Positions 1 through 64,000 of a stretch of DNA of 64,000 nucleotides are shown piece by piece. The notes under the pieces were generated by a model, which saw only the letters and a program-made list of their open reading frames with translations, was not told the DNA's origin and made no database searches. The DNA is from Streptomyces showdoensis (lineage in GTDB: Bacteria > Actinomycetota > Actinomycetes > Streptomycetales > Streptomycetaceae), in contig NZ_BAAAXG010000029.1 of NCBI RefSeq assembly GCF_039535475.1, positions 1 through 64,000 of the forward strand, in the 5' to 3' direction. The translations under genes and the position numbers were made by a program. How positions within the stretch are numbered: position 1 is the first letter of the stretch; each line of letters begins with the position of its first letter.

Positions 1-131
1 ACGGACCCGGACCGTCGAAGTCCACGGCACACCACCCTGTACCGGCTCACCGAGCACGACACCGCCCGCGAGGCCCGCCTCGAACTCCGCCTCACCCCCG
101 GCCTGCAGGCCTTCGTCTTCACCTTCGCTGA
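1..131 (+). pseudogene. C-terminal end of a DipZ-like protein, apparently frameshifted
   Basis: The left edge holds only the tail of a coding region. Frame 2 begins RTRTVEVHGTP and frame 1 continues LYRLTEHDTAREARLELRL then TPGLQAFVFTF. Together these resemble the C-terminal beta-sandwich of DipZ-type cytochrome c biogenesis/thioredoxin proteins, which typically end in a TPG...AFTFG strand. Joining the two frames needs one added base near position 45. A second added base near position 128 would give FTFG and a stop. As written, frame 1 runs on to 417 through the opposite-strand fasciclin gene, which is not natural. Identity rests on about 35 residues, so it is tentative. Either real decay or base-calling error would explain the breaks. 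Confidence 0.4.
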
Positions 132-163
132 CACGGAGCCCCTCGTACGAAGAGCGCACACGA

Positions 164-209
164 GAAGGGCGGTGCGCCACCGGTACGGCCGGCGGCGCAC
201 CCGCCCTTC
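164..209. terminator. Hairpin between convergent genes
   Basis: The left arm 164-178 pairs with 194-209 along about 15 bp with one bulged C, around a 15-nt loop. It lies just past the DipZ-like tail (+) and 14 bp past the fasciclin stop (-), so it can end transcription from both sides. No U-tract is seen, as is usual in Streptomyces. Confidence 0.6.
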
Positions 210-222
210 GGCGGCCCCGGGA

Positions 223-863
223 CTACTTGGGCATGAGGACCGTGTCGACGATGTAGACGTGGCGTTGGCGGTGGGCACGTTGCCGCAGACGACCTTGGAG
301 GAGTCGTTCACGGTGTACTCCTGGCCGGAGCCCTTGGTGGTGATCGTGCCCTTCTCCAGGGTCACGAACGTGCCGTTCTCCAACTGCTTCGGCGTGAGCT
401 TTTCCCCGACGACGTGATAGGTGAGGATCTTGGTGAGGGTGGCCTTGTCGGCCAGGACCTTGTCGAGGTCGGCCTTGGGGATCTTGGCGAAGGCCTCGTT
501 CGTCGGCGCGAAGACGGTGATGTTCTGGGCGTTGTTCAGGGTGTCGACCAGGCCCGCCTGCTTGACCGCGGCGACGAGGGTGGACAGGGCCGGGTTGTTG
601 GAGGCGGCGGTGGCCACGGGGTCCTTGGCCATGCCCTCGAACGAGCCGGCCCCGTCCTTCGGCACACCGGCGCAGGCCGGTCCGAACGGGCCGTCGGACG
701 CCATCGGGTCGGAGGACGTCTGCGCCGCGGGCGGCGCGGCCTGCGCGGTGTTCTCGGCGGACGACGTGTCCTTCCCGGAGTCGGAGCAGGCGGCGAGGGC
801 GAACGGCAGGGCGGCCGCGGCGGCCACGGCCACCGCGGAACGACGGAAGCGCAGGGTGTTCAT
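223..863 (-). CDS. Secreted fasciclin (FAS1) domain lipoprotein, frameshifted near its end
   Basis: Reading from ATG 863, the protein opens with an Arg-containing n-region, an Ala-rich core and the lipobox LAAC, so it should be a surface lipoprotein. After a Ser/Thr/Ala linker comes one FAS1 domain, with the typical stretches NNPALSTLVAAVKQAGL, ITVFAPTNEAFAKIP and ILTYHVVGEKL. The expected C-terminal strand VYIVDTVLMPK and stop at 223 are present but in another frame: one G appears missing near 263, where ACGTC stands for ACGGTC. The -strand start has a purine-rich site (GGAGAG) just upstream. FAS1 domains mediate adhesion; the ligand cannot be inferred. The intact product would be about 213 residues. 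Confidence 0.8.
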
Positions 864-1194
864 GGGGTGCTCTCCAGAGGTGAGGCAGGCGTACGGAGAC
901 CGCGGAGAGCATCCGGCGGCGACCAGCTCGCGGCAGGCGGGGCTCCCGGGTGCCGCGGGGTCGTCACGTCGGTGCTCATGTCCGGCATTCGGAGCGGAAC
1001 CCCGGGCGGATGGGTGCGATCCGCCACCACGTGCCGGAACCGCGAACCGGGAACCGAGACCCGAGACCCGGGACCCGAGCCCCGGGACCCGGGAGTGGCC
1101 CCGTCGCCGCCGCCCCGCGTCTCGCCGGCGGCCAACCGGCGCGGGTGCGTCGCGGCCCTCGAGCGTCCGCGCGCCGTCCACGGAGGGGGCACGG
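864..1194. other. Non-coding gap with a heptad minisatellite
   Basis: There is no credible gene here. The left part should carry the fasciclin promoter and leader. Positions about 1036-1091 are eight consecutive 7-bp units of consensus (A/G)GA(A/C)CCG, for example GGAACCG, AGACCCG and GGACCCG. Related heptads occur at 7469-7489 and 12046-12073. Confidence 0.6.
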
Positions 1195-1226
1195 CCGAAG
1201 CCGCCCCGTGGCCGGGGCGGCTTCGG
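1195..1226 (-). terminator. Perfect 14-bp hairpin after the ricin-lectin remnant
   Basis: Arms 1195-1208 and 1213-1226 are exact complements around the loop TGGC. The hairpin sits 56 bp beyond the -strand stop at 1282, as expected for an intrinsic terminator of that gene. Confidence 0.7.
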
Positions 1227-1281
1227 ATTCGTCACCACACCCCACGGAACGAGGGCATGGCCGGGCAGAGCGCGGCTCGGC

Positions 1282-1646
1282 TCAGGACCACAGGGTCCAG
1301 CGCTGGTTGACCGCACCGTTGCACGGGTACTGGCGCACCTGCTCCCCCCGGTGCCGCTCCAGGTCGCCTCCAGGCACTTGCCGCTGTGCACGGCACGCAG
1401 CTGGACGGCTCCGCCCGAGACGGCTTCCAGGCGCCACCGCTGGTTGGTGTCCCCGTCGCACTGCCACTGGATGAGTCCGGCGCCGTCGGCCCGGCTGGCG
1501 TCGTACACGTCGAGGCACTTGCCGCTGTGCCGCGCGACGATCGCGTAGCTGCCGTCGCCGTTCCGCACGAAGTCGAATGCCCCGCCCGCGGTGCGAGGCC
1601 GGGGCTCACGTCGAGGAGCATGGTCGGCGTGGTGTCCCGAGCGCAT
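1282..1646 (-). pseudogene. Ricin-type beta-trefoil lectin fragment, frameshifted and N-terminally short
   Basis: Two ricin-B repeats are clear: YAIVARHSGKCLDVYDASRA...LIQWQCDGDTNQRWRL, then VQLRAVHSGKCLEATWSGTG and, in another frame, EQVRQYPCNGAVNQRWTLWS before the stop at 1282. The change of frame falls at a run of six G (C on the + strand), one short of what keeps the frame. A full trefoil has three repeats. The first is missing, and no signal peptide or catalytic domain is seen upstream. ATG 1646 is the first start in frame. I read it as the carbohydrate-binding tail of a lost secreted hydrolase, with the frameshift possibly technical. Confidence 0.65.
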
Positions 1647-1928
1647 GGGGCGTGTGTCCCGAACCGCTGGGACGGGGCGGCGCTGGGGGGCCTGGTCGTC
1701 GCCGTGAGGGAGGACTTCGCGGCTCCTCCGGGCCCCGGATGTGCTTGACCGGAGGGCCAGGAGTGCCCGGGTCGGTCGATCACGGACGCGCCGGACCCGT
1801 CCCCCGGCCGGGCGGCCTTCCGGCGTTCACGGCGTGGCGCGGCGCTGCCGGGAGCAGGATGAGTGTGGTGCCGAGCCGGCGCCTTACCCCTGCCACAAAC
1901 CCCCATAGGCGCGCCGAGGTGATTCCCG
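1647..1928. other. Intergenic region without a recognisable gene
   Basis: I see no convincing coding frame. It lies between the -strand lectin remnant and the +strand TPR gene. It may hold the lost 5' part of the remnant and the TPR promoter. A purine-rich GAGGTG precedes ATG 1929. Confidence 0.4.
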
Positions 1929-3362
1929 ATGGTGACGGACCGGTACGGCAACCCCCTGCACGAGTGCACCCTGGAGACGGCCGGGCACCTGGACCGGGCC
2001 GTCGAGGCGCTGCTCCACTTCAGCCCGGAGGTCGAACGGGCCGTCGGTGACGCCGTCGACAGCGCGCCCGCCTCGCCGCTCGCGCAGTCCTTCGCCGCGT
2101 ACTTGGGGGTGCTCGGTACGGAGCCGCGTGAGGCCGCGGCGGCACGGCGGCGGTTCCGGGAGTACCTGGCCGGGGTGGACGTCACGGCCCTGCCGGTGCG
2201 GGAGCGGCTGCACGTCACGGCGGCCGGCGCCTGGCTCGCCGGAGACCTGCGGCAGGCCTCCGGGCTGCTGGAGGAGCTGTCCGCCGCGTACCCGAGGGAC
2301 GCGCTCGCCCTTGCCGTCGGGCACCAGCTGGACTTCTTCACCGGCGACGCCGTACGCCTGCGCGACCGGATCGGCGGAGCCCTGTCCGCCTGGGACCCCG
2401 CGGACCCGCACCGGGGGCTGGTGCTGGGCATGTACGCGTTCGGGCTTGAGGAGTCGGGTCACTACGCGCAGGCCGAGGAGGCCGGGCTCGCCGCCGTCGA
2501 ACACGACCCTCGCGACGTCTGGGCGATCCACGCCGTGGTCCACACGTACGAGATGCAGGGACGCGTGTCCGAAGGCATCGGCTACCTCGACGCACGGCGG
2601 GCCGACTGGGCGCGGGACAACTATCTCGACGTCCACAACTGGTGGCACTACGCCCTCTACGCCCTGGAGGCCGGGGACACCGACGCCGCCCTGGCCGTCT
2701 ACGACGCCTCGCTGCGCCACGACGGCTCGACGGGTCAGGCGATGGAACTGCTGGACGCGGCGGCGCTGCTGTGGCGGATCCACCTCGCGGGGATGCGGCC
2801 GCAGGCCCGCTGGGACGCCCTGGCCGACGCGTGGGCGGCGCGGGCCGACCCGCCGTACTACGCCTTCAACGACGTCCACGCGACCATGGCCTACGCCGGA
2901 TCCGGACGCCTCGACGCGGCGGAACGGCTCATCGCGGACCGGCGGAGGTGGCTGACCCGCGCCGGCACGGACGCCGACACGGTCACCAACCACCGGATGA
3001 CGGCCGAGATCGGACTCCCGGCCTGCGAGGCGCTGCTCGCGCACGCCCGGGGCGACCACGCCACGGTCGTGGACCTGCTGTGGCCGCTGCGCCGCAGGCT
3101 GCACGAGTTCGGGGGCAGCCACGCCCAGCGCGACGCCCTCCAGCGCACTCTGCTCGACTCCGCCCTCGGCTCCGGGCGGCACGAGCTGGCCCGGGTCCTC
3201 ATCAGCGAGCGGACCGGCCTCCGCCCTGACAGCACGTACAACTGGTCGGCACGGGCCCGCCTCGCCGACGCCCTGGGCGACACCACCCGGGCCCGCACCG
3301 CCCGCGACCACGCCCGGGCAGCGGCGACCGCCACGGCCCGGGCCCTCCGACCCGCGACCTGA
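1929..3362 (+). CDS. TTC38-like tetratricopeptide repeat protein
   Basis: This 477-residue soluble protein has no signal peptide. It is made of helical pairs typical of TPR folds, such as LGMYAFGLEESGHYAQAEEA and AIHAVVHTYEMQGRVSEGI. The stretch around residue 231, NYLDVHNWWHYALYALEAGD, is the most diagnostic part of the TTC38 family, whose biochemical role is poorly defined in bacteria. GAGGTG lies 7 bases before the ATG. The gene meets the next one tail to tail with only 2 bp between stops. Nothing in the neighbourhood fixes its function. The frame is intact, unlike most genes in this part of the window. Confidence 0.75.
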   Translation: MVTDRYGNPLHECTLETAGHLDRAVEALLHFSPEVERAVGDAVDSAPASPLAQSFAAYLGVLGTEPREAAAARRRFREYLAGVDVTALPVRERLHVTAAGAWLAGDLRQASGLLEELSAAYPRDALALAVGHQLDFFTGDAVRLRDRIGGALSAWDPADPHRGLVLGMYAFGLEESGHYAQAEEAGLAAVEHDPRDVWAIHAVVHTYEMQGRVSEGIGYLDARRADWARDNYLDVHNWWHYALYALEAGDTDAALAVYDASLRHDGSTGQAMELLDAAALLWRIHLAGMRPQARWDALADAWAARADPPYYAFNDVHATMAYAGSGRLDAAERLIADRRRWLTRAGTDADTVTNHRMTAEIGLPACEALLAHARGDHATVVDLLWPLRRRLHEFGGSHAQRDALQRTLLDSALGSGRHELARVLISERTGLRPDSTYNWSARARLADALGDTTRARTARDHARAAATATARALRPAT

Positions 3363-3364
3363 AG

Positions 3365-4400
3365 TCAGCCGGCCGCCGGCAGTACGGCGGGCGAATTCGC
3401 GCCGGGGATCAGCAGCCGGGGCTTGCCCGAGCCGTCGGCGGCGACCGTCCACACGTCGTTGGTCCCGTCGGGGCGCTGGAGGGCGTACGCGACGGTGGCG
3501 TCGTCCAGCCAGGCGGCCTGGTCGTCCACGTTCCGCGTCTCGGCCAGTTCCGTGCGCCGGAGCGTGGCCAGTTCGAGGACGGTGACCCGCCAGCCCTTCG
3601 CCGGGTCGGCGCCGACCGCCTGCTTGAAGGCGATCCGCTCGCCGTCGGGGGACAGCGACGGGCACTCGACGTTGTCCGCCAGGGTGCGCAGGGTCCTGGC
3701 CGCGAGGTCGCCCTCCACCAGGGAGCGCGTGCCGGCGCTGGAGACCGTCGCGTAGAAGCGGTTGCCGCCGGCCGCGAACGTCACTCCCCAGACGTTGATG
3801 TCCGCGGCCCGGTAGCGCCGGCCCTCCCGGAAGACCGCGAAGTCCTCCAGTGAGGGGACGAGCCGGCCCGTGCGCGTGTCCAGGACGCCGGTCCGCGTCG
3901 AGAAGCCGCCGCCTGCGTACGAGTCGCCGCCCACGAACAGCGTCCAGGCCACCATGCGGCCGTCGGCCGAGACCCTGGTGCGGTTGGGCAGGCCGGTCAG
4001 GGGGACGGTGCGCCGGGTCTGCTGTCGCTCGTCGAGCACCAGGAGCCTCGGGGCCGCTGAGCGCTCCGGCGGGCGTGAGGCAGGCGGTCGTCCCGCCCGC
4101 CGTGTACGCGCGGTCGCAGTGGGTCGACGTGACGGTGCGCGGTCCTGACGGGTCGTCGAGCGACACCGTGGACAGCAGCCCGTTGCTCAGCACCCGGACC
4201 CGTACACCGGGGTGGCGGGCAGCGTCCGGGGAAGCCGCGGCGCCGGCCGGCGTCCGGTCGGCGCCGGCCTTCGCGTCGGACGTCGTGTTCTGGCGGGCAC
4301 GGACGACCGTGGCGGCCGCCAGGGCCGCCAGCAGGACGGCGGCGAGCACGGTGACGAGGATCTTCACGCGCTGGGAAGGGGCGTTGGTCATGGCCTTCAT
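3365..4400 (-). CDS. Membrane-anchored PD40/TolB-like beta-propeller protein, frameshifted
   Basis: From ATG 4400 the protein has a short N-terminal tail, one membrane segment (about VKILVTVLAAVLLAALAAAT) and an extracytoplasmic part. Propeller blades are recognisable: SADGRMVAWTLFVGGDS, GVTFAAGGNRFYATV, PSLSPDGERIAFKQAVG and DDATVAYALQRPDGTNDVWT. The N-terminal 100 residues and the rest are in different frames. The break is near 4052, where removing one G (AGCGGCCCC) restores a continuous protein of about 344 residues. Such Streptomyces proteins are usually called TolB-like or WD40-like; no ligand is known. ATG 4391 is an alternative start. It follows the MFS gene, 44 bp beyond its stop, so the two may be cotranscribed. 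Confidence 0.7.
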
Positions 4401-4444
4401 GAGGAGGAGCCGGGCCTTTCGTGCGGGGTCCGGGGTTGCGGGGT

Positions 4445-5785
4445 TTACGGGGGATACCGGGGGCGCCGGGGAATCCGGGGCGGTCTGGGGCGCCGGCGAG
4501 GGCTGCGGGACCTCCGCGCCCGCGGAGTCGGGGCGGCCCGGCGCCGCAACGGCCCGAGCAGCAGCGCCGTCGCCGCGCCCACCACCACGACCGCCACCGC
4601 CGCTCCCCTGCTCGCCGCCTCCGCCCCCCACGCCTGCCACGCCAGGCCGAAGAGCACGGACGAGCCGAGGTACGCGAGGGCCTGGCCGCTCTGGACCAGG
4701 GCGATGCCCGTCGTGCGCAGGCGCTCCGGCAGGACGGGGCCCGCCAGGGCCATCAGGACGCCCTCGGTGGAGGCGTAGAAGAGGCCGTACAGGAAGAGGA
4801 CCGTGACCAGGAGGGCCGGGCCGTCCAGGGGGCCGTGCAGGAGCAGGTAGACCACGGCGAGGACTCCGTAGCCGCCGAGCATCACGGGCAGGCGTCCGAT
4901 CCGGTCGGCCAGGGCCCCGAGGGGGGCCGCCAGGAGGAGGTAGGAGAGGCTCGTGCCGACGGCGAGGAGGGGGAACCAGCCCAGCGACAGGGACTCGCGC
5001 CGCTGGAGGAGCAGGTACACGAAGCCGTCGCCGACGGTGGCCAGTCCGAGGAGGCACGCGGCGCCCACCAGACGCCGTACCGGGGCCTCCCGCAGCAGGC
5101 GTCCCACGGCGCGCGGGGAGACGGTGCCCGTCGGCGGGCGGGCCGTCCTGTGGTCCCGTACGAAGAGGAGGAGGACCAGCACGCCGAGGGCGGCCACGCA
5201 GAAGCTGGTGACGAAGACCGCCTCGAAGGACTGGGCGGCGGCCGTGAGCACGGCGAGGGCCGCGAGGGGGCCGGCGAAGGCGCCGAGGCTGTCCATCGCC
5301 CGGTGCACCCCGAAGGCCCGGCCCAGCGCGTGTTCGGGGGTGGAGAGGGTGATGAGGGCGTCGCGGGGAGCGGTGCGCAGGCCCTTGCCCGCCCGGTCGG
5401 CGGTCAGGACCAGGCCGAGCGCCGTCACGGAGCCGCCCGCCGCGACCAGGCCGAGCTTCGCGAGTGCCGACAGGCCGTAGCCCGCTCCGGCGACCGCCTT
5501 GCGCCGGCTGACGCGGTCGGCGACGTATCCGCCGACGACCCGGAGCAGGGCCGTGGCCCCGGTGTTGAGGCCGTCGAGGGCCCCGTACGCGAGCGGGCTG
5601 AGCTGCAGCCCGAGGACGAGGTAGAGGGGCAGTACGGCGGTGACCATCTCGGCGGAGACGTCGGTGATCAGGCTGACGGTGCCGAGTGCGAGGACGTTGC
5701 CCCCGACCACCCGCAGGCGGCCGCGCCGGCCGGGTGCCGCGGAGTCGGCCGGCAGTTCCGTCCTGCCGATGGTGGAGAGATACAC
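4445..5785 (-). CDS. Major facilitator superfamily transporter
   Basis: This 446-residue protein has about 11-12 hydrophobic helices. The cytoplasmic loop motif after TM2 reads GGYVADRVSRRKA, and a second copy in the C-terminal half reads GALADRIGRLP, which together are the MFS signature. N-terminal SLITDVSAEMVTAVLPLYL is like exporter families in which loss or gain of drug efflux has been described; the substrate is not predictable. The start is GTG 5785, with GGAGG 11 bases upstream. The last 35 residues are Arg/Pro-rich. Another frame over the same bases encodes a natural-looking Pro/Ala tail, so a C-terminal frameshift cannot be excluded. It is probably cotranscribed with the downstream propeller gene. 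Confidence 0.85.
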   Translation of the reverse strand: MYLSTIGRTELPADSAAPGRRGRLRVVGGNVLALGTVSLITDVSAEMVTAVLPLYLVLGLQLSPLAYGALDGLNTGATALLRVVGGYVADRVSRRKAVAGAGYGLSALAKLGLVAAGGSVTALGLVLTADRAGKGLRTAPRDALITLSTPEHALGRAFGVHRAMDSLGAFAGPLAALAVLTAAAQSFEAVFVTSFCVAALGVLVLLLFVRDHRTARPPTGTVSPRAVGRLLREAPVRRLVGAACLLGLATVGDGFVYLLLQRRESLSLGWFPLLAVGTSLSYLLLAAPLGALADRIGRLPVMLGGYGVLAVVYLLLHGPLDGPALLVTVLFLYGLFYASTEGVLMALAGPVLPERLRTTGIALVQSGQALAYLGSSVLFGLAWQAWGAEAASRGAAVAVVVVGAATALLLGPLRRRAAPTPRARRSRSPRRRPRPPRIPRRPRYPP

Positions 5786-5887
5786 GGGGGTGACGACCTC
5801 CGGGTGCTGGGATGGGCCGGCGCCGGACACCGGTCGCGCCGCCGCAGGTGGGGGGCGGCGCGTACGGCGTCCGGGCCGGTGGAACGG

Positions 5888-5928
5888 GTGCCGGTCGGGC
5901 AGGTGCCGATCGGGCAGGTGCCGGTCGG
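5888..5928. repeat. 15-bp tandem repeat, about 2.7 copies
   Basis: GTGCCGGTCGGGCAG occurs at 5888-5902, is repeated with one change at 5903-5917, and recurs for 11 bp to 5928. It lies just past the stop of the phosphatase gene, in the gap before the MFS gene. Confidence 0.8.
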
Positions 5929-5934
5929 ACGGGG

Positions 5935-7354
5935 TCAGTGGCAGGTGCCCGTGCCGCTGTCGTTGTACGTCTTGCCCGCCTGCGGCACGAACTGCCAGTC
6001 GTAGCTGTTCGCGTGCAGGGTGAGCTTCAGGACGCCGAAGGTGTCGTTGTTGCGGGCCTCGCTGTTGGCCTGGATGGTGCCGAAGCCGTAGAGGTCCGCG
6101 CCGCCCATGCCCCGCGACGAACTGCCGCAGACCGCGGGCGGTGTCGAGCTGGCCGCTCGGGTTCTGCGGGGCGAAGCGCTCGTACTGGTGGTTGTGGCCG
6201 GTCAGGACGACCTCGGCGTTGTAGTCGTACAGCGCCTGGACCAGGGGACCCGTCGCGGGGTCGGGGGCGTGGCTGGAGCTGGAGGTCCAGCGCGGCTTGT
6301 GCCAGTAGGCCACGGTGCACTGCTTGGTGCTGGCGGCGAGGTCGGCGCGCAGCCACTTCTCCTGGGCCGAGCCGACGGCCATGGAGGTCTCGGAGTTCAG
6401 CGAGACCACGTGCCAGTTGCCCAGGTCGTACGAGTAGTAGCCCTGGCCCGAGGGGCCCGCGCCGGCGCCGAAGTAGCTGTAGTACGCGGACGCGCCGGAG
6501 GTGTTGTAGTCGTGGTTGCCGGGCGCCGGCTTGGTGCGGGCCTTGTGGCGGCCCCAGGTCGGCTCGTAGTACGTGGAGAAGTCCGAGGCGGTGCCGTTGG
6601 GGTAGGCGTTGTCGCCGAGCGTGAAGACCGTGCCGGAGATGGTGTCGAGCAGGTTCGCGGTCGCGGTGTCCCCGGAGCCCGAGGTGGCGATGTCGCCCGC
6701 GCCGACGAGCACCGGGTCACCGGTCGGCGGCGCGGTGGTGGAGGTGGGCGTCGGGGTGGTCGGCGTCGGGGTGGGGGTGCTGCCGGTCTCGATCACCAGC
6801 TGCGGCGCGGTGGCGCCGGTCTCGCGCGAGTCGTAGTCGGCGCCGTTGCTGCTCGACGAGGTGACGCCGATGGCGAAGGTGCCGTTGCCCTTCACGTACG
6901 AGGTGACGTCGACCTCGTACCAGGTGTTCCGGGCGACGGCGCCGAGGGTGCCGAGGGTGGCGCCGTCGATGGCGGGCCGGTTGTCGTACGTGACCGAGGT
7001 CTCGGACCACGTGGTGTTCGACATCGCGCGGAACGTGCCGCCGTTGGTGGCTTCTGCGCCGGAGACGTCGTCGACGTGGATCCGGAGCTTCGCGCTGGTC
7101 ACCGGCTGGGCGAGGCCGGAGACGTCGAAGCGCAGCAGCAGCTGCTTGACGGGGCTGTTGTCCACGCCCAGCTGCTGTGCGGCGCCGTAGTTCGTGGCGG
7201 CGTTCTGGCTGTCGACGTACGTGTCCGCCGTCGCGGTGTACGTGGTGCCGGCCGCGGCGGCGGTGGGCGCGAGGCCGGTCAGGGCCGTGGCGGCCAGGGT
7301 GCCGAGGGCGAGGGTGCCGACGAGGGCCACCATGGTGGCCTTCCGACTGGGCAT
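5935..7354 (-). CDS. Secreted DNRLRE-domain metallophosphatase, frameshifted near the C-terminus
   Basis: ATG 7354 has GAAAGG 8 bases upstream. A signal peptide ends near AAAAG. A DNRLRE beta-sandwich follows (TYTATADTYVDSQNAATNYG ... LLLRFDVSG ... TWSETSVTYDNRP), then a Thr/Pro linker and a calcineurin-like phosphoesterase. The metal-binding motifs GDNAY, GNHDY and GHNHQYER are all present. Near 6110-6113 a run of four C is one longer than needed. Removing one restores FVAGMGGADLYGFGT and an end at TGTCH, about 472 residues. The DNRLRE domain is common on secreted actinobacterial enzymes and probably anchors or binds glycans. The substrate could be a phosphoester such as a nucleotide or phospholipid head group; this is not resolved. 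Confidence 0.85.
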
Positions 7355-7480
7355 GACAAACCTTTCGATCGCGGGACGAGGGCGAGGGAAAGGTACGGCG
7401 CACGTGAAGATCCCGGGTGTTGCGGCGGAGTTGGTGCGGTTGCGGTCGGGTGAACTGCGGGGGCCGGGCGGCTCCCGACT

Positions 7481-7524
7481 CCCGGCTTCCGCCCCGCCGG
7501 AGACCCGGCGGGGCGGAAGCCGGG
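7481..7524 (-). terminator. Perfect 20-bp hairpin downstream of the MMPL gene
   Basis: Arms 7481-7500 and 7505-7524 are exact complements around AGAC. It is one of the longest perfect stems in the window. It lies between the MMPL stop and the phosphatase start, so it can insulate the two -strand genes. Confidence 0.75.
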
Positions 7525-7567
7525 TGCGGAGCCGACCGCCCGGTGCGCGCGCCGGCCGGGCGGCTCC

Positions 7568-7591
7568 GCGGACTTCGGGGCCGGAGTCCGC
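7568..7591 (-). terminator. Second hairpin directly after the MMPL gene
   Basis: Positions 7568-7578 pair with 7581-7591 with one G-U type mismatch. It lies 39 bp past the MMPL stop, so MMPL has tandem stem-loops. Confidence 0.55.
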
Positions 7592-7629
7592 GCACCGCCC
7601 GGCGTCGCTGTCGCTGTCGCAGTCGTCGC

Positions 7630-9704
7630 TCAGGGGCGGTGGCGCAGGGCGCCCGGCCACCAGACCGCGGGGCCGATGTCCCGGACCAGGGCCGGTACCA
7701 GGAGCGAGCGGACGACCAGGGTGTCGAGGAGGACGCCGAACGCGACGATGAAGGCGATCTGGACGAGGAACGCCAGCGGGATCACGCCGAGCGCCGCGAA
7801 GGTCGCCGCGAGGACGACGCCGGCCGAGGTGATGACCCCGCCGGTGGCGACCAGGCCCCGGCGCAGGCCCTCGCGGGTGCCGTGCAGCTCCGTCTCCTCC
7901 CGTACCCGCGACATGAGGAAGATGTTGTAGTCGACGCCGAGGGCGACGAGGAAGACGAACCCGTAGAGCGGGACGGCGAGTCGGTGCCGGTGAAGCCGAA
8001 GACGTGCTCGAAGACGAGGGCCGAGACGCCCAGCGTGGCCAGGAGGTTCAGCGCGACCGTCGCCACGAGGAGGACGGGCAGCAGCAGCGAGCGCAGCAGG
8101 CCGACGAGGATGACCAGGATGATCGCGAGCACGACCGGGACGATGAGCCCCCGGTCCCGCGCGGCGGTGACCTGGGTGTCGTACTGCTGGGCCGTCGTGC
8201 CGCCGACGAGGGCGTCGGCCCCCGGCACCGCGTGCAGGGCGGTGCGCAGGTCGGCGACGGTCTCCTTGGCGGCGTCGGAGTCCGCGGCGTCCGCGAGGGT
8301 GACGTCGATCCGGACGCGCCCGTCCACCACGAGGGGTGCCGGGGTTCCGGGGGCCGCGTAGGGGGTAGCGGAGGCGACGCCGTGGACCGCCTCCGCGGCC
8401 GTACGGACCTGCTGCGCGGCGTCCGCGTCGGCGATGACGACGGCGGGGTTGCCGGCGCCGCCCGGGAAGTGTTCGCTCAGGCGCGCCTGGGCCGTGACGG
8501 AGGGCGCGTCGTTGACGAAGATCTCGTCGAGCGGCACGCCCTTGGAGTCGAGGGTGACGGAGAACGCGGCGCAGGCGAGGAGCCCGGCGAGGGACGCCGC
8601 CCAGACCCGGCGCGGTGCCCGGTCGACGAGTGCGGCGACCCTGCGCCAGACGGGGTGGGCGGCTTCGGCGTCCGTGGTGGCCTTGGGGCGGGCGGGCCAG
8701 TAGGCGGCGCGGCCGAGCAGGACGAGGGCGGCGGGGAGGAACGTCAGCGTGCTGAGGACGGCGCAGCCGATGCCGATGGCGCCGACGGGGCCGAGGGCGC
8801 GGTTGTTGGTGAGGTCGCTGAGGAGGAGGGCCAGCAGGCCGAGGGCGACGGTGGCGGCGCTGGCGACGATCGGGCCGAAGGACTGCTTGAGGGCGGCGCG
8901 CATCGCGGGGACGCGAGCCCCGTCGCGGGCACCCAGTTCCTCGCGGTAGCGGGCGGCGAGCAGCAGGGCGTAGTCGGTGGCGGCGCCGATGACCAGGATG
9001 GACAGGATGCCCTGCACCTGGCCGTCGACCCGGACGAGGTCGTGGTCGGCGAGGACGTACACGATGGCGCAGGCGAGACCGAGCGCGAACACGGCGCCGA
9101 TGATGATCAGGAGGGGAAGCAGGACGCTCCGGTAGACGAGGAGCAGGATGACCAGGACGGTCACCAGGGCGACGACCAGCAGGAGTCCGTCGATGCCGGC
9201 GAAGGCGTCCCGCAGGTCGGCCTGGGTCGCGGCGGGGCCGCCCAGCCACGCCTCGGTGCCCGGCACGGCGGACACGGCCGCGTCGGTCGCGGCGAGCGCG
9301 GAGGGCAGTGCGTCGCCGAGGTCGGGGCGCAGCGGGACGACTCCGCGCAGGGCCTTCCCGTCCTCGGAGGGAAAGGCCGGGGAGGGTGCGCCGACCACGC
9401 CCTCGGCGCCCTTGAGGGAGGCCAGCGCGCGGGTGGCGGCGGCCTGTGCGGCCGGGTCGACCCGGCCGCCGTCCCGGGCCGTCCAGACGACCAGGAGGGG
9501 CAGGGTCTCCTCCTGGCGGAACGCCTCCTGGGCCTGGAGGGCCCGGGTCGACTCGGCGCTGCGCGGCAGGAACGCGGCCTGGTCGTTGGTCGCCACCTCG
9601 CCCAACTTGCCCGCGTAGGGGCCGAGTCCGCCTCCGACGGCGAGCCAGACGACGAGCACCAGCAGGGGCAGCAGTCTGCGCACCCAGCGTGCGGCTGTGG
9701 ACAT
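7630..9704 (-). CDS. MMPL/RND-superfamily transporter, frameshifted
   Basis: The product is about 691 residues with the duplicated MMPL plan. TM1 is followed by a large extracytoplasmic loop and a TM2-6 block (LLLVVALVTVLVILLLVYRS ... GAATDYALLLAARYREEL). The second half repeats this with VALGVDYNIFLMSRVREE. The GxxxDY and D-Y-N/L membrane motifs of proton-driven MMPL pumps are present in both halves. The last 118 residues lie in another frame; one G seems missing near 7980, between FGFTGTDS and AVPLYGFVFLVALG. ATG 9704 has GGGAG upstream. It is divergent from the FAD-oxidoreductase gene and close to a MarR gene, so drug or lipid export under MarR control is likely. If the break is real, the transporter would lose its second TM block and be non-functional. 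Confidence 0.85.
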
Positions 9705-9731
9705 GGGACGCTCCCGAAAGTCTCTTGATGG

Positions 9732-9761
9732 TCAACTATCTCAATGATCGAGAGATATTGA
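9732..9761. promoter_or_regulatory. Palindrome in the MMPL / FAD-oxidoreductase divergent promoter
   Basis: The left half TCAACTATCTC (9732-9742) mirrors GAGATATTGA (9752-9761) apart from one extra C. This AT-rich palindrome lies 28 bp upstream of the MMPL start. Its size and place fit a MarR dimer site, most simply for the MarR gene at 11174-11821. Binding is inferred. Confidence 0.55.
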
Positions 9762-9877
9762 ACCACGGCCGCCGCATCCGCCGGCCGTCCGCGGGGCGAA
9801 GGGGTACCGACGGTGCCACGGGGCACCGTCGGGCGGCGGCGAACGACACGGCGGCCACCACGGGAAGGACAGCGAAC

Positions 9878-11164
9878 GTGACGCCTCGGACGACGACGGG
9901 CAGCGGGCCGGACGGCTCCCCGGGCAGCGCCCCGTACGACACGGTGGTCGTCGGCGCGGGCGCCGCCGGGCTCGCCTGCGCGGGCGACCTGAGCGCGGCG
10001 GGGCTGCGGGTGCTCCTCCTGGAGGCGGGCGACGCGGTCGGAGGCCGGATGCGCACCGACCGGGTGGCAGGCTTCACCCTGGACCGCGGCTTCCAGGTCT
10101 TCAACACCGCGTATCCGCAGGTCAAGCGCCGCCTCATGCTCAAGGCGCTGCGGCTGCGCCCGTTCACCCCCGGGGTCCTCATCCACACGGACGACGGGCC
10201 GCTCCGCTTCACGGACCCCAGCCGGCAGCCGGCGCGGAGCCTCGATCTGCTCCCCGGGCGGCTCATGTCCGGGCGTGACCTGCTGGCCGTCTCCGCGCTG
10301 TCCGCCCGGGACGCCCTGGCACCGGCCTCCGTGCTGCGGCACGGCTCCGACGGAACGACCCTCGACGCCCTCGCGGCGGCGGGCGTGTCACCGCGACTGG
10401 TGGAGACGTTCTTCCGCCCGTTCCTCTCCGGTGTCTTCCTGGAGGACCGGCTGGAGACCTCGGCGCGCTTCTTCCACCTGGTGTGGCGGAGCATGCTGCG
10501 CGGCACCCTCTGTCTGCCGGCCGAGGGGATCGGCGCGGTGCCCGCCCAGCTCGCGGCGCGGCTGCCGGCGGACGTGCTGCGGACCGGGACCGCCGTCCGC
10601 GCCGTCACGCCGCGGGGCGTGACCCTCGCGGACGGCCGCGAGGTGGCCTCGCGCACGGTCGTGGTGGCGACCGGCGCGCGTACCGCGGCGGAGCTCCTCC
10701 CCGGGCTCCGCGTGCCGGACGGCCGGACGGTCACCACGCTCTACCACGCGGCGGCCCGGCCGCCGCTGGAGGAGCCGGTGCTCGTCGTCGACGCGCGGCG
10801 CAGGTTCCTCAACACCTGCGTCCTGACCGCGGTCCAGCCCGGGTTCTCGTCCGACGGCCGGGCGCTGGTGTCGACTTCGGTGCTGGGCTCCCCCGACGCG
10901 ACCGCCACCGAGACCGTCCGGCGCGACCTGGGCGAGGTGTACGGGACGGACACCGGCGGCTGGGAGCTGATCCACCGCGTCACCGTCGCCGACGCCCTGC
11001 CCGCCATGCCGGGCCCGACTCCGCTGTTCCGTGCCGCGCGGTGGGCGCGCGGCCGGTACACGTGCGGGGACCACCGGGCGACCGCCTCCCTCCAGGGCGC
11101 GCTGGCGTCGGGAGCGCGGGCCGCCCGCACGGTCCTGGAGGACCTCCGCTCGGGCGCGGCCTGA
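9878..11164 (+). CDS. FAD-dependent amine-oxidase/phytoene-desaturase-like oxidoreductase
   Basis: The 428-residue protein has an N-terminal Rossmann motif GAGAAG (residues 26-31), the beta2 acidic end E49 and the downstream GGRMRTDR that marks the amine oxidase/phytoene dehydrogenase superfamily. The C-terminal FAD-contact region reads YTCGDHRATASLQGALASG. The start is GTG 9878, with GGAAGG 11 bases upstream. A longer in-frame ORF reaches back into the promoter palindrome and is unlikely. The substrate is unknown. It is divergent from an MMPL pump and convergent with a MarR gene only 9 bp away, suggesting a small inducible redox and efflux module. Confidence 0.85.
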   Translation: MTPRTTTGSGPDGSPGSAPYDTVVVGAGAAGLACAGDLSAAGLRVLLLEAGDAVGGRMRTDRVAGFTLDRGFQVFNTAYPQVKRRLMLKALRLRPFTPGVLIHTDDGPLRFTDPSRQPARSLDLLPGRLMSGRDLLAVSALSARDALAPASVLRHGSDGTTLDALAAAGVSPRLVETFFRPFLSGVFLEDRLETSARFFHLVWRSMLRGTLCLPAEGIGAVPAQLAARLPADVLRTGTAVRAVTPRGVTLADGREVASRTVVVATGARTAAELLPGLRVPDGRTVTTLYHAAARPPLEEPVLVVDARRRFLNTCVLTAVQPGFSSDGRALVSTSVLGSPDATATETVRRDLGEVYGTDTGGWELIHRVTVADALPAMPGPTPLFRAARWARGRYTCGDHRATASLQGALASGARAARTVLEDLRSGAA

Positions 11165-11173
11165 GCCGGTTCC

Positions 11174-11821
11174 TCAGCGGCGGGGGGCGCGGAGGGCGCC
11201 GAGTTCCACGTTCAGGGCGTCGAGGTACCGCAGGACGACCGCGAGCTCGTCCGCGGCGAAGCGCCCGTTGGCGCGTCCCGCGGCCTCGGCGAGGGGCAGG
11301 AAGTGGGCCCGCGCCGAGCCGCGCGCGTCGGGGGCGTAGTGGACGCGCACCACCCGGCGGTCGTCGGCGGCCCGGCTGCGCCGGACGTGCCCCGCCTTCT
11401 CCAGGCGGTCGAGGCAGGCCGTCACGGCGCCGGACGTGAGGCCCAGGTGCTCACGGAGGAGTCCGGGGGTGCAGGTGTCCGGGTGGTCGAGCACGAAGGC
11501 CAGCGCGTGGACGTCGGTGGGGTGCAGCCCCTCGTCGGCGGCGAAGCCGTGGACGAGGCGGTTCATCTCGCCGATCGTACGGCGCAGGGCGACGGCGAAC
11601 TTCCGCAGGTCGGCCGGGTCGCCCTGGTCGGCGGTCGCGGGCGTCGCGGGCGTGGACGGCTTCGCCGGCGTGTCCGCCCCGTCCGCTGTCGCGGTCGGGC
11701 TCGCCGTGAACTCGGTGTCCGCCGGTTCCTTCGAGCCCGGCGCGTCCGTCTTTCCCGCCGCCGTCGTGTCTCTGTCGCTCGCAGCCTCTGCCGCTGCCGC
11801 GTCCGTCTGTGCATCGCCCAC
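11174..11821 (-). CDS. MarR-family transcriptional regulator with a long disordered N-tail
   Basis: The protein has 215 residues. The first 65 are Ala/Thr/Pro/Asp-rich and probably disordered. A winged helix follows: ALAFVLDHPDTCTPGLLREH then LGLTSGAVTACLDRLEKAGH, with the wing VRRSRAADDRRVVRVHY. This is a standard MarR core with unusual extra length. No RBS clearly decides the start and a later start is possible. It is convergent with the FAD gene. By proximity its target is most likely the palindrome at 9732-9761. Confidence 0.85.
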   Translation of the reverse strand: MGDAQTDAAAAEAASDRDTTAAGKTDAPGSKEPADTEFTASPTATADGADTPAKPSTPATPATADQGDPADLRKFAVALRRTIGEMNRLVHGFAADEGLHPTDVHALAFVLDHPDTCTPGLLREHLGLTSGAVTACLDRLEKAGHVRRSRAADDRRVVRVHYAPDARGSARAHFLPLAEAAGRANGRFAADELAVVLRYLDALNVELGALRAPRR

Positions 11822-11906
11822 GCGCCCAGCCTATGCGGGCGTCGGCGGTGCCGGAGAGTCGGCCGCCGGCGTCGGGGCGGACGCCCGTCAGGGCACCGGC
11901 CCCGGC

Positions 11907-12076
11907 CGCCCGCCCCTACCGCCGGTCGCCCGCCCCTACCGCCGGTCGCCCGCCCCGGTCACCGGTCGCCAGCCCCGACCGCCGGTCGCCAGGCTCGGCG
12001 ACCGGCGGCTGTCGGCTGGCGGCTGGCGGCTGGCGGCCGGCTACCGGCTCCCGGCTCCCGGCTCCCGGCTCCCGGC
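11907..12076. repeat. Five 20-bp tandem units followed by heptad arrays
   Basis: Units of 20 bp start at 11907, 11927, 11947, 11967 and 11987. The first two are identical (CGCCCGCCCCTACCGCCGGT) and the rest diverge. From 12007 come five 7-bp units like GGCTGGC, then four of GGCTCCC from 12046 to 12073. The last partial unit contains the GH31 stop codon. The array occupies the whole region between the GH31 end and the MarR upstream region. Confidence 0.85.
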
Positions 12077-14893
12077 TCAGCCCGAGGGCCGGCCGGTTGC
12101 GGTGAGCTCGGCCACGCTGGTCCACGGGCCGCGGTTGCCCGCCTCGGTCAGGGCCCGAAGCCTCAGGTAGCGGCCGGACTTGGCGGTGAACGCCACCCGG
12201 GTCGCCGCCGCGGTGTCCGCGAAGGTGCCCGTGGCGACGGGGGCGCCCCAGGAGGTCGTGCTGTCGGAGACGTACAGCTCGTAGGAGCCGATGCGGCCGT
12301 TGACTCCCCCGTCCTGGCGGGGCAGGTGGGTCACGGAGTCGACGTCGTACCGGGCGCCGAGGTCGATCTGGATCTCGTGCGGGAGCGCCGCGGCGCCGTT
12401 GGACCACTTGGTGTGCCAGATGGTGGACGGCTTGCCGTCGATGGCGTTGGCGGCGGCGCCGTTCTCCGAGGCCGTCTCCTGGCTGTCGGCGTAGCGGACG
12501 CTCCAGCCGGCCTGGCTGATCGGGCTGCTCGGGGCCGTACCGCCGACGGCCGTGCCGGCCGGGACGGTGAGGGCGGTGGCGGTGACCGTGAAGGCGGTGC
12601 CCGTCCCCATGCTGCCGGTCTTCACCCAGAGCGTGCCCGAACGGTCGGCGGCGTCGTAGAACCAGCCGGTGGCCGCGGCGTTGTACGCGGCCTTGCCGGC
12701 CAGCGCCGGGAGGGTGGTGGTGCCGACCTTGACGGTTCCCGGTGCGCTCGCGCTGCGCAGGGCGAACTCGTAGCCGCGGGCGGCCGGCTTGCCGGTGTAG
12801 GTGCCCGTGCTCGCCCCGACGGAGACGGTCACGTCGCCCGTGCCGGAGGCGGGCGCGGTGACGTCGACCCGCTGGCGGGCGGAGGCGCCGGTCTTGTAGG
12901 CGCGGGTGACGCCGTCGTCCTCGTAGAGCGTGAAGGAGGAGGTGCCGCGCGGCTGGATGTCGTACGTGAGGGTGGAGACGGGCTTCTCGCCGGTGTAGTT
13001 CATCTGCGGCCACATCGGGACGACGGCGCCTGCCTTCACGAAGAGCGGCAGGGTGTCGAGCGGGGCGGAGTAGCCGTCGAGCCAGCCCGGGCCGTTGTAG
13101 ACCTTGCCGGTCCAGTAGTCGGTCCAACTGCCGGCCGGCAGGTAGATGCCGTCACGGGTGGTGGTGTCGGAGACGACGGGGGCGACCAGGAAGGAGTCCC
13201 CCGCCATGAACTGGCCGCTGGTCTGGTTGCCGCGTGCGACGGGGTCGTTCGGGTACTCCAGGACCATGGCCCGGGTGGCCGGGACGCCGGTGTCGGTGGC
13301 GTTGCGGCTCATGGTGTACATGTACGGCATGAGCCGCATCTTCAGCTGCAGGTACGTGCGGTTGATCGACTGGTACGGCTCGGCGAAGCGCCAGGGCTGC
13401 TTGTCCTGGTAGCCGGCGGAGGGGCCGGTCGCGCCCCAGCCGGACATCGTCATGAACGCCGGGGTGAAGGCCTTCCACTGGAGGTCGCGGACGTACGTCT
13501 TGGGGCTGCCGCCGAAGATGCCGTCGACGTCCCCGCTCGCGTAGTTGAGCGCGGACAGACCGGCGCCCGCGATGGCCGGGACGTGCCAGCGCATGGCGTC
13601 CCAGGTGCCGGAGGTGTCGCCGGTCCACACGACGGCGTTGCGCTGGGTTCCGGCCCATCCGTCGACGGTCCACACGAAGCGGCGGGCGTCGGAGTTGTTC
13701 TCGATGCCGTCCACGGCCTGCTTGACGCCGTTGAACGCGGTCTTGTACCCGCCGCCGATCCAGGCGACGTCCGTCTTGACCGCCCGCGAGCCGGCGGTGC
13801 CGACCTCCCAGCCGATGCCGGAGAGGCCGGTGGAGGTCCACAGGCCCGTCTGGAAGCCCTTCGCCTTCAGCTGGGTGACCGTCTCGGGGAGGCTGGTGTA
13901 GCCGCAGCCGTAGCCGTCGTTGGGGAGGAACCAGCCCGAGGGCATGTCCGCGGCGCGGGCGTCCGTGGCGTAGCCGACCACGTCCGGGGTCGTCTGGTGA
14001 CGGAGCCGGTTGTGGTCGCCCTGGTAGTCGGGGTTGGAGGCGTTGAAGCAGTCGGCGTTGCCGAGTTCGAGACCCCAGATCGGGGCGAGGAACGGCTTGC
14101 CCGTGACGTCGGTGTACCCGTTCAGGACGTCCTTGAGGGAGGTGCCGGCGAAGTACCAGGCGTCGAAACGGCTCTCGTTGTGGCGCAGGGAGGTCGGCGC
14201 GGTGAAGGCGTACGAGCCCGGGGACCAGGTGTTGCGCATGACGCCGTAGCCGTTGGTGGACATGTAGAAGGGCGCGGGGCTGGCGTTGGTGTTCTCGGTC
14301 CACTGGTTGGAGACGGCGACGGGCACGGTCTTGTCCCGCAGGGCCCATTCGCCGAGGCGCAGGCCGGTTCCGTAGAACTGCTCGTCGGCGGCCCGGGTGA
14401 GGTACTGGGTGGTCTGGGAGCCGGTCCAGTTGGTGGGCTGCGCCTCGGACCACAGCAGGGTGGAGTCGTCGGCCCGGTAGAGGGCGAAGGTCAGCGGGGA
14501 CTTGTTGATCCGCAGGCTGATGGCCGGGGTCCCGACCCGGTAGTAGGACCCGGCGTCGGTCAGGGTGGCGCCGACGGAGCCGAAGGCCGTGTTGACGGCG
14601 AGGTCCGTGCCCGCCGGGTCGTCCGTGAAGGCCCCGTTGGGCGAGAGCCAGATGCGGAAGATGTCCGACCGCGCGATCACGACACGGGCGGCGGCGCCGC
14701 TGGACGTGGCGACGGTGAAGGTGTCGCCGGACCGGGTGACACCGGTGACGTTGCCCGCGGTGGCGGCCTGCGCCGACGACGCGGGGAGAATGACGGACAG
14801 GAGGGCGCCGATCAGCGCGGCGACGAGCAACATGGCGGTGCGTCTGGGGCCCGGTCGCGGGCGTGGCGGGGCGTACGGGGTTACGGCGGTCAT
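12077..14893 (-). CDS. Secreted GH31 alpha-glucosidase/transglucosylase with C-terminal F5/8 domain
   Basis: ATG 14893 has GAGGAG about 9 bases upstream; a GTG at 14911 lies before that site and is less likely. The order is signal peptide (Arg-rich then ALIGALLSVILPASSAQA), N-terminal beta-sandwich, GH31 TIM barrel, DUF5110-like beta domains and an F5/8 type C (CBM32-like) domain over the last 150 residues. The likely nucleophile is D375 in VKTDVAWIG and the acid/base D426 in WTGD, with TVDGWAGTQR between. The barrel resembles the GH31 branch of 6-alpha-glucosyl and isomaltosyl transferases better than plain maltases. At about 938 residues it is typical for a secreted multidomain enzyme. It probably acts on alpha-glucans outside the cell; exact linkage is not determined. 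Confidence 0.85.
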   Translation of the reverse strand: MTAVTPYAPPRPRPGPRRTAMLLVAALIGALLSVILPASSAQAATAGNVTGVTRSGDTFTVATSSGAAARVVIARSDIFRIWLSPNGAFTDDPAGTDLAVNTAFGSVGATLTDAGSYYRVGTPAISLRINKSPLTFALYRADDSTLLWSEAQPTNWTGSQTTQYLTRAADEQFYGTGLRLGEWALRDKTVPVAVSNQWTENTNASPAPFYMSTNGYGVMRNTWSPGSYAFTAPTSLRHNESRFDAWYFAGTSLKDVLNGYTDVTGKPFLAPIWGLELGNADCFNASNPDYQGDHNRLRHQTTPDVVGYATDARAADMPSGWFLPNDGYGCGYTSLPETVTQLKAKGFQTGLWTSTGLSGIGWEVGTAGSRAVKTDVAWIGGGYKTAFNGVKQAVDGIENNSDARRFVWTVDGWAGTQRNAVVWTGDTSGTWDAMRWHVPAIAGAGLSALNYASGDVDGIFGGSPKTYVRDLQWKAFTPAFMTMSGWGATGPSAGYQDKQPWRFAEPYQSINRTYLQLKMRLMPYMYTMSRNATDTGVPATRAMVLEYPNDPVARGNQTSGQFMAGDSFLVAPVVSDTTTRDGIYLPAGSWTDYWTGKVYNGPGWLDGYSAPLDTLPLFVKAGAVVPMWPQMNYTGEKPVSTLTYDIQPRGTSSFTLYEDDGVTRAYKTGASARQRVDVTAPASGTGDVTVSVGASTGTYTGKPAARGYEFALRSASAPGTVKVGTTTLPALAGKAAYNAAATGWFYDAADRSGTLWVKTGSMGTGTAFTVTATALTVPAGTAVGGTAPSSPISQAGWSVRYADSQETASENGAAANAIDGKPSTIWHTKWSNGAAALPHEIQIDLGARYDVDSVTHLPRQDGGVNGRIGSYELYVSDSTTSWGAPVATGTFADTAAATRVAFTAKSGRYLRLRALTEAGNRGPWTSVAELTATGRPSG

Positions 14894-15275
14894 GCGGCTG
14901 GTTCTCCTCACGAGGTCTGCGGCTCCGGGGACGCCGGGCAGTGGTCGTTGGAGCTCCCCCGCGCGTGGGGGCGTGAGACATGGCAGCAGCGAGGCATGGA
15001 TGACGTCAAGTGCTCAAACAGGCATGGTTACGCGCAAGTTCAAGCATCCCTGGTCACGCGCGTGCATCGCGCCGCGAGGCCGCGAGGCCGCGAACGGGAG
15101 CGTGCCGCTGCACGGCCGGCGGGCGCAGGAGCCCTGCACGGCCGGCGGGTCGTAGGAGCCCTGACGCGCTGCACGGCCGGTGGGCGCGCAGGACGTCCCC
15201 CGGCCGCGCCGGGTGCGCTCTGCCGCCCGGTTCGATCCTCTTGCCGTTCCGGCACCGGCAGGCGATTCTGGGCCG
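14894..15275. other. Divergent intergenic region with direct repeats
   Basis: There is no gene that I can support. The left half should carry the GH31 promoter: read on the - strand, TTGACG lies near 15008 in a less GC-rich patch. A GCAAGTTCAAGC motif near 15036-15047 could be a regulator site, but nothing confirms it. The right half is repeat-rich (see 15108-15185). Confidence 0.4.
15108..15185. repeat. Three direct copies of CTGCACGGCCGG(C/T)GGG
   Basis: Copies start at 15108, 15134 and 15169. The first two extend through GCAGGAGCC / GTAGGAGCC, so the repeat period is 26 then 35 bp. A GGCCGCGA tandem precedes them near 15070-15092. The function is unknown; slippage products are likely. Confidence 0.75.
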
Positions 15276-15548
15276 GTGCCAGGTCAGGGGAAGAGGAAGC
15301 GGCGGCAAGAGGCCGAGAGGCGGCGGCTCGCTGCGCGCACGGCGCCGGACGCGGGGCGGTGGGAAGTGGTCGTCGACACGCAGGACGGGGCGGAGTTGCG
15401 CGCACACGTGCGCCGCCTCGCGGAGGAAGGACTCGACGAGTCGATGATCCGCGTCGACATGCCGTGCAGCCGTCCCGTGCGGCCGACCACCTATCGGCTG
15501 AGCCGGTTCGTGGCGGACCCGGCGCGCGAGGGCGGCCTCGAGCCCTGA
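15276..15548 (+). CDS. Small conserved Streptomyces protein of unknown function
   Basis: This 90-residue protein starts at GTG 15276 with a basic head (GKRKRRQEAERRRLAA) and a compact C-terminal part: WEVVVDTQDGAELRAHVRRL then VDMPCSRPVRPTTYRLSRFV. I recognise the pattern from small actinobacterial hypothetical proteins with the same KRKRRQ head and PTTYRLS motif. No function is assigned to them. The basic head could bind nucleic acid; this is a guess. An in-frame ATG at 15180 exists, but the repeat region upstream argues against it. It has no obvious operon partner. Confidence 0.6.
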   Translation: MPGQGKRKRRQEAERRRLAARTAPDAGRWEVVVDTQDGAELRAHVRRLAEEGLDESMIRVDMPCSRPVRPTTYRLSRFVADPAREGGLEP

Positions 15549-15899
15549 TGCCCCGAGGCCGTCGGCCGCCGCATCACGGGAACGGCCCGACGCGCCCTCA
15601 ACCGCCACCGTCGTCGGACGACCCGCGGCCGCGCCCCGCGCCCGGCGCGCCACTGACCTGACCGAGTCCCGCGCGCCCTCCTGGGCGACGGTGCCGGCCA
15701 CAGGAACCGGCCCCACCCCTTCCGCCTTCGGTCGCTCACACGTGCCGGAGCGGCTCGTGATGGCCGGAAGTCTGCGTCGCGTGACGAAGACTCGATGGCC
15801 GCAACACGTAACGTCCGTCAGGCCGTTTTGACGGGAGTGGGGTCGGGAAGAGGTTGGCGGTGCGGGACGGGGGATCAAGGACCGACACCAGGGGGAATC
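15549..15899 (+). promoter_or_regulatory. Gap with the probable promoter region of the patatin-kinase pair
   Basis: I see no coding frame worth keeping. Close to the patatin gene there is an inverted repeat CCGTCA (15815-15820) / TGACGG (15829-15834), followed by about 65 bp of leader and a GGGGGAA ribosome site 2 bases before ATG 15900. The repeat may be an operator; this is inference from position. Confidence 0.35.
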
Positions 15900-17012
15900 A
15901 TGCGGACCGACGATGCCGAGGGCACGCCCGAGTACTGGGATCCGGCGCATCCGGTCCTGAAGATCCTGCGCGCCCGGCGGGACTCCGGGAGCCTGCCGGG
16001 GCAGCGGACCGACGGCGCACGGGTCGCCCTGGCCGTCGAGGGCGGCGGCATGCGCGGGGTGATCTCGGCGGCGATGCTGTCCCAACTGGAGGACTACGGC
16101 TACAAGAACGCCTTCGACGTGGTGTACGGCTGCTCCGCCGGCGGGATCAACGGCGCCTACTTCCTCGCCGGCGAGACCTGGTACCCGCTGTCGATCTACT
16201 ACGACGACCTGACGACCAAGCGGTTCGTCGACTTCTCCCGACCGCTGCGCCGGCGCCCCATCCTGGACCTGTCCTACTCCTTCGACCACGTCATGGAGCG
16301 GGTGAAGCCGCTGGACTACGAGGCGGTGCTCCGTTCGCCGATTCCGCTGGCCGTCCCCGTCACCGACGTCGACGCCTTACGGACCGTGGTGCTGCGGGAG
16401 TTCTCCTCACGGCAGCACCTCAAGGACGCGTTACGCGCCTCCGCGTGGCTTCCGGTCGCCGTCCCCGGCACGGTCGCCCTGCCGGACGTGCCGCGCGCCG
16501 TCGACGGCGGCGTCCTCACCGCCCTGCCGTTCCGGCTGGCACTCGACGACGGCTGCACCCACGTCCTGTCGCTCAGCACTCGGCCGATGCGGCCGGCCGG
16601 CAGCGGGTTCAACCTGCTCCACCGCTTCACCTACCTGCACCTGGAGAAGGTGCGCCGCGGACTCGGCAGCGGCTATCTGGCGGCGATCCGCGAGAAGCAC
16701 GACGACCAGGAACGGCTGCGCCGGATGCGCACGGCGCCCGGCGCCGACGGCCCGTACGTGCTCGACCTGGCACCGCTGCCGTGGATGCCCGAGCTCAAGC
16801 GACACGAACTCAAGCACGGTCCGCTCCTCCGCCACGCCCGGATGGCCTACGGGATCGCCTTCTGCGCCACCGAGGGCAGACCGGCCGGCCTGATCCGCAG
16901 GGGAGGCATCCGTGCCATGCCGAGACTGATGGTGGTGGACAGCGCGCATGGACGATCAGGGCACCACACTGGACCGGCTGCTCGCGGCCCTGTCCGGCCT
17001 GAGGGGCTATGA
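15900..17012 (+). CDS. Patatin-like phospholipase
   Basis: The 370-residue cytoplasmic-type protein shows the complete patatin catalytic set: oxyanion loop GGGMRG (48-53), nucleophile S79 in GCSAGG (the GxSxG elbow), and catalytic D202 in VDGG. These serine-aspartate enzymes cleave acyl ester bonds of membrane lipids. The C-terminal half continues with LHRFTYLHLEKVRRGLGSG. No signal peptide or membrane helix is seen. ATG 15900 is preceded by GGGGGAA. Its last 65 bp overlap the start of the kinase gene, so the two are almost certainly one transcript and may be translated together. Patatin lipases can be housekeeping enzymes, secreted virulence factors or effectors of anti-phage signalling; the kinase partner makes a regulated membrane-directed activity attractive. 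Confidence 0.9.
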   Translation: MRTDDAEGTPEYWDPAHPVLKILRARRDSGSLPGQRTDGARVALAVEGGGMRGVISAAMLSQLEDYGYKNAFDVVYGCSAGGINGAYFLAGETWYPLSIYYDDLTTKRFVDFSRPLRRRPILDLSYSFDHVMERVKPLDYEAVLRSPIPLAVPVTDVDALRTVVLREFSSRQHLKDALRASAWLPVAVPGTVALPDVPRAVDGGVLTALPFRLALDDGCTHVLSLSTRPMRPAGSGFNLLHRFTYLHLEKVRRGLGSGYLAAIREKHDDQERLRRMRTAPGADGPYVLDLAPLPWMPELKRHELKHGPLLRHARMAYGIAFCATEGRPAGLIRRGGIRAMPRLMVVDSAHGRSGHHTGPAARGPVRPEGL

Positions 17013-19353
17013 CGACCCCGAGGCGGGCCGGTTACGGGACCTCCTCGGACTTCCCGCCGACGGCCGGCCGGAGACGGCCCGGCACAAGGCCAGCCGCCTC
17101 GGGCTGTGGCGGCGGCTCCTGCACGACATACCGCTGGACGAGCGGTCCTTCGACGACCGCTTCGGCCCCGGCGGCAGGCAGGGCACGATCACCGCGCTGG
17201 CCTCCTGGTGCCTCGGGTACCGCGGGTGGACCGGCCGGCAGCGGGCCGGCCGGTCCGCACAGGCCGAGCCGCTCGGCCAGGCGGAGCTCTTCGGCTTCGT
17301 CACCCTGTTCCTGCTGACGCTGCTCGGCCTCGCCGAATCGGAGGCCCAGCGCTCGCTCTCACCCACGGGCGCCGGCGCCGGCCAGGGCGGCCGGGCGCTG
17401 ACGCACGACTGCGGCGGTGTCTGCGGAGTCCTGGTCGAGGAGGTCGCGGTCGCCGAGGTCATCGCCGACGTGTACAGCCCCGAGCGGGAGCCCGCCGGGC
17501 GCCGCCCGCCCGTGGCCGGGGGCACCGCGGCCCGCGAGTGGCGGGCGATGCAGCGCAAGCTGCGCTTCCACCGCCACGGCAGCACCTCGATGATCCTGCG
17601 GGGCAGCACCGCGGACGCCGTCCACGGCACCCGCCCGGAGTTCGCCCTGAAGTTGATCCTGTACCCGTTCACCCGGATCGCGACCCTCGCCCAGGCCACG
17701 CGCGGCTACGCGGAGACGTACGGCACGGCGAGCACCGGAGCCCGTCACCTGGTGCGGGTCTGGGCCAGCTTCGACAGCTGGATCCTGATGGACTTCGTCG
17801 AGGGCAGAACGCTCGCCGAACTCGTCCGCGAGGAGGCGGACCGGGAGCCGGCCGACGGGCGGCGGGCGTCCCCGCTCAGCCTCGACCTCGACCGGCTCCG
17901 GGACAAGGGGCTGCTGCTCTTCGACGCACTGGAGGAGCTCCAGCGCATCGCGCGGGAGGACCCGGTGCGCGGCGGACCCAAGGGCGTGCACGCGGACCTC
18001 ACTCCCTCCAACATCATCGTGTCCGCGTCCGACGGCACCTTCAAACTCGTCGACCTCGGCCGCAACTACCTCTACACCCACACGGTCACCGGCACCGGCG
18101 GCGCCGAAGCCCGCTACATCGCCCCCGAGGTCAGGGCCGGGGAGACCGACATCGCCCGGGCGGACCTGTATTCGCTCGGCCGGCTGCTCATCCTCTTCGG
18201 CACCGGGCAGGCGGGAGCCGAGGGAGTCGTACCGGACATCTTCTACATGCGCGCCACGCTCCTGGCCCGCTTCCTCGAAGACCTCGTCGACGCCGCCCCG
18301 GAGCGCCGGCTGCTCCTCTTCTCCCCCGGAACCGACCCGGCGCACACGTTCGCCCGGCTGAAGGACGCCTTCCTGGCCGAGCTCGAGATGGTGCAGGCCG
18401 CCGAGCAGGGCGAGAGCGTCCTGCGGGTCGAGACCGGCTGGCGCGCCTGGCGCGAGCTGCTCCGCCCGCTGGCCGGCGACCCGGGGCGCGAGTGGCGGCT
18501 GTGGCGGATGCGCAGACAGCGGAGCGAGCGCGCGGAACCGGGGCGCGGCTCGTTCGCCAACTGGCTGCTCGCCTGGTCGCTGCTGTCGGCGGCGATCTGG
18601 GCGGTGACGAACACCGTGGTCATCACCTGGATCCTGCGGGACCTGGACCTCTCGTGGGGCAACAACCTGGTCGCCCTGGTGCAGCGGGCCGCCGGGACCC
18701 CCGAGGGTCTCCCGATCGTCGACTCGTGGCGGCGCGACGACTACCGGGTGCCGGACTTCCAGGCCAACCTCCCGGCCCGGATGGTCGGGCTGTCGTACGC
18801 GATCGCGGCGCCGAAGTACTACCAGATGCTGTTCTCCGGTCTGACGCCCCTCGCCATCGGGTGGCGGGCCGGAGCGCTGACCCGGCTGGCCGTGGCGACG
18901 GAGGTGATCATGCGCCTGATGGCCTTCGTACCCTGTCTGCTCGTGCTGGCGATCACCCTCGTCGAACCCCGCTGGTGGCCGCTCAACTCCGCGATCGGGC
19001 AGATCCTGACGTGGCTGGCGAACGTGTTCACCCTGGCCTACATCCACGCGGTCATCCGCCGCTCCCGACGCCTCGGGATCAGCACGCTCCCCGCCGAGGA
19101 CGACAAGATCACCGGCCTCTCCGCGTTCTCCCAGTGGGTACCCACCTCGCTCTTCTACTGCGTGGTCGTCATGACCATCGGCACGGCCCTCTACCTGCAG
19201 CTCCTCCAGGACGTGTACGTCTACGCGTCCGCCGTGACCGCGACCAACCTCTTCCTCTTCTACGCCATCAAGTGCGGCATCGGCGGCCCGCCGATCCGCG
19301 TCGCGATCGTCCGCGCCTGCCTGGCCGCGGAACGCGTGGGGCGGTTCGGGTGA
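16948..19353 (+). CDS. Large transmembrane protein kinase-like protein
   Basis: The protein has 801 residues. Residues 1-110 form a novel-looking helical N-domain, and a hydrophobic stretch near 115-132 (FGFVTLFLLTLLGLAES) follows. Residues about 190-470 are a Ser/Thr kinase fold with its key residues kept: K235 in FALKLI, H348-A-D350 and N355 in HADLTPSNI, D369 in DLG (for DFG), and APE. A glycine-containing strand GSTSMILRG stands for the P-loop. From about 530 there are five or six membrane helices (for example NWLLAWSLLSAAIWAV, AFVPCLLVLAITLV and FYCVVVMTIGTALYL). The topology differs from usual PknB-type kinases, which have one helix and extracellular PASTA domains. The overlap with the patatin gene implies joint action. 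The substrate is unknown; the lipase itself is one candidate. Confidence 0.8.
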   Translation: MDDQGTTLDRLLAALSGLRGYDDPEAGRLRDLLGLPADGRPETARHKASRLGLWRRLLHDIPLDERSFDDRFGPGGRQGTITALASWCLGYRGWTGRQRAGRSAQAEPLGQAELFGFVTLFLLTLLGLAESEAQRSLSPTGAGAGQGGRALTHDCGGVCGVLVEEVAVAEVIADVYSPEREPAGRRPPVAGGTAAREWRAMQRKLRFHRHGSTSMILRGSTADAVHGTRPEFALKLILYPFTRIATLAQATRGYAETYGTASTGARHLVRVWASFDSWILMDFVEGRTLAELVREEADREPADGRRASPLSLDLDRLRDKGLLLFDALEELQRIAREDPVRGGPKGVHADLTPSNIIVSASDGTFKLVDLGRNYLYTHTVTGTGGAEARYIAPEVRAGETDIARADLYSLGRLLILFGTGQAGAEGVVPDIFYMRATLLARFLEDLVDAAPERRLLLFSPGTDPAHTFARLKDAFLAELEMVQAAEQGESVLRVETGWRAWRELLRPLAGDPGREWRLWRMRRQRSERAEPGRGSFANWLLAWSLLSAAIWAVTNTVVITWILRDLDLSWGNNLVALVQRAAGTPEGLPIVDSWRRDDYRVPDFQANLPARMVGLSYAIAAPKYYQMLFSGLTPLAIGWRAGALTRLAVATEVIMRLMAFVPCLLVLAITLVEPRWWPLNSAIGQILTWLANVFTLAYIHAVIRRSRRLGISTLPAEDDKITGLSAFSQWVPTSLFYCVVVMTIGTALYLQLLQDVYVYASAVTATNLFLFYAIKCGIGGPPIRVAIVRACLAAERVGRFG

Positions 19354-19551
19354 GCGGTGCCGGTGAGCCTGCCGGGGCGGTATCGGTGAAGCGTCGGCCC
19401 GTGCGCCGGATCGATCTCGGCGACGCTGCCACCCGGATGCTCGGCAGCCGCAGCCAGCGGCGCCGGACTGTTCGGCATGCCTCTGCGCTGCCCCCGCGAA
19501 GGCGAGTACGGCGGCGGAAAACCGGTGGACGCCTTCGGGATACTGGCCAAC
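19354..19551 (+). other. Short intergenic region
   Basis: It lies between the kinase stop and the DUF1877 gene. No hairpin of note and no gene were seen. An in-frame ATG at 19477 would extend the next protein by 25 residues without family similarity. Confidence 0.4.
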
Positions 19552-20076
19552 ATGGCCGTCACTCAGCAACTCGCCCGCATACCGGCGGAGTACCTCGCCT
19601 CCTGCCGCCAGGCGGCCGGCACGTCACCCGTGGGCGATCCTCGGTGGGACCCTCCGGCGGCCGACGTTCTGGACCTGGACTGGGCGCCGTTCCTGATCGA
19701 GCGGGTCTGCGAGCTGGGAGGCCTTGACGACGTTCACCGGAATGCTCTCCGGCTGGCTCTCGAAGGCGACACCGCGATCGACCTCGCCTTCCTGCATACG
19801 CATCCGCACGACATCGCCCCCTTCGGACCGAAGCCCACGGCCCTCTCCGCGGCGCAGGTGGCTCAAGTCGCCGAAGTGGTCGAGCGGATCGACTTTCCGG
19901 CCCTCCTGGCCACCCTGCCGGAAGACGAGTCAGAGGCCGCCTCCCTGATCGGCGAGGGCGCGGAGGGGATCGTCGGTGGCGTCAGGAGGTACGTACGGGA
20001 GCACTTCGACGCACTCCGCGCGTTCTACCGTGCCGCATCGCAGCGGCAGTTTCTCGTGGTGCTCTGGTGGGACTGA
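19552..20076 (+). CDS. DUF1877 family protein (YfbM-like)
   Basis: The family opens with M-x-V-T-Q-Q-L-x-R-I, seen here as MAVTQQLARIPAEYLASCRQ. It continues with DLDWAPFLIERVCELGG, ALEGDTAIDLAFLHTH and a C-terminal VRRYVREHFDALRAFYRAAS, ending in a hydrophobic LVVLWWD strand. The 174 residues match the usual size. The start at 19552 is chosen because the family N-terminus begins there. DUF1877 members are small cytoplasmic proteins of unknown role, often scattered singly like this one. It is convergent with the monooxygenase gene 63 bp away. Confidence 0.8.
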   Translation: MAVTQQLARIPAEYLASCRQAAGTSPVGDPRWDPPAADVLDLDWAPFLIERVCELGGLDDVHRNALRLALEGDTAIDLAFLHTHPHDIAPFGPKPTALSAAQVAQVAEVVERIDFPALLATLPEDESEAASLIGEGAEGIVGGVRRYVREHFDALRAFYRAASQRQFLVVLWWD

Positions 20077-20139
20077 CCGACCCCCCTTGCCGGGCCTCGA
20101 CGACGGCGACGCGTGCCGGCCGGCCGCCGAGGCCCCCGG

Positions 20140-20433
20140 TCACTCCGCAGCCGTGAATACGTGCTCGGCCGGCGGGCCCACCAGCAGTCCCGGCCCCGCC
20201 GCGAGCGCTTCGGTCAGGTGTGGGCTCGACAGATGCGCCTCGAAGGAAGCGCGGTCCTCCCACTCCTCGAACACCAGCCACGCGCTTGCGTCTTCGGGGT
20301 GGACGTACGCCTGGTAGCTGATGTTGCCCGGCTCGGCCCGCGACGGCGCGACCAGCGACAGAGCCTGCTCACGCACCTTCTCCTCAGCGCCAGGGGCAGC
20401 CTTGAGCAGAGCGATCGCGGTGACCTTGGGCAT
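20140..20433 (-). CDS. ABM-fold (YgiN-like) antibiotic biosynthesis monooxygenase domain protein
   Basis: The 97-residue protein reads MPKVTAIALLKAAPGAEEKV at its start, with the helix-turn typical of dimeric alpha/beta-barrel ABM proteins. The core HPEDASAWLVFEEWEDRASFEAH is the usual WVFEEW signature, followed by a helix leading to SSPH. Members act on quinones or polyketides, or serve only as heme or small-ligand binders. ATG 20433 has GGAG 7 bases upstream. In-frame ATGs at 20445 and 20457 are weaker. No biosynthetic cluster surrounds it, so a housekeeping quinone role is as likely as any. Confidence 0.8.
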   Translation of the reverse strand: MPKVTAIALLKAAPGAEEKVREQALSLVAPSRAEPGNISYQAYVHPEDASAWLVFEEWEDRASFEAHLSSPHLTEALAAGPGLLVGPPAEHVFTAAE

Positions 20434-20597
20434 CAAACGCTCCATTTCGATTCGCATCCTCCGGGACGCGCGAGTCTATGCCCGCACGCGGTGCGCCACA
20501 ACGCGTCGCCCTTCCCACCCGAGCCACCCGCGCCGCTGCCACCGCACTCCCAAGTGCCGCGTGACGAGCGGCCTTTCCGACTGTGCCGACGACACGC

Positions 20598-21188
20598 TCA
20601 CCGTCGTTCGCCGGTGACGGCACCGGCCTTGGCAACGCCCTCCCCGCCCAGCGCCGAGGGCGTGGGATAGGGGCGCTCTACGGGGAACAGCCGAGGCGCC
20701 TTGGCCGCGTGTCCGCTCTGTATGAGTGCCGATGCCTTCCGAACCTTGGGGGTGAGGTCGGTGAGGCTGACGATCCAGTCGTCGTTGAACGTACGGATCA
20801 GGTGACGGCCGATGCCGACCTGGATGCTGTAGTGGTTCAGTGCCGCTCCGCGCGGCGAGCGCTCCGGGTCCCACTGGACGTGGACGGCCGCCTGGGCCAC
20901 CGCTGCCGGGTCGGCGGTCGTCAGAACGGCCTGGGACAGGGCCTCCTCCCAGCCCTCCCGAGTGATCCGCACGGCGAGGACCCGTTCCTGGCCGGGCTTG
21001 CGGGCCCAGTTGCTGCGGTGCATCAGCCACATGAACGACGGCTTGATCCACGTCATGCGCTGGAACGAGAACGGCGCGACGAACCGGCCCGCCCGCAGTG
21101 CCGCGTCAGCGATGGCAGGCGCGTACGCCTGGTAGACCACGATCGTGCGAGCGTCGTAGTCGGCACGGATCTGATACTGGGGCGTCAT
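20598..21188 (-). CDS. DUF4291 family protein
   Basis: The conserved head [18 protein letters not shown] and the central [20 protein letters not shown] then [19 protein letters not shown] are hallmarks of DUF4291. The family is widespread in bacteria and fungi with no assigned activity. The product is 196 residues from ATG 21188 (MTPQYQ), the usual family start; an ATG at 21212 would add eight residues. The order then runs [20 protein letters not shown] and [20 protein letters not shown]. It is cytoplasmic with no membrane segment. It stands alone, divergent from the acetyltransferase gene. Confidence 0.85.
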
Positions 21189-21320
21189 ACTCGGCACCCT
21201 GCCATCCGACACCCTGACGCGACGAGCCGATTTCCCCGTGGCACCCGGCCAGGGGCCGGTGCAGGCGGGCGATCAGCGGACTCCTTCGGCGACCGGTACG
21301 AGGCGTGTGATGCTGGCTGC

Positions 21321-21821
21321 GTGACTGATCAGCGTGAGGTTGCCATCGTTCGCTGGCCCGGCCGGCGTCCGTCCGTCGAGGCCGGGCCGGCCGCGTTGTT
21401 GGCGAGCTACCACCTGCGGACCGAGGCCGAGAAGGGCGCGGCCGTCGCCGACGTGAGCGGCTTGCCGGACCGCTACCGGGCGGAAGTCCTGGACCCGAGG
21501 ACGGCGTTCGCGGACGCGGTCGTCCTGGTGGCGCTCAGCGGGGACACCGCCGTCGGCTGCCTGGTGGTGACCGCTCCCGTCGGCGGGCGGTCGGAGATCA
21601 AGCGGCTCTGGACCGACCCGGCCTTCAGGAGCAAGGGCATCGCGTCCGGACTGGTCGGCGCCGCACTCGCGCTTTCCGCGGAGAACGGCGTCCGCACGGT
21701 ACGGCTGTCGGTGTGGAAGTGGCGGGCAGACGCCATCGCGCTGTACGAGCGGCTCGGCTTCGCCGTCGCCGAATCGTGGGACGAGCGGGATCAACTGGTG
21801 TGCATGGAACGTGCCGTGTGA
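21321..21821 (+). CDS. GNAT-family N-acetyltransferase
   Basis: The 166-residue protein contains the acetyl-CoA site: strand SEIKRLWTDPAFRSKGIASG, in which RSKGIASGL is the Q/RxxGxG/A-type pyrophosphate loop, followed by helix LVGAALALSAENG and strand VRLSVWKWRADAIALYERLG then FAVAESW. The start is GTG 21321. Upstream in-frame codons lie in the gene's own promoter region. The substrate of such small GNATs cannot be predicted from sequence. It is divergent from the DUF4291 gene, and I saw no clear terminator on its 3' side. Confidence 0.8.
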   Translation: MTDQREVAIVRWPGRRPSVEAGPAALLASYHLRTEAEKGAAVADVSGLPDRYRAEVLDPRTAFADAVVLVALSGDTAVGCLVVTAPVGGRSEIKRLWTDPAFRSKGIASGLVGAALALSAENGVRTVRLSVWKWRADAIALYERLGFAVAESWDERDQLVCMERAV

Positions 21822-22003
21822 GGGGCCGTGCCCACTCTTCTGGTGATCCTGTACCAGGCAACCGCGCAGGCAGGCGCGATCCCGCCGGGGGCCGAGGCGA
21901 TCGGCCCCCGGGTGATCCCGGTCGTCCGGCGCAGCAGCGGTCCGGCTCGAACCGTCGGCCGCCGCCGAGCCGGTCATCGTCGGCGCCCGGATCCGCTGTC
22001 GCC

Positions 22004-22981
22004 TCAGGCAGCGGCCAGTGCGCGCCGGAGCGTGCCGATGGCCAGCTCGATCGCCGCCTCGGCGGCGTGGGTGCCGCGCAGGGCGTTGAGCATCACGAAG
22101 TCGTGGATGACGCCCTGGTAGCGGACGGCCGTGACCGGCACTCCGGCGGCGCGCAGCTTGTTGGCGTACGCCTCGCCCTCGTCCCGCAGCACGTCGGCCT
22201 CGGCGGTGATGACCAGGGCGGGCGGCAGCCCGGCCAGCTGCTCGGTGGCGGCCCGCAGCGGGGAGGCGGTGATCTCCGCCCGCGCGGTCTCGTCGCCCGT
22301 GTACTGGTCCCAGAACCACTGCATGCCGTCGCGGCGCAGGAAGTAGCCCTCGGCGAACTGGTGGTAGGAGCCGGTGTCGAACGAGGCGTCGGTGACCGGG
22401 TAGAAGAGCACCTGCTGGACCAGCGGCAGGCCGCCGCGCTCCTTGGCCATGAGGGTCAGCGCGGCGCTCATGTTGCCGCCGACCGAGTCTCCCGCCACCG
22501 CGATCCGTGACGCGTCCAGGCCGCGGGCGGCGCCCTCGGTGACGATCCAGCGGGCGACCGTCCAGTTCTGCTCGATGGCCACCGGGTAGCGGTGCTCGGG
22601 TGACAGGTCGTACTCCGGGAACACCACGGCCGCGCCGGTACCGACGGCGAGTTCGCGTACCAGGCGGTCGTGCGTGTGGGCGTTGCCGAACACCCAGCCC
22701 GCACCGTGGATGTAGACGATGACCGGGAGCGGGCCCGCGGCCCCGGCAGGGCGCACGAGGCGGGCCCGGACCTCACCGGTGGGGCCGCCGGGCACGGACA
22801 CCCACTCCTCGTCCACGGCGGGGAGGTCGACCGGGCCGGACTGCACCTCGTCGACCGCCTTGCGGCCCTCGGCCGGCGGGAGCTGGAAGAGGAACGGCGG
22901 CTTCGACGTGGCCTGGGCGAACTCGGCCGCGGCCGGCTCCAGGACCGGGGGAACGGGCGTGTACGGATTCGGCTCGGTCAT
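22004..22981 (-). CDS. Alpha/beta hydrolase, HSL-type (family IV) esterase
   Basis: The oxyanion motif HGAGWVFG stands for HGGG, and the nucleophile elbow is GDSVGG. The acid is in ITAEADVLRDEG and the histidine in GVIHDFVMLNAL. This full triad is that of hormone-sensitive-lipase-like esterases acting on short acyl esters. ATG 22981 is preceded by GAGAGG with 8-base spacing. The length of 325 residues is typical. There is no signal peptide, so it is cytoplasmic. The neighbours on both sides are unrelated small genes, so the physiological ester is unknown. Confidence 0.9.
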   Translation of the reverse strand: MTEPNPYTPVPPVLEPAAAEFAQATSKPPFLFQLPPAEGRKAVDEVQSGPVDLPAVDEEWVSVPGGPTGEVRARLVRPAGAAGPLPVIVYIHGAGWVFGNAHTHDRLVRELAVGTGAAVVFPEYDLSPEHRYPVAIEQNWTVARWIVTEGAARGLDASRIAVAGDSVGGNMSAALTLMAKERGGLPLVQQVLFYPVTDASFDTGSYHQFAEGYFLRRDGMQWFWDQYTGDETARAEITASPLRAATEQLAGLPPALVITAEADVLRDEGEAYANKLRAAGVPVTAVRYQGVIHDFVMLNALRGTHAAEAAIELAIGTLRRALAAA

Positions 22982-23422
22982 GAACAGGCCTCTCACTCGG
23001 AACGGGCGCGCCACGGCATTCATACGACCACGGGACGCGGCACGCGCAGCAGGGCTGCGGCAGCCATTCCGCAAGCTAGCCGCGTTCGAGCGGTGCGGGT
23101 CGCCCTCGGTGCACGGATCCGGTCCCGCGCGCAGAGCCCGCGTACGGCGATCCGCAGCCACCCGAGCGAGCCGGCGAAAGCCTTCAACACTCCTGAAAGG
23201 GAGGCGAGTTCATGCTGCCGGCGAACCCGCAACGCTGCACGCCGGAAGGCCGGCCGAAGCGTTGCGGCACGCGTTGAACGACTCCTCAGCGCCGAGCGAC
23301 GTGATGGGCAAATCACCCGAAAAGGGGATTCCTCCCCCGCTTCGTGACCTGTCGGGTATACCGTCCGGGGCGCCGGACGCCGGCCCGCCCACCGCGCCGC
23401 CTACGGGCTTCCAGGCCTCCGA
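22982..23422. other. 440-bp gap with an orphan ribosome site and mini-ORF
   Basis: No normal gene fits. The left part holds the esterase promoter. A strong GGGAGG precedes ATG 23212, which opens only a 21-codon frame ending at 23277 with two cysteines. Inside it, 23227-23235 pairs with 23259-23267 (CCGCAACGC / GCGTTGCGG), so the mini-ORF is folded into a hairpin. It could be a leader or a leftover gene start. Confidence 0.4.
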
Positions 23423-23860
23423 TCACGCGGAGGAGGAGAGCTGTTCGCGCACCCAAGCGGGATCGGGGTTGGTGTGCGGCCGGCCCGCCACGACGACGGT
23501 CGGCACGGTCTCGTTGCCGTCGTTGGCCGCCCTCACCGCCGCGGCTCCTTCCGGGTCGTTCCAGATGTTGACCCAATGGAGCCGGCGGGCGCGACGCCCC
23601 AGTCGCATCCGCAGGCGCATGCAGTACGCGCAGCCCGGACGCCAGTAGACGACCGGCCGGCCGTCGGCCGCGCTGCGGCGTCGCGCCTCCCGGGCGCCGA
23701 TCGACCGCGGGAAGATCAGGGGCGAGTTGACGCCGGCGAGCAGCAGGAACGCCAGGAGCGTTGCCGCGCCCGCCCCGAGGTTCCCCTTGGACACCATTCC
23801 GGTCGCCACGACCGAGCCGCAGAGCACGAGCAGTATCGGCAGGATCCAGGCACGCATCAT
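23423..23860 (-). CDS. Membrane-anchored glutaredoxin/mycoredoxin-like protein
   Basis: The 145-residue protein has two N-terminal membrane segments (about WILPILLVLCGSVVATGMV and GAATLLAFLLLAGVN), then a short basic linker. A thioredoxin-fold domain follows with CAYC (C76, C79) in VVYWRPGCAYCMRLRMRL and the cis-Pro region NETVPTVVVAGRPHTNP. The WxxGCxYC and TVPT-V signatures are those of mycoredoxins, which reduce mycothiol mixed disulfides in actinobacteria. The membrane anchor suggests action near membrane proteins. The start is ATG 23860 with a weak ribosome site; the next ATG is one codon in. The downstream esterase is too far away for an obvious operon. Confidence 0.85.
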   Translation of the reverse strand: MMRAWILPILLVLCGSVVATGMVSKGNLGAGAATLLAFLLLAGVNSPLIFPRSIGAREARRRSAADGRPVVYWRPGCAYCMRLRMRLGRRARRLHWVNIWNDPEGAAAVRAANDGNETVPTVVVAGRPHTNPDPAWVREQLSSSA

Positions 23861-23889
23861 GGACGCAGGCTACCGACGAGTCGAACTGT

Positions 23890-24822
23890 TCATCGGACCG
23901 GCCCGCTCGCGGGGCTTCCGGACACGCCGCCCCGGCCTCGAACCCGCCTCGCCGCCTCCTTGAGCAGCAGCAGGGCGGCGGCCGGTGCCGAGGGGCCCGA
24001 GGTGCGGATGGCCAGCGAGGCGCCCGCGCGGCGCACTGCGTCGAGGCGGAGGTGCTGGACACCGGCGAGGGCACGGACGAAGGGTCGGTACGGAGGGGCC
24101 ACGAGGGTCGGGAGAGGAGCGGCGGCCGTGAGGTCGGCGGCGGCGCGGGCGGCCTGTTCCCCGACGAGGCGCCCGAGTGCCGGGCCGGGCCGGGTGAGGT
24201 CCGCGCCGTGGCGGGCGACCGCGTCGGCGGGGACGCCGTGGCGGCCCGCCCGTACGTCCTCGGGCAGGTCCTCCAGGAAGTCGATGCGCTGCATGGCGCG
24301 GATGAGCAGGTGGCAGCCTTCCGTGAACGCCGCCCGCTCGGACGCGTCCTCGGGCGCGAGGAGGCAGGCCGTGAGCATCAGCGCGGGAAGCGAGTACTCC
24401 CGTACGTACCGCTCCAGTTCCCGGTCGTCGGCGATGGTGCGCCAGGCGACCTCGCGCTCGCAGCCCCGGAGGAAGTCGTCCACGTGGGCGCGCACGTCGG
24501 GATGGCACTCGGCGGTGCGGGCCAGGCAGCGCAGGACGGGCAGGTCGGATGTGCCGTCGGCGAGGGCCGCGCGTACGAGGCCGTCCCATTCGGCGAGCGC
24601 GGCCTTCCGTTCCTCCGGGGTGCCGCGGTCGATCCGGTCGTCGGTCTCGTGCATGAACGCGACGGCGGCGACGACGTGCGGAAGCAGGGCGGCGGGGAGC
24701 AGGGTCCGCGCCGCCGCGTACTCGGCCGCCGCGAACCTCCGTACCGCCCGTCGCTGTTCGGTGTAGTCCCGCCGCAGCCGCGGTTCCCGCACCCCGGCCC
24801 GGTCGAGGGCCCGCTTCCACAT
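23890..24822 (-). CDS. Squalene/phytoene synthase family protein
   Basis: The family signature is visible: Tyr-rich first helix, the first Asp cluster D61-D62-x-x-D65 in HETDDRIDRG and a second Asp-rich helix RIDFLEDLPEDVRAGR. They line the active site that joins two prenyl diphosphates through magnesium. The length of 310 residues is normal. ATG 24822 has GGAG 6 bases upstream. The second cluster differs somewhat from the usual NILRDVGED form, so the exact reaction is open. No other isoprenoid gene (prenyltransferase, desaturase, hopene cyclase) lies in the window, which makes this an orphan. It is divergent from the gene pair starting at 24947. Confidence 0.85.
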   Translation of the reverse strand: MWKRALDRAGVREPRLRRDYTEQRRAVRRFAAAEYAAARTLLPAALLPHVVAAVAFMHETDDRIDRGTPEERKAALAEWDGLVRAALADGTSDLPVLRCLARTAECHPDVRAHVDDFLRGCEREVAWRTIADDRELERYVREYSLPALMLTACLLAPEDASERAAFTEGCHLLIRAMQRIDFLEDLPEDVRAGRHGVPADAVARHGADLTRPGPALGRLVGEQAARAAADLTAAAPLPTLVAPPYRPFVRALAGVQHLRLDAVRRAGASLAIRTSGPSAPAAALLLLKEAARRVRGRGGVSGSPASGPVR

Positions 24823-24946
24823 GCCGGTCTCCAGTCGTCTCGTCGTCGGCTGTGAGCCTACGGCTCCGGGGGCGGAAACCCGGAGGCGCCCCCGGCCCCC
24901 CGTCTGTGAGAATCGCGGCGATGCGCGAAGGGTTCCAAGGTGGGGG

Positions 24947-25537
24947 ATGAACGAGGTCGACGACGTCTTCGAGACGCACGTGACGGTGCGGTGCCGGGAC
25001 GAGGGTGAGCTGGGCCGCCTCGGTGCCTGGGCTGCGGACCGGGATCTGAAGGTCACCACGATCGTCCTCGCGCGTGGCAGCTCCCGGGTCCAGCCGATGC
25101 TGACGCTGCGCGGCCGGGCGGGGCATCCGGCGGTGGTGTCCGGGCTGCGGGAGGCCGGTTTCGAGCCGGCGCGGGTCAAGGTGGAGACGGTGCCGTGGAG
25201 CACGGAGCCCGCGGGGCCCGGCGGGGGTTACTACGAGCACCACGTCAAGCTGGCGCTGCCCGCCGCGTACGACCGGGCGGCACTGGAGGAGCTCGTCGTG
25301 CCGCACGGCGCCCACGTGTCGTGGAACGCGCGCCGGGTCCTGGGGCCGGGTGGGCGGCACGAGCGTTTCGTGACCCGGCGGCACCCGGGGCCGGCGGACG
25401 CGGCCGGGCGCGCCTGCGACGCGCTGATCGGCGTGCTGGTCGCCGCCGGGTACGAGCCGGTGGCGGAGGAGAGGGAGTTCGTGGTCTCCGACAGCGACCT
25501 GTCGTGGGACGAGGGCTGGCTGGAGGAGGCCGTATGA
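24947..25537 (+). CDS. Conserved actinobacterial protein of unknown function, coupled to an AbiEii-like gene
   Basis: This 196-residue soluble protein is acidic, with two similar halves: FETHVTVRCRDEGELGRLGA with RGSSRVQPMLTLRGR, and YYEHHVKLALPAAYDRAALE with GRHERFVTRR. The repeated E-x-H-V strand pattern suggests a duplicated alpha/beta fold. I recognise the pattern from actinobacterial proteins lacking a named function and see no HTH of the usual AbiEi antitoxin. Its stop overlaps the start of the nucleotidyltransferase gene (ATGA), so the two are translationally coupled and probably act together. ATG 24947 is preceded by AAGGTGGGGG. Confidence 0.65.
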   Translation: MNEVDDVFETHVTVRCRDEGELGRLGAWAADRDLKVTTIVLARGSSRVQPMLTLRGRAGHPAVVSGLREAGFEPARVKVETVPWSTEPAGPGGGYYEHHVKLALPAAYDRAALEELVVPHGAHVSWNARRVLGPGGRHERFVTRRHPGPADAAGRACDALIGVLVAAGYEPVAEEREFVVSDSDLSWDEGWLEEAV

Positions 25538-26523
25538 CCGAGAAGCAGTGGGCGCCGTCCATACCGGACGGGCCGGACAGCACCACGGAACCCGCCGCCG
25601 AGCGGATCCACCGCAAGGACGACCCGCCGTACACCCTGACCGCGGGGATCGGCGAGGCCGCCTTGCGGCACCGGGTGTTCGATCCCGCGCTCAAGCACTT
25701 CGACGAGGCCTTCCGGCCCAGCGACGGGGTCGTCGAGGACCCGGAGCTGCGCGCCCGCTGGCAGGCGGCCCGGCGCGCGGCACTGGACCTCGTCCTCGCC
25801 GCCGTCGCCGGGTCCCCGTGGGCGGGCTCCCTCGTGCTGCGCGGCAGCATGCTGATGGGGGCCTGGTTCGGCGACGCCGCCCGCGCCCCGAAGGACATCG
25901 ACTTCGTCGTCGTCCCGGAGACCTGGCGCATCGAGGAGCCCCGGACCCGCACGATGCTCGACGGCATCGCCGCGTCTGCCGAGCGCCTCGCCGAGGAGCG
26001 CGGCACGGGCCTGTCGGTCTCGGCGGCGGGAGCCGTGTCCGAGTACATCTGGACGTACGAGCGGGTGCCCGGTAACCGCCTGGTCCTGCCGTGGACGGCC
26101 CCCGGGCTCCCCGGCGGCCAGGTCCAGCTCGACTTCGTCTTCAACGAGCGCCTCCCGACGCCGCCCCGCCCTGCCGAGGTCGCGGGTGTCCGTCTGCAGG
26201 CCGCGGACCGCGAGCTGTCCTTGGCCTGGAAGCTGATGTGGCTGAGCTGCGACATGTACCCGCAGGCCAAGGACCTGTACGACGCGGTCCTCCTCGCGGA
26301 GAGCTGCACCCTGCCCCTCGCCCTCCTGGAGACCGTGCTGCGCGAGGCGGACGAGTGGCCCGGCCATCCGGACGAGCCGCTGAACCCCGCCATGTTCGAG
26401 AACGCCGTCCGCGAGCTCGACTGGACGGGCTTCGACGACTCCCACCCGCACACCGATGCCGCCCGGCACGACCTCGGCACCCGTCTGCTGGCCGCCTTGG
26501 CTCCGGTGCTGGGGACGGCCTAG
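25534..26523 (+). CDS. AbiEii/AbiGii-type nucleotidyltransferase
   Basis: The 329-residue protein has the polymerase-beta nucleotidyltransferase signature LRGSMLMGAW...KDIDFVV: G104-S105, D121 and D123, with the third carboxylate D200 in QVQLDFVF. The later helix SLAWKLMWLSCDMYPQAKDL then YD matches the K...KDxYD motif of AbiEii-like toxins, which transfer nucleotides to RNA acceptors. All catalytic residues look intact. It starts inside the stop of the upstream gene. Typical AbiE pairs have a winged-helix antitoxin; here the partner is different. Toxin, phage-defence or housekeeping RNA modification are all possible. Confidence 0.85.
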   Translation: MTEKQWAPSIPDGPDSTTEPAAERIHRKDDPPYTLTAGIGEAALRHRVFDPALKHFDEAFRPSDGVVEDPELRARWQAARRAALDLVLAAVAGSPWAGSLVLRGSMLMGAWFGDAARAPKDIDFVVVPETWRIEEPRTRTMLDGIAASAERLAEERGTGLSVSAAGAVSEYIWTYERVPGNRLVLPWTAPGLPGGQVQLDFVFNERLPTPPRPAEVAGVRLQAADRELSLAWKLMWLSCDMYPQAKDLYDAVLLAESCTLPLALLETVLREADEWPGHPDEPLNPAMFENAVRELDWTGFDDSHPHTDAARHDLGTRLLAALAPVLGTA

Positions 26524-27256
26524 GTGTATTGACCACGAGCGTTGTTGACAGCCTTATTCGTACTGCACGCTCGCACTCGAGCATGGTCAGCCGGGGGGCG
26601 ACCGTGAGTGGTGGATCAGATCCATGTCCGTGGGGCGGCCCGCTGTAGTCGCCACAGGACACCCGACTGCGCCTGCAGCCCCGCGAATGGTCAGGTAGGT
26701 GAAGAGCGCCCCCGGGCCGGGGGCCAGCACACTCGCATAGAGGTTGGATGCGCCGGCGGTCGCCGCCACCGCATCGCTGTGGGAGGGATCCCCCGTCACC
26801 ACGACGGTCGAACCCGGCCGTCCTGCGTTGACCTTCGCAGACTGGGCCGCGGAACACGCGGCGGAGTTCGTCCGGCAGGACGACCACCGATCGAGGCTTC
26901 CGTCACGGAGGGCTGGAACCGCACCGGCATACGTGAAGCGAACGTCGTGCCCACCGTCACACCGGGCGGGGTCCTGCTGTCCGCCACCTCGTTCTGCGCG
27001 GGTTGCGGCTGCTGCCACTTCGACTGGAACGAGACCCGCATCGACGGCCCCGACCGGCCCCCGCACGCCAGGTTCCACAACGCCCGTGGCGCACCCGACT
27101 GTCGGCGACGCCGTAACCCCGCACCGCGCTCTCGATCACGCACGTCCTCGCTCCGCTAACAGCCGTCGCACTGAACCATCGACGGCACATGGCGAGAGCG
27201 CCCGCATGCAGGTGCGCCGGCACGGCCATGCACGCGGCGATCCGGCCGGAGGACGC
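26524..27256 (+). other. 730-bp disordered region with coding remnants
   Basis: No complete gene is convincing on either strand. Frames are short and codon bias is unclear. Apart from the 26744-26882 remnant, a +strand stretch near 26938-27040 reads VPTVTPGGVLLSATSFCAGC then GCCHFDW, cysteine-rich and unrecognised. The region looks like decayed or shuffled coding DNA between the nucleotidyltransferase and MarR units. Confidence 0.45.
26744..26882 (+). pseudogene. Possible C-terminal remnant of an NmrA/SDR-like NAD(P)-binding protein
   Basis: The reading LWEGSPVTTTVEPGRPALTF then ADWAAEHAAEFVRQ closely resembles the last 30 residues of NmrA-type proteins, which commonly end ...TGRPARTFREWAAEHAAAF. 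No Rossmann motif GxxGxxG exists upstream in any frame, so only the tail is left. The frame is not closed by a stop where the family would end. The call depends on recall of a short pattern. Confidence 0.4.
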
Positions 27257-27742
27257 TCAGCCTTGCGTTTCGTCGGGTGCGGCACGGTCCCGCGCCGACC
27301 AGGCACGCGCATCCTGTCCGTAGCGGTGGAGGAATCGTGCGAACTGCAGGCGGTCCTCGCTCTGCCAGTGCGCGGTGATCTCTTCGAAGGCGTGGCGCTG
27401 CGCTTGAGCGTAACTCCGGCGTGCCGACTCTCCTTCGTCGGTGAGTTCGAGCAGGGTGCTGCGCCCGTCCCGCTGGGAGGCGATGCGCCGCACCAGGCCG
27501 TCCGATATGCACGCGGCGATGGCGCGGCTCGCGACGGGCTGGGCAACTCCCATCTCCTCGGCCACGCCGCCCACTGTGACCCGGCCGGCCGCTTCCCCGA
27601 TCACATTGAGAACGATGTTGCGGGTCAGGTCCCCGCGCCCGCCGCCCACCCGCCGGCGCAAGCGGGACAACGCCGGCCCGACGTTGTCGAGCAGTTCTTC
27701 GTCGTCGACGGGCACGGGCTGGTTCTGACTGGTCACCCTCAC
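27257..27742 (-). CDS. MarR-family transcriptional regulator
   Basis: The 161-residue protein has the MarR winged helix: ITRNIVLNVIGE-like alpha2, GRVTVGGVAEEMGVAQPVAS then RAIAACISDGLVRR, and wing IASQRDGRSTLLELTDEGES. A C-terminal dimerisation helix follows (AHWQSEDRLQFARFLHRYG). The start is GTG 27742; GTG 27736 is nearly as good and no ribosome site decides. It is divergent from the amidohydrolase operon and separated from it by an exact palindrome (27764-27780), so it most likely represses that operon and itself, with relief by the substrate or a related compound. Confidence 0.85.
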   Translation of the reverse strand: MRVTSQNQPVPVDDEELLDNVGPALSRLRRRVGGGRGDLTRNIVLNVIGEAAGRVTVGGVAEEMGVAQPVASRAIAACISDGLVRRIASQRDGRSTLLELTDEGESARRSYAQAQRHAFEEITAHWQSEDRLQFARFLHRYGQDARAWSARDRAAPDETQG

Positions 27743-27763
27743 AATCTACGACACACCAGATCG

Positions 27764-27780
27764 ACATGCGCAGCGCATGT
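27764..27780. promoter_or_regulatory. Perfect palindrome, probable MarR operator
   Basis: ACATGCGC (27764-27771), a central A, and GCGCATGT (27773-27780) form an exact 8+8 palindrome. It sits 22 bp upstream of the MarR start and 54 bp upstream of the amidohydrolase ATG, which suits control of both promoters. Confidence 0.65.
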
Positions 27781-27833
27781 ATATGACTTAAGGTATGGAT
27801 TGTTGGATTGGTTCACCGAAGCGAGGCGCGATC

Positions 27834-29081
27834 ATGAGCACCACCGCCATCACCGGCGCAAAGGTCTTCGACGGAGAGAAGCCCCTCGGCGTCAGTACCG
27901 TCGTGATCGAAGGAAGCCGGATCGTCCAGGTCGGCGGCGACGCCCCGGCCGGGGCCCGGATCGTCGACGGAACCGGAGCGACGCTGCTGCCGGGCCTGAT
28001 CGACGCACACGTCCATACCGACCGCGACGGTCTCGCGCTGGCACTGAAGTTCGGCGTCACTACGGAGCTGGAGATGCAGGGCGCGAACACCCGCGACCGC
28101 CGCGGCGCGATCAACCAGGACGACTCGGTCGCCGACGTCCGCTCCTCCGGCTTCGCGCTCACCCCGCCCGGCGGGCACCCCAGCGAGCTCTTCCCCCCGG
28201 ACTTCCACCCGGGCAGACCGACCGGCGGCGGCGAGGGGGGAGGCGGGGGCGGCGGGCACCGGGGCGAGCCGCCCTACCACCCCGACGCCACCAGCCCCGA
28301 GGCCGCAGCGGCATCCATCCCGCAGCTGCTCGCGCACGGCTCGGACTACATCAAGTTCATGATCGATGACGGCAGCGTCGAGGGGCACCCGGGCCTGCCG
28401 ATGCTCGACCAGGCCACCTTGAACGCCGGTGTCGCGGCAGCGAAGAAGCACGGCGTGCTGACCGTCGCCCACGCACTGACCATCGACGCCACCCGCATGG
28501 CCCTCGAGGCTGGCATCGACGGCCTGGTCCACCTGTTCGTCGAACCGCCCACCGACGAGATCATCACCATGATCAAGGACGCCGGGGTGTTCATCGTGCC
28601 CTGCACCGTGCTGAACGCCTCCATGATGGGCATCACCGGCGACCGGCTCGCCGACGACCCGCGCGTGGCCTCCCGCCTGGACACCGCCTGGGACACCACG
28701 CTGCGCTCCTGCTTCGGCCACTACCCCCAGGGCAAGCTCCAGGACGTCCTGGACAGCGTCAAGGCCCTCGCCGACGCCGGGGTCGACCTGCTGGTGGGCA
28801 CCGACGTCTCCCAGCCCATGCCGTTCCTCGGCGGCCTCGCCCACGGCGCCAGCGTCCACCACGAACTCCAGCACCTCGTGGCAGCCGGCCTGACCCCCGC
28901 AGCCGCACTGCGCGCCGCCACCGCCACCACCGCCCGCCGCTTCCACCTCTCCGACCGCGGCCGCATCGCCGAGGGCCTGCGCGCCGACCTGCTCCTGGTA
29001 GACGGCGACCCCACCACCACCATCACCGACACCCTCAACACTCGCGCCATCTGGCGTCGCGGCACCCACCTGGCCGCCTGA
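27834..29081 (+). CDS. Metal-dependent amidohydrolase (imidazolonepropionase/prolidase-like)
   Basis: The 415-residue protein has the N-terminal beta-domain (GAKVFDGEKPLGVSTVVIEG), the metal motif HVH in LIDAHVHTD, a carboxylated-lysine candidate in DYIKFMIDDG, His in TVAHALT, and Asp in LLVGTDVSQP. This is the subtype-I amidohydrolase layout. Between about residues 125 and 145 lies a glycine-rich insert (PTGGGEGGGGGGGHRG) in a loop where relatives have a short ordinary segment. ATG 27834 has GAGG about 9 bases upstream; ATG 27795 would add 13 residues. The substrate is a cyclic or linear amide/ester that cannot be named. It is probably the first gene of a MarR-controlled pair. Confidence 0.85.
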   Translation: MSTTAITGAKVFDGEKPLGVSTVVIEGSRIVQVGGDAPAGARIVDGTGATLLPGLIDAHVHTDRDGLALALKFGVTTELEMQGANTRDRRGAINQDDSVADVRSSGFALTPPGGHPSELFPPDFHPGRPTGGGEGGGGGGGHRGEPPYHPDATSPEAAAASIPQLLAHGSDYIKFMIDDGSVEGHPGLPMLDQATLNAGVAAAKKHGVLTVAHALTIDATRMALEAGIDGLVHLFVEPPTDEIITMIKDAGVFIVPCTVLNASMMGITGDRLADDPRVASRLDTAWDTTLRSCFGHYPQGKLQDVLDSVKALADAGVDLLVGTDVSQPMPFLGGLAHGASVHHELQHLVAAGLTPAAALRAATATTARRFHLSDRGRIAEGLRADLLLVDGDPTTTITDTLNTRAIWRRGTHLAA

Positions 29082-29089
29082 ACTCCGCT

Positions 29090-29133
29090 GAAGGTGCAGG
29101 GCCGGGCCCCAACGGTCCCGGCCCTGCACCTTC
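29090..29133 (+). terminator. 17-bp perfect hairpin between two amidohydrolase genes
   Basis: Arms 29090-29106 and 29117-29133 are exact complements around a 10-nt loop, starting 8 bp after the first stop. It can terminate or, if read through, lower expression of the second gene, whose start is 43 bp further on. Confidence 0.7.
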
Positions 29134-29175
29134 TCCGGCCTCTTCCCCACTCTCACTCAGCGAGGTGACTGCACC

Positions 29176-30111
29176 ATGCCCGCACACCGCATCGATGTCC
29201 ACGCCCACTACTTCGGCGGCGCCGTCGCCGCCCAGGCCGCCAAACAGCCCTCACCCGGCAACCGCGCCCCGTGGAGCGCCGAAGCCACGCTGGAAGCCAT
29301 GGAGCGTACTGAAACCGCCGTCCAGATCCTGTCGGTTCCCTTCACCCCTCAGGGCGGCAGCGAGGCGAAGGGCTTGGCTCGCCGCATCAACGAGGACCTG
29401 GCCCATCTGATCGGCCGGCATCCCCAGCGGTTCGGTGCCCTGGCCTGCCTTCCGGGCGACGACCCGGATGCCATGCTCGATGAACTCGCGTACGCGCTGG
29501 ACGTCCTGCGCTTGGACGGCGTCGCCCTGACCTCCAACGTCGCGGGCCGCTACCTCGGCAACCCCTGGTGGCAGCCCCTCCTGGCCGAACTGGACCGCCG
29601 CGCCGTCCCGGTCCTGGTGCACCCGACGAGCTGCCCCCACGCCACCGAGCTTGCGCTGGGCCGCCACCCATCGGTGATCGAGTACCCCTTCGACACGGCC
29701 CGCACCATCACCGACGCCCTGTTCGCCGGCGTCTTCCACCGCCACCCCGACCTGAACTTGATCCTGCCCCACCTGGGCGGCCCGCTTCCCGCCTTGGCCT
29801 GGCGCATCGCCGAATGCGCCGCCATGCCCGGCGCCCACGACCCCGCCACCGTCACTCCCGAGCACGTCACCGATGTCCTGGCCACCCTCTACTACGACAC
29901 CGCCATGGGCGGCAGCCCCCACGCACTCCTTCCCGCCCTCCAGGTCACCAGCACCGACCACCTACTGTTCGGCACCGACGCAGGCGCCGCCCCGGCCACC
30001 ACCATCGACCGCGCCATCACCGCATTGACCACCACCCTGCAGGGCAACGGCCTTAACGCCATCGAACATGCCAACGCCCTTCGCCTCTTCCCCCGCCTTG
30101 CCGCCCGCTGA
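29176..30111 (+). CDS. Amidohydrolase_2 (ACMSD-like) family decarboxylase/hydrolase
   Basis: The 311-residue protein starts RIDVHAHYF, giving the HxH zinc pair. It continues with PVLVHPTSCPHAT (metal His), LNLILPHLGGPLPALAWRI (conserved His) and LLFGTDAGAAP (Asp). This set is that of amidohydrolase family 2, which includes aminocarboxymuconate-semialdehyde decarboxylase and related non-hydrolytic lyases acting on aromatic-derived acids. ATG 29176 has GAGGTG 9 bases upstream. It follows another amidohydrolase and a MarR gene, which suggests breakdown of an aromatic or cyclic amide compound. A missing ring-opening oxygenase means the pathway is not complete here. Confidence 0.85.
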   Translation: MPAHRIDVHAHYFGGAVAAQAAKQPSPGNRAPWSAEATLEAMERTETAVQILSVPFTPQGGSEAKGLARRINEDLAHLIGRHPQRFGALACLPGDDPDAMLDELAYALDVLRLDGVALTSNVAGRYLGNPWWQPLLAELDRRAVPVLVHPTSCPHATELALGRHPSVIEYPFDTARTITDALFAGVFHRHPDLNLILPHLGGPLPALAWRIAECAAMPGAHDPATVTPEHVTDVLATLYYDTAMGGSPHALLPALQVTSTDHLLFGTDAGAAPATTIDRAITALTTTLQGNGLNAIEHANALRLFPRLAAR

Positions 30112-30293
30112 CAGCAACCGGTTCGACGCACTACAACGACAGGGGAGCTCGTGCCCCACCCCAATGCCCGGTCACTCCTGATGTGGGCGTGACATTTGAC
30201 GACAGAACCTAGCGGTCATCTCATTCGGCCGGGTCGGTGGGCTGTGGGCCGTGGTGGGGACCGAAGCCTCCACCGGCCACGGTTCTCAACGGC
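30112..30293. other. Convergent intergenic region
   Basis: It lies between the amidohydrolase (+) and DUF5959 (-) stops. No gene is seen. Only weak stem-loop potential near 30235-30280 (GGGCCGTGGTGGGG against CCACCGGCCAC) was noticed. Confidence 0.35.
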
Positions 30294-30863
30294 TCAGCGT
30301 CGCCACTCGTAGGCACCGGGCGAGGTCTCCGCAGCCTCCTGAGGCCAGGCGGCACGGACACGGTGCAGCCGTTCGACGTGCTCATCGGCCCATCCGCCGG
30401 CCAGGCGCACGGGGACACGGACGGATGTCCCCGATGCGGCCAGGTCCTCCACCACGCACACGGCAGCCCCCTGCCGACCGGACGGCTCGAACCGGATCTC
30501 GGGGTTGCGCCCGTCATCCATCCAGACGGCATCACGCCCGGCTGCGAGCTCTCCCAGGACCCGTGACCAGCTGTCCAAGTCCTCCGGAGCCAGACACACA
30601 TCGAGACGTCCGTGGGCGAACCCGCTCGTGACGACGAGCTCCGCATCGAGGTGGTCGTGCAAGGTCAACACCCCGGGCATCGTCCGGCCCAGAACACGAA
30701 CCTCAAGACTGCTCTCCCCATCGGCCAGACGGATGAGATCCACAGTGCCGCCCCCGGCCACGCCCGCTCCCCGCTCTCGCGTCGACTCTCGCCATCCTGC
30801 ACGCGCATCAGCACTCGGCCGCGCAGGGGCATCGCGTGAGGAGTTCTTGGCCATCCTTCTCAT
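30294..30863 (-). CDS. DUF5959 family protein
   Basis: The core TVDLIRLADGESSLEVRVLG, the middle LDAELVVTSGFAHGRLDVCL then APEDLDSW, LAAGRDAVWMDDGRNPEIRF, and the end AAWPQEAAETSPGAYEWRR match DUF5959, a family common in Streptomyces with unknown role. ATG 30863 overlaps the stop of the upstream gene (ATGA), implying coupled translation, so I use it as start. It adds a basic 39-residue head. A GTG at 30743 with GGGGG upstream gives the minimal domain and is a serious alternative. DUF5959 genes often sit beside small acidic proteins like its partner here. Confidence 0.75.
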   Translation of the reverse strand: MRRMAKNSSRDAPARPSADARAGWRESTRERGAGVAGGGTVDLIRLADGESSLEVRVLGRTMPGVLTLHDHLDAELVVTSGFAHGRLDVCLAPEDLDSWSRVLGELAAGRDAVWMDDGRNPEIRFEPSGRQGAAVCVVEDLAASGTSVRVPVRLAGGWADEHVERLHRVRAAWPQEAAETSPGAYEWRR

Positions 30864-31216
30864 GGCATGAGCCGGTTCTGCTGTACGTCGAAGCAGATCA
30901 GACCCATGGACTCCGCGACGGCCGCAGCGTAGGCGGACGCCTCCTCGGCCATGCTCCACCGCATGGGGAAGTAGATCAGCGGACCGCTGGCCTCGCGGAT
31001 CAGCGGACCGGTCGACCAGGGCGAGGTGTCCTCCTCGTCCTCGGTGAGGTCGCACCACCGTTCAAGCAGCGCGGCCACATATGCCGCGATGCGCTCGGAC
31101 GGAGGTTCTTCCGCCTCGCTGTCGATGTAGCGGTCGTACAGGTCGTCGAAGACCCGGCTGGCGGTCTTGTCATCCGCTGGCCTATCGCCTTCCCAGACAG
31201 CAAGGTCGTAGCTCAT
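30860..31216 (-). CDS. Small acidic conserved Streptomyces protein
   Basis: This 118-residue acidic protein reads MSYDLAVWEGDRPADDKTAS at its start and GPLIREASGPLIYFPMRWSM later. I recognise this frame (SYDLAVWEG ... GPL..EASGPL.YFPM) from a large family of uncharacterised Streptomyces proteins, sometimes found near polymorphic-toxin or contact systems. An immunity-like role is only a guess. It is coupled by ATGA overlap to the DUF5959 gene downstream. No toxin gene lies next to it. Confidence 0.65.
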   Translation of the reverse strand: MSYDLAVWEGDRPADDKTASRVFDDLYDRYIDSEAEEPPSERIAAYVAALLERWCDLTEDEEDTSPWSTGPLIREASGPLIYFPMRWSMAEEASAYAAAVAESMGLICFDVQQNRLMP

Positions 31217-31292
31217 GCCTGGACGCTCTCATGCCGCTCTGACAGCCATGAGAAACGACGTCTTGGGGCGTGGAAGCTGCTGCAGGCACACG

Positions 31293-31463
31293 TCAGCACG
31301 TGAGGCGCCGGCAGCCGGCGCACGGACCGGCCCACCATCCGCCCGCCACCCCACCGACAGCGGTGACCAGGGCGACCAGCCAACCGGGGATGCGCTGCAC
31401 GGTCAGGCTCATTCCACCGAGGCGGAGTTCGAACGCGGGACGAGTTTCCGGATTCGGGATCAT
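31293..31463 (-). CDS. Tiny single-pass membrane protein
   Basis: This 56-residue protein runs from ATG 31463 with GAGAGG just upstream. The cytoplasmic head IPNPETRPAFELRLGGMSLT is followed by one membrane helix (IPGWLVALVTAVGGVAGGWW) and a short Cys-containing tail. Small Streptomyces membrane proteins with the ELRL-G-x-x-L-T-V-Q-R-I-P pattern are common. Their role is unknown. The strong ribosome site and clean frame support a real gene despite its size. Confidence 0.6.
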   Translation of the reverse strand: MIPNPETRPAFELRLGGMSLTVQRIPGWLVALVTAVGGVAGGWWAGPCAGCRRLTC

Positions 31464-31640
31464 GGCTGCCTCTCGTGAGGTGGTGCGCTTCCACGCTTGG
31501 AAAGGTGGGTTGCCTCGATTCCAGCGGCCTTGACGGAACGGTAACAAGAACGCTCGCGCTCACGAATTCACGATCTCCGAATGCGGCAGAGGCGAAGCGG
31601 CTCCCCTCGCGCCGCCGCCCACGCATCCGCCGAGCGGCCG

Positions 31641-32669
31641 TCAGGAACCCGGCTGGGCTCGTCGGGACGAGGCCCGGATGCGGAAGCGGGAGGTGGTCAG
31701 GACCGGGCCTCGGCTCGGTTCGCCGGCGATGCGGGCCTGGAGGAGGTCGAGGAGGGCCAGCGTCGTTTCCGGGGCGTGGAGTTCGATCGACGAGATCGCG
31801 GGGCGGCTGTGCCGGGTGTGTTCGGAGTCGGAGGCCGCGGCGAGCATCGTGCGGTCGGGCACGCTGACGCCGCGCGCCGTCAGGCCCGCCAGGACACCGG
31901 CCGCCTGGCGACCGGTGTGGCACAGGATCGCGTCCGGGACGCCGTCGTCGACGATCGCGTGGGCGACGCTCTCGCCGCCCCGTTCGCCGGCGCGTTCGGC
32001 CGACGCGTAGACGCGCGGGGTGAGTCCGGAACTCTCGCACCAGCCGCGGTACATCGCCTCGCCGTCGATGTTCCAGGCGTTGGGGTCGGTGCCGCGCACC
32101 AGCGCGATCGACCGGGCGCCGTTGGCGGCGAAGTGCTCGTAGATGCGCCGGAGGCTCACGTGCTCGTCCTCGGTGGCCCAGTCGGTGAACTCGGGGCGGC
32201 TCGGGTCGCGTCCCAGCGTGACGTACGGGATCCCGCGCCGTTCGAGGAGGGCGACGACCGGGTCGTCGACGTGCGGCATCGTCACGATGTAGCCGTCGAG
32301 CGAGAGGGCGAGCGGAGGTGTCGGGCGTCTGGTCGGGTCGGGTACGAGCATCACGCTGAGGCCGCGGTCCATCGCCTGGGCCGAGACGGCGCCGATGTAG
32401 CGGGTGAACACGTCGACGCCCTGCGGCGCGTACTCGCCCAGGGAGTCCAGTGAGCGCAGCACCAGCCCGATCGCCCCGACCGACGCCCGCCGCAGGCCGC
32501 GCGCGAGGGCGTCGGCCTGGTAGTCCATCTCCTCGGCGACGGCCCGGACGCGCAGCCGCGTGGCCTCGCTCAGCGTCCCGGTGCCGTTGAGCGCCATCGA
32601 TACCGCCGCGACGGAGACCCCCGCGCGCTGGGCTACGTCGCGGATGGTGACGCCCTTCGACCTGGCCAC
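31641..32669 (-). CDS. LacI-family transcriptional regulator
   Basis: The 342-residue protein begins with the LacI HTH VTIRDVAQRAGVSVAAVSMA and hinge helix AVAEEMDYQADALARGLRR. A periplasmic-binding-like sensor follows (GAIGLVLRSLDSLGEYAPQG ... DGVPDAILCHTGRQAAGVL). It is transcribed away from the acyltransferase/transport operon. An AAACGTTT-centred site lies 50 bp from its start. Family logic makes it a local repressor responding to the imported compound or a product. The recognition helix SVAAVSMAL is near the family norm, which fits a CG-centred operator. Confidence 0.9.
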   Translation of the reverse strand: MARSKGVTIRDVAQRAGVSVAAVSMALNGTGTLSEATRLRVRAVAEEMDYQADALARGLRRASVGAIGLVLRSLDSLGEYAPQGVDVFTRYIGAVSAQAMDRGLSVMLVPDPTRRPTPPLALSLDGYIVTMPHVDDPVVALLERRGIPYVTLGRDPSRPEFTDWATEDEHVSLRRIYEHFAANGARSIALVRGTDPNAWNIDGEAMYRGWCESSGLTPRVYASAERAGERGGESVAHAIVDDGVPDAILCHTGRQAAGVLAGLTARGVSVPDRTMLAAASDSEHTRHSRPAISSIELHAPETTLALLDLLQARIAGEPSRGPVLTTSRFRIRASSRRAQPGS

Positions 32670-32716
32670 GGCGACCTCCTGGTGGAGCGGAAAGCGACAT
32701 CGGGAAGACCGTTGTA

Positions 32717-32728
32717 TTAAACGTTTTA
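32717..32728. promoter_or_regulatory. LacI-type operator in the divergent promoter
   Basis: TTAAACGTTTTA contains a perfect AAACGTTT palindrome (32719-32726) with the central CG that LacI-family proteins prefer. It lies in an AT-rich patch between the LacI gene and the operon start at 32794. Confidence 0.65.
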
Positions 32729-32793
32729 CCTACCTAGCGTGTCGCGCATCCCTCCCTGTGATGGGCCTCACAAGGCAAAGGTCTCCAAGCAAG

Positions 32794-33870
32794 ATGAAGC
32801 TGCACATACTGCGCTCGACCACCCCCGATCCACGCGAGCGCGGCCGAGAGATCGGCACGCGGTACGCGGACCGGGTGCGTGACGTCAGCGCCCGCTACCT
32901 GGCGCACTTCGAGGTGCTGGGCATCCCCGACGCCACCGTCCGCGAAGTCGCCGCCGCGAGCCGGGACGCGCTGCGCGACTGGTACCCGGAACTGGCCGAG
33001 GAGTCGGACGGGATCGCCGAGGCGGCGGGGATCGAGCCGTGGCAGGCGGCCGCGGTCGGCGCGCGGACCGAAGTGCTCGCCGCCGCGCCCGTACCGGGGA
33101 CGGGTGAGTGCACGACCGCCGTGTACGCGCCGCCCGCCGGCGGTCCGCCGGAGACGATCCAGACCTGGGACTGGCACGACTCGCTCACCCCGGACGGTCT
33201 CCTGCTGTCCCTCGTGACCTGCACGGGTCGCCGGGTGAAGCTGTTCACCGAGTTCGGCACGGCCGCGAAGATCGGGGTGAACGACGCCGGCCTCGGCCTG
33301 CACTTCAACATCCTGAGGCACCGCTCCGACAGCGCCGCCGGCGGCGTGCCCGTGCACGCGGTCGCGCGTCGCGTCCTGGAGGAGGCGACGACGGTGGCGG
33401 AGGCCCGTGACCTCGTCGCCTCCGCGAAGGTGGGCGCGTCCACGGTGCTGACCGTCGCCGCCTACCGGGACGGCCGGGCGGAGGCGGCCTCCATCGAGAT
33501 GTCGCCGTCCGGACTCGCCGTGCTGGAGCCCGGTGCCGACGGCTGGCTCCTCCACACGAACCACTTCCTCGACGCCGGCCTCGCCGACGGTGACCTCAGC
33601 GTCCCGGAGACGGTGTCGGTCGAGCGGTACGAGCACGCCCGCGCCGTACGCGGCGGCATGACCGGCCGGTCCGCGCAGGAGCGCGCGGCGGCCTTCTGCG
33701 GCGGGGACGGGGCCGCCGCGGTCGTGTGCGTCCGCGCCGATCCGTCCCAGCCGGGCCACGAGCGGTGGGGCACCTTGCTCACCGTCTCCCTCGACCTCCC
33801 CGGCTTCGCCCTCGCGTACCGGGCCGGCACCCCCGACACCGCGGCCCGCGAGGGCCTCGACCACTTCTGA
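32794..33870 (+). CDS. C45-family autoproteolytic acyltransferase/amidase
   Basis: The 358-residue protein resembles acyl-CoA:6-aminopenicillanic acid acyltransferase (peptidase family C45). C106 in GTGECTTAV is the expected self-cleavage point and nucleophile after maturation. The core motif TWDWHDSLTPDG, with the following FTEFGTAAKIGVNDAGLGLH, is typical of the Ntn-hydrolase sheet, and LHTNHFLD carries the conserved Asn. The N-terminal RERGREIGTRYADRV is the usual prodomain. The enzyme would form or cleave N-acyl amide bonds. It leads the operon: gap to the next gene 9 bp, and next to a YtcJ amidohydrolase and an oligopeptide importer, so cleavage of an imported N-acyl compound is likely. 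Confidence 0.85.
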   Translation: MKLHILRSTTPDPRERGREIGTRYADRVRDVSARYLAHFEVLGIPDATVREVAAASRDALRDWYPELAEESDGIAEAAGIEPWQAAAVGARTEVLAAAPVPGTGECTTAVYAPPAGGPPETIQTWDWHDSLTPDGLLLSLVTCTGRRVKLFTEFGTAAKIGVNDAGLGLHFNILRHRSDSAAGGVPVHAVARRVLEEATTVAEARDLVASAKVGASTVLTVAAYRDGRAEAASIEMSPSGLAVLEPGADGWLLHTNHFLDAGLADGDLSVPETVSVERYEHARAVRGGMTGRSAQERAAAFCGGDGAAAVVCVRADPSQPGHERWGTLLTVSLDLPGFALAYRAGTPDTAAREGLDHF

Positions 33871-33879
33871 GGAACCCCC

Positions 33880-35589
33880 ATGGACGACATGCACGACATG
33901 CACGGAACGGACGACATGCACGGCACGGACGACAGGGTTGTCAGGGACGACGACGTGACCACACCCGCTCAGCTCTACCGCAACGCCCGCTTCTTCACGT
34001 CCGATCGCCGCCCCTGGGCCGAGGCCCTCGTGGTGGTGGGCGACCGGATCGCCTACGTCGGCGACGAGGCCACGGCCGCCCGCGTGGCCGGGGCGGACGC
34101 CCTGGTCCACGACCTCGACGGCGCGACCGTCCTGCCCGGGTTCGTCGACGGCCACGCCCACGTGGTCGGCACCGGCGAGGCCGCGGCCCAGGTCGACCTC
34201 TGGGGCGCCGGCTCGGTGGAGGAGATCCAGCGGCGCATCGACGCGTGGGCGCGCGAGCACCCGGACGCTCCGCGCGTGCTCGCCACCGGCTGGAAGCACG
34301 GCGACTTCCCCGGCGGGTCCCCCGACCGCGGCATGCTCGACGCCGTCGTCGCCGACCGGCCCGTATACGCGCAGGCGTACGACTTCCACTCGATCTGGCT
34401 GAACACGGCGGCCCTCGACGAGGTCGGCATCGACGCGGCCACCGCGTCGCCGCCGGGCGGCACGGTCCACCGCGACGCGCACGGCGCGGCGACCGGCCTC
34501 GTGGACGAGACCGCGATGCACCGCCTCGTATGGCCGGTGCTCGACGGCTTCACCACCGGAGCCGACCGGGACCGGGCCCTCGCGGTCGCCCTCGCCGCGT
34601 ACGCCGAGTCCGGCGTCGTCGGCTCGACCGACATGGCGATGAACGAGGACGACTACGCGGCGATGCGCCGTGCCGACGCGGCGGGAGCCCTCACCACCCG
34701 CATCGGCGCGTTCTGGCGCGTCCAGCCGACCGGCGACGAGGCGAGGAACCTGGCCCAGGTAGCGCGCGTCGTCGAGCTCGCCGCCCGCCATTCGACGCCG
34801 TTCCTGCGGGTGACCGGCATCAAGGTCATGGTCGACGGCACCGTCGACGGGTGTACGGCGTCCCTCGGCAAGCCCTACGTCGACGGCGGCAACGCCGACC
34901 CGATCTGGAGCCTCGCCGAACTCGCCCCCGTGGTGGCCGCCGCGGACGCGGCCGGCCTGCAGGTCGCCATGCACGCCATCGGCGACGAGGCCGTCCGCGT
35001 CGCGATCGGCGCCGTCGAGCACGCCGTCACGCTCAACGGCCCCAAGGAGCGCCGCCACCGCATCGAGCACCTGGAGGTCGTCACCCCGGAGGACATCGAC
35101 CGGCTGGCCGCGCTCGGCATCACGGCGAGCATGCAGCCCGTGCACGCCGATCCGGCCATACAGGAGAACTGGCGCCGCGTCCTCGGCGACGAGCGCGTGG
35201 ACCGCGGCTTCCCGTGGCCCGAGATGACCGAGGCCGGCGCCACGCTCGTGCTCGGCACGGACTCCCCCACCTCGCCGCACGCCCCGCTGCCCAACATGTT
35301 CGTCGCGGCGACCCGGCGCTCGGCGCTGGACCCGTCGCTGCCCGCCAACATCGCCCGTTACGCGCTGCCGCTCGCCGAGGCGATCGTGCACGCCACGCGC
35401 GACGCCGCCTGGGCGAGCCGCTCCGAGCACCTGCACGGACGCCTCGCGGAAGGGCTCTACGCCGACTTCGTCGTGCTCGACCGGGACGTCTTCTCCCGGC
35501 CGCTGGAGGAGCTGCTGGACACGCGCGTGCTGCGGACGGTCGTCGGCGGCCGCGCCGTCCATCAGGTACGGCCGGAGGTGGAGCGATGA
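33880..35589 (+). CDS. YtcJ-like amidohydrolase (family 3)
   Basis: The 569-residue enzyme has ALVVVGDRIAYVGDEA, metal motif HAH in GFVDGHAHVVG, the family segment TGWKHGDFPGG, VMVDGTVDGCTAS and catalytic Asp in LVLGTDSPTSPHAPLP. It belongs with N-substituted formamide deformylase-like and other YtcJ proteins that hydrolyse N-acyl or N-formyl amines. The N-terminal 20 residues are a tandem MH-rich repeat (DDMHDMHGTDDMHGTDD) encoded by repeated DNA. It may bind metal or be disordered. AGGAA lies 6 bases before ATG 33880. It is coupled by ATGA to the permease gene. Confidence 0.9.
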   Translation: MDDMHDMHGTDDMHGTDDRVVRDDDVTTPAQLYRNARFFTSDRRPWAEALVVVGDRIAYVGDEATAARVAGADALVHDLDGATVLPGFVDGHAHVVGTGEAAAQVDLWGAGSVEEIQRRIDAWAREHPDAPRVLATGWKHGDFPGGSPDRGMLDAVVADRPVYAQAYDFHSIWLNTAALDEVGIDAATASPPGGTVHRDAHGAATGLVDETAMHRLVWPVLDGFTTGADRDRALAVALAAYAESGVVGSTDMAMNEDDYAAMRRADAAGALTTRIGAFWRVQPTGDEARNLAQVARVVELAARHSTPFLRVTGIKVMVDGTVDGCTASLGKPYVDGGNADPIWSLAELAPVVAAADAAGLQVAMHAIGDEAVRVAIGAVEHAVTLNGPKERRHRIEHLEVVTPEDIDRLAALGITASMQPVHADPAIQENWRRVLGDERVDRGFPWPEMTEAGATLVLGTDSPTSPHAPLPNMFVAATRRSALDPSLPANIARYALPLAEAIVHATRDAAWASRSEHLHGRLAEGLYADFVVLDRDVFSRPLEELLDTRVLRTVVGGRAVHQVRPEVER

Positions 35590-36641
35590 GCGACGCGACC
35601 CTGGCGGCGCCCGCGGCGCCGGAGGAGCGGAACGGGGCGAAGGGGGTGACGGGGGTGAAGGAAGGCAAGCCGGGGAAGCGGCCCGTCGCGGCGATCGCGC
35701 GGTTCGTCGCCGTGCGCGTCGCGGGTCTCGCCGTGACCCTGCTGATCGCGAGCATGGTCGTCTTCGGAGCGCTCTACGCCGCTCCCGGCAGCCCGCTCAC
35801 GTACCTCACGCACGGGCGCACCATGAGCCCCGAGGCGATCGCCTCGATCAAGGCCGAGTACCACCTGGACGACTCCGTCTGGCAGCAGTACCTCCGGTGG
35901 CTGGGCGGTGTGCTGCGGGGCGACTTCGGCACCTCGATCATCTACAACCAGCCGGTGTCCACGCTGGTCGGCGGCCGTGCCTCGGCGACCACGCTGCTCG
36001 TCGTCATGGCCGCGGTGATCGTCCTGGTGCTGGGGCTGGCCATCGGCACGCTCGCGGGCCTCAAGCCCGGCTGGGTGTCCCGTTCGGCCATGGCCGGCGC
36101 GACGGGCGTCATGGCCGTGCCGACCTTCGTCGGAGCCGTGGTGCTGATCCTCGTCTTCGCCGTCGGCCTCGAGTGGTTCCCGGTCTTCGGCGCCGGCAGC
36201 GGCGGACTCGACCGGATCCACCACCTGACCCTCCCGGCGCTGGCGCTCGCCCTCGCCTCCGTCGCGTTCGTCGCGCGGCTCGCCCAGACCGCCGTGCGGG
36301 CGGAGCTGTCCGCCGACCACGTGCAGACGGCGATCAGCCGCGGACTGCCGCGCCGCGCCGTCGTGCGCCGGCACGTCATGCGCAACGCGGCGATGCCCGT
36401 GCTCACCGTCGCCGGGCTCACGATCGCGGGCCTGATCGCCGGAAGCGTCGTCGTGGAGCAGGTCTTCCAGCTCGGCGGGCTCGGTCAGTTCCTCGTCAAC
36501 TCGGTCCAGCAGAAGGACTTCCCCGTCGTCCAGGCGATCTGCCTGGTGTACGTGGCCGCCTTCATCGTGCTGAACACCCTCATCGACATCGCCTACACAC
36601 TGCTCGACCCGCGCGTGTCGATCGGGAAGAAGGACTCATGA
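35586..36641 (+). CDS. ABC importer permease, DppB type
   Basis: The 351-residue inner-membrane protein has a Lys/Gly-rich cytoplasmic head, then six membrane helices. The N-terminal GALYAAPGSPLTYL and the ATPase-contact loop AISRGLPRRAVVRRHVMRNA carry the EAA-like motif of DppB/OppB permeases. It pairs with the next gene to form the dipeptide-type importer channel. Start ATG 35586 overlaps the upstream stop and its stop overlaps the next start, so all transport genes are translationally coupled. Confidence 0.9.
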   Translation: MSDATLAAPAAPEERNGAKGVTGVKEGKPGKRPVAAIARFVAVRVAGLAVTLLIASMVVFGALYAAPGSPLTYLTHGRTMSPEAIASIKAEYHLDDSVWQQYLRWLGGVLRGDFGTSIIYNQPVSTLVGGRASATTLLVVMAAVIVLVLGLAIGTLAGLKPGWVSRSAMAGATGVMAVPTFVGAVVLILVFAVGLEWFPVFGAGSGGLDRIHHLTLPALALALASVAFVARLAQTAVRAELSADHVQTAISRGLPRRAVVRRHVMRNAAMPVLTVAGLTIAGLIAGSVVVEQVFQLGGLGQFLVNSVQQKDFPVVQAICLVYVAAFIVLNTLIDIAYTLLDPRVSIGKKDS

Positions 36642-37513
36642 GCGCGACAGCGACCGTACGCCGCTCCGGAACCCGGAAGGCCTCCGCCCGGCGCTCCCCC
36701 GGCACCCGAGGCATCGGCGTGTCCGGCTGGGTGGCGCTCGCCCTCCTCGGGTGCGTCGTCGCCTGCGCGCTCCTCGCGCCGGCCGTCTCGCCCCAGGACC
36801 CGAACGCCATCGACTTCTCCGGCGCCTACCAGGGCGCGAGCGGTACGCACCCGCTGGGCACCGACGCGAACGGCCGGGACCTGCTCTCCCGGCTCGTCAC
36901 CGGCTCCCGCACCGCGTTGACCGGCCCGTTCCTCGTCGTGGTGATCTCGACGGTGCTCGGCACGGTCCTGGCGCTCGCGGCCGTGTGGTTCGGCGGCTGG
37001 TTCGACCAGCTGGTGGTGCGGGTCGTCGACGCCGTGTTCGCCTTCCCGGGCCTGCTGCTCGCGATCCTGGCGACCGCCCTGTTCGGCTCCGGCCTGCCGG
37101 CCGCGGTCGTGGCGCTGGCCATCGCCTACGTCCCGTACATCGCGCGGATCGTACGGAGCGCGGCGCTGCGCGAACGCAACCTGCCCTACATCGCGGCGCT
37201 GCGGGTCCAGGGCGTGCCCGGGCTGCGGATCGCGCTGCGGCACATCCTGCCCAACGTGAGCGGCCTGATCGTCGCCAACGCGACGCTCGCCTTCGGGTTC
37301 GCGCTGATGGACCTGGCCGGTCTCTCCTTCATCGGCCTCGGGGTGCAGCCGCCCACCGCGGACTGGGGCGCAATGGTCGGCACCGGCATGGCCGGTGCGC
37401 TGCAGCAGCACCCGCAGGAGGCGCTGTACGCCGGCGCCCTCGTCGTCATCACGGTCGGTGCCGTCAACCTGCTCGGCGACCGGCTCACGGAGCGCTGGGA
37501 GGCACGCTCGTGA
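36638..37513 (+). CDS. ABC importer permease, DppC type
   Basis: The 291-residue protein has the DppC pattern: a cytoplasmic basic head, TM1 (VALALLGCVVACALLAPAVS), then HPLGTDANGRDLLSRLVTGS, the near-invariant family signature. It continues with four further helices and the coupling loop AALRVQGVPGLRIALRHILP. The C-terminal SFIGLGVQPPTADWGAMV is also characteristic. It forms the channel with the preceding permease. It overlaps its neighbours by ATGA and GTGA. Confidence 0.92.
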   Translation: MSATATVRRSGTRKASARRSPGTRGIGVSGWVALALLGCVVACALLAPAVSPQDPNAIDFSGAYQGASGTHPLGTDANGRDLLSRLVTGSRTALTGPFLVVVISTVLGTVLALAAVWFGGWFDQLVVRVVDAVFAFPGLLLAILATALFGSGLPAAVVALAIAYVPYIARIVRSAALRERNLPYIAALRVQGVPGLRIALRHILPNVSGLIVANATLAFGFALMDLAGLSFIGLGVQPPTADWGAMVGTGMAGALQQHPQEALYAGALVVITVGAVNLLGDRLTERWEARS

Positions 37514-38532
37514 ACGCTCTGCTCGAAGTCGAGGACCTGACGGTCCGGCTGCCGGTCGCGGGCGAGCCGCGCACCGTGCTGCGGGACGTGTCCTTCTCGC
37601 TCGACGCCGGAAAGACCCTCGGCCTGGTCGGCGAGTCCGGTTCGGGCAAGTCGATGACCGTACGCGCCCTCGCGCGGCTGCTCCCGGACGGCGCGGAGGT
37701 CCGGGGCGGGGTCCGCTTCGACGGCTCCGAGGTGTTCGACCTGCGGTCCGAGGCGCTGCGGTCCTACCGGGCGAACGACGTCGCGATGATCTTCCAGGAC
37801 GCGCGGGCCCACACCAACCCGGTGCGGACGATCGGCGACTTCCTCACCGAGGCGCTGCGCCTCAACGCCGGGATGCCGAAGGCCGCAGCCCGCGGGCGCG
37901 CGCGGGAGCTGCTCGCCCAGGTCGGGATCTCCGACCCGGAACGCCGGCTGGGCCAGTACCCGCACGAGCTCTCGGGCGGCCTGCTGCAACGGGTGATGAT
38001 CGCCGCCGCGGTCGCCGCCCGGCCCCGGCTCATCCTGGCGGACGAGCCGACGACCGCGCTCGACGTCACCACCCAGGCGGAGGTGATGGCGGTCCTGCGG
38101 CGCATGCAGCGGGAGTACGGGATGGCGATGCTCTTCATCACGCACGACCTGGAGCTCGCCGGCGCCGTCTGCGACGAGACCATCGTGCTGTACGCGGGGC
38201 AGGTGATGGAGCGGCAGGCCTCGCGGCGCCTGCACGAGGACCCGCTCCACCCGTACACCGCCGCCCTGCTGCGCGCGCGCCCCGAGATCGACCGCCGCGT
38301 CGAGCGGCTGCCCGCGATCGGCGGTCATCCCACCACCGCCTACGAGGCGCCGGACGGCTGCGCCTTCGCCCCGCGCTGCCCGTTCGCCGAGGACCGGTGC
38401 CGGGAGGGTGTGCCGCCCCTGCTGCGGATCGGGGAGGGCGACACCGGGTGCGTCCGGATGCCCGGGCTGCGCGGCCGGATGGTGCCGCGGCCGTCCGTCG
38501 TCAGCGCTTCGAACGAGGAGGCCCAGCGATGA
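37510..38532 (+). CDS. ABC importer ATPase, DppD type
   Basis: The 340-residue ATP-binding protein has Walker A GESGSGKS, Q-loop IFQDARAHTNPV, signature LSGGLLQRV, Walker B LILADEPTT and H-loop ITHD. The C-terminal oligopeptide-transporter extension contains the cysteines CAFAPRCPFAEDRC, as in Dpp/Opp ATPases that bind an iron-sulfur cluster. It starts at GTG 37510 inside the upstream stop. It powers import together with the next gene. Confidence 0.92.
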   Translation: MNALLEVEDLTVRLPVAGEPRTVLRDVSFSLDAGKTLGLVGESGSGKSMTVRALARLLPDGAEVRGGVRFDGSEVFDLRSEALRSYRANDVAMIFQDARAHTNPVRTIGDFLTEALRLNAGMPKAAARGRARELLAQVGISDPERRLGQYPHELSGGLLQRVMIAAAVAARPRLILADEPTTALDVTTQAEVMAVLRRMQREYGMAMLFITHDLELAGAVCDETIVLYAGQVMERQASRRLHEDPLHPYTAALLRARPEIDRRVERLPAIGGHPTTAYEAPDGCAFAPRCPFAEDRCREGVPPLLRIGEGDTGCVRMPGLRGRMVPRPSVVSASNEEAQR

Positions 38533-39335
38533 CCGAACCCCTGCTCGTGGTCGAGCGCCTGACCAAGACCTTCGGCCACGGGCCCGACCGGGCGACCGCG
38601 GTAGCCGACGTGAGCTTCTCGCTGGCCGCGGGCGGATCCCTCGGCATCGTCGGGGAGTCCGGCTCCGGGAAGACGACCACGGCCCGCATGATCATCGGTC
38701 TGGAGCGCCCTTCCGGCGGCCGCATCACGGTGCGGGGCGAGGACCGCACCCAGCCGGCGCGTTCCGCCCGCGTCCGGCGCCGGCGGGGCCGGGACATCCA
38801 GATCGTGTTCCAGGATCCGTACACCTCGCTCGACCGCCGCCAGCGCGTCGGCGACTGCCTCGCGGAGGTCGTCGGCGTGCACGCCCGGCTCGGCCGCGAG
38901 GGGACCGCGCGGCGGGTGGCCGAACTCGCCGAGCTCGTCGGACTCGACGACCGGCAGCTCGCGGCGCTGCCGAGGTCCCTGTCCGGAGGCCAGCGTCAGC
39001 GCGTCGCCATCGCCCGCGCGCTCGCCGCCGATCCGGACGTCCTCATCCTCGACGAGGCCGTGTCCGCGCTGGACGTCTCGATCCAGGCGCAGATCCTCAA
39101 CCTGCTCTCCGACATCCGGCGCGAGCGCGGGGTGAGCTACCTGTTCATCAGCCACGACCTCGCCGTCATCCGCCAGGTCACCGACGACACGATCGTCATG
39201 CGTCATGGCGCCGTCGTCGAGCAGGGGCCCACCGCCGACGTGCTCGACCATCCCCGGCACGCCTACACCCGCCTGCTGCGCGACAGCGTCCCGCGCACCG
39301 GGTGGGACCCCGAATCCCTCACCGCCCGATCCTGA
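38529..39335 (+). CDS. ABC importer ATPase, DppF type
   Basis: The 268-residue ATPase has Walker A GESGSGKTT, Q-loop VFQDPYTSLD, the perfect family signature LSGGQRQRVAIARAL, Walker B LILDEAVSALD and H-loop ISHD. It is the second nucleotide-binding subunit of the Dpp-type importer. It lacks the usual C-terminal Cys-rich extension, ending shortly after HPRHAYTRLLRDSVP. It starts within the stop of the DppD-type gene. The binding-protein gene follows after 14 bp. Confidence 0.92.
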   Translation: MTEPLLVVERLTKTFGHGPDRATAVADVSFSLAAGGSLGIVGESGSGKTTTARMIIGLERPSGGRITVRGEDRTQPARSARVRRRRGRDIQIVFQDPYTSLDRRQRVGDCLAEVVGVHARLGREGTARRVAELAELVGLDDRQLAALPRSLSGGQRQRVAIARALAADPDVLILDEAVSALDVSIQAQILNLLSDIRRERGVSYLFISHDLAVIRQVTDDTIVMRHGAVVEQGPTADVLDHPRHAYTRLLRDSVPRTGWDPESLTARS

Positions 39336-39349
39336 CCAGGAGCAGCGCC

Positions 39350-41005
39350 ATGAACGCACCCCGCCCCCGCAGACGGACCGTCGCTCTCGCCGTCGCCGCC
39401 TGCACGCCCCTCGTCCTGGCCGGCTGTTCCGGAGGCGGCGGCACCACCGGTGCCGCCGGCACCGGGTCCGCCGCCGCGCTGACGACCTTCACTCCACCGG
39501 GCCAGGGCTCGGTGGAGAAGATCACCTGGAACGTCTTCCAGGGCGAGCCGCAGACGGTCGACCCCTTCCACGCGGCCGACTACACGCCGAACATGATCAA
39601 CTCGAACATGTGCGAGACCCTGTTCGTCCAGTCGCCGGACTTCACGGTCAAGCCGAACCTGGCGACCTCGTCCTCGAACCCCGATCCGAAGACCTGGGTC
39701 TACCGGATCCGCGACGGCGTCACCTTCTGGGACGGCTCGCCGATGACCGCCGACGACGTCGCGTGGAGCATGAACCACAACCTGACGGACCCGACGGGCT
39801 TCTACGGCTACCTCTACCGGAACGTCGCCTCGATCACGAAGACGGGCGCTTCCGAGGTGACCGTCAAGCTGAAGCAGCCCGACTACCTCTTCAACGACGA
39901 ACTCGCGAGCTACGCCGGTGTCGTCGTCCAGAAGAAGTTCTACGAGCAGCACGGCAAGAAGGTCGGCACGCCCGACGTCGGCGTCATGTGCACCGGTCCC
40001 TACAAGTTCGCCAAGTGGACGCGGGGGCAGTCGATCAGCGCGAGCCGCTACGACGGCTACTGGAACAAGGCGCTGCCGCTGAAGGTGAGGAACATCGACT
40101 TCACCTTCCTGACCGACGGCTCCGCGATCACCTCCGGCCTGCTCTCCGGCCAGATCGACGGAACGTACCAGCCGCCGACGGCCGCGCTGGCCCAGCTCAG
40201 GACGTCCCCGGCGGGCAAGCTCTACTCGGGCCCGGCCCCGCTCGCCGTCACCCTCGTCGTCGCGAACCCGAAGGGCGCGATGGGCAACGCCGACGTGCGC
40301 AGGGCGCTCCAGATGGCCGTCGACTGGAAGGGCATCGGCAGCCAGGTGTACGCCGGTTCGGGCACCCCCGCGCCGTTGCAGGCCGTGCCCGCGGCGTACG
40401 GCTTCGCCAAGGAGGGCCTGACCACGTACGCCGACTCGGTCAGGACCGACGGCACGGCGAGGATCGAGGAGGCGAAGAAGCTGCTGGCCGGCGTTCCGGC
40501 CGACGTGAAGGCGAAGGAGATCAGCCTCGTCGTGCCGCAGCAGGCGGAGACGCAGCAGCTGGGCGTGGGGATCAAGGACGCGGCGGACAGGATCGGCCTG
40601 AAGTTCAAGCTCGACGTCGTTCCCGCGACGGGCTATTCGAACTACCTGTACGACCCGGCGACGCGCGGCGGCACGGACCTGCTCTACACGCAGTTCTGGC
40701 CGAACATCCCCAACCCGCTCGACTGGCTGGGCATCACCGCGGTGACCGGCGGCTCGTTCAACCAGTCCGGCTACGACGGCATCGACGCGCTCTACGCCAA
40801 GGCGCTGGGCACGAAAGACGAGCGGGCCCGCGCCGAGCTGGTCGTGCAGATGGAACGCAAGCTGCACGACGAGATGAACCCCATGTTCTCCGGCATCCAG
40901 CTGACGAACGACGTGTGGCTCGGCAACCGGATCACCGGCGCGCCGGCCTCCTTCGCCTTCGTCTACTACCCGTGGGCGGCGCACCTGGGAGGCACCGGCA
41001 AGTAG
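39350..41005 (+). CDS. ABC importer substrate-binding lipoprotein, SBP family 5
   Basis: The 551-residue protein has a lipoprotein signal with lipobox LAGC (C26). The fold markers are those of family 5 peptide-binding proteins: FQGEPQTVDPFHAADYT, VYRIRDGVTFWDGSPMTADD (the WDGxPxTAxD hallmark), and GPYKFAKW. It is exported and held on the membrane outside face, where it delivers ligand to the DppBCDF-type complex. AGGAG lies 8 bases before ATG 39350. It is the last gene of the operon. The ligand is not predictable, but its enzymes suggest an acylated amine or peptide. Confidence 0.92.
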   Translation: MNAPRPRRRTVALAVAACTPLVLAGCSGGGGTTGAAGTGSAAALTTFTPPGQGSVEKITWNVFQGEPQTVDPFHAADYTPNMINSNMCETLFVQSPDFTVKPNLATSSSNPDPKTWVYRIRDGVTFWDGSPMTADDVAWSMNHNLTDPTGFYGYLYRNVASITKTGASEVTVKLKQPDYLFNDELASYAGVVVQKKFYEQHGKKVGTPDVGVMCTGPYKFAKWTRGQSISASRYDGYWNKALPLKVRNIDFTFLTDGSAITSGLLSGQIDGTYQPPTAALAQLRTSPAGKLYSGPAPLAVTLVVANPKGAMGNADVRRALQMAVDWKGIGSQVYAGSGTPAPLQAVPAAYGFAKEGLTTYADSVRTDGTARIEEAKKLLAGVPADVKAKEISLVVPQQAETQQLGVGIKDAADRIGLKFKLDVVPATGYSNYLYDPATRGGTDLLYTQFWPNIPNPLDWLGITAVTGGSFNQSGYDGIDALYAKALGTKDERARAELVVQMERKLHDEMNPMFSGIQLTNDVWLGNRITGAPASFAFVYYPWAAHLGGTGK

Positions 41006-41040
41006 CCCTCACCGCGGCGCGCCCGGCCGTGCGCCGCAGA

Positions 41041-41086
41041 CCCGTCCGCCGTGGCCGTCCCGAGCGGGGCGGCCACGGCGGACGGG
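41041..41086 (+). terminator. 21-bp hairpin ending the acylase/Dpp operon
   Basis: Arms 41041-41061 and 41066-41086 match except for one G-U pair around a 4-nt loop. It starts 36 bp after the last stop of the operon. Confidence 0.8.
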
Positions 41087-41184
41087 CGCGGTCCCCGGCT
41101 CAGCCGCGGCAAGGCCCTCCGGCCGCGGGGACCGGAATCCTGCGGTGCCGGTCGGCAGCCGGCCGGGGATGCGAGGCTGGTCCC

Positions 41185-41706
41185 ATGCTGATCGCGATGG
41201 CCGGGCTGCCCGGCGCGGGGAAGAGTTCGATCGCCGAGGAGCTGGGACGGAAGCTGGGTGCTCCCGTCGTGTCGGTGGACCCGATCGAGGCCGCGATGTG
41301 GCGTGCCGGGGTGGCACGCAGTCAGCCGACCGGACTGGCCGCGTATGTCGTGGCCGAGGCGGTGGCCGACGGCGTGCTGGCCCTGGGCCAGACGGTGATC
41401 GTCGACGCGGTCAACGCGGCGGAGGAGGCACGGGCGCAGTGGCGGTCGCTGGCGTCTCGTCACGCCGTGCCGTTGGTGTTCATCGAGGTGGCGTGTTCGG
41501 ATCCGGCGACGCATCGCCGGAGGCTCGCGGGCCGGACCCGGGAGATCGACGGCTTCGACGAGCCGACGTGGGAGGAGGTGGAGCGGCGGCAGGAGGAGTT
41601 CGCTCCCTGGGCGGACGACCGGCTGGTGCTGGACAGCGTGAGCGACCTGCCGCAGAACGTCGCGACAGCCTTGGCGTTCCTGGCCCCGGCGCTCCCTGAC
41701 CTCTGA
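41185..41706 (+). CDS. Small P-loop kinase-like ATPase
   Basis: The 173-residue protein opens with Walker A MAGLPGAGKSSIAEEL. It continues with VVSVDPIEAAMWR, the second-strand QTVIVDAVNAAEEARAQW and FIEVACSDPATHRRRLAGRT. This is the AAA_33/ zeta-like small kinase fold used by polynucleotide kinase-like, chloramphenicol phosphotransferase-like and tRNA kinase-like enzymes; the acceptor is unknown. The start ATG 41185 gives the P-loop at residue 7, as expected. It stands alone and converges on the phosphoesterase gene, with a strong hairpin between. Confidence 0.85.
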   Translation: MLIAMAGLPGAGKSSIAEELGRKLGAPVVSVDPIEAAMWRAGVARSQPTGLAAYVVAEAVADGVLALGQTVIVDAVNAAEEARAQWRSLASRHAVPLVFIEVACSDPATHRRRLAGRTREIDGFDEPTWEEVERRQEEFAPWADDRLVLDSVSDLPQNVATALAFLAPALPDL

Positions 41707-41763
41707 TTCCCGGCCGTGTGGTCTCCCAGCGGCGACGCGCATGCGTGACAGTCTGGCGCGCGT

Positions 41764-41808
41764 GCCCGGGAGTGGACGCCGCCGGGTCGGCGGCGTCCGC
41801 TCCCGGGC
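41764..41808. terminator. 21-bp bidirectional terminator hairpin
   Basis: Arms 41764-41784 and 41788-41808 pair fully apart from one G-U, with a 3-nt loop. It lies between the convergent kinase and phosphoesterase genes and can serve both. Confidence 0.8.
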
Positions 41809-41855
41809 GTGCGGGCCCGCGTGGCGTGCGCGCGGGCCGCGGAGAGGTACGGCGA

Positions 41856-42911
41856 TCAGATGCGCGTCGAGAGGGGGACCGTGATCTGCTTCAGCCAGCT
41901 GCCGGCGGCGAAGTCACGGGCCTTGACGACGACTCGGTCACGGAAGACCTCCACCTGGAGCCCCTGGTTGAAGGTTCCGGGGACGGAGACCTCGCCGCCC
42001 TGGCCGTCGTCCGTGTAACCCGTCTGCACGGCACCGGTGTTGATGACCGAGAAGCCGTCCAGGTTGGCCGTGCCGGGGACGACCCGGCGGACGTACCAGT
42101 CGGACAGTGCGAGGTCCCAGTGCGTGTGTCCGCAGAAGAGGAAGACGTCGCGGTGACGGCCCAGGATCCCGAGGAGCCGGTCCGCCTGGAGGTAGTCGCG
42201 CGAGTACAGCCGGTTGTGGCTGCCGGAGACGGTGTTGGGGAGCGGGTGGTGGGTGACGACCATGACCGGCTTGCGCCGGCGGGCCCAGTACGCGAGGCGC
42301 TCCTCCAGCCAGGCGAACTGCGCCTCGCTGAGCCACACCTCGTCCCAGAGCTTCGGGTCGTGGAAGTGCATGTACTTCTCGGTGCCGAGGCTCAGCACCG
42401 GGATGCCGCCGAACGAGTGCTCCGCGTAGACCGTGTTGCGCCCGGCGAAATGGAAGAAGCTCCGGAACAGGGAGTCCTCGGTGGTGCCGTTGGGCCAGGT
42501 GTCCTGCGCGAGGGTGGACGGATCGCGCCACTTGGGGACGTAGAACTCGTGGTTGCCGATGGCCCAGGCGGTCGTCTTCGCACGGGTGTGACGCGCGAGT
42601 TCGGCCGTGACCGCCGCGTACTCGGCGTCGTACCCGCGCGGCGTGATGTCACCGGCGACGGCGAGGCCCGAGCTCGCCGGGTTGGTCCGGCGCATGTCCT
42701 CGAGCGCCACACCGAGGTCGCGGAGGTCGCCCTGGATGTCGCTGATGACGTTGAACGTGGTGACCGGCCGCCCATGGCCGGCGTGCCCGCCCGCGAGCGA
42801 GGCGGCCTCCTGGCCGGACCGGCCGAAGGGCGCAGCGCCCGCCGGTATCTGGGCGGCGGCGACGGCGCCCACCGCTCCGGTGGCGACGGTGAGGAGAGAT
42901 CTGCGGTCCAC
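41856..42911 (-). CDS. Secreted (Tat-type) metallophosphoesterase
   Basis: The 351-residue protein starts MDRRSLLTVATGAVG, a twin-arginine-like signal with an Ala-rich core and cleavage near PAGAA. The calcineurin fold has D-x-Q in VISDIQGD, GDITPRG, GNHEFY, THHPLPN and GHTHWDLA, so the two-metal site is complete (H replaced by Q in the first D-x-H motif, a known variation to be noted). It is extracytoplasmic. The start GTG 42911 has GAGAGGAA upstream. The physiological substrate is unknown. It is unrelated in domain layout to the DNRLRE phosphatase at 5935-7354. Confidence 0.88.
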   Translation of the reverse strand: MDRRSLLTVATGAVGAVAAAQIPAGAAPFGRSGQEAASLAGGHAGHGRPVTTFNVISDIQGDLRDLGVALEDMRRTNPASSGLAVAGDITPRGYDAEYAAVTAELARHTRAKTTAWAIGNHEFYVPKWRDPSTLAQDTWPNGTTEDSLFRSFFHFAGRNTVYAEHSFGGIPVLSLGTEKYMHFHDPKLWDEVWLSEAQFAWLEERLAYWARRRKPVMVVTHHPLPNTVSGSHNRLYSRDYLQADRLLGILGRHRDVFLFCGHTHWDLALSDWYVRRVVPGTANLDGFSVINTGAVQTGYTDDGQGGEVSVPGTFNQGLQVEVFRDRVVVKARDFAAGSWLKQITVPLSTRI

Positions 42912-43076
42912 GGGGAGTTCCTCTCGGGGGCCGCGGCGACCGGGAGCACTCGCCCCTCCCGGCCACCGCGCGTTGAACTAGACCCGTTATGGATACGTGA
43001 TCACGGGGGCCCGTTGCCCAGCCCCGGATGTAGGGAGGATGAATGAATTCCGACGGAACGGCGGCGGAACCGAGGG

Positions 43077-43358
43077 TCAGGCGCGCCGACGGGATGCGAG
43101 CAGCCGAACGCCCCTCAGCAGGAGGGCGAGACTCATCAGGACGAGGCCGATGACCCCGAGGGTGAGGTTGTCGAGGCCGAGGCCCCCGAGGAGCAGCATG
43201 CCGCTGAGCGACTCGAACGCGTCGATGCGGGCGGCCAGGCGCTGTTCGGGCTCCGCGCGGCGCAGCCGCCGCAAGACGGGGGCGAGCGAGACGAGCTGGA
43301 GGACGGCCAGGGCGAGAAGCACCCAGCGGAAGGCGGTCGGTATGTCCACAGCCGCCAA
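43077..43358 (-). CDS. Small membrane protein of unknown function
   Basis: This 93-residue protein has hydrophobic helices at AFRWVLLALAVLQLVSLAPV and the C-terminal half (about ESLSGMLLLGGLGLDNLTLG followed by VIGLVLMSLALLLRG). Between them sits a basic/acidic loop RRLRRAEPEQRLAARIDAFE. It looks like a three-helix integral membrane protein. The start is TTG 43358 or GTG 43349, without a decisive ribosome site. I do not recognise a named family. It is divergent from the ABC-exporter leader. Confidence 0.6.
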   Translation of the reverse strand: MAAVDIPTAFRWVLLALAVLQLVSLAPVLRRLRRAEPEQRLAARIDAFESLSGMLLLGGLGLDNLTLGVIGLVLMSLALLLRGVRLLASRRRA

Positions 43359-43511
43359 TGTACGGGTGCCGAGACGATGTGGGGGCCGCCAGGCCGAGCG
43401 GGGTGGAGGACCGTAGCCTCATAACCTCGTGGGCTCGTGGGCCCGCGGGCGCGCCCGTCGGCGATTCGGACAACCCCCTTCTCCCGTGGGTCTGTTACGG
43501 GAAGCGGGTCG

Positions 43512-43610
43512 ATGCATCCGCCACGCTCCGACACGCGCCGCATCCCGGCGTCCCCGTCGCTCCCGCGACGACTGAAAGACGCCAGTTCGATGGTCCGGCG
43601 TGGTCGTTGA
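43512..43610 (+). CDS. Candidate 32-codon leader peptide
   Basis: ATG 43512 follows GGGAAG at proper distance and opens a 32-residue basic, Pro/Ser-rich frame (MHPPRSDTRRIPASPSLPRR then LKDASSMVRRGR). Its TGA falls in the loop of the next hairpin. A ribosome on this frame would unfold the left arm. The arrangement resembles translational attenuators before resistance transporters and methyltransferases, but nothing else proves that it is translated. Confidence 0.35.
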   Translation: MHPPRSDTRRIPASPSLPRRLKDASSMVRRGR

Positions 43611-43630
43611 GCCTCACGACCACGCCGGAC
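43593..43630 (+). promoter_or_regulatory. 15-bp perfect hairpin just upstream of the ABC exporter start
   Basis: Arms 43593-43607 and 43616-43630 are exact complements with an 8-nt loop. The stem ends 8 bases before the AGGAGG ribosome site (43639-43644). It may be an attenuator, an RNA stabiliser or a terminator of upstream transcription. Confidence 0.55.
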
Positions 43631-43650
43631 GACCGTTCAGGAGGACGCCG

Positions 43651-45540
43651 TTGACCTCGACCGCCCCGGACCCCGCTCAGGGCGCCACCCCGCCGCCGCC
43701 ACCGCCCGCGGAGATCACGTACACCGGGCAGTACTCCGTCAATCCGCTCGCCGAGGTCTCCTTCCGGCGCGTGTGCGCCCGGATCCCGGCGGTCCTCGGC
43801 CGGATCGGCCGCCTCTCCTGGCGGATCGACCGGCGGGCCGTGCAGTTGCTGCTCGGCTGCCAGCTCCTCACGGGCGTCTCCGCCGCCGTGCTGCTGACCG
43901 CCACGGCCCGCGCCATGGAGCCGGTGCTCGGCGCCGGCAGCGCCGGGGACCGCCTGCGCGGCGCGCTGCCGGCCCTGCTGGTGGTGGCGGTCGCCTCCGG
44001 GGTGGCTCGTACGGCGGGGGCGGTGGCCTCGTACGCGGAGCGGCGGATCACACCGCGGCTGACGACCGAGACGGACTCGGCTCTGGTCGAGGCGGTGTGC
44101 CGGGTGGAGGCGGTGGCGTACGCGGAGGACGGGTTCTCGGACCGGCGCGAGGCGGCCGAGATGGGGGTGATGCGCACCCATGTGATGGTGACGGACGCGC
44201 AGCGGCTCGTGTCCGCGGTGATCCGCATGGTGACCGCCGGAGGGGTGCTGTCGGTCCTGAACCCGCTGATGCTGCCGCTGCTCCTCCTCGCCGTGCTGCC
44301 GGCGGGTGTCGGGGCCGTCCTGAGCGCACGGGTCGACTACGAGATCCACTACGGCAACATCGCCGACCGCAACGTGCGCGGGATGATGCGCTGGTGGGCG
44401 ACGGAGTCGAAGTACAGCGACGAGGTCCGCGCGAACTCGATGACCGGCTACCTCGTCTTCTGGTACCGCGCCCTCTCCGACCGGTGCGACCGGCGCACCC
44501 TGGCCGCCGCACCGCGGACCCTGCGGATCGCCCTGCTGTCCGCGCTGGCGGGCGGCCTCTTCCTCATGGCGACGTGGGGCGTTCTGGCGTGGCTGGCGGT
44601 CTCGGGCCGGGTCGACCTGGCGCTCGCCGCGACGGCCGTCATCGCCGTGCAGACGCTGCTCGCCGCCCTGTCGCAGGTCGTGGTCAACGGCGCCGCGGTC
44701 TTTCACACCAGTCTCTACCTGGGCGACATGCAGACCTTCCTCGACGACGCGGCCGCCCGCGCGCCCCGGCGGGGACCCCGCCGTCTGAGCGGGCCGGTCG
44801 AGGAGATCCGCCTGGAGGAGGTCGTCTACCGGTACCCGGGCAAGGACAAGCCCGCCGTGGAAGGCGTCTCCCTGACCCTGCGGCGTGGCCAGGTCCTCGC
44901 GATCGTCGGGGCGAACGGTTCGGGGAAGTCCACCCTGACCCGTCTGCTGACCGGGATCTACCTGCCGGACAAGGGAACGGTGGCCTGGAACGGGACCGAT
45001 CTCGCCGGAGTGGAGCCGGCCACCGTGTGGGCGAACACGGGCCTGGTGCCGCAGATCTTCGCGCAGTGGCCGCTGCGCCTCCGCGAGAACGTCACGCTCG
45101 GCCAGCCCCGCACCGTCGACGACGCCCCGGTGTGGGAGGCCATCGACGCCGTCGGCCTGCGCGGGGCCGTCGACGAGCTCCCTTCGGGCCTGGACACCCT
45201 CCTCGCCCGGGACGTCTTCGGCGGTACGGAGCTCTCCGGCGGCCAGTGGCAGCGCATCGCCTGCTCCCGGGCCCTGTACCGCCGGCCCGCGCTGCTGATC
45301 CTCGACGAGCCCACCTCCCAGATGGACCCGCGCGGCGAGCACCAGATCTTCGAGCGGATCAAGGCCATCGCCGCCGACCGCATCACGATCGTGGTCACCC
45401 ATCAGCTGGAGAACACCAGGATCGCCGATCACATCATCGTGATGGAGGAGGGCCGGATCACCGAACAGGGCCGGTACGACGACCTCGCCCACGGCGGCGG
45501 AACCTTCGCCGAGCTGCTGGAACTGTCCCAGGACCGCTGA
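43651..45540 (+). CDS. ABC exporter half-transporter (fused membrane and ATPase domains)
   Basis: The 629-residue protein has a Pro-rich head and a six-helix membrane domain to about residue 365. An ATPase domain follows: Walker A GANGSGKST, Q-loop VPQIFAQWPL, signature ELSGGQWQRIACSRAL, Walker B LLILDEPTSQMD, and H-loop VVTHQ. It is an exporter type that works as a dimer. TTG 43651 has AGGAGG 6 bases upstream. The export cargo may be the product of the two following methyltransferases. No RiPP precursor or biosynthetic enzyme was identified next to it. Confidence 0.88.
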   Translation: MTSTAPDPAQGATPPPPPPAEITYTGQYSVNPLAEVSFRRVCARIPAVLGRIGRLSWRIDRRAVQLLLGCQLLTGVSAAVLLTATARAMEPVLGAGSAGDRLRGALPALLVVAVASGVARTAGAVASYAERRITPRLTTETDSALVEAVCRVEAVAYAEDGFSDRREAAEMGVMRTHVMVTDAQRLVSAVIRMVTAGGVLSVLNPLMLPLLLLAVLPAGVGAVLSARVDYEIHYGNIADRNVRGMMRWWATESKYSDEVRANSMTGYLVFWYRALSDRCDRRTLAAAPRTLRIALLSALAGGLFLMATWGVLAWLAVSGRVDLALAATAVIAVQTLLAALSQVVVNGAAVFHTSLYLGDMQTFLDDAAARAPRRGPRRLSGPVEEIRLEEVVYRYPGKDKPAVEGVSLTLRRGQVLAIVGANGSGKSTLTRLLTGIYLPDKGTVAWNGTDLAGVEPATVWANTGLVPQIFAQWPLRLRENVTLGQPRTVDDAPVWEAIDAVGLRGAVDELPSGLDTLLARDVFGGTELSGGQWQRIACSRALYRRPALLILDEPTSQMDPRGEHQIFERIKAIAADRITIVVTHQLENTRIADHIIVMEEGRITEQGRYDDLAHGGGTFAELLELSQDR

Positions 45541-45599
45541 CCGACCACCCCGTGGTCCTCCTCCTCGCCCCCGTACCGCACTCCCCTGAGAGGCACGTC

Positions 45600-46196
45600 G
45601 TGACCACCACCAAGTCCACCGCGAACCCTGCCTACTGGGAGCCCCTGTGGGCCGGCGGCCGCCGCTACCGGCGGCTGTGCGCGACCGAGAGGCAGCTGAT
45701 GGCGAACCACCTCGGTCCGGGTCTCGACCGCCCCGCCCTCGACGTCGGCAGCGGCGACGGGACCCTGGCCCGGTACCTCCAGCACGAGCTCGGCTACCGC
45801 ACGACCGGGATCGACTGCTCCCCCACCGCCGTCGCGCTCGCCGCAGCCCACGACGCCGACCACGGGCCCGGGCCCGAACCGACCTGGCGGTGCCTGGACG
45901 TCAACACGGGCGACCTCACCACTCTCCCCGCCCCGGCCTACGCGCTCATCACCTGTCGGCTCGTCTACCGGTGGATGGGCGACAAGCCGGCCTTCCTGGA
46001 CCGCGTCCGCCACCTCCTCGCACCCGGCGGAACCCTCTGGGTCGTCACCGAAATCGCCGGCCGCCGCACGAGCACCGACCCGGCCCTCACACGGCTCGGC
46101 ATCTCCCCCACGGACGCCGAGTTGCTCACGACCGGCTGGTCCACGGTGCGCACCGCCGACCTCGACGTCCTGCGCTGCTACGCGCTGGGCCCCTGA
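45600..46196 (+). CDS. Class I SAM-dependent methyltransferase
   Basis: The 198-residue protein has the methyltransferase SAM motif LDVGSGDGTLARYL, followed by TTGIDCSPTAVALA (acidic ribose contact), CLDVNTGDLTTLP and the post-II strand LITCRLVYRWMGD. This is a complete seven-strand fold without specificity extensions. GTG 45600 has a GAGAGG site upstream. It follows the exporter by 60 bp and precedes another methyltransferase by 35 bp, so a three-gene operon is likely. The acceptor is unknown; small-molecule or peptide modification is inferred from the exporter. Confidence 0.85.
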   Translation: MTTTKSTANPAYWEPLWAGGRRYRRLCATERQLMANHLGPGLDRPALDVGSGDGTLARYLQHELGYRTTGIDCSPTAVALAAAHDADHGPGPEPTWRCLDVNTGDLTTLPAPAYALITCRLVYRWMGDKPAFLDRVRHLLAPGGTLWVVTEIAGRRTSTDPALTRLGISPTDAELLTTGWSTVRTADLDVLRCYALGP

Positions 46197-46231
46197 AAGC
46201 CGCCCGCCCCGCCCCTGGAGGGAAGACCGTC

Positions 46232-46936
46232 GTGCTCGACATCGAACAACGCACCGCCGAGACCTGGGACCTCTACGGCCGTCACCAGCTCGACCGGACC
46301 TTCGACCTGCCGGAACTGAACCAGTGGTCCTGGGACATCCCGCAGGCGGACCCCAGCGTCGATCTCCTGGGCGACGTAGCCGGTCTACGCGTCCTGGACC
46401 TGGGAGCCGGGGCCGCCCGGCACGCCGCCCACCTCGCCGCCCTGGGCGCGCACGTCACCGCCGTCGACGCCTCTCCCACCCAGCACGCACGCGCCCGCGC
46501 CCGCTATCCCGACACCCCTCACCTGCACCTGGTACGCGCCGACGCCGTGGACCACCTGCACGAGGCCACCCCCTACGACCTGATCTACTCCGTCGGCGGC
46601 GTCCCCTTCGTGGACCCGAACCGCCTTCTCCCCGCTCTGACCGACGGGCTCAGGCCGGGCGGCCGACTGGTGTTCAGCGCACTGCACACCAACTCGCGCG
46701 GCGACGGGCCGTGCGACTCCGTCACCGCACGGCCCGAGGTGCTGCGCCTGCCGGGGACGGACACCGAGCACCTCGTACACATGTGGGTCCTCGCCCCGGC
46801 GTTGTGGGAGGAGCTCCTGATCCGGCACGGCCTCACCATCGAGTCGGTGACCGAGATCGACTCCCCGGAGCGGGACCATCGCCTCTCCTACCGGGTGTAC
46901 GCCGCCCGCCGGCCGCCGAGCACACCAGGCCCGTGA
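46232..46936 (+). CDS. Class I SAM-dependent methyltransferase, second copy
   Basis: The 234-residue protein begins with a DUF-like lead (TAETWDLYGRHQLDRTFDLP) then SAM motif LRVLDLGAGAARHAAHLAAL, ribose contact VTAVDASPTQH, and ADAVDHLHEATPYDLIYSVG. The C-terminal half carries LPALTDGLRPGGRLVFSALH and IDSPERDHRLSYRVYAARRP. It is not a duplicate of the preceding methyltransferase: the N-terminal lead and motif III differ. GTG 46232 has GGAGGGAAG upstream. It is likely the last gene of the exporter operon. Confidence 0.85.
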   Translation: MLDIEQRTAETWDLYGRHQLDRTFDLPELNQWSWDIPQADPSVDLLGDVAGLRVLDLGAGAARHAAHLAALGAHVTAVDASPTQHARARARYPDTPHLHLVRADAVDHLHEATPYDLIYSVGGVPFVDPNRLLPALTDGLRPGGRLVFSALHTNSRGDGPCDSVTARPEVLRLPGTDTEHLVHMWVLAPALWEELLIRHGLTIESVTEIDSPERDHRLSYRVYAARRPPSTPGP

Positions 46937-47121
46937 CCGTCCAGGCTCCCTGCGGGCCGGGAGACCTTTCCCCCGGCTCGGCAGTCGTAGCGGTGGGTGC
47001 AGGGGACGTCCGGGCAGAGGCGGCACACGAAGAAGGAGGCCCGCGCGACCCGTCGTCGCGCGAGTGCGAGTGACAGGTAGGTTGATCACCAGTTCGCTGG
47101 AGGTCATGGGGAGGAGCCGCT

Positions 47122-47655
47122 GTGACGGAGATCGAGGTTCCGGGGCCTGAGGCCGATTGGCAACCTGCTGCGCAACTGCCCTACTACACCGGCAAGAATC
47201 CCGCGTACCAGTACAGCGTATGGGAGCACACAGCCCCGCTGTTCCAGATGATCGGAGGGCTGGCGCTACCGGTGCAGCCCGTGGCCCAGCGGCTGCGTCT
47301 GCAGGTGGAGCGTTCGTGGGACGGGCTGGACGATCTCGACGTCGTTCTCTTCCGGCTGAGGGGTTTCAGCTTCGCGATCAGCAAGCACGACGGCAATCCT
47401 CTCGGCCTTTCGTTCGTCTGGCTCACCGAGCCGCACGAGCAGGGCGACAAGGCCCTGGACATCCTCCTGGAGGTCGTCGGGATCGGGGAGGAGGCCGTCG
47501 CCTTCCGGGGAGACGGTGACGATCTCCGCGAGGAGCGGACCGAGCCGTCGCCGAAGGCCGACGCTTCCGACAAGATTGTCGGCGGCACCCCGCCGATCTC
47601 GCTGTGGGGCCGACTCCGCCGCGCCGTCGGCGGCAAGGCACCGGCCGACGGGTGA
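47122..47655 (+). CDS. Uncharacterised soluble protein
   Basis: This 177-residue protein starts at GTG 47122 with GGGGAGGAG upstream. It contains YYTGKNPAYQYSVWEHTAPL, LQVERSWDGLDDLDVVLFRL and RGFSFAISKHDGNPLGLSFV then WLTEPHEQGDKALDILLEVV, an ordered alpha/beta-looking core, then an acidic linker and a basic end. I do not recognise the family; the layout could be an immunity- or chaperone-like protein, but that is only an impression. The next small gene starts directly after its stop, so both may form one unit. Confidence 0.65.
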   Translation: MTEIEVPGPEADWQPAAQLPYYTGKNPAYQYSVWEHTAPLFQMIGGLALPVQPVAQRLRLQVERSWDGLDDLDVVLFRLRGFSFAISKHDGNPLGLSFVWLTEPHEQGDKALDILLEVVGIGEEAVAFRGDGDDLREERTEPSPKADASDKIVGGTPPISLWGRLRRAVGGKAPADG

Positions 47656-47871
47656 ATGCGCCCACTGGCGGAATCGCACGGTGGTCGGTACCCGGACCAC
47701 TCATCACAAGGCGGGACGGTGTCCGCATACCCGGTACGCGGGCGTCACGCCTTCATCCGCGGCGGCAGGACGTTCTTCCTCACCGACCCCGTCATCTGCG
47801 CCGACGGGCTCATCGACCGCTGGGGCACGGTCACCGTCGACGAGTTCGCGGGAGAGCTGCGCTCCGGATGA
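47656..47871 (+). CDS. Small protein of unknown function
   Basis: The 71-residue frame starts right after the previous stop. The conserved-looking part is AYPVRGRHAFIRGGRTFFLT then DPVICADGLIDRWGTVTVDE, which reads as a small beta-rich domain. GTG 47719, with AAGGCGGGA upstream, gives a 50-residue version beginning SAYPVRG and may be the real start. I do not recognise it by name. Confidence 0.5.
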   Translation: MRPLAESHGGRYPDHSSQGGTVSAYPVRGRHAFIRGGRTFFLTDPVICADGLIDRWGTVTVDEFAGELRSG

Positions 47872-48068
47872 GTGGCCACCGACCTTCCGGACGATGCCTC
47901 GGCGTCGGCGCACGGTCCGGCCGCATGGAAGTTCAGCCAGCCCCGCACCTGACTCGCACCCGACCTCTGCGCTCAGCTGACATGGACCGCAAGGACGGGC
48001 CGCTCAAGGTGCGGGTCGCCTGCTCGAACTCGTCCGCCCCGAGCTCCACGCGCAGCGGGTCGGGATCG

Positions 48069-48102
48069 GCTCGCCGCCGCTCCCTTAGGAGCGGCGGCGA
48101 GC
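48069..48102 (-). terminator. 15-bp perfect hairpin after the beta-helix gene
   Basis: Arms 48069-48083 and 48088-48102 are exact complements around CTTA. It begins 6 bp past the -strand stop at 48108. The 200 bp to its left contain no gene I can support. Confidence 0.8.
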
Positions 48103-48107
48103 GGGCC

Positions 48108-50060
48108 TCAGGTGACGGTCAGTTCGTTGAGGGCGATGTTGCCCCACTGGCGGTTGGCCGCCTTCACGACGAGCCGTAGGCGGGAGGTGTCGACGGGGGT
48201 CGGCAGGGTCAGGGTGCGGCGCTCCACGGTGGAGCTGTTGCTGTTCCAGGTGAGGGCCGCGTCGGTGAGCCGGCTGGTCCAGGCCGTGCCGTCCCAGGTC
48301 TGGACGTCGACCCGGGTGAAGCCCTGGCCCTGGCCGAAGTGGGTGGCCAGGGTCACCGCGGCGACCCGGCGGACGGTGCGGAGGTCGAGGGTGATGTCCC
48401 CCGGCAGGGTCACGGCGACCGGGCTCGCCCAGCTGGTGGCCTCGCTCCCGTCGACGAGAGCGGCGACGGTGCCCTGACCGGTGCCCATGGTGGTCGAGGC
48501 GATCGGCGCCCCGTAGCTGCCGGGGGCGCCCTGGACGGCGCCGACCGCGACGGTGGCGGCGAGGGCGGTGCCGAGGATGTCGCGGCCGCCGTTTCCCGTG
48601 ATGGCAAGGCCCGCGTCGATGGCGGCGGATCCGGTGAGCGGCCGGTAACCGGTCAGGTCGGCGCGGGAGGTGGCCGTGCCGGGTGCGGTGAGCTTCGGGT
48701 CGCCGGTCAGGGCGGCGGTGTCCGGCGGCACGGGTCCGCCGCGGTAGAGGTTGTTGCGGTAGGTGATGCCGGCGGTGTCGTACGGCAGGTTGGCCAGGTT
48801 GACGAAGAGGTTGTTGCGGAAGGTGACGTTCTTCGGGTTGTGGTAGACCTGCGCGATCTTGTACAGCGGGCGGCTCGGCGAGGACGACACGTAGACGGTG
48901 TTGTTGTAGATGTCGACGCCGTCGGTGTTGGTGGAGAAGGTGAAGATCTCGTTGCCGTCGTTCTGGCTGATGTTGTAGCGGATGACGGCGCTGGCGGGGG
49001 CGGAGCCCAGCGAGACGGAGATGAAGAAGCCGCCGCCGTTGTCGTGGCTGTAGTTGTACTGGACCAGGCTGTCGTGCGTGGAGGCGTCCGCGTCGAAGGC
49101 GGTGCAGTCGAGCCCCCGGCCGCCGAAGCGGGCGCCGTACACCTCGTTGTACTGCACGGTGGTGCGGTCGGCGCCGGACCACCAGATGCCGACGTTCGTG
49201 GTGGTGGAGGTGGCCCGGGCGACGGTGTTGTACTCGATGAGGGTGTCGGCGACCTGGTTGGTGTTGATGCCGCCGGAGCCGACGTCGTGGACGTGGTTGC
49301 CGCGGATCACCAGGCCGGTGCTGGGGGTGAACGGACCGTACTCGTTGGCGGGGATGTTCAGTTCGCCCCACAGCGAGGTCCAGCCCTCGCGCTGCATCCA
49401 GGTGGACCAGGTGGTGATGCCGTAGGCCTTGGTGTCGGCGATCTCGTTGTTCTCGATCAGCATGCCCGTGAAGTACGTCGGCACGGTGTTGCCCCGGACG
49501 TCGACGAGGATGCCGGCCGAGCCGATGTTGCCCTTGCCGACCTGGGCGACGCCGTCGATCCCGTGGACGTACAGGTTGCGCAGCGTGATCCCGGGGACGG
49601 CGCCGACGTCCTTGGCCCGGACCTCGACGCCCACCCGCCAGGTCGTCGACCCCGTGCCGTTGGTGATCTCCAGGCCGTCGAGCGTCCAGTGCCGCAGGTT
49701 CTCCAGGAGCACCGCCGAAGGCACCGTGTTGGCCCCGGCGATGACCGGCTTGGCCCCGGTCCCGTACGAGGTCGCCGTGACCGGGGCGCCCGCGGAACCG
49801 GAGCCCTTGGGCGCGAACTGACCGGTCCAGGTGCGCCCCGCGAGGAAGCGGACGGTGTCGCCCGGCTGGAAGACCTGCTGGTTCACCCGGGCCAGGCTGC
49901 GCCAGGGAGTGCCCGTGCTGGTGCCGTCGGCCGAGTCGTTCCCGCCGGACGAGTCCACGTAGTACGTGGTCCCCGTCGCCGCCCGGGCTGCGGCCGGCGG
50001 TACGGCGACGGCCAGGGCCGTACCGAGCGCCGCCGAGAGAACAGTACGTCTGCTGTGCAT
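48108..50060 (-). CDS. Secreted right-handed beta-helix protein with F5/8-type carbohydrate-binding domain
   Basis: This 650-residue protein starts MHSRRTVLSAALG, a twin-arginine-like signal peptide. The middle 400 residues show repeating short strands ending in N/G-rich turns (LIENNEIADTKAYGI, LVIRGNHVHDVGSGGI, LIEYNTVARATS, VQYNEVYGARFGG), typical of pectate-lyase-like beta-helix coils. The last 150 residues match an F5/8 type C domain, with GGDITLDLRTVRRVAAVTL-like and DTSRLRLVVKAANRQWGNI segments. Candidate function: polysaccharide lyase or glycan-binding enzyme feeding the neighbouring importer. The ATG start lies 42 bp left of a ROK-type motif shared with the 55-kb promoter. Clear catalytic residues cannot be assigned by eye. 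Confidence 0.85.
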   Translation of the reverse strand: MHSRRTVLSAALGTALAVAVPPAAARAATGTTYYVDSSGGNDSADGTSTGTPWRSLARVNQQVFQPGDTVRFLAGRTWTGQFAPKGSGSAGAPVTATSYGTGAKPVIAGANTVPSAVLLENLRHWTLDGLEITNGTGSTTWRVGVEVRAKDVGAVPGITLRNLYVHGIDGVAQVGKGNIGSAGILVDVRGNTVPTYFTGMLIENNEIADTKAYGITTWSTWMQREGWTSLWGELNIPANEYGPFTPSTGLVIRGNHVHDVGSGGINTNQVADTLIEYNTVARATSTTTNVGIWWSGADRTTVQYNEVYGARFGGRGLDCTAFDADASTHDSLVQYNYSHDNGGGFFISVSLGSAPASAVIRYNISQNDGNEIFTFSTNTDGVDIYNNTVYVSSSPSRPLYKIAQVYHNPKNVTFRNNLFVNLANLPYDTAGITYRNNLYRGGPVPPDTAALTGDPKLTAPGTATSRADLTGYRPLTGSAAIDAGLAITGNGGRDILGTALAATVAVGAVQGAPGSYGAPIASTTMGTGQGTVAALVDGSEATSWASPVAVTLPGDITLDLRTVRRVAAVTLATHFGQGQGFTRVDVQTWDGTAWTSRLTDAALTWNSNSSTVERRTLTLPTPVDTSRLRLVVKAANRQWGNIALNELTVT

Positions 50061-50101
50061 GAAGCCTCCTGAGAGAGAAGCGCCTACATCAGAAAGGGGA
50101 T

Positions 50102-50110
50102 TTCATTAGT
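50102..50110 (-). promoter_or_regulatory. ACTAATGAA motif before the beta-helix gene
   Basis: The - strand reads ACTAATGAA 42-50 bp before the start codon at 50060. The same 9 bases occur at 54953-54961 in the divergent Gfo/ROK promoter. In this GC-rich DNA the match is unlikely by chance; it is a candidate ROK site. Confidence 0.5.
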
Positions 50111-50125
50111 CGTCGCCCGCCCGTG

Positions 50126-50163
50126 CGGAGGTGGGCGGGCCGCCGGGACCACGCCCACCTCCG
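50126..50163 (-). terminator. 12-bp hairpin after the importer operon
   Basis: Arms 50126-50137 and 50152-50163 are exact complements. It lies about 90 bp beyond the last -strand permease stop at 50252 and so can separate the importer operon from the beta-helix gene. Confidence 0.6.
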
Positions 50164-50166
50164 AAG

Positions 50167-50233
50167 CCGACCTCCGACGCCGGCCTTCGAGGGGACCGAC
50201 CTCCGAGGGGGCCGACCTCCGATGCCGGCCTTC
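50167..50233. repeat. Direct repeats CCGACCTCCGA
   Basis: CCGACCTCCGACGCCGGCCTTC at 50167-50188 recurs, with one change, at 50212-50233. A shorter copy begins at 50196. The period is about 45 bp over the full pair. Confidence 0.75.
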
Positions 50234-50251
50234 CGAGACCGGCCCTCGGGC

Positions 50252-51145
50252 CTACTTGCCGATCCCCGCCGTCATGCCCTCGACGATGCGCCGGCCGCAC
50301 CACAGGTAGAGGACGATCATCGGGAAGACGAGGATGCCGATCCCGGCGAACATGCCGCCCCAGTCGGACGAGTACTGCATCGTCCCGTAGAGGTGGAGCA
50401 GGGCGACGGGCAGCGTGCGCTCGTCCTCGCCGGGGGCGATCACCATGACGAGCAGGGTGGAGTTCCACAGCCCGATCACGTTGAGGACGAGCACGGTGAC
50501 GATGCCGGGCCGGGCCAGCGGGACGATCACCTGGACGAAGGTCCGCAGCGGTCCCGCCCCGTCCAGCTCCGCCGCCTCCTCGACCTCCTGGGGGAGCGAG
50601 CGGAGGTGGCCGCTGAGGACGAACACGGCGAAGGGCAGGGAGAGCGCGACCTCGAAGATCAGCAGGGTGATCCGGTCGTCCCACCATCCGGTGACCCAGT
50701 CCACCATGAACGTGCTCAGCGACAGCTTCACGACCACGACGGGGATGATCAGGGTCTGCAGCGGGATGCTCATGCCCATCGCGAAGTAGCCGGTCAGTCC
50801 GCCCGCCACCCGCCGTGTCGAGCGGGCGAGTGCGTAGGCCGCGGGCGCCGCGATGCCGACGATCAGGACCGATCCGGCCCCGGTGAGCACCACACTGTTG
50901 AGAGCGGCCTTCGAGAACTGCGCGGCCTGCCAGGCCCGCGACCAGTTCTGCCACTCCGGCGCGGACGGCAGGGAGAAGGGGTGGAGCCATACGTCACCCG
51001 GGGACTTGAGCGACTGGAGGCCGACCCAGGCCACGAGCGCCAGGTTGAAGACCACCCACAGCCAGAGCGCGGCCGAGGTCAGCCGCGGGACGAGGACGTC
51101 GCCGACGAAACGGGTCACCGGGCGGGTGCCGTGGACGGGATTCAC
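50252..51145 (-). CDS. Sugar ABC importer permease, MalG type (CUT1)
   Basis: The 297-residue protein has six membrane helices and the EAA loop EEVEEAAELDGAGPLRTFVQ of carbohydrate importers. Its opening segment WLWVVFNLALVAWVGLQSLK and the IPLQTLIIPVVVV region are typical MalG features. GTG 51145 overlaps the stop of the MalF-type gene. It is the last gene of the binding-protein/permease operon. The ATPase is not encoded here; a shared MsiK-type ATPase elsewhere on the chromosome is the usual Streptomyces solution, which is inference. Confidence 0.9.
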   Translation of the reverse strand: MNPVHGTRPVTRFVGDVLVPRLTSAALWLWVVFNLALVAWVGLQSLKSPGDVWLHPFSLPSAPEWQNWSRAWQAAQFSKAALNSVVLTGAGSVLIVGIAAPAAYALARSTRRVAGGLTGYFAMGMSIPLQTLIIPVVVVKLSLSTFMVDWVTGWWDDRITLLIFEVALSLPFAVFVLSGHLRSLPQEVEEAAELDGAGPLRTFVQVIVPLARPGIVTVLVLNVIGLWNSTLLVMVIAPGEDERTLPVALLHLYGTMQYSSDWGGMFAGIGILVFPMIVLYLWCGRRIVEGMTAGIGK

Positions 51146-52113
51146 GAGAGCTCCACTCGGTCGCGGCGCGTGACGCGACGGATCAGCACGATCAGGACCA
51201 CCGTGACCAGGACGACGAACACGCCCATGGCCGCGCCCTGCCCCAGCTCGGGCACCGTGTTGCCGCCGGAGACGGTGATGTACTGCTGGACGGCGACGGT
51301 ACGGGCCTCCAGCGGCGGGTTGCCGGGGGTGCCGCCCGTCGTGAAGGCGAGCACGATCTCGAACACCTTGAGGCTGTTGACGACCCACAGCACGGCCGCC
51401 ACCGAGAAGACGTCCCACGTCAGCGGCAGCGTGATGTGCCGGAACTGCTCCCACTTGGTGGCGCCGCTCAGGTGGGCGTCCTCGTAGAGGTGCGGCGGGA
51501 TCGCGTCCACCGCCGACATCATCAGGGCGATGTAGAAGCCGGTCGACGACCAGACCAGGCCGGCGATGACGCACCGGAACACCAGCTCGGGTCCCAGCCA
51601 GGGCAGCGCCTCGATCCCCACCGCGCCGAGGAGGTCGTTGACCGCCCCGTCGGGGTTGAGCAGGAATCCGATCGCCGCGCCGACGGCGATCGCCGAGATG
51701 ATCATGGGGAGGAAGACGACGGAGCGGATGAACGCCCGGCCCCTCGCCTGCCGCAGCACGGTCATCGCCAGGAAGGTGACCGCGAAGACGGCGGCGCCGC
51801 CGCCCACGGACAGGACCAGCGTGTTCAGGAACGAGGACCGGAACGCCTCGTTCTGGAGGAGCGAGGTGTAGTTGCCCAGGCCCCGCCAGGACATCTCGGC
51901 ACCGGGTCCGGCCCAGCGATGGAGGCTGACCCAGGCGCCGTACAGCGCGGGCACGACGAACAGGGCGGAGTAGAGCACGAGGGCCGGGAGCAGGAAGGGC
52001 CAGAAGGCCCGCTCCCGCGCCGGCCGCGGGGTGCGCCGCCCGCGCCGCCCGCTCTCGCGCGCCGAGGTGTTCGGAGGGGTTTCGCGCGAGATACGGACCG
52101 CTGTCGCGCTCAT
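51142..52113 (-). CDS. Sugar ABC importer permease, MalF type (CUT1)
   Basis: The 323-residue protein has a basic cytoplasmic head, TM1 (WPFLLPALVLYSALFVVPAL), the WVSLHRWAG...GLGNYTSLLQNEAFR region typical of MalF-type permeases, and the coupling loop PHLYEDAHLSGATKWEQFRH. It forms the channel with the MalG-type gene. ATG 52113 has AGGTG 5 bases upstream; GTG 52119 is two codons earlier. The gap to the binding-protein gene is 167 bp and repeat-rich. Confidence 0.9.
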   Translation of the reverse strand: MSATAVRISRETPPNTSARESGRRGRRTPRPARERAFWPFLLPALVLYSALFVVPALYGAWVSLHRWAGPGAEMSWRGLGNYTSLLQNEAFRSSFLNTLVLSVGGGAAVFAVTFLAMTVLRQARGRAFIRSVVFLPMIISAIAVGAAIGFLLNPDGAVNDLLGAVGIEALPWLGPELVFRCVIAGLVWSSTGFYIALMMSAVDAIPPHLYEDAHLSGATKWEQFRHITLPLTWDVFSVAAVLWVVNSLKVFEIVLAFTTGGTPGNPPLEARTVAVQQYITVSGGNTVPELGQGAAMGVFVVLVTVVLIVLIRRVTRRDRVELS

Positions 52114-52193
52114 GGTCACCTGCTTCGGGGACGTCGGGGAGTGAGGCTGATGGCGTTGGTGGGGTGATGGCGTTGGTCGGGTTCGTGCGGTTG

Positions 52194-52239
52194 ATGGGTG
52201 TGGTGGGGCTCATGGGTGTGGTGGGGCTCATGGGCTTGG
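52194..52239. repeat. 18-bp tandem repeat in the importer operon
   Basis: ATGGGTGTGGTGGGGCTC is perfect at 52194-52211 and 52212-52229, with a degenerate start of a third copy. A TGATGGCGTTGGT pair precedes it (about 52148-52178). It lies in the -strand gap between the binding-protein stop and the MalF-type start, and may be spacer DNA. Confidence 0.8.
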
Positions 52240-52280
52240 GAGGGAGGTCGCCCCGCGGCGAGGGTGCCGGGAAGGAGGGG

Positions 52281-53576
52281 TCAGCCGTTGGAGGCGATGA
52301 ACGTCGCGCTCTTCTCCTTGCCCTGGGCCACGAACTCCTCGGCCGAGAGCTTGCCGCCGATCAGCTTGTCGTCGAGCGGCAGGAAGACGTCGGTCCACCA
52401 GGCGTTGAGCCCCGGGGCGCCGTCGTAGGGCTTGTGGACCGCGGTGGCTCCGGTGATGGCCTTCTGCAGTCCGGTCAGGTTCGCCGGTGCGGGCACGTCG
52501 GAGCGGGAGGGGATGTTGAGCGCCTCGGTGCCGATGCGCGAGGTGTACTTCTTCTGCTGGAAGAACGCGAGGAACCGCTTCGCGGCCTCCGGGTGCCGGC
52601 CCTTGGCGTTCACGCCCCAGCCGAGGGTGCCCGCCTCGACGGAGTCCTTTCCGCCGGCCGGGTACTGGAAGGAGGAGATCTTCGCGTCGGCGGGCAGCTT
52701 GGGCTTGATCTCGCTGGTCAGCCAGGTGCCGTTGATGTTGAGGTCGTACCCGCCGGTGGCGAACCGGTCCTGCGCGGCAGGGTACTTGGTGGCGGTGAAG
52801 GCCTTCTGGAAGTACCCGCCCGAGGCGAGCTTCTCCACCTGCCGCGCGGCGGCGAGGACTTCGGGACGGTCCCAGGCCGCGGGGTCGGTGCCGAGGGCGT
52901 GCAGGCTCCCGGCGCCCTGGGCGCGGACGAGCGCCGAGTAGAACCAGTACGCGTTGTAGAAGGGGACGGTGCCGTCCTGCCCCAGGGGGACGCGGCCCGC
53001 CTTCTTGGCCTTGTCGAGGTAGGCGACGAACGCGGCCCAGGTGCGCGGCGGCGCGGTCTCCAGCTCGGGGTGCCGGGCCGCGTCGAACCACACGCCGGTC
53101 GAGATGACGGTGTGCGGGATGAGGCCGAGGCCCTTCTCGTCGGAGGAGGCCTGCTTCGCGGCGGTGGAGAGGACCTCGCCGACGGTCGTCCCCTCCCCCG
53201 GTATCTTCGCGTTCAGGACGTCGTCCACGGGGGCCAGCAGGTTCTGGGCGCGGAACTTGCCCATGTTGTCGGTGGCGGTGTCGAACAGGTCGGGTCCCCG
53301 GCCCGCGGCCATCTCGGTGGCGAGGCTGTCGGTGCCGTTGCGGCCCATCCACTTCACGTCGACCTGGATGCCGGTCTGCGCGGTGAAGTCGGCGAGGGCC
53401 GCCTGGAAGATCTTCGCCTGTGGTTCGTCCTTGCCCCAGGTCGACGTGTAGGAGAAGGACTTCGCCCCCTCCCCGGCGGCGGAGTCGCCACCGTTCTTCT
53501 TGCCGCAGGCGGTGGTGGTGAGGGCCAGTGCGCCGAGCAGGGCGAGTGCGGTCACCCGTGTGCTGAGCTGCTTCAT
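52281..53576 (-). CDS. Sugar-binding lipoprotein of a CUT1 importer
   Basis: The 431-residue protein has a lipobox TTAC (C24) after a short Leu/Ala core. The bacterial extracellular solute-binding family 1 features follow: FTAQTGIQVDVKWMGRN, EMAAGRGPDLFDTATDN, and YDLNINGTWLTSEIKPKLPA. It captures a sugar outside the cell and hands it to the downstream permeases. ATG 53576 has GGAGAAGA upstream and overlaps the oxidoreductase stop (ATGA). It is the second gene of the operon whose promoter lies near 55 kb. The ligand is probably an amino-sugar oligosaccharide, inferred from GH20 nearby. Confidence 0.9.
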   Translation of the reverse strand: MKQLSTRVTALALLGALALTTTACGKKNGGDSAAGEGAKSFSYTSTWGKDEPQAKIFQAALADFTAQTGIQVDVKWMGRNGTDSLATEMAAGRGPDLFDTATDNMGKFRAQNLLAPVDDVLNAKIPGEGTTVGEVLSTAAKQASSDEKGLGLIPHTVISTGVWFDAARHPELETAPPRTWAAFVAYLDKAKKAGRVPLGQDGTVPFYNAYWFYSALVRAQGAGSLHALGTDPAAWDRPEVLAAARQVEKLASGGYFQKAFTATKYPAAQDRFATGGYDLNINGTWLTSEIKPKLPADAKISSFQYPAGGKDSVEAGTLGWGVNAKGRHPEAAKRFLAFFQQKKYTSRIGTEALNIPSRSDVPAPANLTGLQKAITGATAVHKPYDGAPGLNAWWTDVFLPLDDKLIGGKLSAEEFVAQGKEKSATFIASNG

Positions 53577-54925
53577 CGCGTCTTCTCCGTGAGGGGTGGG
53601 ACCTGGGGGGCCGGTGGGTGCGGGGGCGGGGCTTGGGGGGACGGGGCTTGGTGCGACGGGAGGGTGTGCGGGGAAAGGGTGGTGACCGTGCGGGTGCGGC
53701 GGGCGGTCTCGGCGGCCCAGACCACGCGGTGGGTGGCCAGGCTCTCGCTCCCGGTGGAGCGGATCGAGCGCGGATCCCCGCTGCGCACGGCCTCGACGAA
53801 GGCGTCGAGCAGTGCCTCGTCGCCGCCGCCGTGGCCTTCGGCGGCCGAGGCGTCGCTGCCCGTGTCGGTGACGATCGTGGTGTGGCTGTCGGTGACGAAG
53901 TCGTGGACGTGGAGCCGCACTCCGTCGCCCTCGATGGAGCCGTGGGTGCCGAAGATGCGGGTCTTGCGGTGTTCCAGGGCGGCGAACGCCGTCATGGTGA
54001 AGCTGGCGGTCGTGCCGTCGGCGAACTCCATGTCCACGACCTGGCTGTCGACGACGTCGTTCCCGGCGTCGTACACGCAGCGGCCGTACGGTCCGTCCCG
54101 CAGCGCGGTCAGGACGCCCCGCTCGGTGTGGTCGTCGGTGACGGCGGACAGCGGCCACCATTCCTTGACCGGATCGCCGAGGCAGTCGAGGTAGATCCGT
54201 TTGGCGGAGTACGGGCAGCCGGCCTCCACCGGGCAGTCCAGGCAGTTGGCGGTGGCGCCCGCGGGCCGCTGCTCCGGGCGGAAGTGCACGAGGTTCCCGA
54301 AGGAGGAGATCCGCTCGGGCAGGGCTCCCTTCACGTGGACCATCCAGTCCAGGTCGTGGCAGGCCTTGGCGAGCAGCATCGACGCCGACTCGGCCTCGTT
54401 GCTCCAGTTGCCGCGGACGAAGGAGTGCGCCTGGTGCCACCAGCCGACCTGTTCCAGGTGCTGGATGTTCATGATCTCGCCGATGGTCCCCTTGGCCAGG
54501 AGCTCCTTGAGGGCCTCGGTGTAGCGCGTGTAGCGCATGACGTGGCACACGGCGAGCAGGACTCCGTGGCGCTCGGCCGCCTCGGCGATGAGGACGGCCT
54601 CCGCCTCGGTCGGTGCCATCGGCTTCTCCAGGAGGAGGTGGTAGCCGCGTTCGGCCGCGAGGACCGCGGGGCCGACGTGCATCCGGTCCTGCGTCGAGAT
54701 GACGGCCGCGTCGGCGAGCCGGTCCCGGCCGAGGAGCTCCTGCCAGTCGGCGAAGACGTTCTCGGCGGGGATGCCGTGCTCCGCGGCGAACCGGGTGCGG
54801 CGCTCCTCGTCCGGCTCGGCCACGGCCACCACGCGTGCCCGGCCGGTGGTCCGGGCACGGCGGGCGTATCCCGTACCGCGTAACCCCGCCCCGATGACGG
54901 CAAGTCGGACTTCGGAACTCCGCAT
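53573..54925 (-). CDS. Gfo/Idh/MocA oxidoreductase with a cysteine-rich insert
   Basis: The 450-residue protein starts with a Rossmann NAD(P) site VIGAGLRGTGYARRA, and carries the family EKP motif in LLLEKPMAPTEAEA. The catalytic Lys/His region CHDLDWMVHV follows. Residues about 228-252 hold a cysteine cluster, NCLDCPVEAGC then C in LDC, a CxxC-x5-C pattern that may bind metal and is absent from most Gfo/Idh enzymes. The C-terminal 50 residues are Pro/Ser-rich. It would oxidise a sugar or sugar acid brought in by the importer. It is the first gene of the operon and faces the ROK gene across 91 bp. Confidence 0.88.
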   Translation of the reverse strand: MRSSEVRLAVIGAGLRGTGYARRARTTGRARVVAVAEPDEERRTRFAAEHGIPAENVFADWQELLGRDRLADAAVISTQDRMHVGPAVLAAERGYHLLLEKPMAPTEAEAVLIAEAAERHGVLLAVCHVMRYTRYTEALKELLAKGTIGEIMNIQHLEQVGWWHQAHSFVRGNWSNEAESASMLLAKACHDLDWMVHVKGALPERISSFGNLVHFRPEQRPAGATANCLDCPVEAGCPYSAKRIYLDCLGDPVKEWWPLSAVTDDHTERGVLTALRDGPYGRCVYDAGNDVVDSQVVDMEFADGTTASFTMTAFAALEHRKTRIFGTHGSIEGDGVRLHVHDFVTDSHTTIVTDTGSDASAAEGHGGGDEALLDAFVEAVRSGDPRSIRSTGSESLATHRVVWAAETARRTRTVTTLSPHTLPSHQAPSPQAPPPHPPAPQVPPLTEKTR

Positions 54926-54952
54926 CGAATGCCCTTCCGTGGGTTGCGACTT

Positions 54953-54995
54953 ACTAATGAAGGATGTTTTTATTTGTGGAGTGACATCCTGTCAA
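54953..54995. promoter_or_regulatory. Divergent promoter and candidate ROK operator
   Basis: For the - strand, TTGACA (54990-54995) and TAAAAA (54967-54972) are separated by 17 bp, close to a sigma-70-like promoter. ACTAATGAA (54953-54961) lies just downstream and recurs before the beta-helix gene. AGGATGT (54961-54967) and ACATCCT (54984-54990) are inverted repeats around the -10. Both divergent genes could be repressed from here. Confidence 0.6.
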
Positions 54996-55016
54996 TACCC
55001 GGGAAGGAGTCGATAG

Positions 55017-56177
55017 TTGAAGATCCGGGGCAGCGACGGCCCGCGCTTGAGAAGGATCAACCTGGCGGCCACCCTGCGCGCGGTGCGGGAAGGGCCGCCC
55101 GTCGGGCTCACCGAACTCGCCGCTCGCGCGGGCCTTTCGCGCCCCACCGTCGAGGGGCTCGTCGAGGAGCTGCTCGGTCAGGGCTGGCTGAGCGAGACGC
55201 CCCGGGAGAGCGGGCGGATGGGCCGGCCGCGGCGGCTGTTCCGGTTCCGTGCCGAGGCCGGACACGTCCTGGGGATCGACGTCGGGGCCTCCAGCGTCCG
55301 CGCCGTCGTCTGCGATCTGGACGGCGAGGTCACGGGCAGGTTCTCGGTCCGCGCCGAGGCGTCGTCGGGCCGTGCCGAGCGGCTGGCCGCGATGCGCTCC
55401 GCCGTCCCCGGGGCGCTGGACGACGCCCGGGTCCCCGCCGGAGCGGTGCTGGCCGTCTGCGTCGGCACGACGGGCGTGGTGACCGGAGCCGGCACGGTGA
55501 AGCTCTCGGTCAGCCTGCCCGAATGGACCGGCCTCGACCTCGCGGCCGAGGTGGGCCGCGACTTCGACGCCCCGGTCCTCGTGGAGAACGACTGCAACCT
55601 GGCCGCCCTCGCGGAGCGCTGGGCCGGGGTGGCGCAGCAGGTCGACGACGTGGTCTTCGTCCTGTCCGGCATGCGCACCGGCTGCGGGATGCTCATCCGG
55701 GGCGAGCTGCACCGGGGCCGCCGGGGCGCGGCCGGCGAGATCGGCGCCCTCCCGCTGGTCGGCTGGCACCGGGCACCCTCGCACCTGGCCGCCTTTCCCG
55801 GCCTTCCCCCCGGGACCGCGCCCGAGGAGACGGGCGGTCTGGTCTTCGCGGCGGCCAGGTCCGGCGACCCGGCGGCGCGCTGGGCGGTGGAGCAGTTCGC
55901 CCACGACCTGGCGGAGGGCATCGCCGCGCTGGTGCTCACGGTCGACCCCGACCTCGTCGTGCTCGGCGGCGGGGTGTCCCGCTCGGCGGACGTGCTGATG
56001 GAGCCGCTGCGCCGGCATCTGGACCCGCTGTGCCTGGAGCCGCCCGCCCTCGCGATCTCCGGCCTCGGCGACCAGGCGGTGGTCCTCGGAGCCGTACGGC
56101 ACGCTCTCGACCACGTCGACGCGCGCCTCTACGACGTCGACGCCCCGCTGCCGGCCCCGCGAGCGCCGGGTGCCTGA
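55017..56177 (+). CDS. ROK-family transcriptional repressor
   Basis: The 386-residue protein has an N-terminal HTH (LTELAARAGLSRPTVEGLVE and the wing ESGRMGRPRRLFRF). A ROK sugar-sensing/kinase-like domain follows, with ATP-like motif LGIDVGASSVRAVV, VENDCNLAALAERW and GCGMLIRGELHRGRRGAAGE then IG. The zinc-site CxCGxxGC typical of ROK kinases is not seen, in keeping with a regulator rather than a kinase. TTG 55017 has GGAAGGAG upstream. It faces the importer operon and overlaps the GH20 gene by 8 bp. It most likely represses both sides until the amino sugar is present. Confidence 0.88.
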   Translation: MKIRGSDGPRLRRINLAATLRAVREGPPVGLTELAARAGLSRPTVEGLVEELLGQGWLSETPRESGRMGRPRRLFRFRAEAGHVLGIDVGASSVRAVVCDLDGEVTGRFSVRAEASSGRAERLAAMRSAVPGALDDARVPAGAVLAVCVGTTGVVTGAGTVKLSVSLPEWTGLDLAAEVGRDFDAPVLVENDCNLAALAERWAGVAQQVDDVVFVLSGMRTGCGMLIRGELHRGRRGAAGEIGALPLVGWHRAPSHLAAFPGLPPGTAPEETGGLVFAAARSGDPAARWAVEQFAHDLAEGIAALVLTVDPDLVVLGGGVSRSADVLMEPLRRHLDPLCLEPPALAISGLGDQAVVLGAVRHALDHVDARLYDVDAPLPAPRAPGA

Positions 56178-57744
56178 GATCCGGCTGCTCCCCCGGCCCA
56201 CCTCGGTGCACCGCCGCACCGGGACCTTCGCCCTCACGCCGACGACCTCCCTGGCGGCGGGCCCCGGCGCCCGGGAGGCGGCGGCGCTGCTGCGCGAGCT
56301 GCTGCGCCCGGCGACCGGACTGCCGCTCGCCCCCGCCGGGGTCGCGCACGGCAACGCCGTCGTCCTCTCCGTCGACGCGGTGGAGGCGGCCGGGCTGGGG
56401 TCCGAGGGCTACCGCCTGGACGTCTCCCCCGAGCGGGTGCTCCTGACGGCGGGCGCGCCCACCGGTCTGCTGCGCGGCGTGCAGACGCTGCGCCAGCTGC
56501 TGCCGGCCGAGGCGTGGGGCGACCGCCCGGCCCGGGGCGTCCGCTGGGAACTGCCGTGCGTGTCCGTGCGGGACGTTCCGCGCTTCCGCTGGCGGGGCGG
56601 GCACCTGGACGTGGCGCGCTGGTGGATGCCGACCTCCTTCCTGTTCCGTTACGTGGACCTGCTGGCCGCCCACAAACTGAACGTCCTGCACCTCCACCTC
56701 ACCGACGACCAGGGCTGGCGGATGGAGATCGAGCGCCTTCCGCGGCTGACGGAGGTGGGCGCGTGGCGGTCCCGCAGCATGGCGGGGGCGCTCGCCGAGG
56801 AGCGGTACGACGAGGTGCCGCACGGCGGCTTCTACACCCGCCGCGAGCTGGGGGACCTGGTCGCGTACGCGGCCCGGCGGGGGGTCACGGTCGTCCCGGA
56901 GATCGACCTGCCGGGGCACACCCAGGCGGCGATCGCGGCCTACCCCGAGCTGGGCGGCGGCGACGCGTCCGGCCCGCCGGAGCGCGTGGAGGTGTCGCCC
57001 CGCTGGGGCGTGCACGACCGGATCCTCGATCCCGGCGAGGCCTCCCTCGGCTTCTGCCACGACGTGCTGGAGGAGGTGCTCGACGTGTTCCCGTCCCCCT
57101 TCGTCCACATCGGCGGCGACGAGGTGCCGACCGCCCGCTGGCACGCCTCCCCCTCGGCCCGGCGCAGGGCGCGCGAGCTGGGCCTCTCCGTCGACGGGCT
57201 GCACGGCTGGTTCGTCGGGGAGCTGGACGCCTGGCTGCGGGCGCGGGGCCGCCGGACGGTCGGCTGGGACGACGTGCTGGTGGCCGGTCGGGCGAGGCCG
57301 CTGTCCGCGGGGGCGACGGTGATGTCGTGGCTCGGGGAGGAGGGGGCGCTGGCCGCCGCGGCCGCCGGGCACGAGGTGATCATGACACCGTACGACCGGA
57401 CCTACTTCGACTACGGCCAGGCGGACGGCCCGGGGGAACCGCTCTCCATGGGCCATGTCACCACCCTGGAGAAGGTGTACGGCTACGAGCCGGTGCCCCC
57501 GACCTTGACCGAGGCCCAGGTCCTGGGCACGCAGGGCCAGTTGTGGACGGAGTACCTGCCGACGCCGGAGCGGGTCGAGTACGCGGCCTTCCCCCGGCTG
57601 TGCGCCCTGGCCGAAGTGGCCTGGTCCTCACCGGCGGGCCGGGACCACGGCGACTTCCTGGGGCGGCTGCGCCCGCACCTGTCCCGGCTGGACCGGATGG
57701 GCGTCCGCTACCGACCGCTCGACGGCCCCTCCCCGACGCCCTGA
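56170..57744 (+). CDS. GH20 beta-N-acetylhexosaminidase
   Basis: The 524-residue protein has the GH20 N-terminal alpha/beta domain then the TIM barrel. Signatures: GGHLDVARWWMP, HLHLTDDQGWRMEI, VVPEIDLPGHTQAAIAAYPE and the catalytic pair D317-E318 in FVHIGGDEVPTARW. Substrate-assisted removal of terminal GlcNAc/GalNAc is expected. There is no signal peptide, so it acts in the cytoplasm on imported oligosaccharides. GTG 56170 overlaps the ROK stop. Together with the importer, it makes the regulon specific for N-acetylhexosamine-containing glycans. The AraC-type gene lies tail-to-tail with it, 28 bp away. Confidence 0.92.
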   Translation: MPEIRLLPRPTSVHRRTGTFALTPTTSLAAGPGAREAAALLRELLRPATGLPLAPAGVAHGNAVVLSVDAVEAAGLGSEGYRLDVSPERVLLTAGAPTGLLRGVQTLRQLLPAEAWGDRPARGVRWELPCVSVRDVPRFRWRGGHLDVARWWMPTSFLFRYVDLLAAHKLNVLHLHLTDDQGWRMEIERLPRLTEVGAWRSRSMAGALAEERYDEVPHGGFYTRRELGDLVAYAARRGVTVVPEIDLPGHTQAAIAAYPELGGGDASGPPERVEVSPRWGVHDRILDPGEASLGFCHDVLEEVLDVFPSPFVHIGGDEVPTARWHASPSARRRARELGLSVDGLHGWFVGELDAWLRARGRRTVGWDDVLVAGRARPLSAGATVMSWLGEEGALAAAAAGHEVIMTPYDRTYFDYGQADGPGEPLSMGHVTTLEKVYGYEPVPPTLTEAQVLGTQGQLWTEYLPTPERVEYAAFPRLCALAEVAWSSPAGRDHGDFLGRLRPHLSRLDRMGVRYRPLDGPSPTP

Positions 57745-57772
57745 CCGCCGACCCGTGGGACTGGCCGCCGTT

Positions 57773-58708
57773 TCAGGAGCGGAAGGTCCGGCGGTACGTG
57801 TCGGGCGGGACGCCCACGCTGCGGTGGAAGTGGCGGCGGAGGGTGGTGGCGGTGCCCATGCCGGTGGTCTCGGCGATGGCGTCGACGGTGGCGTCGGTGG
57901 TCTCCAGGAGTTCCTGGGCGTGGCGGATGCGCTGGCTGTGGAGCCACTGGAGCGGGGTGGTGCCGGTGATGTGCTTGAAGTGCCGGGCCAGGTGGCGCGA
58001 GCTCATGCGGGCCCGGCGGGCCAGGTCCTCCACGGTGAGGGGCTGGTCCAGCCGTTCCAGGACCCAGGGCAGGAGCTCGGCCAGGGGGTGGTTGCCCGGG
58101 GCGGGGAGGGGCGTGGCGATGAACTGGGCCTGGCCGCCGTCGCGGTGCGGGGGGATGACCAGGCGGCGGGCGATCCTGTTCGCGTCGGCCGCGCCGTGGT
58201 CGAGGCGGACCAGGTGCAGGCACAGGTCCATGGCGGCGGCCTTGCCCGCGGAGGTCAGGACGTCGCCGTTGTCGACGTAGAGGACGTCCGGGTCGACGGT
58301 GGTGGCGGGGTGGCGTCGGGCCAGTTCCCGGGTGTGGGCCCAGTGGGTGGTGGAGCGCCGGCCGTCGAGCAGGCCGGCGGCGCCCAGGACGAAGGCGCCG
58401 GTGCACAGCGAGGCCACGCGGGCACCGGCCCGGTGGGCGGCCCGTACGGCGTCGAGCAGCTCCGCCGGGGGTTCGCGGTCGGTGTCGGCCCAGCCGGGCA
58501 CGATGACGGTGTCGGCGTGCGCGAGGTGGTCCAGGCCGTGGTCGGGTTCCAGCAGGAAGCGCCCGACGCGCACGGGTCCGGTCCCGCACAGCGCGAAGTC
58601 GTACCAGGGGTCCACGACATGGGTGAGGTCGGATCCGAAGATCTCCACGGCTACGGACAGTTCGTAGTGGAGCATGCCGTCGGTGACGGCCAGCGCGACG
58701 CGATGCAT
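57773..58708 (-). CDS. GlxA-type AraC-family regulator
   Basis: The 311-residue protein couples a DJ-1/PfpI-like (class I glutamine amidotransferase-like) domain (MHRVALAVTDGMLHYELSVA ... ARVASLCTGAFVLGAAGLLD) to a double HTH of AraC type: LTVEDLARRARMSSRHLARH then TPLQWLHSQRIRHAQELLET, AIAETTGMGTATTLRRHFH. GlxA-like regulators respond to nucleophilic or metabolic signals; the ligand here is unknown. CTG in SLCTGAFV is the usual cysteine elbow. The start is ATG 58708. It diverges from a saccharopine-dehydrogenase-like gene, which it probably controls. Confidence 0.88.
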   Translation of the reverse strand: MHRVALAVTDGMLHYELSVAVEIFGSDLTHVVDPWYDFALCGTGPVRVGRFLLEPDHGLDHLAHADTVIVPGWADTDREPPAELLDAVRAAHRAGARVASLCTGAFVLGAAGLLDGRRSTTHWAHTRELARRHPATTVDPDVLYVDNGDVLTSAGKAAAMDLCLHLVRLDHGAADANRIARRLVIPPHRDGGQAQFIATPLPAPGNHPLAELLPWVLERLDQPLTVEDLARRARMSSRHLARHFKHITGTTPLQWLHSQRIRHAQELLETTDATVDAIAETTGMGTATTLRRHFHRSVGVPPDTYRRTFRS

Positions 58709-58835
58709 GTCCGAAAGTGTACGGGGCACGTCGTTTCCGACTCTCGTACGGGGCTCACCCCGCCGGAGACGATGGGGGCACCAGGCCGCGGCGGACCGAG
58801 ACCGCCGCGGGGGTACGAGTGCGGGGAGCAGTCTC

Positions 58836-59876
58836 ATGGAGTCAGGCCGACAGGTGGCGGTGTTCGGGGCGTACGGTCACACCGGGCGGTTCGTGGTCGC
58901 GGAGCTGCTCGCCCGGGGCTTCGTCCCCGTGCCGTCCGGGCGCAACGCGGGGGCACTGCGGGAACTGGCCGAGGAGCACGCGCTGGAGGCCCGGGTCGCG
59001 TCGGCGGACGATCCCGCCTCGCTGGACCGCGCCCTGGCGGGCACGGTGGCGGTCGTCAACTGCGCCGGGCCCTTCGCCTCGACCACCGGCCCCGTGATCG
59101 AGGCCGCCCTGCGCGCGGGCATCCCGTACCTGGACGTGGCCGCCGAGATCGAGGCCAACCTCGACACCTTCGCCCACTACCGCGACCGGGCCGCGGAGGC
59201 GGGCGCGCTGGTGGTCCCGGCCATGGCCTTCTTCGGCGGCCTGGGCGACCTGCTGGTCACCGCGGCGATGGGCGACTGGTCCGGTGCCGACGAGGCGCAC
59301 ATCGCCTACGCGCTCAGCGACTGGCACCCCACCGCCGGCACCCGCCGGTCCGGTGCCGTCTCGCGCGAGCGGCGCGGCGCGCACCGCCTGCGCTACCGCG
59401 GCGGCCGGTGGGAGCGGCGCACCGACGCGGCCCCCACCCTCGACTGGGAGTTCCCCCGGCCGGTCGGCCGGCGGCCCGTGATCGGGGAGTTCACGATGGC
59501 CGATGTCGTGACCGTCCCCCAGCACCTGTCCATCCCGGACGTGACCAGCTACATGACTGCCGAAGCCGCCCGCGACGTCGTGGCTCCCGACACCCCCGCC
59601 CCCACCGCCACCGACGGCAGCGGGCGTTCGGGCCAGACCTTCCTCGTCGACGTCCTGGTCCGCTCCGGCGGGGCCGAACGGCGTGCCACGGCCCGTGGCC
59701 GGGACATCTACGCGGTCACCGCACCGCTCGTCGTCGAAGCCGTCGACCGGGTCCTGACCGGCCGCACCAGGGGCGTCGGCGTCGCCTCCGCGGGCGAACT
59801 CTTCGACGCCGTCGACTTCCTGCGCGCCCTCGCCCCGCACATCACCTTCGACCACCACCGGGAGCGGACGGCCTGA
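58836..59876 (+). CDS. Saccharopine dehydrogenase-like NAD(P)-binding protein
   Basis: The 346-residue protein has the Rossmann start VAVFGAYGHTGRFVVAEL with GAYGHTG for GxxGxxG, an acidic/basic switch at SGRNAGALREL, and the sequence VVNCAGPFASTTGPVIEAAL then AGIPYLDVAAE, all typical of saccharopine dehydrogenase-like and trans-enoyl-reductase-like proteins. It is a cytoplasmic reductase whose substrate is not predictable. ATG 58836 has GGGGAG 8 bases upstream. It is divergent from the GlxA-type regulator (128 bp gap) and convergent with the CAP-domain gene (12 bp gap). Confidence 0.85.
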   Translation: MESGRQVAVFGAYGHTGRFVVAELLARGFVPVPSGRNAGALRELAEEHALEARVASADDPASLDRALAGTVAVVNCAGPFASTTGPVIEAALRAGIPYLDVAAEIEANLDTFAHYRDRAAEAGALVVPAMAFFGGLGDLLVTAAMGDWSGADEAHIAYALSDWHPTAGTRRSGAVSRERRGAHRLRYRGGRWERRTDAAPTLDWEFPRPVGRRPVIGEFTMADVVTVPQHLSIPDVTSYMTAEAARDVVAPDTPAPTATDGSGRSGQTFLVDVLVRSGGAERRATARGRDIYAVTAPLVVEAVDRVLTGRTRGVGVASAGELFDAVDFLRALAPHITFDHHRERTA

Positions 59877-59888
59877 CCCGGGGCACGG

Positions 59889-61547
59889 TCAGCGGGCGCC
59901 GAAGACCTGGGTCCAGTACGGGCCGCCGGAGTTGTGGATGCCGATGCCGATCTCCTTGAAGTCGCAGTTGAGGATGTTGGCGCGGTGGCCGGGGCTGTTC
60001 ATCCAGGCCTCCATGACGGCCTCGGGGCTGCTCTGGCCCATGGCGATGTTCTCGCCGTAGGTGGTCCAGGGGTAGCCGGCGGCGGTCACGCGCTCGCCGG
60101 GGCCGTCGCCGTCGGGGTTGGTGTGGTCGAAGAAGTCCCGGGCCGCCATGTCGTCGGAGTGTCCCTGGGCCGCCTTGGTGAGCGTCGCATTGGCGGTCAG
60201 CGCGCCGCAACCGACCTTGGCGCGCTCCGCGTTGACGAGGGCGATGACCTGGTCGGCGTTGGACTTCTGGCCGGAGTCCTGCCGGCCGTCGCGGGCCGGG
60301 GTGGAGGCGGTCTTCGTCGGGGCGGGGGCCTTGGTGGTACGGACGGGGGCCGCGGTGCGCTTGGCGGCGGGCGTCGTGGTGGCGGTCTTGGGGGCCTTGC
60401 TCGGCGTGGTGGTGGGCTTCTTCGGCGTGGTGGGGGCCCCCGTCGCGGAGGGCGAGGCGGTGGTGGCGGACGGGGAGGCGGTGAGGGTGCCGGGTTCGTT
60501 CGACAGGCGCAGGTCGAGGTCCGGCGCCCCGGCCCGGCCCGCCTCCAGGAGCTCTCCGTCTCCGCCGCGGCCCGCGTTCAGCGTGAACGCGCCGCCCGTG
60601 ACCGCCACGACGGCCAGACCGGCCGCGACGACCACGCGGCGGCGGTTGCGCTCGTCGGCCTGACGGCGCCGGCGCCGGCCGGCCCGGGTGCTGCGGCGCC
60701 CCGCCGCGGCCGTCGCGTCCCATCCGGCGGGGGCGAGCTCGTCGGCCGCGTCGGAGGGGACTGCCGCGAAGGTCTCCGTCGCGGCGAGGGCCTCGGCCCC
60801 GCCCGCCACGCCCGCCGTCCCCGCCGCTGCGGCCGCGGGGACGGACGGACCGGCCGCGCCCGGGTCGGCCACCGCGTATCCCGGAGCCGAGCCGGTGGCC
60901 CGCGGCGCGGCGATGCCGGTGGCGCAGTGCCCGCACTGGGCGGTGTGGCGGGCCAGGTGGTCACGCCAGGCGGCGCCCGGACGGCCGTCCCAGGTGCCGG
61001 CCTGCTCGGCGAGGACCGGGCAGCGCGGGCCGCGGGCGAGGGCGGTCGTCACGGAGCGGGCCGCGTCCAGACGCACACGTACCGTCTCGAGGCGCAGCGC
61101 GACGTCCTGCGGGGACCAGCTCAGCGCCGCCGCCGTCTCGTGACGGCCGAGCAGCCCCGTCTCCTCCAGCGAGCCGAGGGCCACCAGCACCGCGTCCTCG
61201 GCGTCGAGCCAGCACAGGGCGCCGGGGGTGGTCCCGGCGGGCAGGCCCGCCGCGTGGGCCAGGACGCTCGCCACTCCGATCCCGACGAGCCAGGGCCGGA
61301 ACGCGTCCGGCGACGGGAGGGTGCCCAGCGCGAACTCGGCACGGCCGAGCGTGTCCCGCACCACCGCGTACACCGCGGCGTCCGCGCCGGGGCGGCCGTG
61401 TAGGGCGCGGGCGGCGAGCGCCTGGACGAGCGGCTGGTAGGCGTCCATGAGCTGCTCGCGCGCCCACGTGTCGCCGTACTGCGCCGCCCGTATCAGCTCC
61501 GCGTCCGTCAGCTGCTCGAAACCAGTGGTCCGCTGCACGCTGTCCAC
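59889..61547 (-). CDS. Sigma-like / zinc-finger / transmembrane / CAP-domain fusion protein
   Basis: The 552-residue protein combines modules rarely seen together. Residues 1-190 resemble the helical core of an ECF sigma factor (LTDAELIRAAQYGDTWAREQ, then an HTH-like GRHETAAALSWSPQDVALRL). Residues 201-208 read HTAQCGHC, an exact H-x3-C-x2-C anti-sigma zinc motif. A disordered Ala/Gly stretch, a basic patch (RRRRRQADERNRRR), one membrane helix (VVVAAGLAVVAVTGGAF) and a Thr/Pro/Lys-rich wall-spanning stretch follow. The last 125 residues are a CAP/SCP domain (DQVIALVNAERAKVGCGALT, GHSDDMAARDFFDHTNPDGD, YGENIAMG, NSPGHRANILN). The start is GTG 61547. It may pass a cell-wall signal to a sigma-like cytoplasmic part. 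Confidence 0.85.
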   Translation of the reverse strand: MDSVQRTTGFEQLTDAELIRAAQYGDTWAREQLMDAYQPLVQALAARALHGRPGADAAVYAVVRDTLGRAEFALGTLPSPDAFRPWLVGIGVASVLAHAAGLPAGTTPGALCWLDAEDAVLVALGSLEETGLLGRHETAAALSWSPQDVALRLETVRVRLDAARSVTTALARGPRCPVLAEQAGTWDGRPGAAWRDHLARHTAQCGHCATGIAAPRATGSAPGYAVADPGAAGPSVPAAAAAGTAGVAGGAEALAATETFAAVPSDAADELAPAGWDATAAAGRRSTRAGRRRRRQADERNRRRVVVAAGLAVVAVTGGAFTLNAGRGGDGELLEAGRAGAPDLDLRLSNEPGTLTASPSATTASPSATGAPTTPKKPTTTPSKAPKTATTTPAAKRTAAPVRTTKAPAPTKTASTPARDGRQDSGQKSNADQVIALVNAERAKVGCGALTANATLTKAAQGHSDDMAARDFFDHTNPDGDGPGERVTAAGYPWTTYGENIAMGQSSPEAVMEAWMNSPGHRANILNCDFKEIGIGIHNSGGPYWTQVFGAR

Positions 61548-61658
61548 CCCTCACTCACCTCTTGTGGAGAACCTTGCGCAAAGGAGAGCCACCCGCCGGG
61601 ACCTGGATAACGGAAAACGGAAAACCCCCGCTATGACCCACGTCACACGGGCCGGCCG

Positions 61659-62768
61659 TCAGTCGTCGGCCGGTCCGGCGGTGTCCAGCGTGAGGATCAG
61701 GAGGGTGACGTCGTCCTGGATCTTGGGGGCGAAGCGGTTCAGGTCGGCCCAGATCTCGTCGGGCAGCCGGTCGAGCCCGACGGCGGTCATGCCGGCGAGC
61801 CGTTCGACGAAGGGGTAGAAGGCGCCGGAGGCGTCCCGGGTCTCCACGACCCCGTCCGAGGCCAGGAGCAGCCGGTCCCCGGGCAGCAGCGACACCGTGG
61901 CGGCGGTGCCGGGCATGACGTCGGCGAGCCCCAGTCCCAGCGGCGGTCCGGGGTCGAGGTCCAGGGTGCTCACCGCTCCGCCGCGCAGCAGGACCGGCGG
62001 CGGGTGGCCGCAGGCCAGCACGCGGACCGACCCCCCGCGCGGCGCGAAGTCCAGGAGGACCGCCGTGGCGAAGAGTTCCGCGTGCTCGGTCCGCGCCGAG
62101 TCCACCACGAGCCGGCGGTCGAGCCGCGCCGCGATCGACTCGGCGTCCACGTCGTCCAGCACGGCCTCGCGGAACGCCCCCAGGACGGAGGCGACCGTGG
62201 CGACGGCCGAGAGCCCGTGCCCCTGCACGTCGCCGAGGACGGCCCGCACGCCGTGGGGGCCGGGCCGGACGTCGAAGAAGTCGCCTCCCACCAGTGTGCC
62301 GCGTTCGGCCGCGCGGTACAGGCTGGCGCAGCGCACGGGGCCGACCCGCCGCCGCACGTCGGGGACGATGGCCCGCTGGGCCGTCTCGGCGACGGTGCGT
62401 TCCAGGTCGAGCTGCTCGTCCCGGCGTCCGCGGACGAAGGAGACGAAGACGCTCAGGGCCGCGACGAAGCCGAGCGTGAACAGGTCGGTGTTGCCCGGCC
62501 GGTCCAGATGGAAGACGGGGATGGTCAGCAGCCCGATCGTCGCGGCGCCGAGGAGGGCCGTGGCCAGGGGGCCGTAGGCCAGGACTGCCAGCGGGGGCAC
62601 CGCGCCGAGGAGGAAGCCGATGTCCACCGACACGGAGTCGGTGGCGGAGGCCGCGCCGACCCCGACGAGCAGCAGCACGGGCAGGACCCGCACCCAGCGG
62701 GGCGGCGGGGCTCCACGCAGCCAGCTCCGCCGGTTCGCGCCGGTCCCCGTCCTCCTCGGCTCCACCAC
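61659..62768 (-). CDS. Membrane PP2C/SpoIIE-type serine phosphatase
   Basis: The 369-residue protein has about five N-terminal membrane helices (VLPVLLLVGVGAASAT, IGFLLGAVPPLAVLAYG, LLGAATIGLLTIPVFH, LFTLGFVAALSVFVSFV). The cytoplasmic phosphatase shows VGGDFFDV, VLGDVQGHG, LASDGVVETRD and DDVTLLIL, the four metal-site motifs of SpoIIE/RsbU enzymes. These act on phosphorylated anti-sigma-factor antagonists in stress control. GTG 62768 or GTG 62765 is the start. The partner anti-anti-sigma protein is not next to it. The sigma-like CAP fusion is its only possible signalling neighbour. Confidence 0.88.
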   Translation of the reverse strand: MVEPRRTGTGANRRSWLRGAPPPRWVRVLPVLLLVGVGAASATDSVSVDIGFLLGAVPPLAVLAYGPLATALLGAATIGLLTIPVFHLDRPGNTDLFTLGFVAALSVFVSFVRGRRDEQLDLERTVAETAQRAIVPDVRRRVGPVRCASLYRAAERGTLVGGDFFDVRPGPHGVRAVLGDVQGHGLSAVATVASVLGAFREAVLDDVDAESIAARLDRRLVVDSARTEHAELFATAVLLDFAPRGGSVRVLACGHPPPVLLRGGAVSTLDLDPGPPLGLGLADVMPGTAATVSLLPGDRLLLASDGVVETRDASGAFYPFVERLAGMTAVGLDRLPDEIWADLNRFAPKIQDDVTLLILTLDTAGPADD

Positions 62769-62827
62769 ACCACCAGGCTCCTACGCCGGGAGGCCCCGCG
62801 CATTCCACGGCCCCGCCACGGCGGCGC

Positions 62828-63910
62828 TCAGCCGGACCTGCTCCCCTCCGCCGAACGGACCGACGACGGTACGTGCGCCCGCAGGCGGTCCGGCGGGTAG
62901 AACTGGCGCGCCCAGTGCCGGAACGGGCCGATCGGGCCGTCGCCCCGCGCCAGCCGGGGCGGGGACTGGTAGCGCTTGGTCGCCCAGACCGGGAAGTCCT
63001 GGGCGACGAACTCGCAGTTCCCCCGGAACATCACGCCGGCCAGCAGCCGGGTGAGCGAGCGGCTCAGCCAGCGGGCCGCGGGCCCCGGGAGCGCGCCCGG
63101 TTCCGCCACGTCCAGCCGGCTCGCCTGCCGGAGCTGGAACGCGGCGGGAGCGATCATCGTGGTCGCGTACAGGGCGCAGGTGCGCACCCCGAACCGCGGC
63201 AGGGCCGTGCAGACGTGCACCTGGCTGATGCCGCAGCCCTCCAGCGTCACCTCCAGGGGGCTCTCGCCCAGCAGCGGCACCCGTTCGCGGGAGCGGACCG
63301 ACACCCGGAAGCTCCGTCCGTCGAACACGGCGGGCTCGGCGACCTCGGACTCGCCCCAGCCGTGCAGGGGGCCGAAGTGTCCCAGGTCCACCGTGTTCTC
63401 GACCACGTCCTGGCTGTGGCCCGGCATCTCCCAGGCGGCGAAGCGGGGGGCCCGCGTGCCGAGGGCGTGCCACGTCACGGGCTCCCAGTCCGGTGCCCGC
63501 CCGTCGTGGTGCCGCCAGACGAAGACGGTGTCGTTGACCTCGCGCACCGGCAGCGCGGCCAGGTCGGAGGACGGCGGCGGTGGCGTGCCGTACCCGGTGC
63601 GCACGCAGGAGCCGTCGGGGCCGAAGGCGAAGCGGTGGAAGGGGCAGATCAGGTCGTCCCCCTCCATCGCGCCGAGCCCGAGGTGGGCCCCCAGGTGCGG
63701 ACAGTACGGGCGGACGGCCCGGACGCCGCCGTCGCGGAGCCGGTAGAGCACCACGTCCTCGCCCTGGAGGGGCCGGGTCAGCACGGTGCCCGGCACCAGT
63801 TCCGCGGCGAAGGCCACCGCGAACCAGCCGTCGGGATAGGGCAGGGCGGGGGCGTGCGCGTCGGCCGGGCTCGGTCCCTCGGTGAGGGACCGGGTGTGCC
63901 TGGGGTTCAC
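62828..63910 (-). CDS. Rieske non-heme iron oxygenase (KshA-like)
   Basis: The 360-residue protein has the Rieske [2Fe-2S] ligands CPHLGAH and CPFHRFAF (C-x-H and C-x2-H), and the mononuclear iron site in ENTVDLGHFGPLHGWG, with the D-x2-H-x4-H spacing of the terminal oxygenase. The catalytic domain continues to FYPPDRLRAHVP. Streptomyces KshA-like enzymes hydroxylate steroids or other polycyclics; some dealkylate. The start GTG 63910 overlaps the stop of the next gene by GTGA. Electron donors (ferredoxin reductase) are not seen inside the window. Confidence 0.9.
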   Translation of the reverse strand: MNPRHTRSLTEGPSPADAHAPALPYPDGWFAVAFAAELVPGTVLTRPLQGEDVVLYRLRDGGVRAVRPYCPHLGAHLGLGAMEGDDLICPFHRFAFGPDGSCVRTGYGTPPPPSSDLAALPVREVNDTVFVWRHHDGRAPDWEPVTWHALGTRAPRFAAWEMPGHSQDVVENTVDLGHFGPLHGWGESEVAEPAVFDGRSFRVSVRSRERVPLLGESPLEVTLEGCGISQVHVCTALPRFGVRTCALYATTMIAPAAFQLRQASRLDVAEPGALPGPAARWLSRSLTRLLAGVMFRGNCEFVAQDFPVWATKRYQSPPRLARGDGPIGPFRHWARQFYPPDRLRAHVPSSVRSAEGSRSG

Positions 63911-64000
63911 AGTTCGACCAGCACCTTGCCGAAGGACCCGGCGCGGTCGGTGTACAGGCTGCGGTAGGCGGCGGGGATGCTGTCGAAGCCCTGGTGCACG
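63907..64000 (-). CDS. C-terminus of an MDR-family NAD(P)H oxidoreductase (cut by window end)
   Basis: Only the last 30 residues are visible: VHQGFDSIPAAYRSLYTDRA then GSFGKVLVEL before the stop. The GFDSIP-type helix and final GKVLVEL strand are typical of zinc-binding/quinone oxidoreductase (MDR) proteins. Its stop overlaps the Rieske oxygenase start by GTGA, so the pair should be one operon, with this gene transcribed first. Confidence 0.7.
   Translation of the reverse strand, partial: VHQGFDSIPAAYRSLYTDRAGSFGKVLVEL

Follow-up and report, generated by a model that had tools for sequence, protein, structure and literature searches.

An overlapping patatin-like lipase gene and multi-pass membrane kinase gene, probably one uncharacterised switchable system of actinobacteria

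The window analysed here is the whole stretch of 64,000 nt from Streptomyces showdoensis (contig NZ_BAAAXG010000029.1 of assembly GCF_039535475.1). On its forward strand, a gene for a patatin-like lipase runs into a gene for a protein kinase with a C-terminal membrane domain, with the following features.

15827..15899, + strand: conserved leader/promoter stretch 5' of the patatin gene (blastn against locus L016; leader alignment)
15900..17012, + strand: patatin-like phospholipase (PNPLA) gene, 370 aa, product without an N-terminal hydrophobic stretch
16041..16058, + strand: GGGMRG oxyanion/anion-binding motif, residues 48–53 (GGG, R and G invariant, 50/50)
16134..16136, + strand: codon of catalytic Ser79, in GCSAG (invariant, 50/50)
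16503..16508, + strand: codons of catalytic Asp202 and Gly203, the DG of a DGG motif (invariant, 50/50)
16948..17012, + strand: patatin-kinase overlap, 65 nt (equal length in 7/7 close orthologous loci)
16948..19353, + strand: gene for a membrane-anchored Ser/Thr-type protein kinase of 801 aa
16948..17538, + strand: kinase N-terminal domain, about residues 1–197, unmatched in Pfam and with a hydrophobic stretch around residue 118
17650..17652, + strand: codon of invariant Lys235, the ATP-binding lysine (43/43)
17989..18012, + strand: catalytic loop HADLTPSN, residues 348–355 (H348, D350 and N355 invariant, 43/43)
18052..18060, + strand: DLG motif, residues 369–371 (D369 and G371 invariant, 43/43)
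18565..19287, + strand: C-terminal membrane domain, about residues 540–780, with about six helices (hydropathy, charge; region search)

The patatin gene starts with ATG, preceded by a AGGGGGAA-type ribosome site, and its product scored 66.6 bits with PF01734 (Pfam; E 4.5e-18), where the cut-off is 27.7. GGGxRG (48–53), S79, G81, D202 and G203 were invariant in all 50 aligned members of the patatin family; position 77, in the GxSxG box, was G (32 members), S (10) or A (8). With GGGxRG, a Ser nucleophile and DG all in place, the protein is by sequence a PNPLA-domain member, and its earlier description as a catalytically complete patatin-like lipase held up. Its most hydrophobic 19-residue segment begins at residue 42, and the lipase looks cytosolic. 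Patatin substrates extend beyond phospholipids.

The kinase matched PF00069 across residues 347–420 only, with E 2.9e-7 and 30.6 bits, slightly below the cut-off of 31.7; the kinase of locus L219 scored 37.6. As the original prediction had it, K, HAD, N and DLG are retained: K235, H348, D350, N355, D369, G371 and A392-P393-E394 were invariant in all 43 family kinases, so that the protein carries the full catalytic set of a protein kinase (Lys, HxD...N, DxG, APE). Two further expectations failed. The nucleotide loop reads HG(T/S)TS in 37 of 43 kinases (HGSTS in the window copy) in place of GxGxxG, and no helix-C glutamate is conserved, the best column among residues 236–275 reaching 10/43. By sequence, then, the protein departs from PF00069 kinases in both the loop and the helix-C Glu, and this unusual N-lobe leaves room for a non-protein substrate. 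The N-terminal domain had been called novel, in agreement with its lack of a Pfam match. Likewise, the five or six membrane helices proposed at the C-terminus correspond to six peaks in the family hydropathy profile, near residues 554, 621 (weak), 663, 688, 744 and 765, with a charge pattern compatible with both ends lying inside. Searching with the membrane domain, among proteins of 0.55–1.75 times the kinase length, yielded 42 matches, 38 of them family kinases already known; two of the four new ones carried PF00069, and none of the 42 had the domain in another architecture.

The predicted 65-bp overlap was reproduced at 16948..17012 and has the same length in 7/7 close orthologous loci (L013–L018 and L055), compared with 68 nt in L019, 26 nt in L051–L053 and 4 nt in L020. 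The two genes are probably read from a single message, and their translation may be coupled. Fusion of the two proteins, hinted at by long open frames, was rejected: two frames were found wherever both genes occur, and none of the 103 listed kinases combined PF01734 with PF00069.

We next consider how regularly the two genes adjoin. Across 43 loci, window included, both genes lay on the same strand in 34 and tail to tail in one, with four patatin-only and four kinase-only loci making up the rest; the partner was thus adjacent for 35/39 family patatins and 35/39 family kinases. The joint ortholog search that had been proposed as a check bore this out in both directions, as 25 of 29 family patatins found via the patatin adjoined a kinase and 14 of 16 kinases found via the kinase adjoined a patatin, the two sets of loci partly coinciding; rare adjacency of orthologs, named beforehand as grounds for rejection, was therefore not what the search showed. 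These counts exclude L021 and L022 (2/10 loci of one search), where only a short stretch of the kinase was matched. More distant patatins had no family kinase beside them (0/11, with 11 of 16 such matches retrieved). At a broader scale, 27 of at least 120 patatins lay on a contig identical in size to that of one of 103 kinases, against a mean of 0.33 with shifted sizes.

The pair was patchily distributed, being present in 6/199 sampled Streptomyces and in 18/150 genomes of the family that contains Glycomyces. A class-wide sample gave at least 11 kinases in 394 genomes at E 1e-15, nine of which match the generic kinase core only. Presence is understated in these surveys because only two candidates per genome were scored in the class-wide sample and five in one other survey. 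A flanking gene of >50% identity was common to just 22 of the 561 locus pairs formed by 34 loci, which indicates roughly 20–24 genomic contexts. Recurring neighbours were confined to close relatives, plus single genes (34 loci), and in a comparison of nine loci six scattered pairs of flank genes were alike at 27–47%.

The edges of the unit could be read from near-identical copies. L016, from S. tanashiensis, and L017 share 96% identical DNA within unrelated flanks; their homology sets in 105 nt 5' of the patatin start codon and reaches the final 6–12 nt of the kinase gene; between the window and L016, DNA homology starts at 15827 (blastn). In the G047 clade, where the pair has been passed down at a single location, that site spans 3.85 kb versus 220–250 nt at the module-free site in three Streptomyces genomes. 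Glycomyces G729 likewise shows a site that lacks the module, with its own copy at another location. Its rpoB is 98.9% identical to that of G733, compared with 48% for the kinases and 66.6% for the patatins, a contrast that we count as a probable transfer of the pair.

Patatin and kinase distances were correlated (r 0.769), also given rpoB (partial r 0.651), a value that 0/2000 permutations reached; correlations with rpoB itself (0.544 and 0.654) show that shared descent explains part of the tree agreement. Both genes were under purifying constraint in five pairs (dN/dS 0.10–0.42). The patchiness, the variety of contexts, the unit edges and the tree agreement together indicate a mobile two-gene module, and the sequences fit one that is patchy, transferable and set in unrelated flanks. 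Carriers of other kinds gave no positive result: the kinase was found in 0 of 72,556 plasmid records, none of nine pattern matches in viral contigs was confirmed, and 50,697 phage records held no near relative of the patatin, all matches there (14 phage records) and on plasmids (82 records) being distant, at <60% identity. Integration linked to a tRNA was rejected as well, with no tRNA in the window and one among 11 loci, 5 kb off.

The two genes are almost certainly one functional module. That they are chance neighbours with unrelated functions is extremely improbable: each family is also found alone, but such an account does not explain adjacency in many contexts, matching trees and shared unit boundaries. 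Joint travel and co-evolution point to what is probably one uncharacterised, switchable lipid-cutting system. The proposal of a candidate undescribed two-gene system is thereby sustained: the genes adjoin, co-evolve and share a mobile unit, and no described system matched them in PADLOC, NCBIfam or the papers listed from the open-access literature.

Loci with a single gene bear on how such a switch might work. In the genomes of the four patatin-only loci (L045, L108, L111 and L117), no family kinase was found at E 1e-30, and the catalytic residues of all four patatins were intact on checking. At L045, an IS110 transposase gene occupies the expected place of the kinase; at L108, the orphan patatin lies beside genes for a radical-SAM protein and a transporter-like protein. 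The four lone kinases (L046, L047, L219 and L221) retain their catalytic residues as well, and the genomes of L219 and L221 also carry a full pair. Since intact kinases and patatins stand alone, neither gene strictly needs the other. Kinase-free intact patatins fit a lipase that stays inactive unless it is turned on.

At a probability of about 0.4 for the whole reading, we favour a membrane sensor kinase that turns on a lipase against the cell's own membrane; the kinase control and self-damage first proposed for the pair are here likewise inference. Roughly six C-terminal helices would hold the kinase in the cytoplasmic membrane, its N-terminal and catalytic parts facing the cytosol, and the patatin, made from the same message, would be a soluble cytosolic lipid acyl hydrolase that is inactive in the resting cell. 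A perturbation, most plausibly phage or another envelope insult, would be detected by the membrane or N-terminal part of the kinase; once triggered, the kinase would phosphorylate or recruit the patatin, which would then cleave phospholipids of the host membrane, and the cell would be arrested or killed. The parts differ in strength. The cell's own lipids are a likely target, and activation rather than restraint of the patatin by the kinase is somewhat favoured; the putative anti-phage role falls a little short of an even chance. More tentative, and on balance doubtful, is the specific proposal of an undescribed actinobacterial immunity in which an envelope-sensing multi-pass kinase frees the patatin by phosphorylation, as a phosphorylation-gated counterpart of the CBASS lipase.

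Defence context was looked for in the flanks of 11 loci (100 proteins), where ten PADLOC models were matched at 1e-15, each by one flanking protein except for a GlgB-like model matched by three. They include an AbiEii gene in the window, the GlgB-like enzymes, a partial mad3 at L016, an MzaA match within the group L018–L020, L051 and L055, and mad2 and PDC-M05A. The AbiE pair in the window is one clear known-defence neighbour; matches in these flanks are few, and a defence island has no clear support. The patatin family itself bears a distant resemblance to phospholipase effectors in PADLOC, seen for 41 of its 50 members (E 4.3e-12 at best).

The constraint on both genes could also suit accessory maintenance of membrane lipids, with the kinase sensing membrane stress (for instance solvents, antimicrobial peptides, cold) and tuning the patatin so that acyl lipids are remodelled or recycled with no harm to the cell. 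The Pfam families most often encoded in the flanks (top 25 of 95) are metabolic or regulatory, and the single site in the G047 clade is in keeping with such a role; however, patchiness, the many contexts and recurrent gain and loss are unusual for housekeeping, and no third gene was common to all nine loci compared, so we regard this account as unlikely. Mobility, overlap and co-evolution would also fit a patatin toxin kept inactive by the membrane kinase through phosphorylation or sequestration, and the two lone kinases in genomes with a full pair add to that case. A simple toxin-antidote pair is disfavoured because intact patatins survive without the kinase, with a transposase gene in its place at L045, although another neutraliser or silence may account for some or all of these four. 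A toxin gene in first position is atypical of toxin-antitoxin pairs, as is so large a partner bound to the membrane, and we consider this explanation improbable. We give a similarly small chance to a role in competition or specialised metabolism, in which the pair protects from, or answers, a membrane-active compound that neighbouring organisms or the host produce: those hosts that carry a name are actinomycetes (Streptomyces and Glycomyces, for example) and the L108 patatin has the neighbours described above, yet no biosynthetic gene is common across contexts.

Lipase effectors of bacterial immunity are known to be opened by small signals, for instance cyclic nucleotides. If the kinase does switch on the patatin, a compact and transferable kinase-lipase coupling would be a new gating of membrane damage, and it would provide a function for these kinases, whose membrane domain turned up only in this type of protein in one search. 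Full pairs, losses of either gene and matched module-free sites in relatives make up a natural test set.

No described system in PADLOC or NCBIfam matched the pair, and no paper among the matches listed from the open-access literature named a patatin-kinase pairing. With the patatin profile, a single solved structure was retrieved at 1e-3, PlpD of Pseudomonas (PDB 5fqu; E 1.1e-6), and the match covered just the motif regions. PlpD is secreted and built of two parts, in contrast to the window patatin with its lack of an N-terminal hydrophobic stretch. The best PDB match was PknB for the single kinase sequence (E 7.9e-6) and ULK2 for the family profile (E 5.6e-13). The PknB/Stk1 PASTA kinases of actinobacteria share the HxDLxPxN, DxG and APE motifs and have a single membrane helix. 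The window kinase scored 31 bits against their 450-bit cut-off, with no PASTA match, a multi-helix bundle and a distinct N-lobe, which agrees with the earlier view that its layout is unlike PknB-type kinases.

The kinase core also matched PD-T4-6 models (best E 1e-10) and Staphylococcus Stk2 (E 0.0067), an abortive-infection kinase that acts on many targets according to the review PMC12926258. In all three, a possible self-harm response would have a kinase for its switch, whereas the match is limited to about residues 345–425, short of the full models, and the window kinase has a lipase as its partner, a Pfam-less N-domain and about six helices at the C-terminus. Mokosh, which consists of a kinase domain, a PLD-family 'phospholipase' domain and a helicase, likewise joins kinase and 'phospholipase' in one defence system; here the lipase is a patatin, neither protein matches helicase or PLD (Pfam), and the MkoA model matches the kinase core only (21.3 bits). 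CapV of CBASS is the counterpart on the lipase side, as a soluble patatin with GGGxRG, GxSxG and DG, motifs that are defined in PMC9095652. Profile similarity was weak: the window patatin scored 25.9 bits with the NCBIfam equivalog, which requires 200. For an adjacent CD-NTase, no PADLOC cyclase model was matched among the 100 flanking proteins at 1e-15. In contrast to CBASS, the constant partner here is the kinase: only patatin and kinase were common to all nine loci compared.

The window comes from contig 29 of a genome of 8.5 Mb, with Streptomyces as its nearest named relatives. In it, the patatin gene and the kinase gene have 65 nt in common with both frames intact, as the original prediction had stated for their overlap:

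15900–17012, + strand, patatin-like lipase (370 aa), intact, PF01734 at E 4.5e-18
16948–19353, + strand, membrane-anchored kinase (801 aa), intact, PF00069 match confined to the catalytic core

The lipase had been called catalytically complete, and GGGxRG, Ser79, Gly81, Asp202 and Gly203 were unvarying in an alignment of 50 patatins, with the first Gly of GxSxG replaced by Ser or Ala in 18. The kinase residues singled out beforehand (K, HAD, N and DLG) held up equally: the ATP lysine, the catalytic-loop HxD and Asn, DxG and APE did not vary among 43 aligned kinases. The N-lobe is unusual, since HG(T/S)TS stood in place of the usual GxGxxG loop in 37/43 kinases and the best Glu column in the expected helix C region covered 10/43. 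The N-terminal 200 residues of the kinase matched no Pfam family. Where five or six C-terminal membrane helices had been expected, we found roughly six hydrophobic helices, including a weak one, with flanking charges consistent with both ends lying inside. This C-terminal part alone, used as query, returned 42 proteins, of which 38 were already-known family kinases; of the other 4, which were new, two carried PF00069. The patatin N-terminus contained no hydrophobic stretch. That a lipase which looks cytosolic is encoded jointly with a membrane kinase suggests kinase control over the place or time of lipase action.

Conserved adjacency in actinobacterial genomes, for which a joint search had been proposed, was borne out from both sides: the partner was present for 25/29 patatins in the patatin-first searches and 14/16 kinases in the kinase-first searches, the two sets being partly the same loci. 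Starting from the patatin, 199 Streptomyces genomes held seven close relatives, six with the kinase alongside; 150 genomes of the Glycomyces-containing family held 21 patatins above 300 bits, 18 with the kinase alongside (one of these pairs tail to tail); and the order sample (397 genomes) added one further genome, G595, with both. Searches that began with the kinase located it in 8 of the 199 Streptomyces genomes, with the patatin adjoining in 6, and named genomes gave 10 matches, of which all 8 full relatives had an adjoining patatin. More distant patatins (16 found, all <210 bits) had no such kinase near any of the 11 fetched with flanks. Of 120 patatins listed from a large collection of proteins, 27 lay on a contig of exactly the same size as that of one of 103 kinases, compared to 0.33 expected with shifted contig sizes. 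Across the 43 loci examined (those from protein searches plus Glycomyces copies found by DNA), the pair was on the same strand in 34 and convergent in one. At this convergent locus (L109, 5946–9735), the kinase is divergent (591 bits) but retains all catalytic residues checked, and it stands tail to tail with the patatin, their ends overlapping, not head to tail.

Patatin and kinase tree distances correlated at 0.769 over 29 genomes, with weaker correlation to rpoB (patatin 0.544, kinase 0.654); the partial correlation of 0.651 was reached by 0/2000 permutations. Five comparisons gave dN/dS of 0.10–0.42. Nearly identical species can carry very different pairs (G733 vs G729: rpoB 98.9% identical, kinases 48%, patatins 66.6%). 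In four genomes (G613, G671, G687 and G651) the patatin was much diverged and the kinase less so, which hints that rates were unequal or that partners were exchanged. At L122–L125, a patatin subfamily scoring only ~300 bits was partnered with kinases above 900 bits.

The two genes form a mobile unit. They were the only genes common to all nine loci compared, six other gene pairs being alike between single loci (27–47% identity). Among 34 loci, a flanking gene was shared at >50% identity in only 22/561 pairs, and grouping gave ~24 contexts, or ~20 if every single shared gene was counted. L016 and L017 were 96% identical over 3520 nt and unrelated outside that stretch, the homology running from 105 nt ahead of the patatin start to within the final 6–12 nt of the kinase gene. 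A sigma-factor gene and a trypsin-like gene flank the pair in the G047 clade, a region matched in all 61 Streptomyces genomes sampled, among the matches listed; where G047 holds 3.85 kb, G004, G014 and G048 have 220–250 nt. Among relatives of the window's own genome, none showed a cleanly empty site at the corresponding position. In Glycomyces G729, which carries its own pair elsewhere, the site of G718's pair is empty to within 10 nt, and may be a deletion scar because one break falls within the end of the kinase frame. Around this site (L114, 4700–10050), much wider gaps of roughly 3–20 kb in several Glycomyces species make it a possible hot spot for insertion.

The 100 flanking proteins matched ten PADLOC models at 1e-15 (raw count). 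Traced matches were AbiEii in the window, enzymes resembling GlgB and a partial mad3; MzaA was matched within one group of loci, and mad2 and PDC-M05A were also among the models. The complete AbiEi/AbiEii-type pair of the window (24821–26523) is ~5.5 kb from the module (AbiEi, PADLOC E 2.7e-66; AbiEii, PADLOC E 5.6e-125 and Pfam AbiEii E 4.6e-22), a DUF4291 protein is encoded at 20598–21212 (PF14124, E 2.2e-66), and at L016 the gene adjoining the module (9356–10324) partially matched the MADS model mad3 (residues 134–238, E 6.5e-31). At L013–L017 and L055, the ribosome site is preceded by an inverted repeat, GATCAG-N3/4-CTGATC, ~20 nt 5' of the patatin start. Both arms are present in L013, L014, L016 (one mismatch), L017 and L055, and one in L015; the repeat is degraded in the window and absent from the L018 stretch used. 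It could be an operator or small hairpin.

Four loci held the patatin only (L045, L108, L111, L117) and four the kinase only (L046, L047, L219, L221). The lone patatins kept all catalytic residues checked, apart from the first Gly of GxSxG, which is variable, and their genomes had no family kinase at E 1e-30. Judging by these sequences, the lipase therefore seems to be tolerated when the kinase is missing. This weakens the model of the pair as toxin and antidote, which we rate as less probable than lipid maintenance. The lone patatins would fit a lipase that requires switching on, and these copies may be silent. All four lone kinases likewise kept the catalytic residues checked; two (L046, L047) are distant, ~29–33% identical, and the genomes of L219, where ~1 kb of patatin is lost, and L221 also have a complete pair. 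At L045 (6808–8016, genome G186), an IS110-family transposase gene directly follows the lone patatin at the expected kinase start. At L108 (6529–10246), the lone patatin is just 5' of radical-SAM, flavoprotein-like and transporter-like genes (the latter two judged by eye), which resemble a cluster for peptide maturation.

Defence or conflict modules are typically mobile, patchy in distribution and compact in the manner of these two genes, and from sequence we put anti-phage defence at roughly 45%. Against a defence or conflict role, no kinase copies were found on plasmids or in viral contigs, and the flanks are not clearly defence islands. A role in lipid maintenance is a rather doubtful alternative, and one in competition or specialised metabolism is less probable still. 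As for known systems, neither protein reached any curated NCBIfam cut-off, PADLOC matches of both were weak and confined to shared domains, and no paper on the pairing was named in listings of the open-access literature searched. The pairing itself is undescribed within the literature and databases searched; its domains are known and its logic plausibly so.
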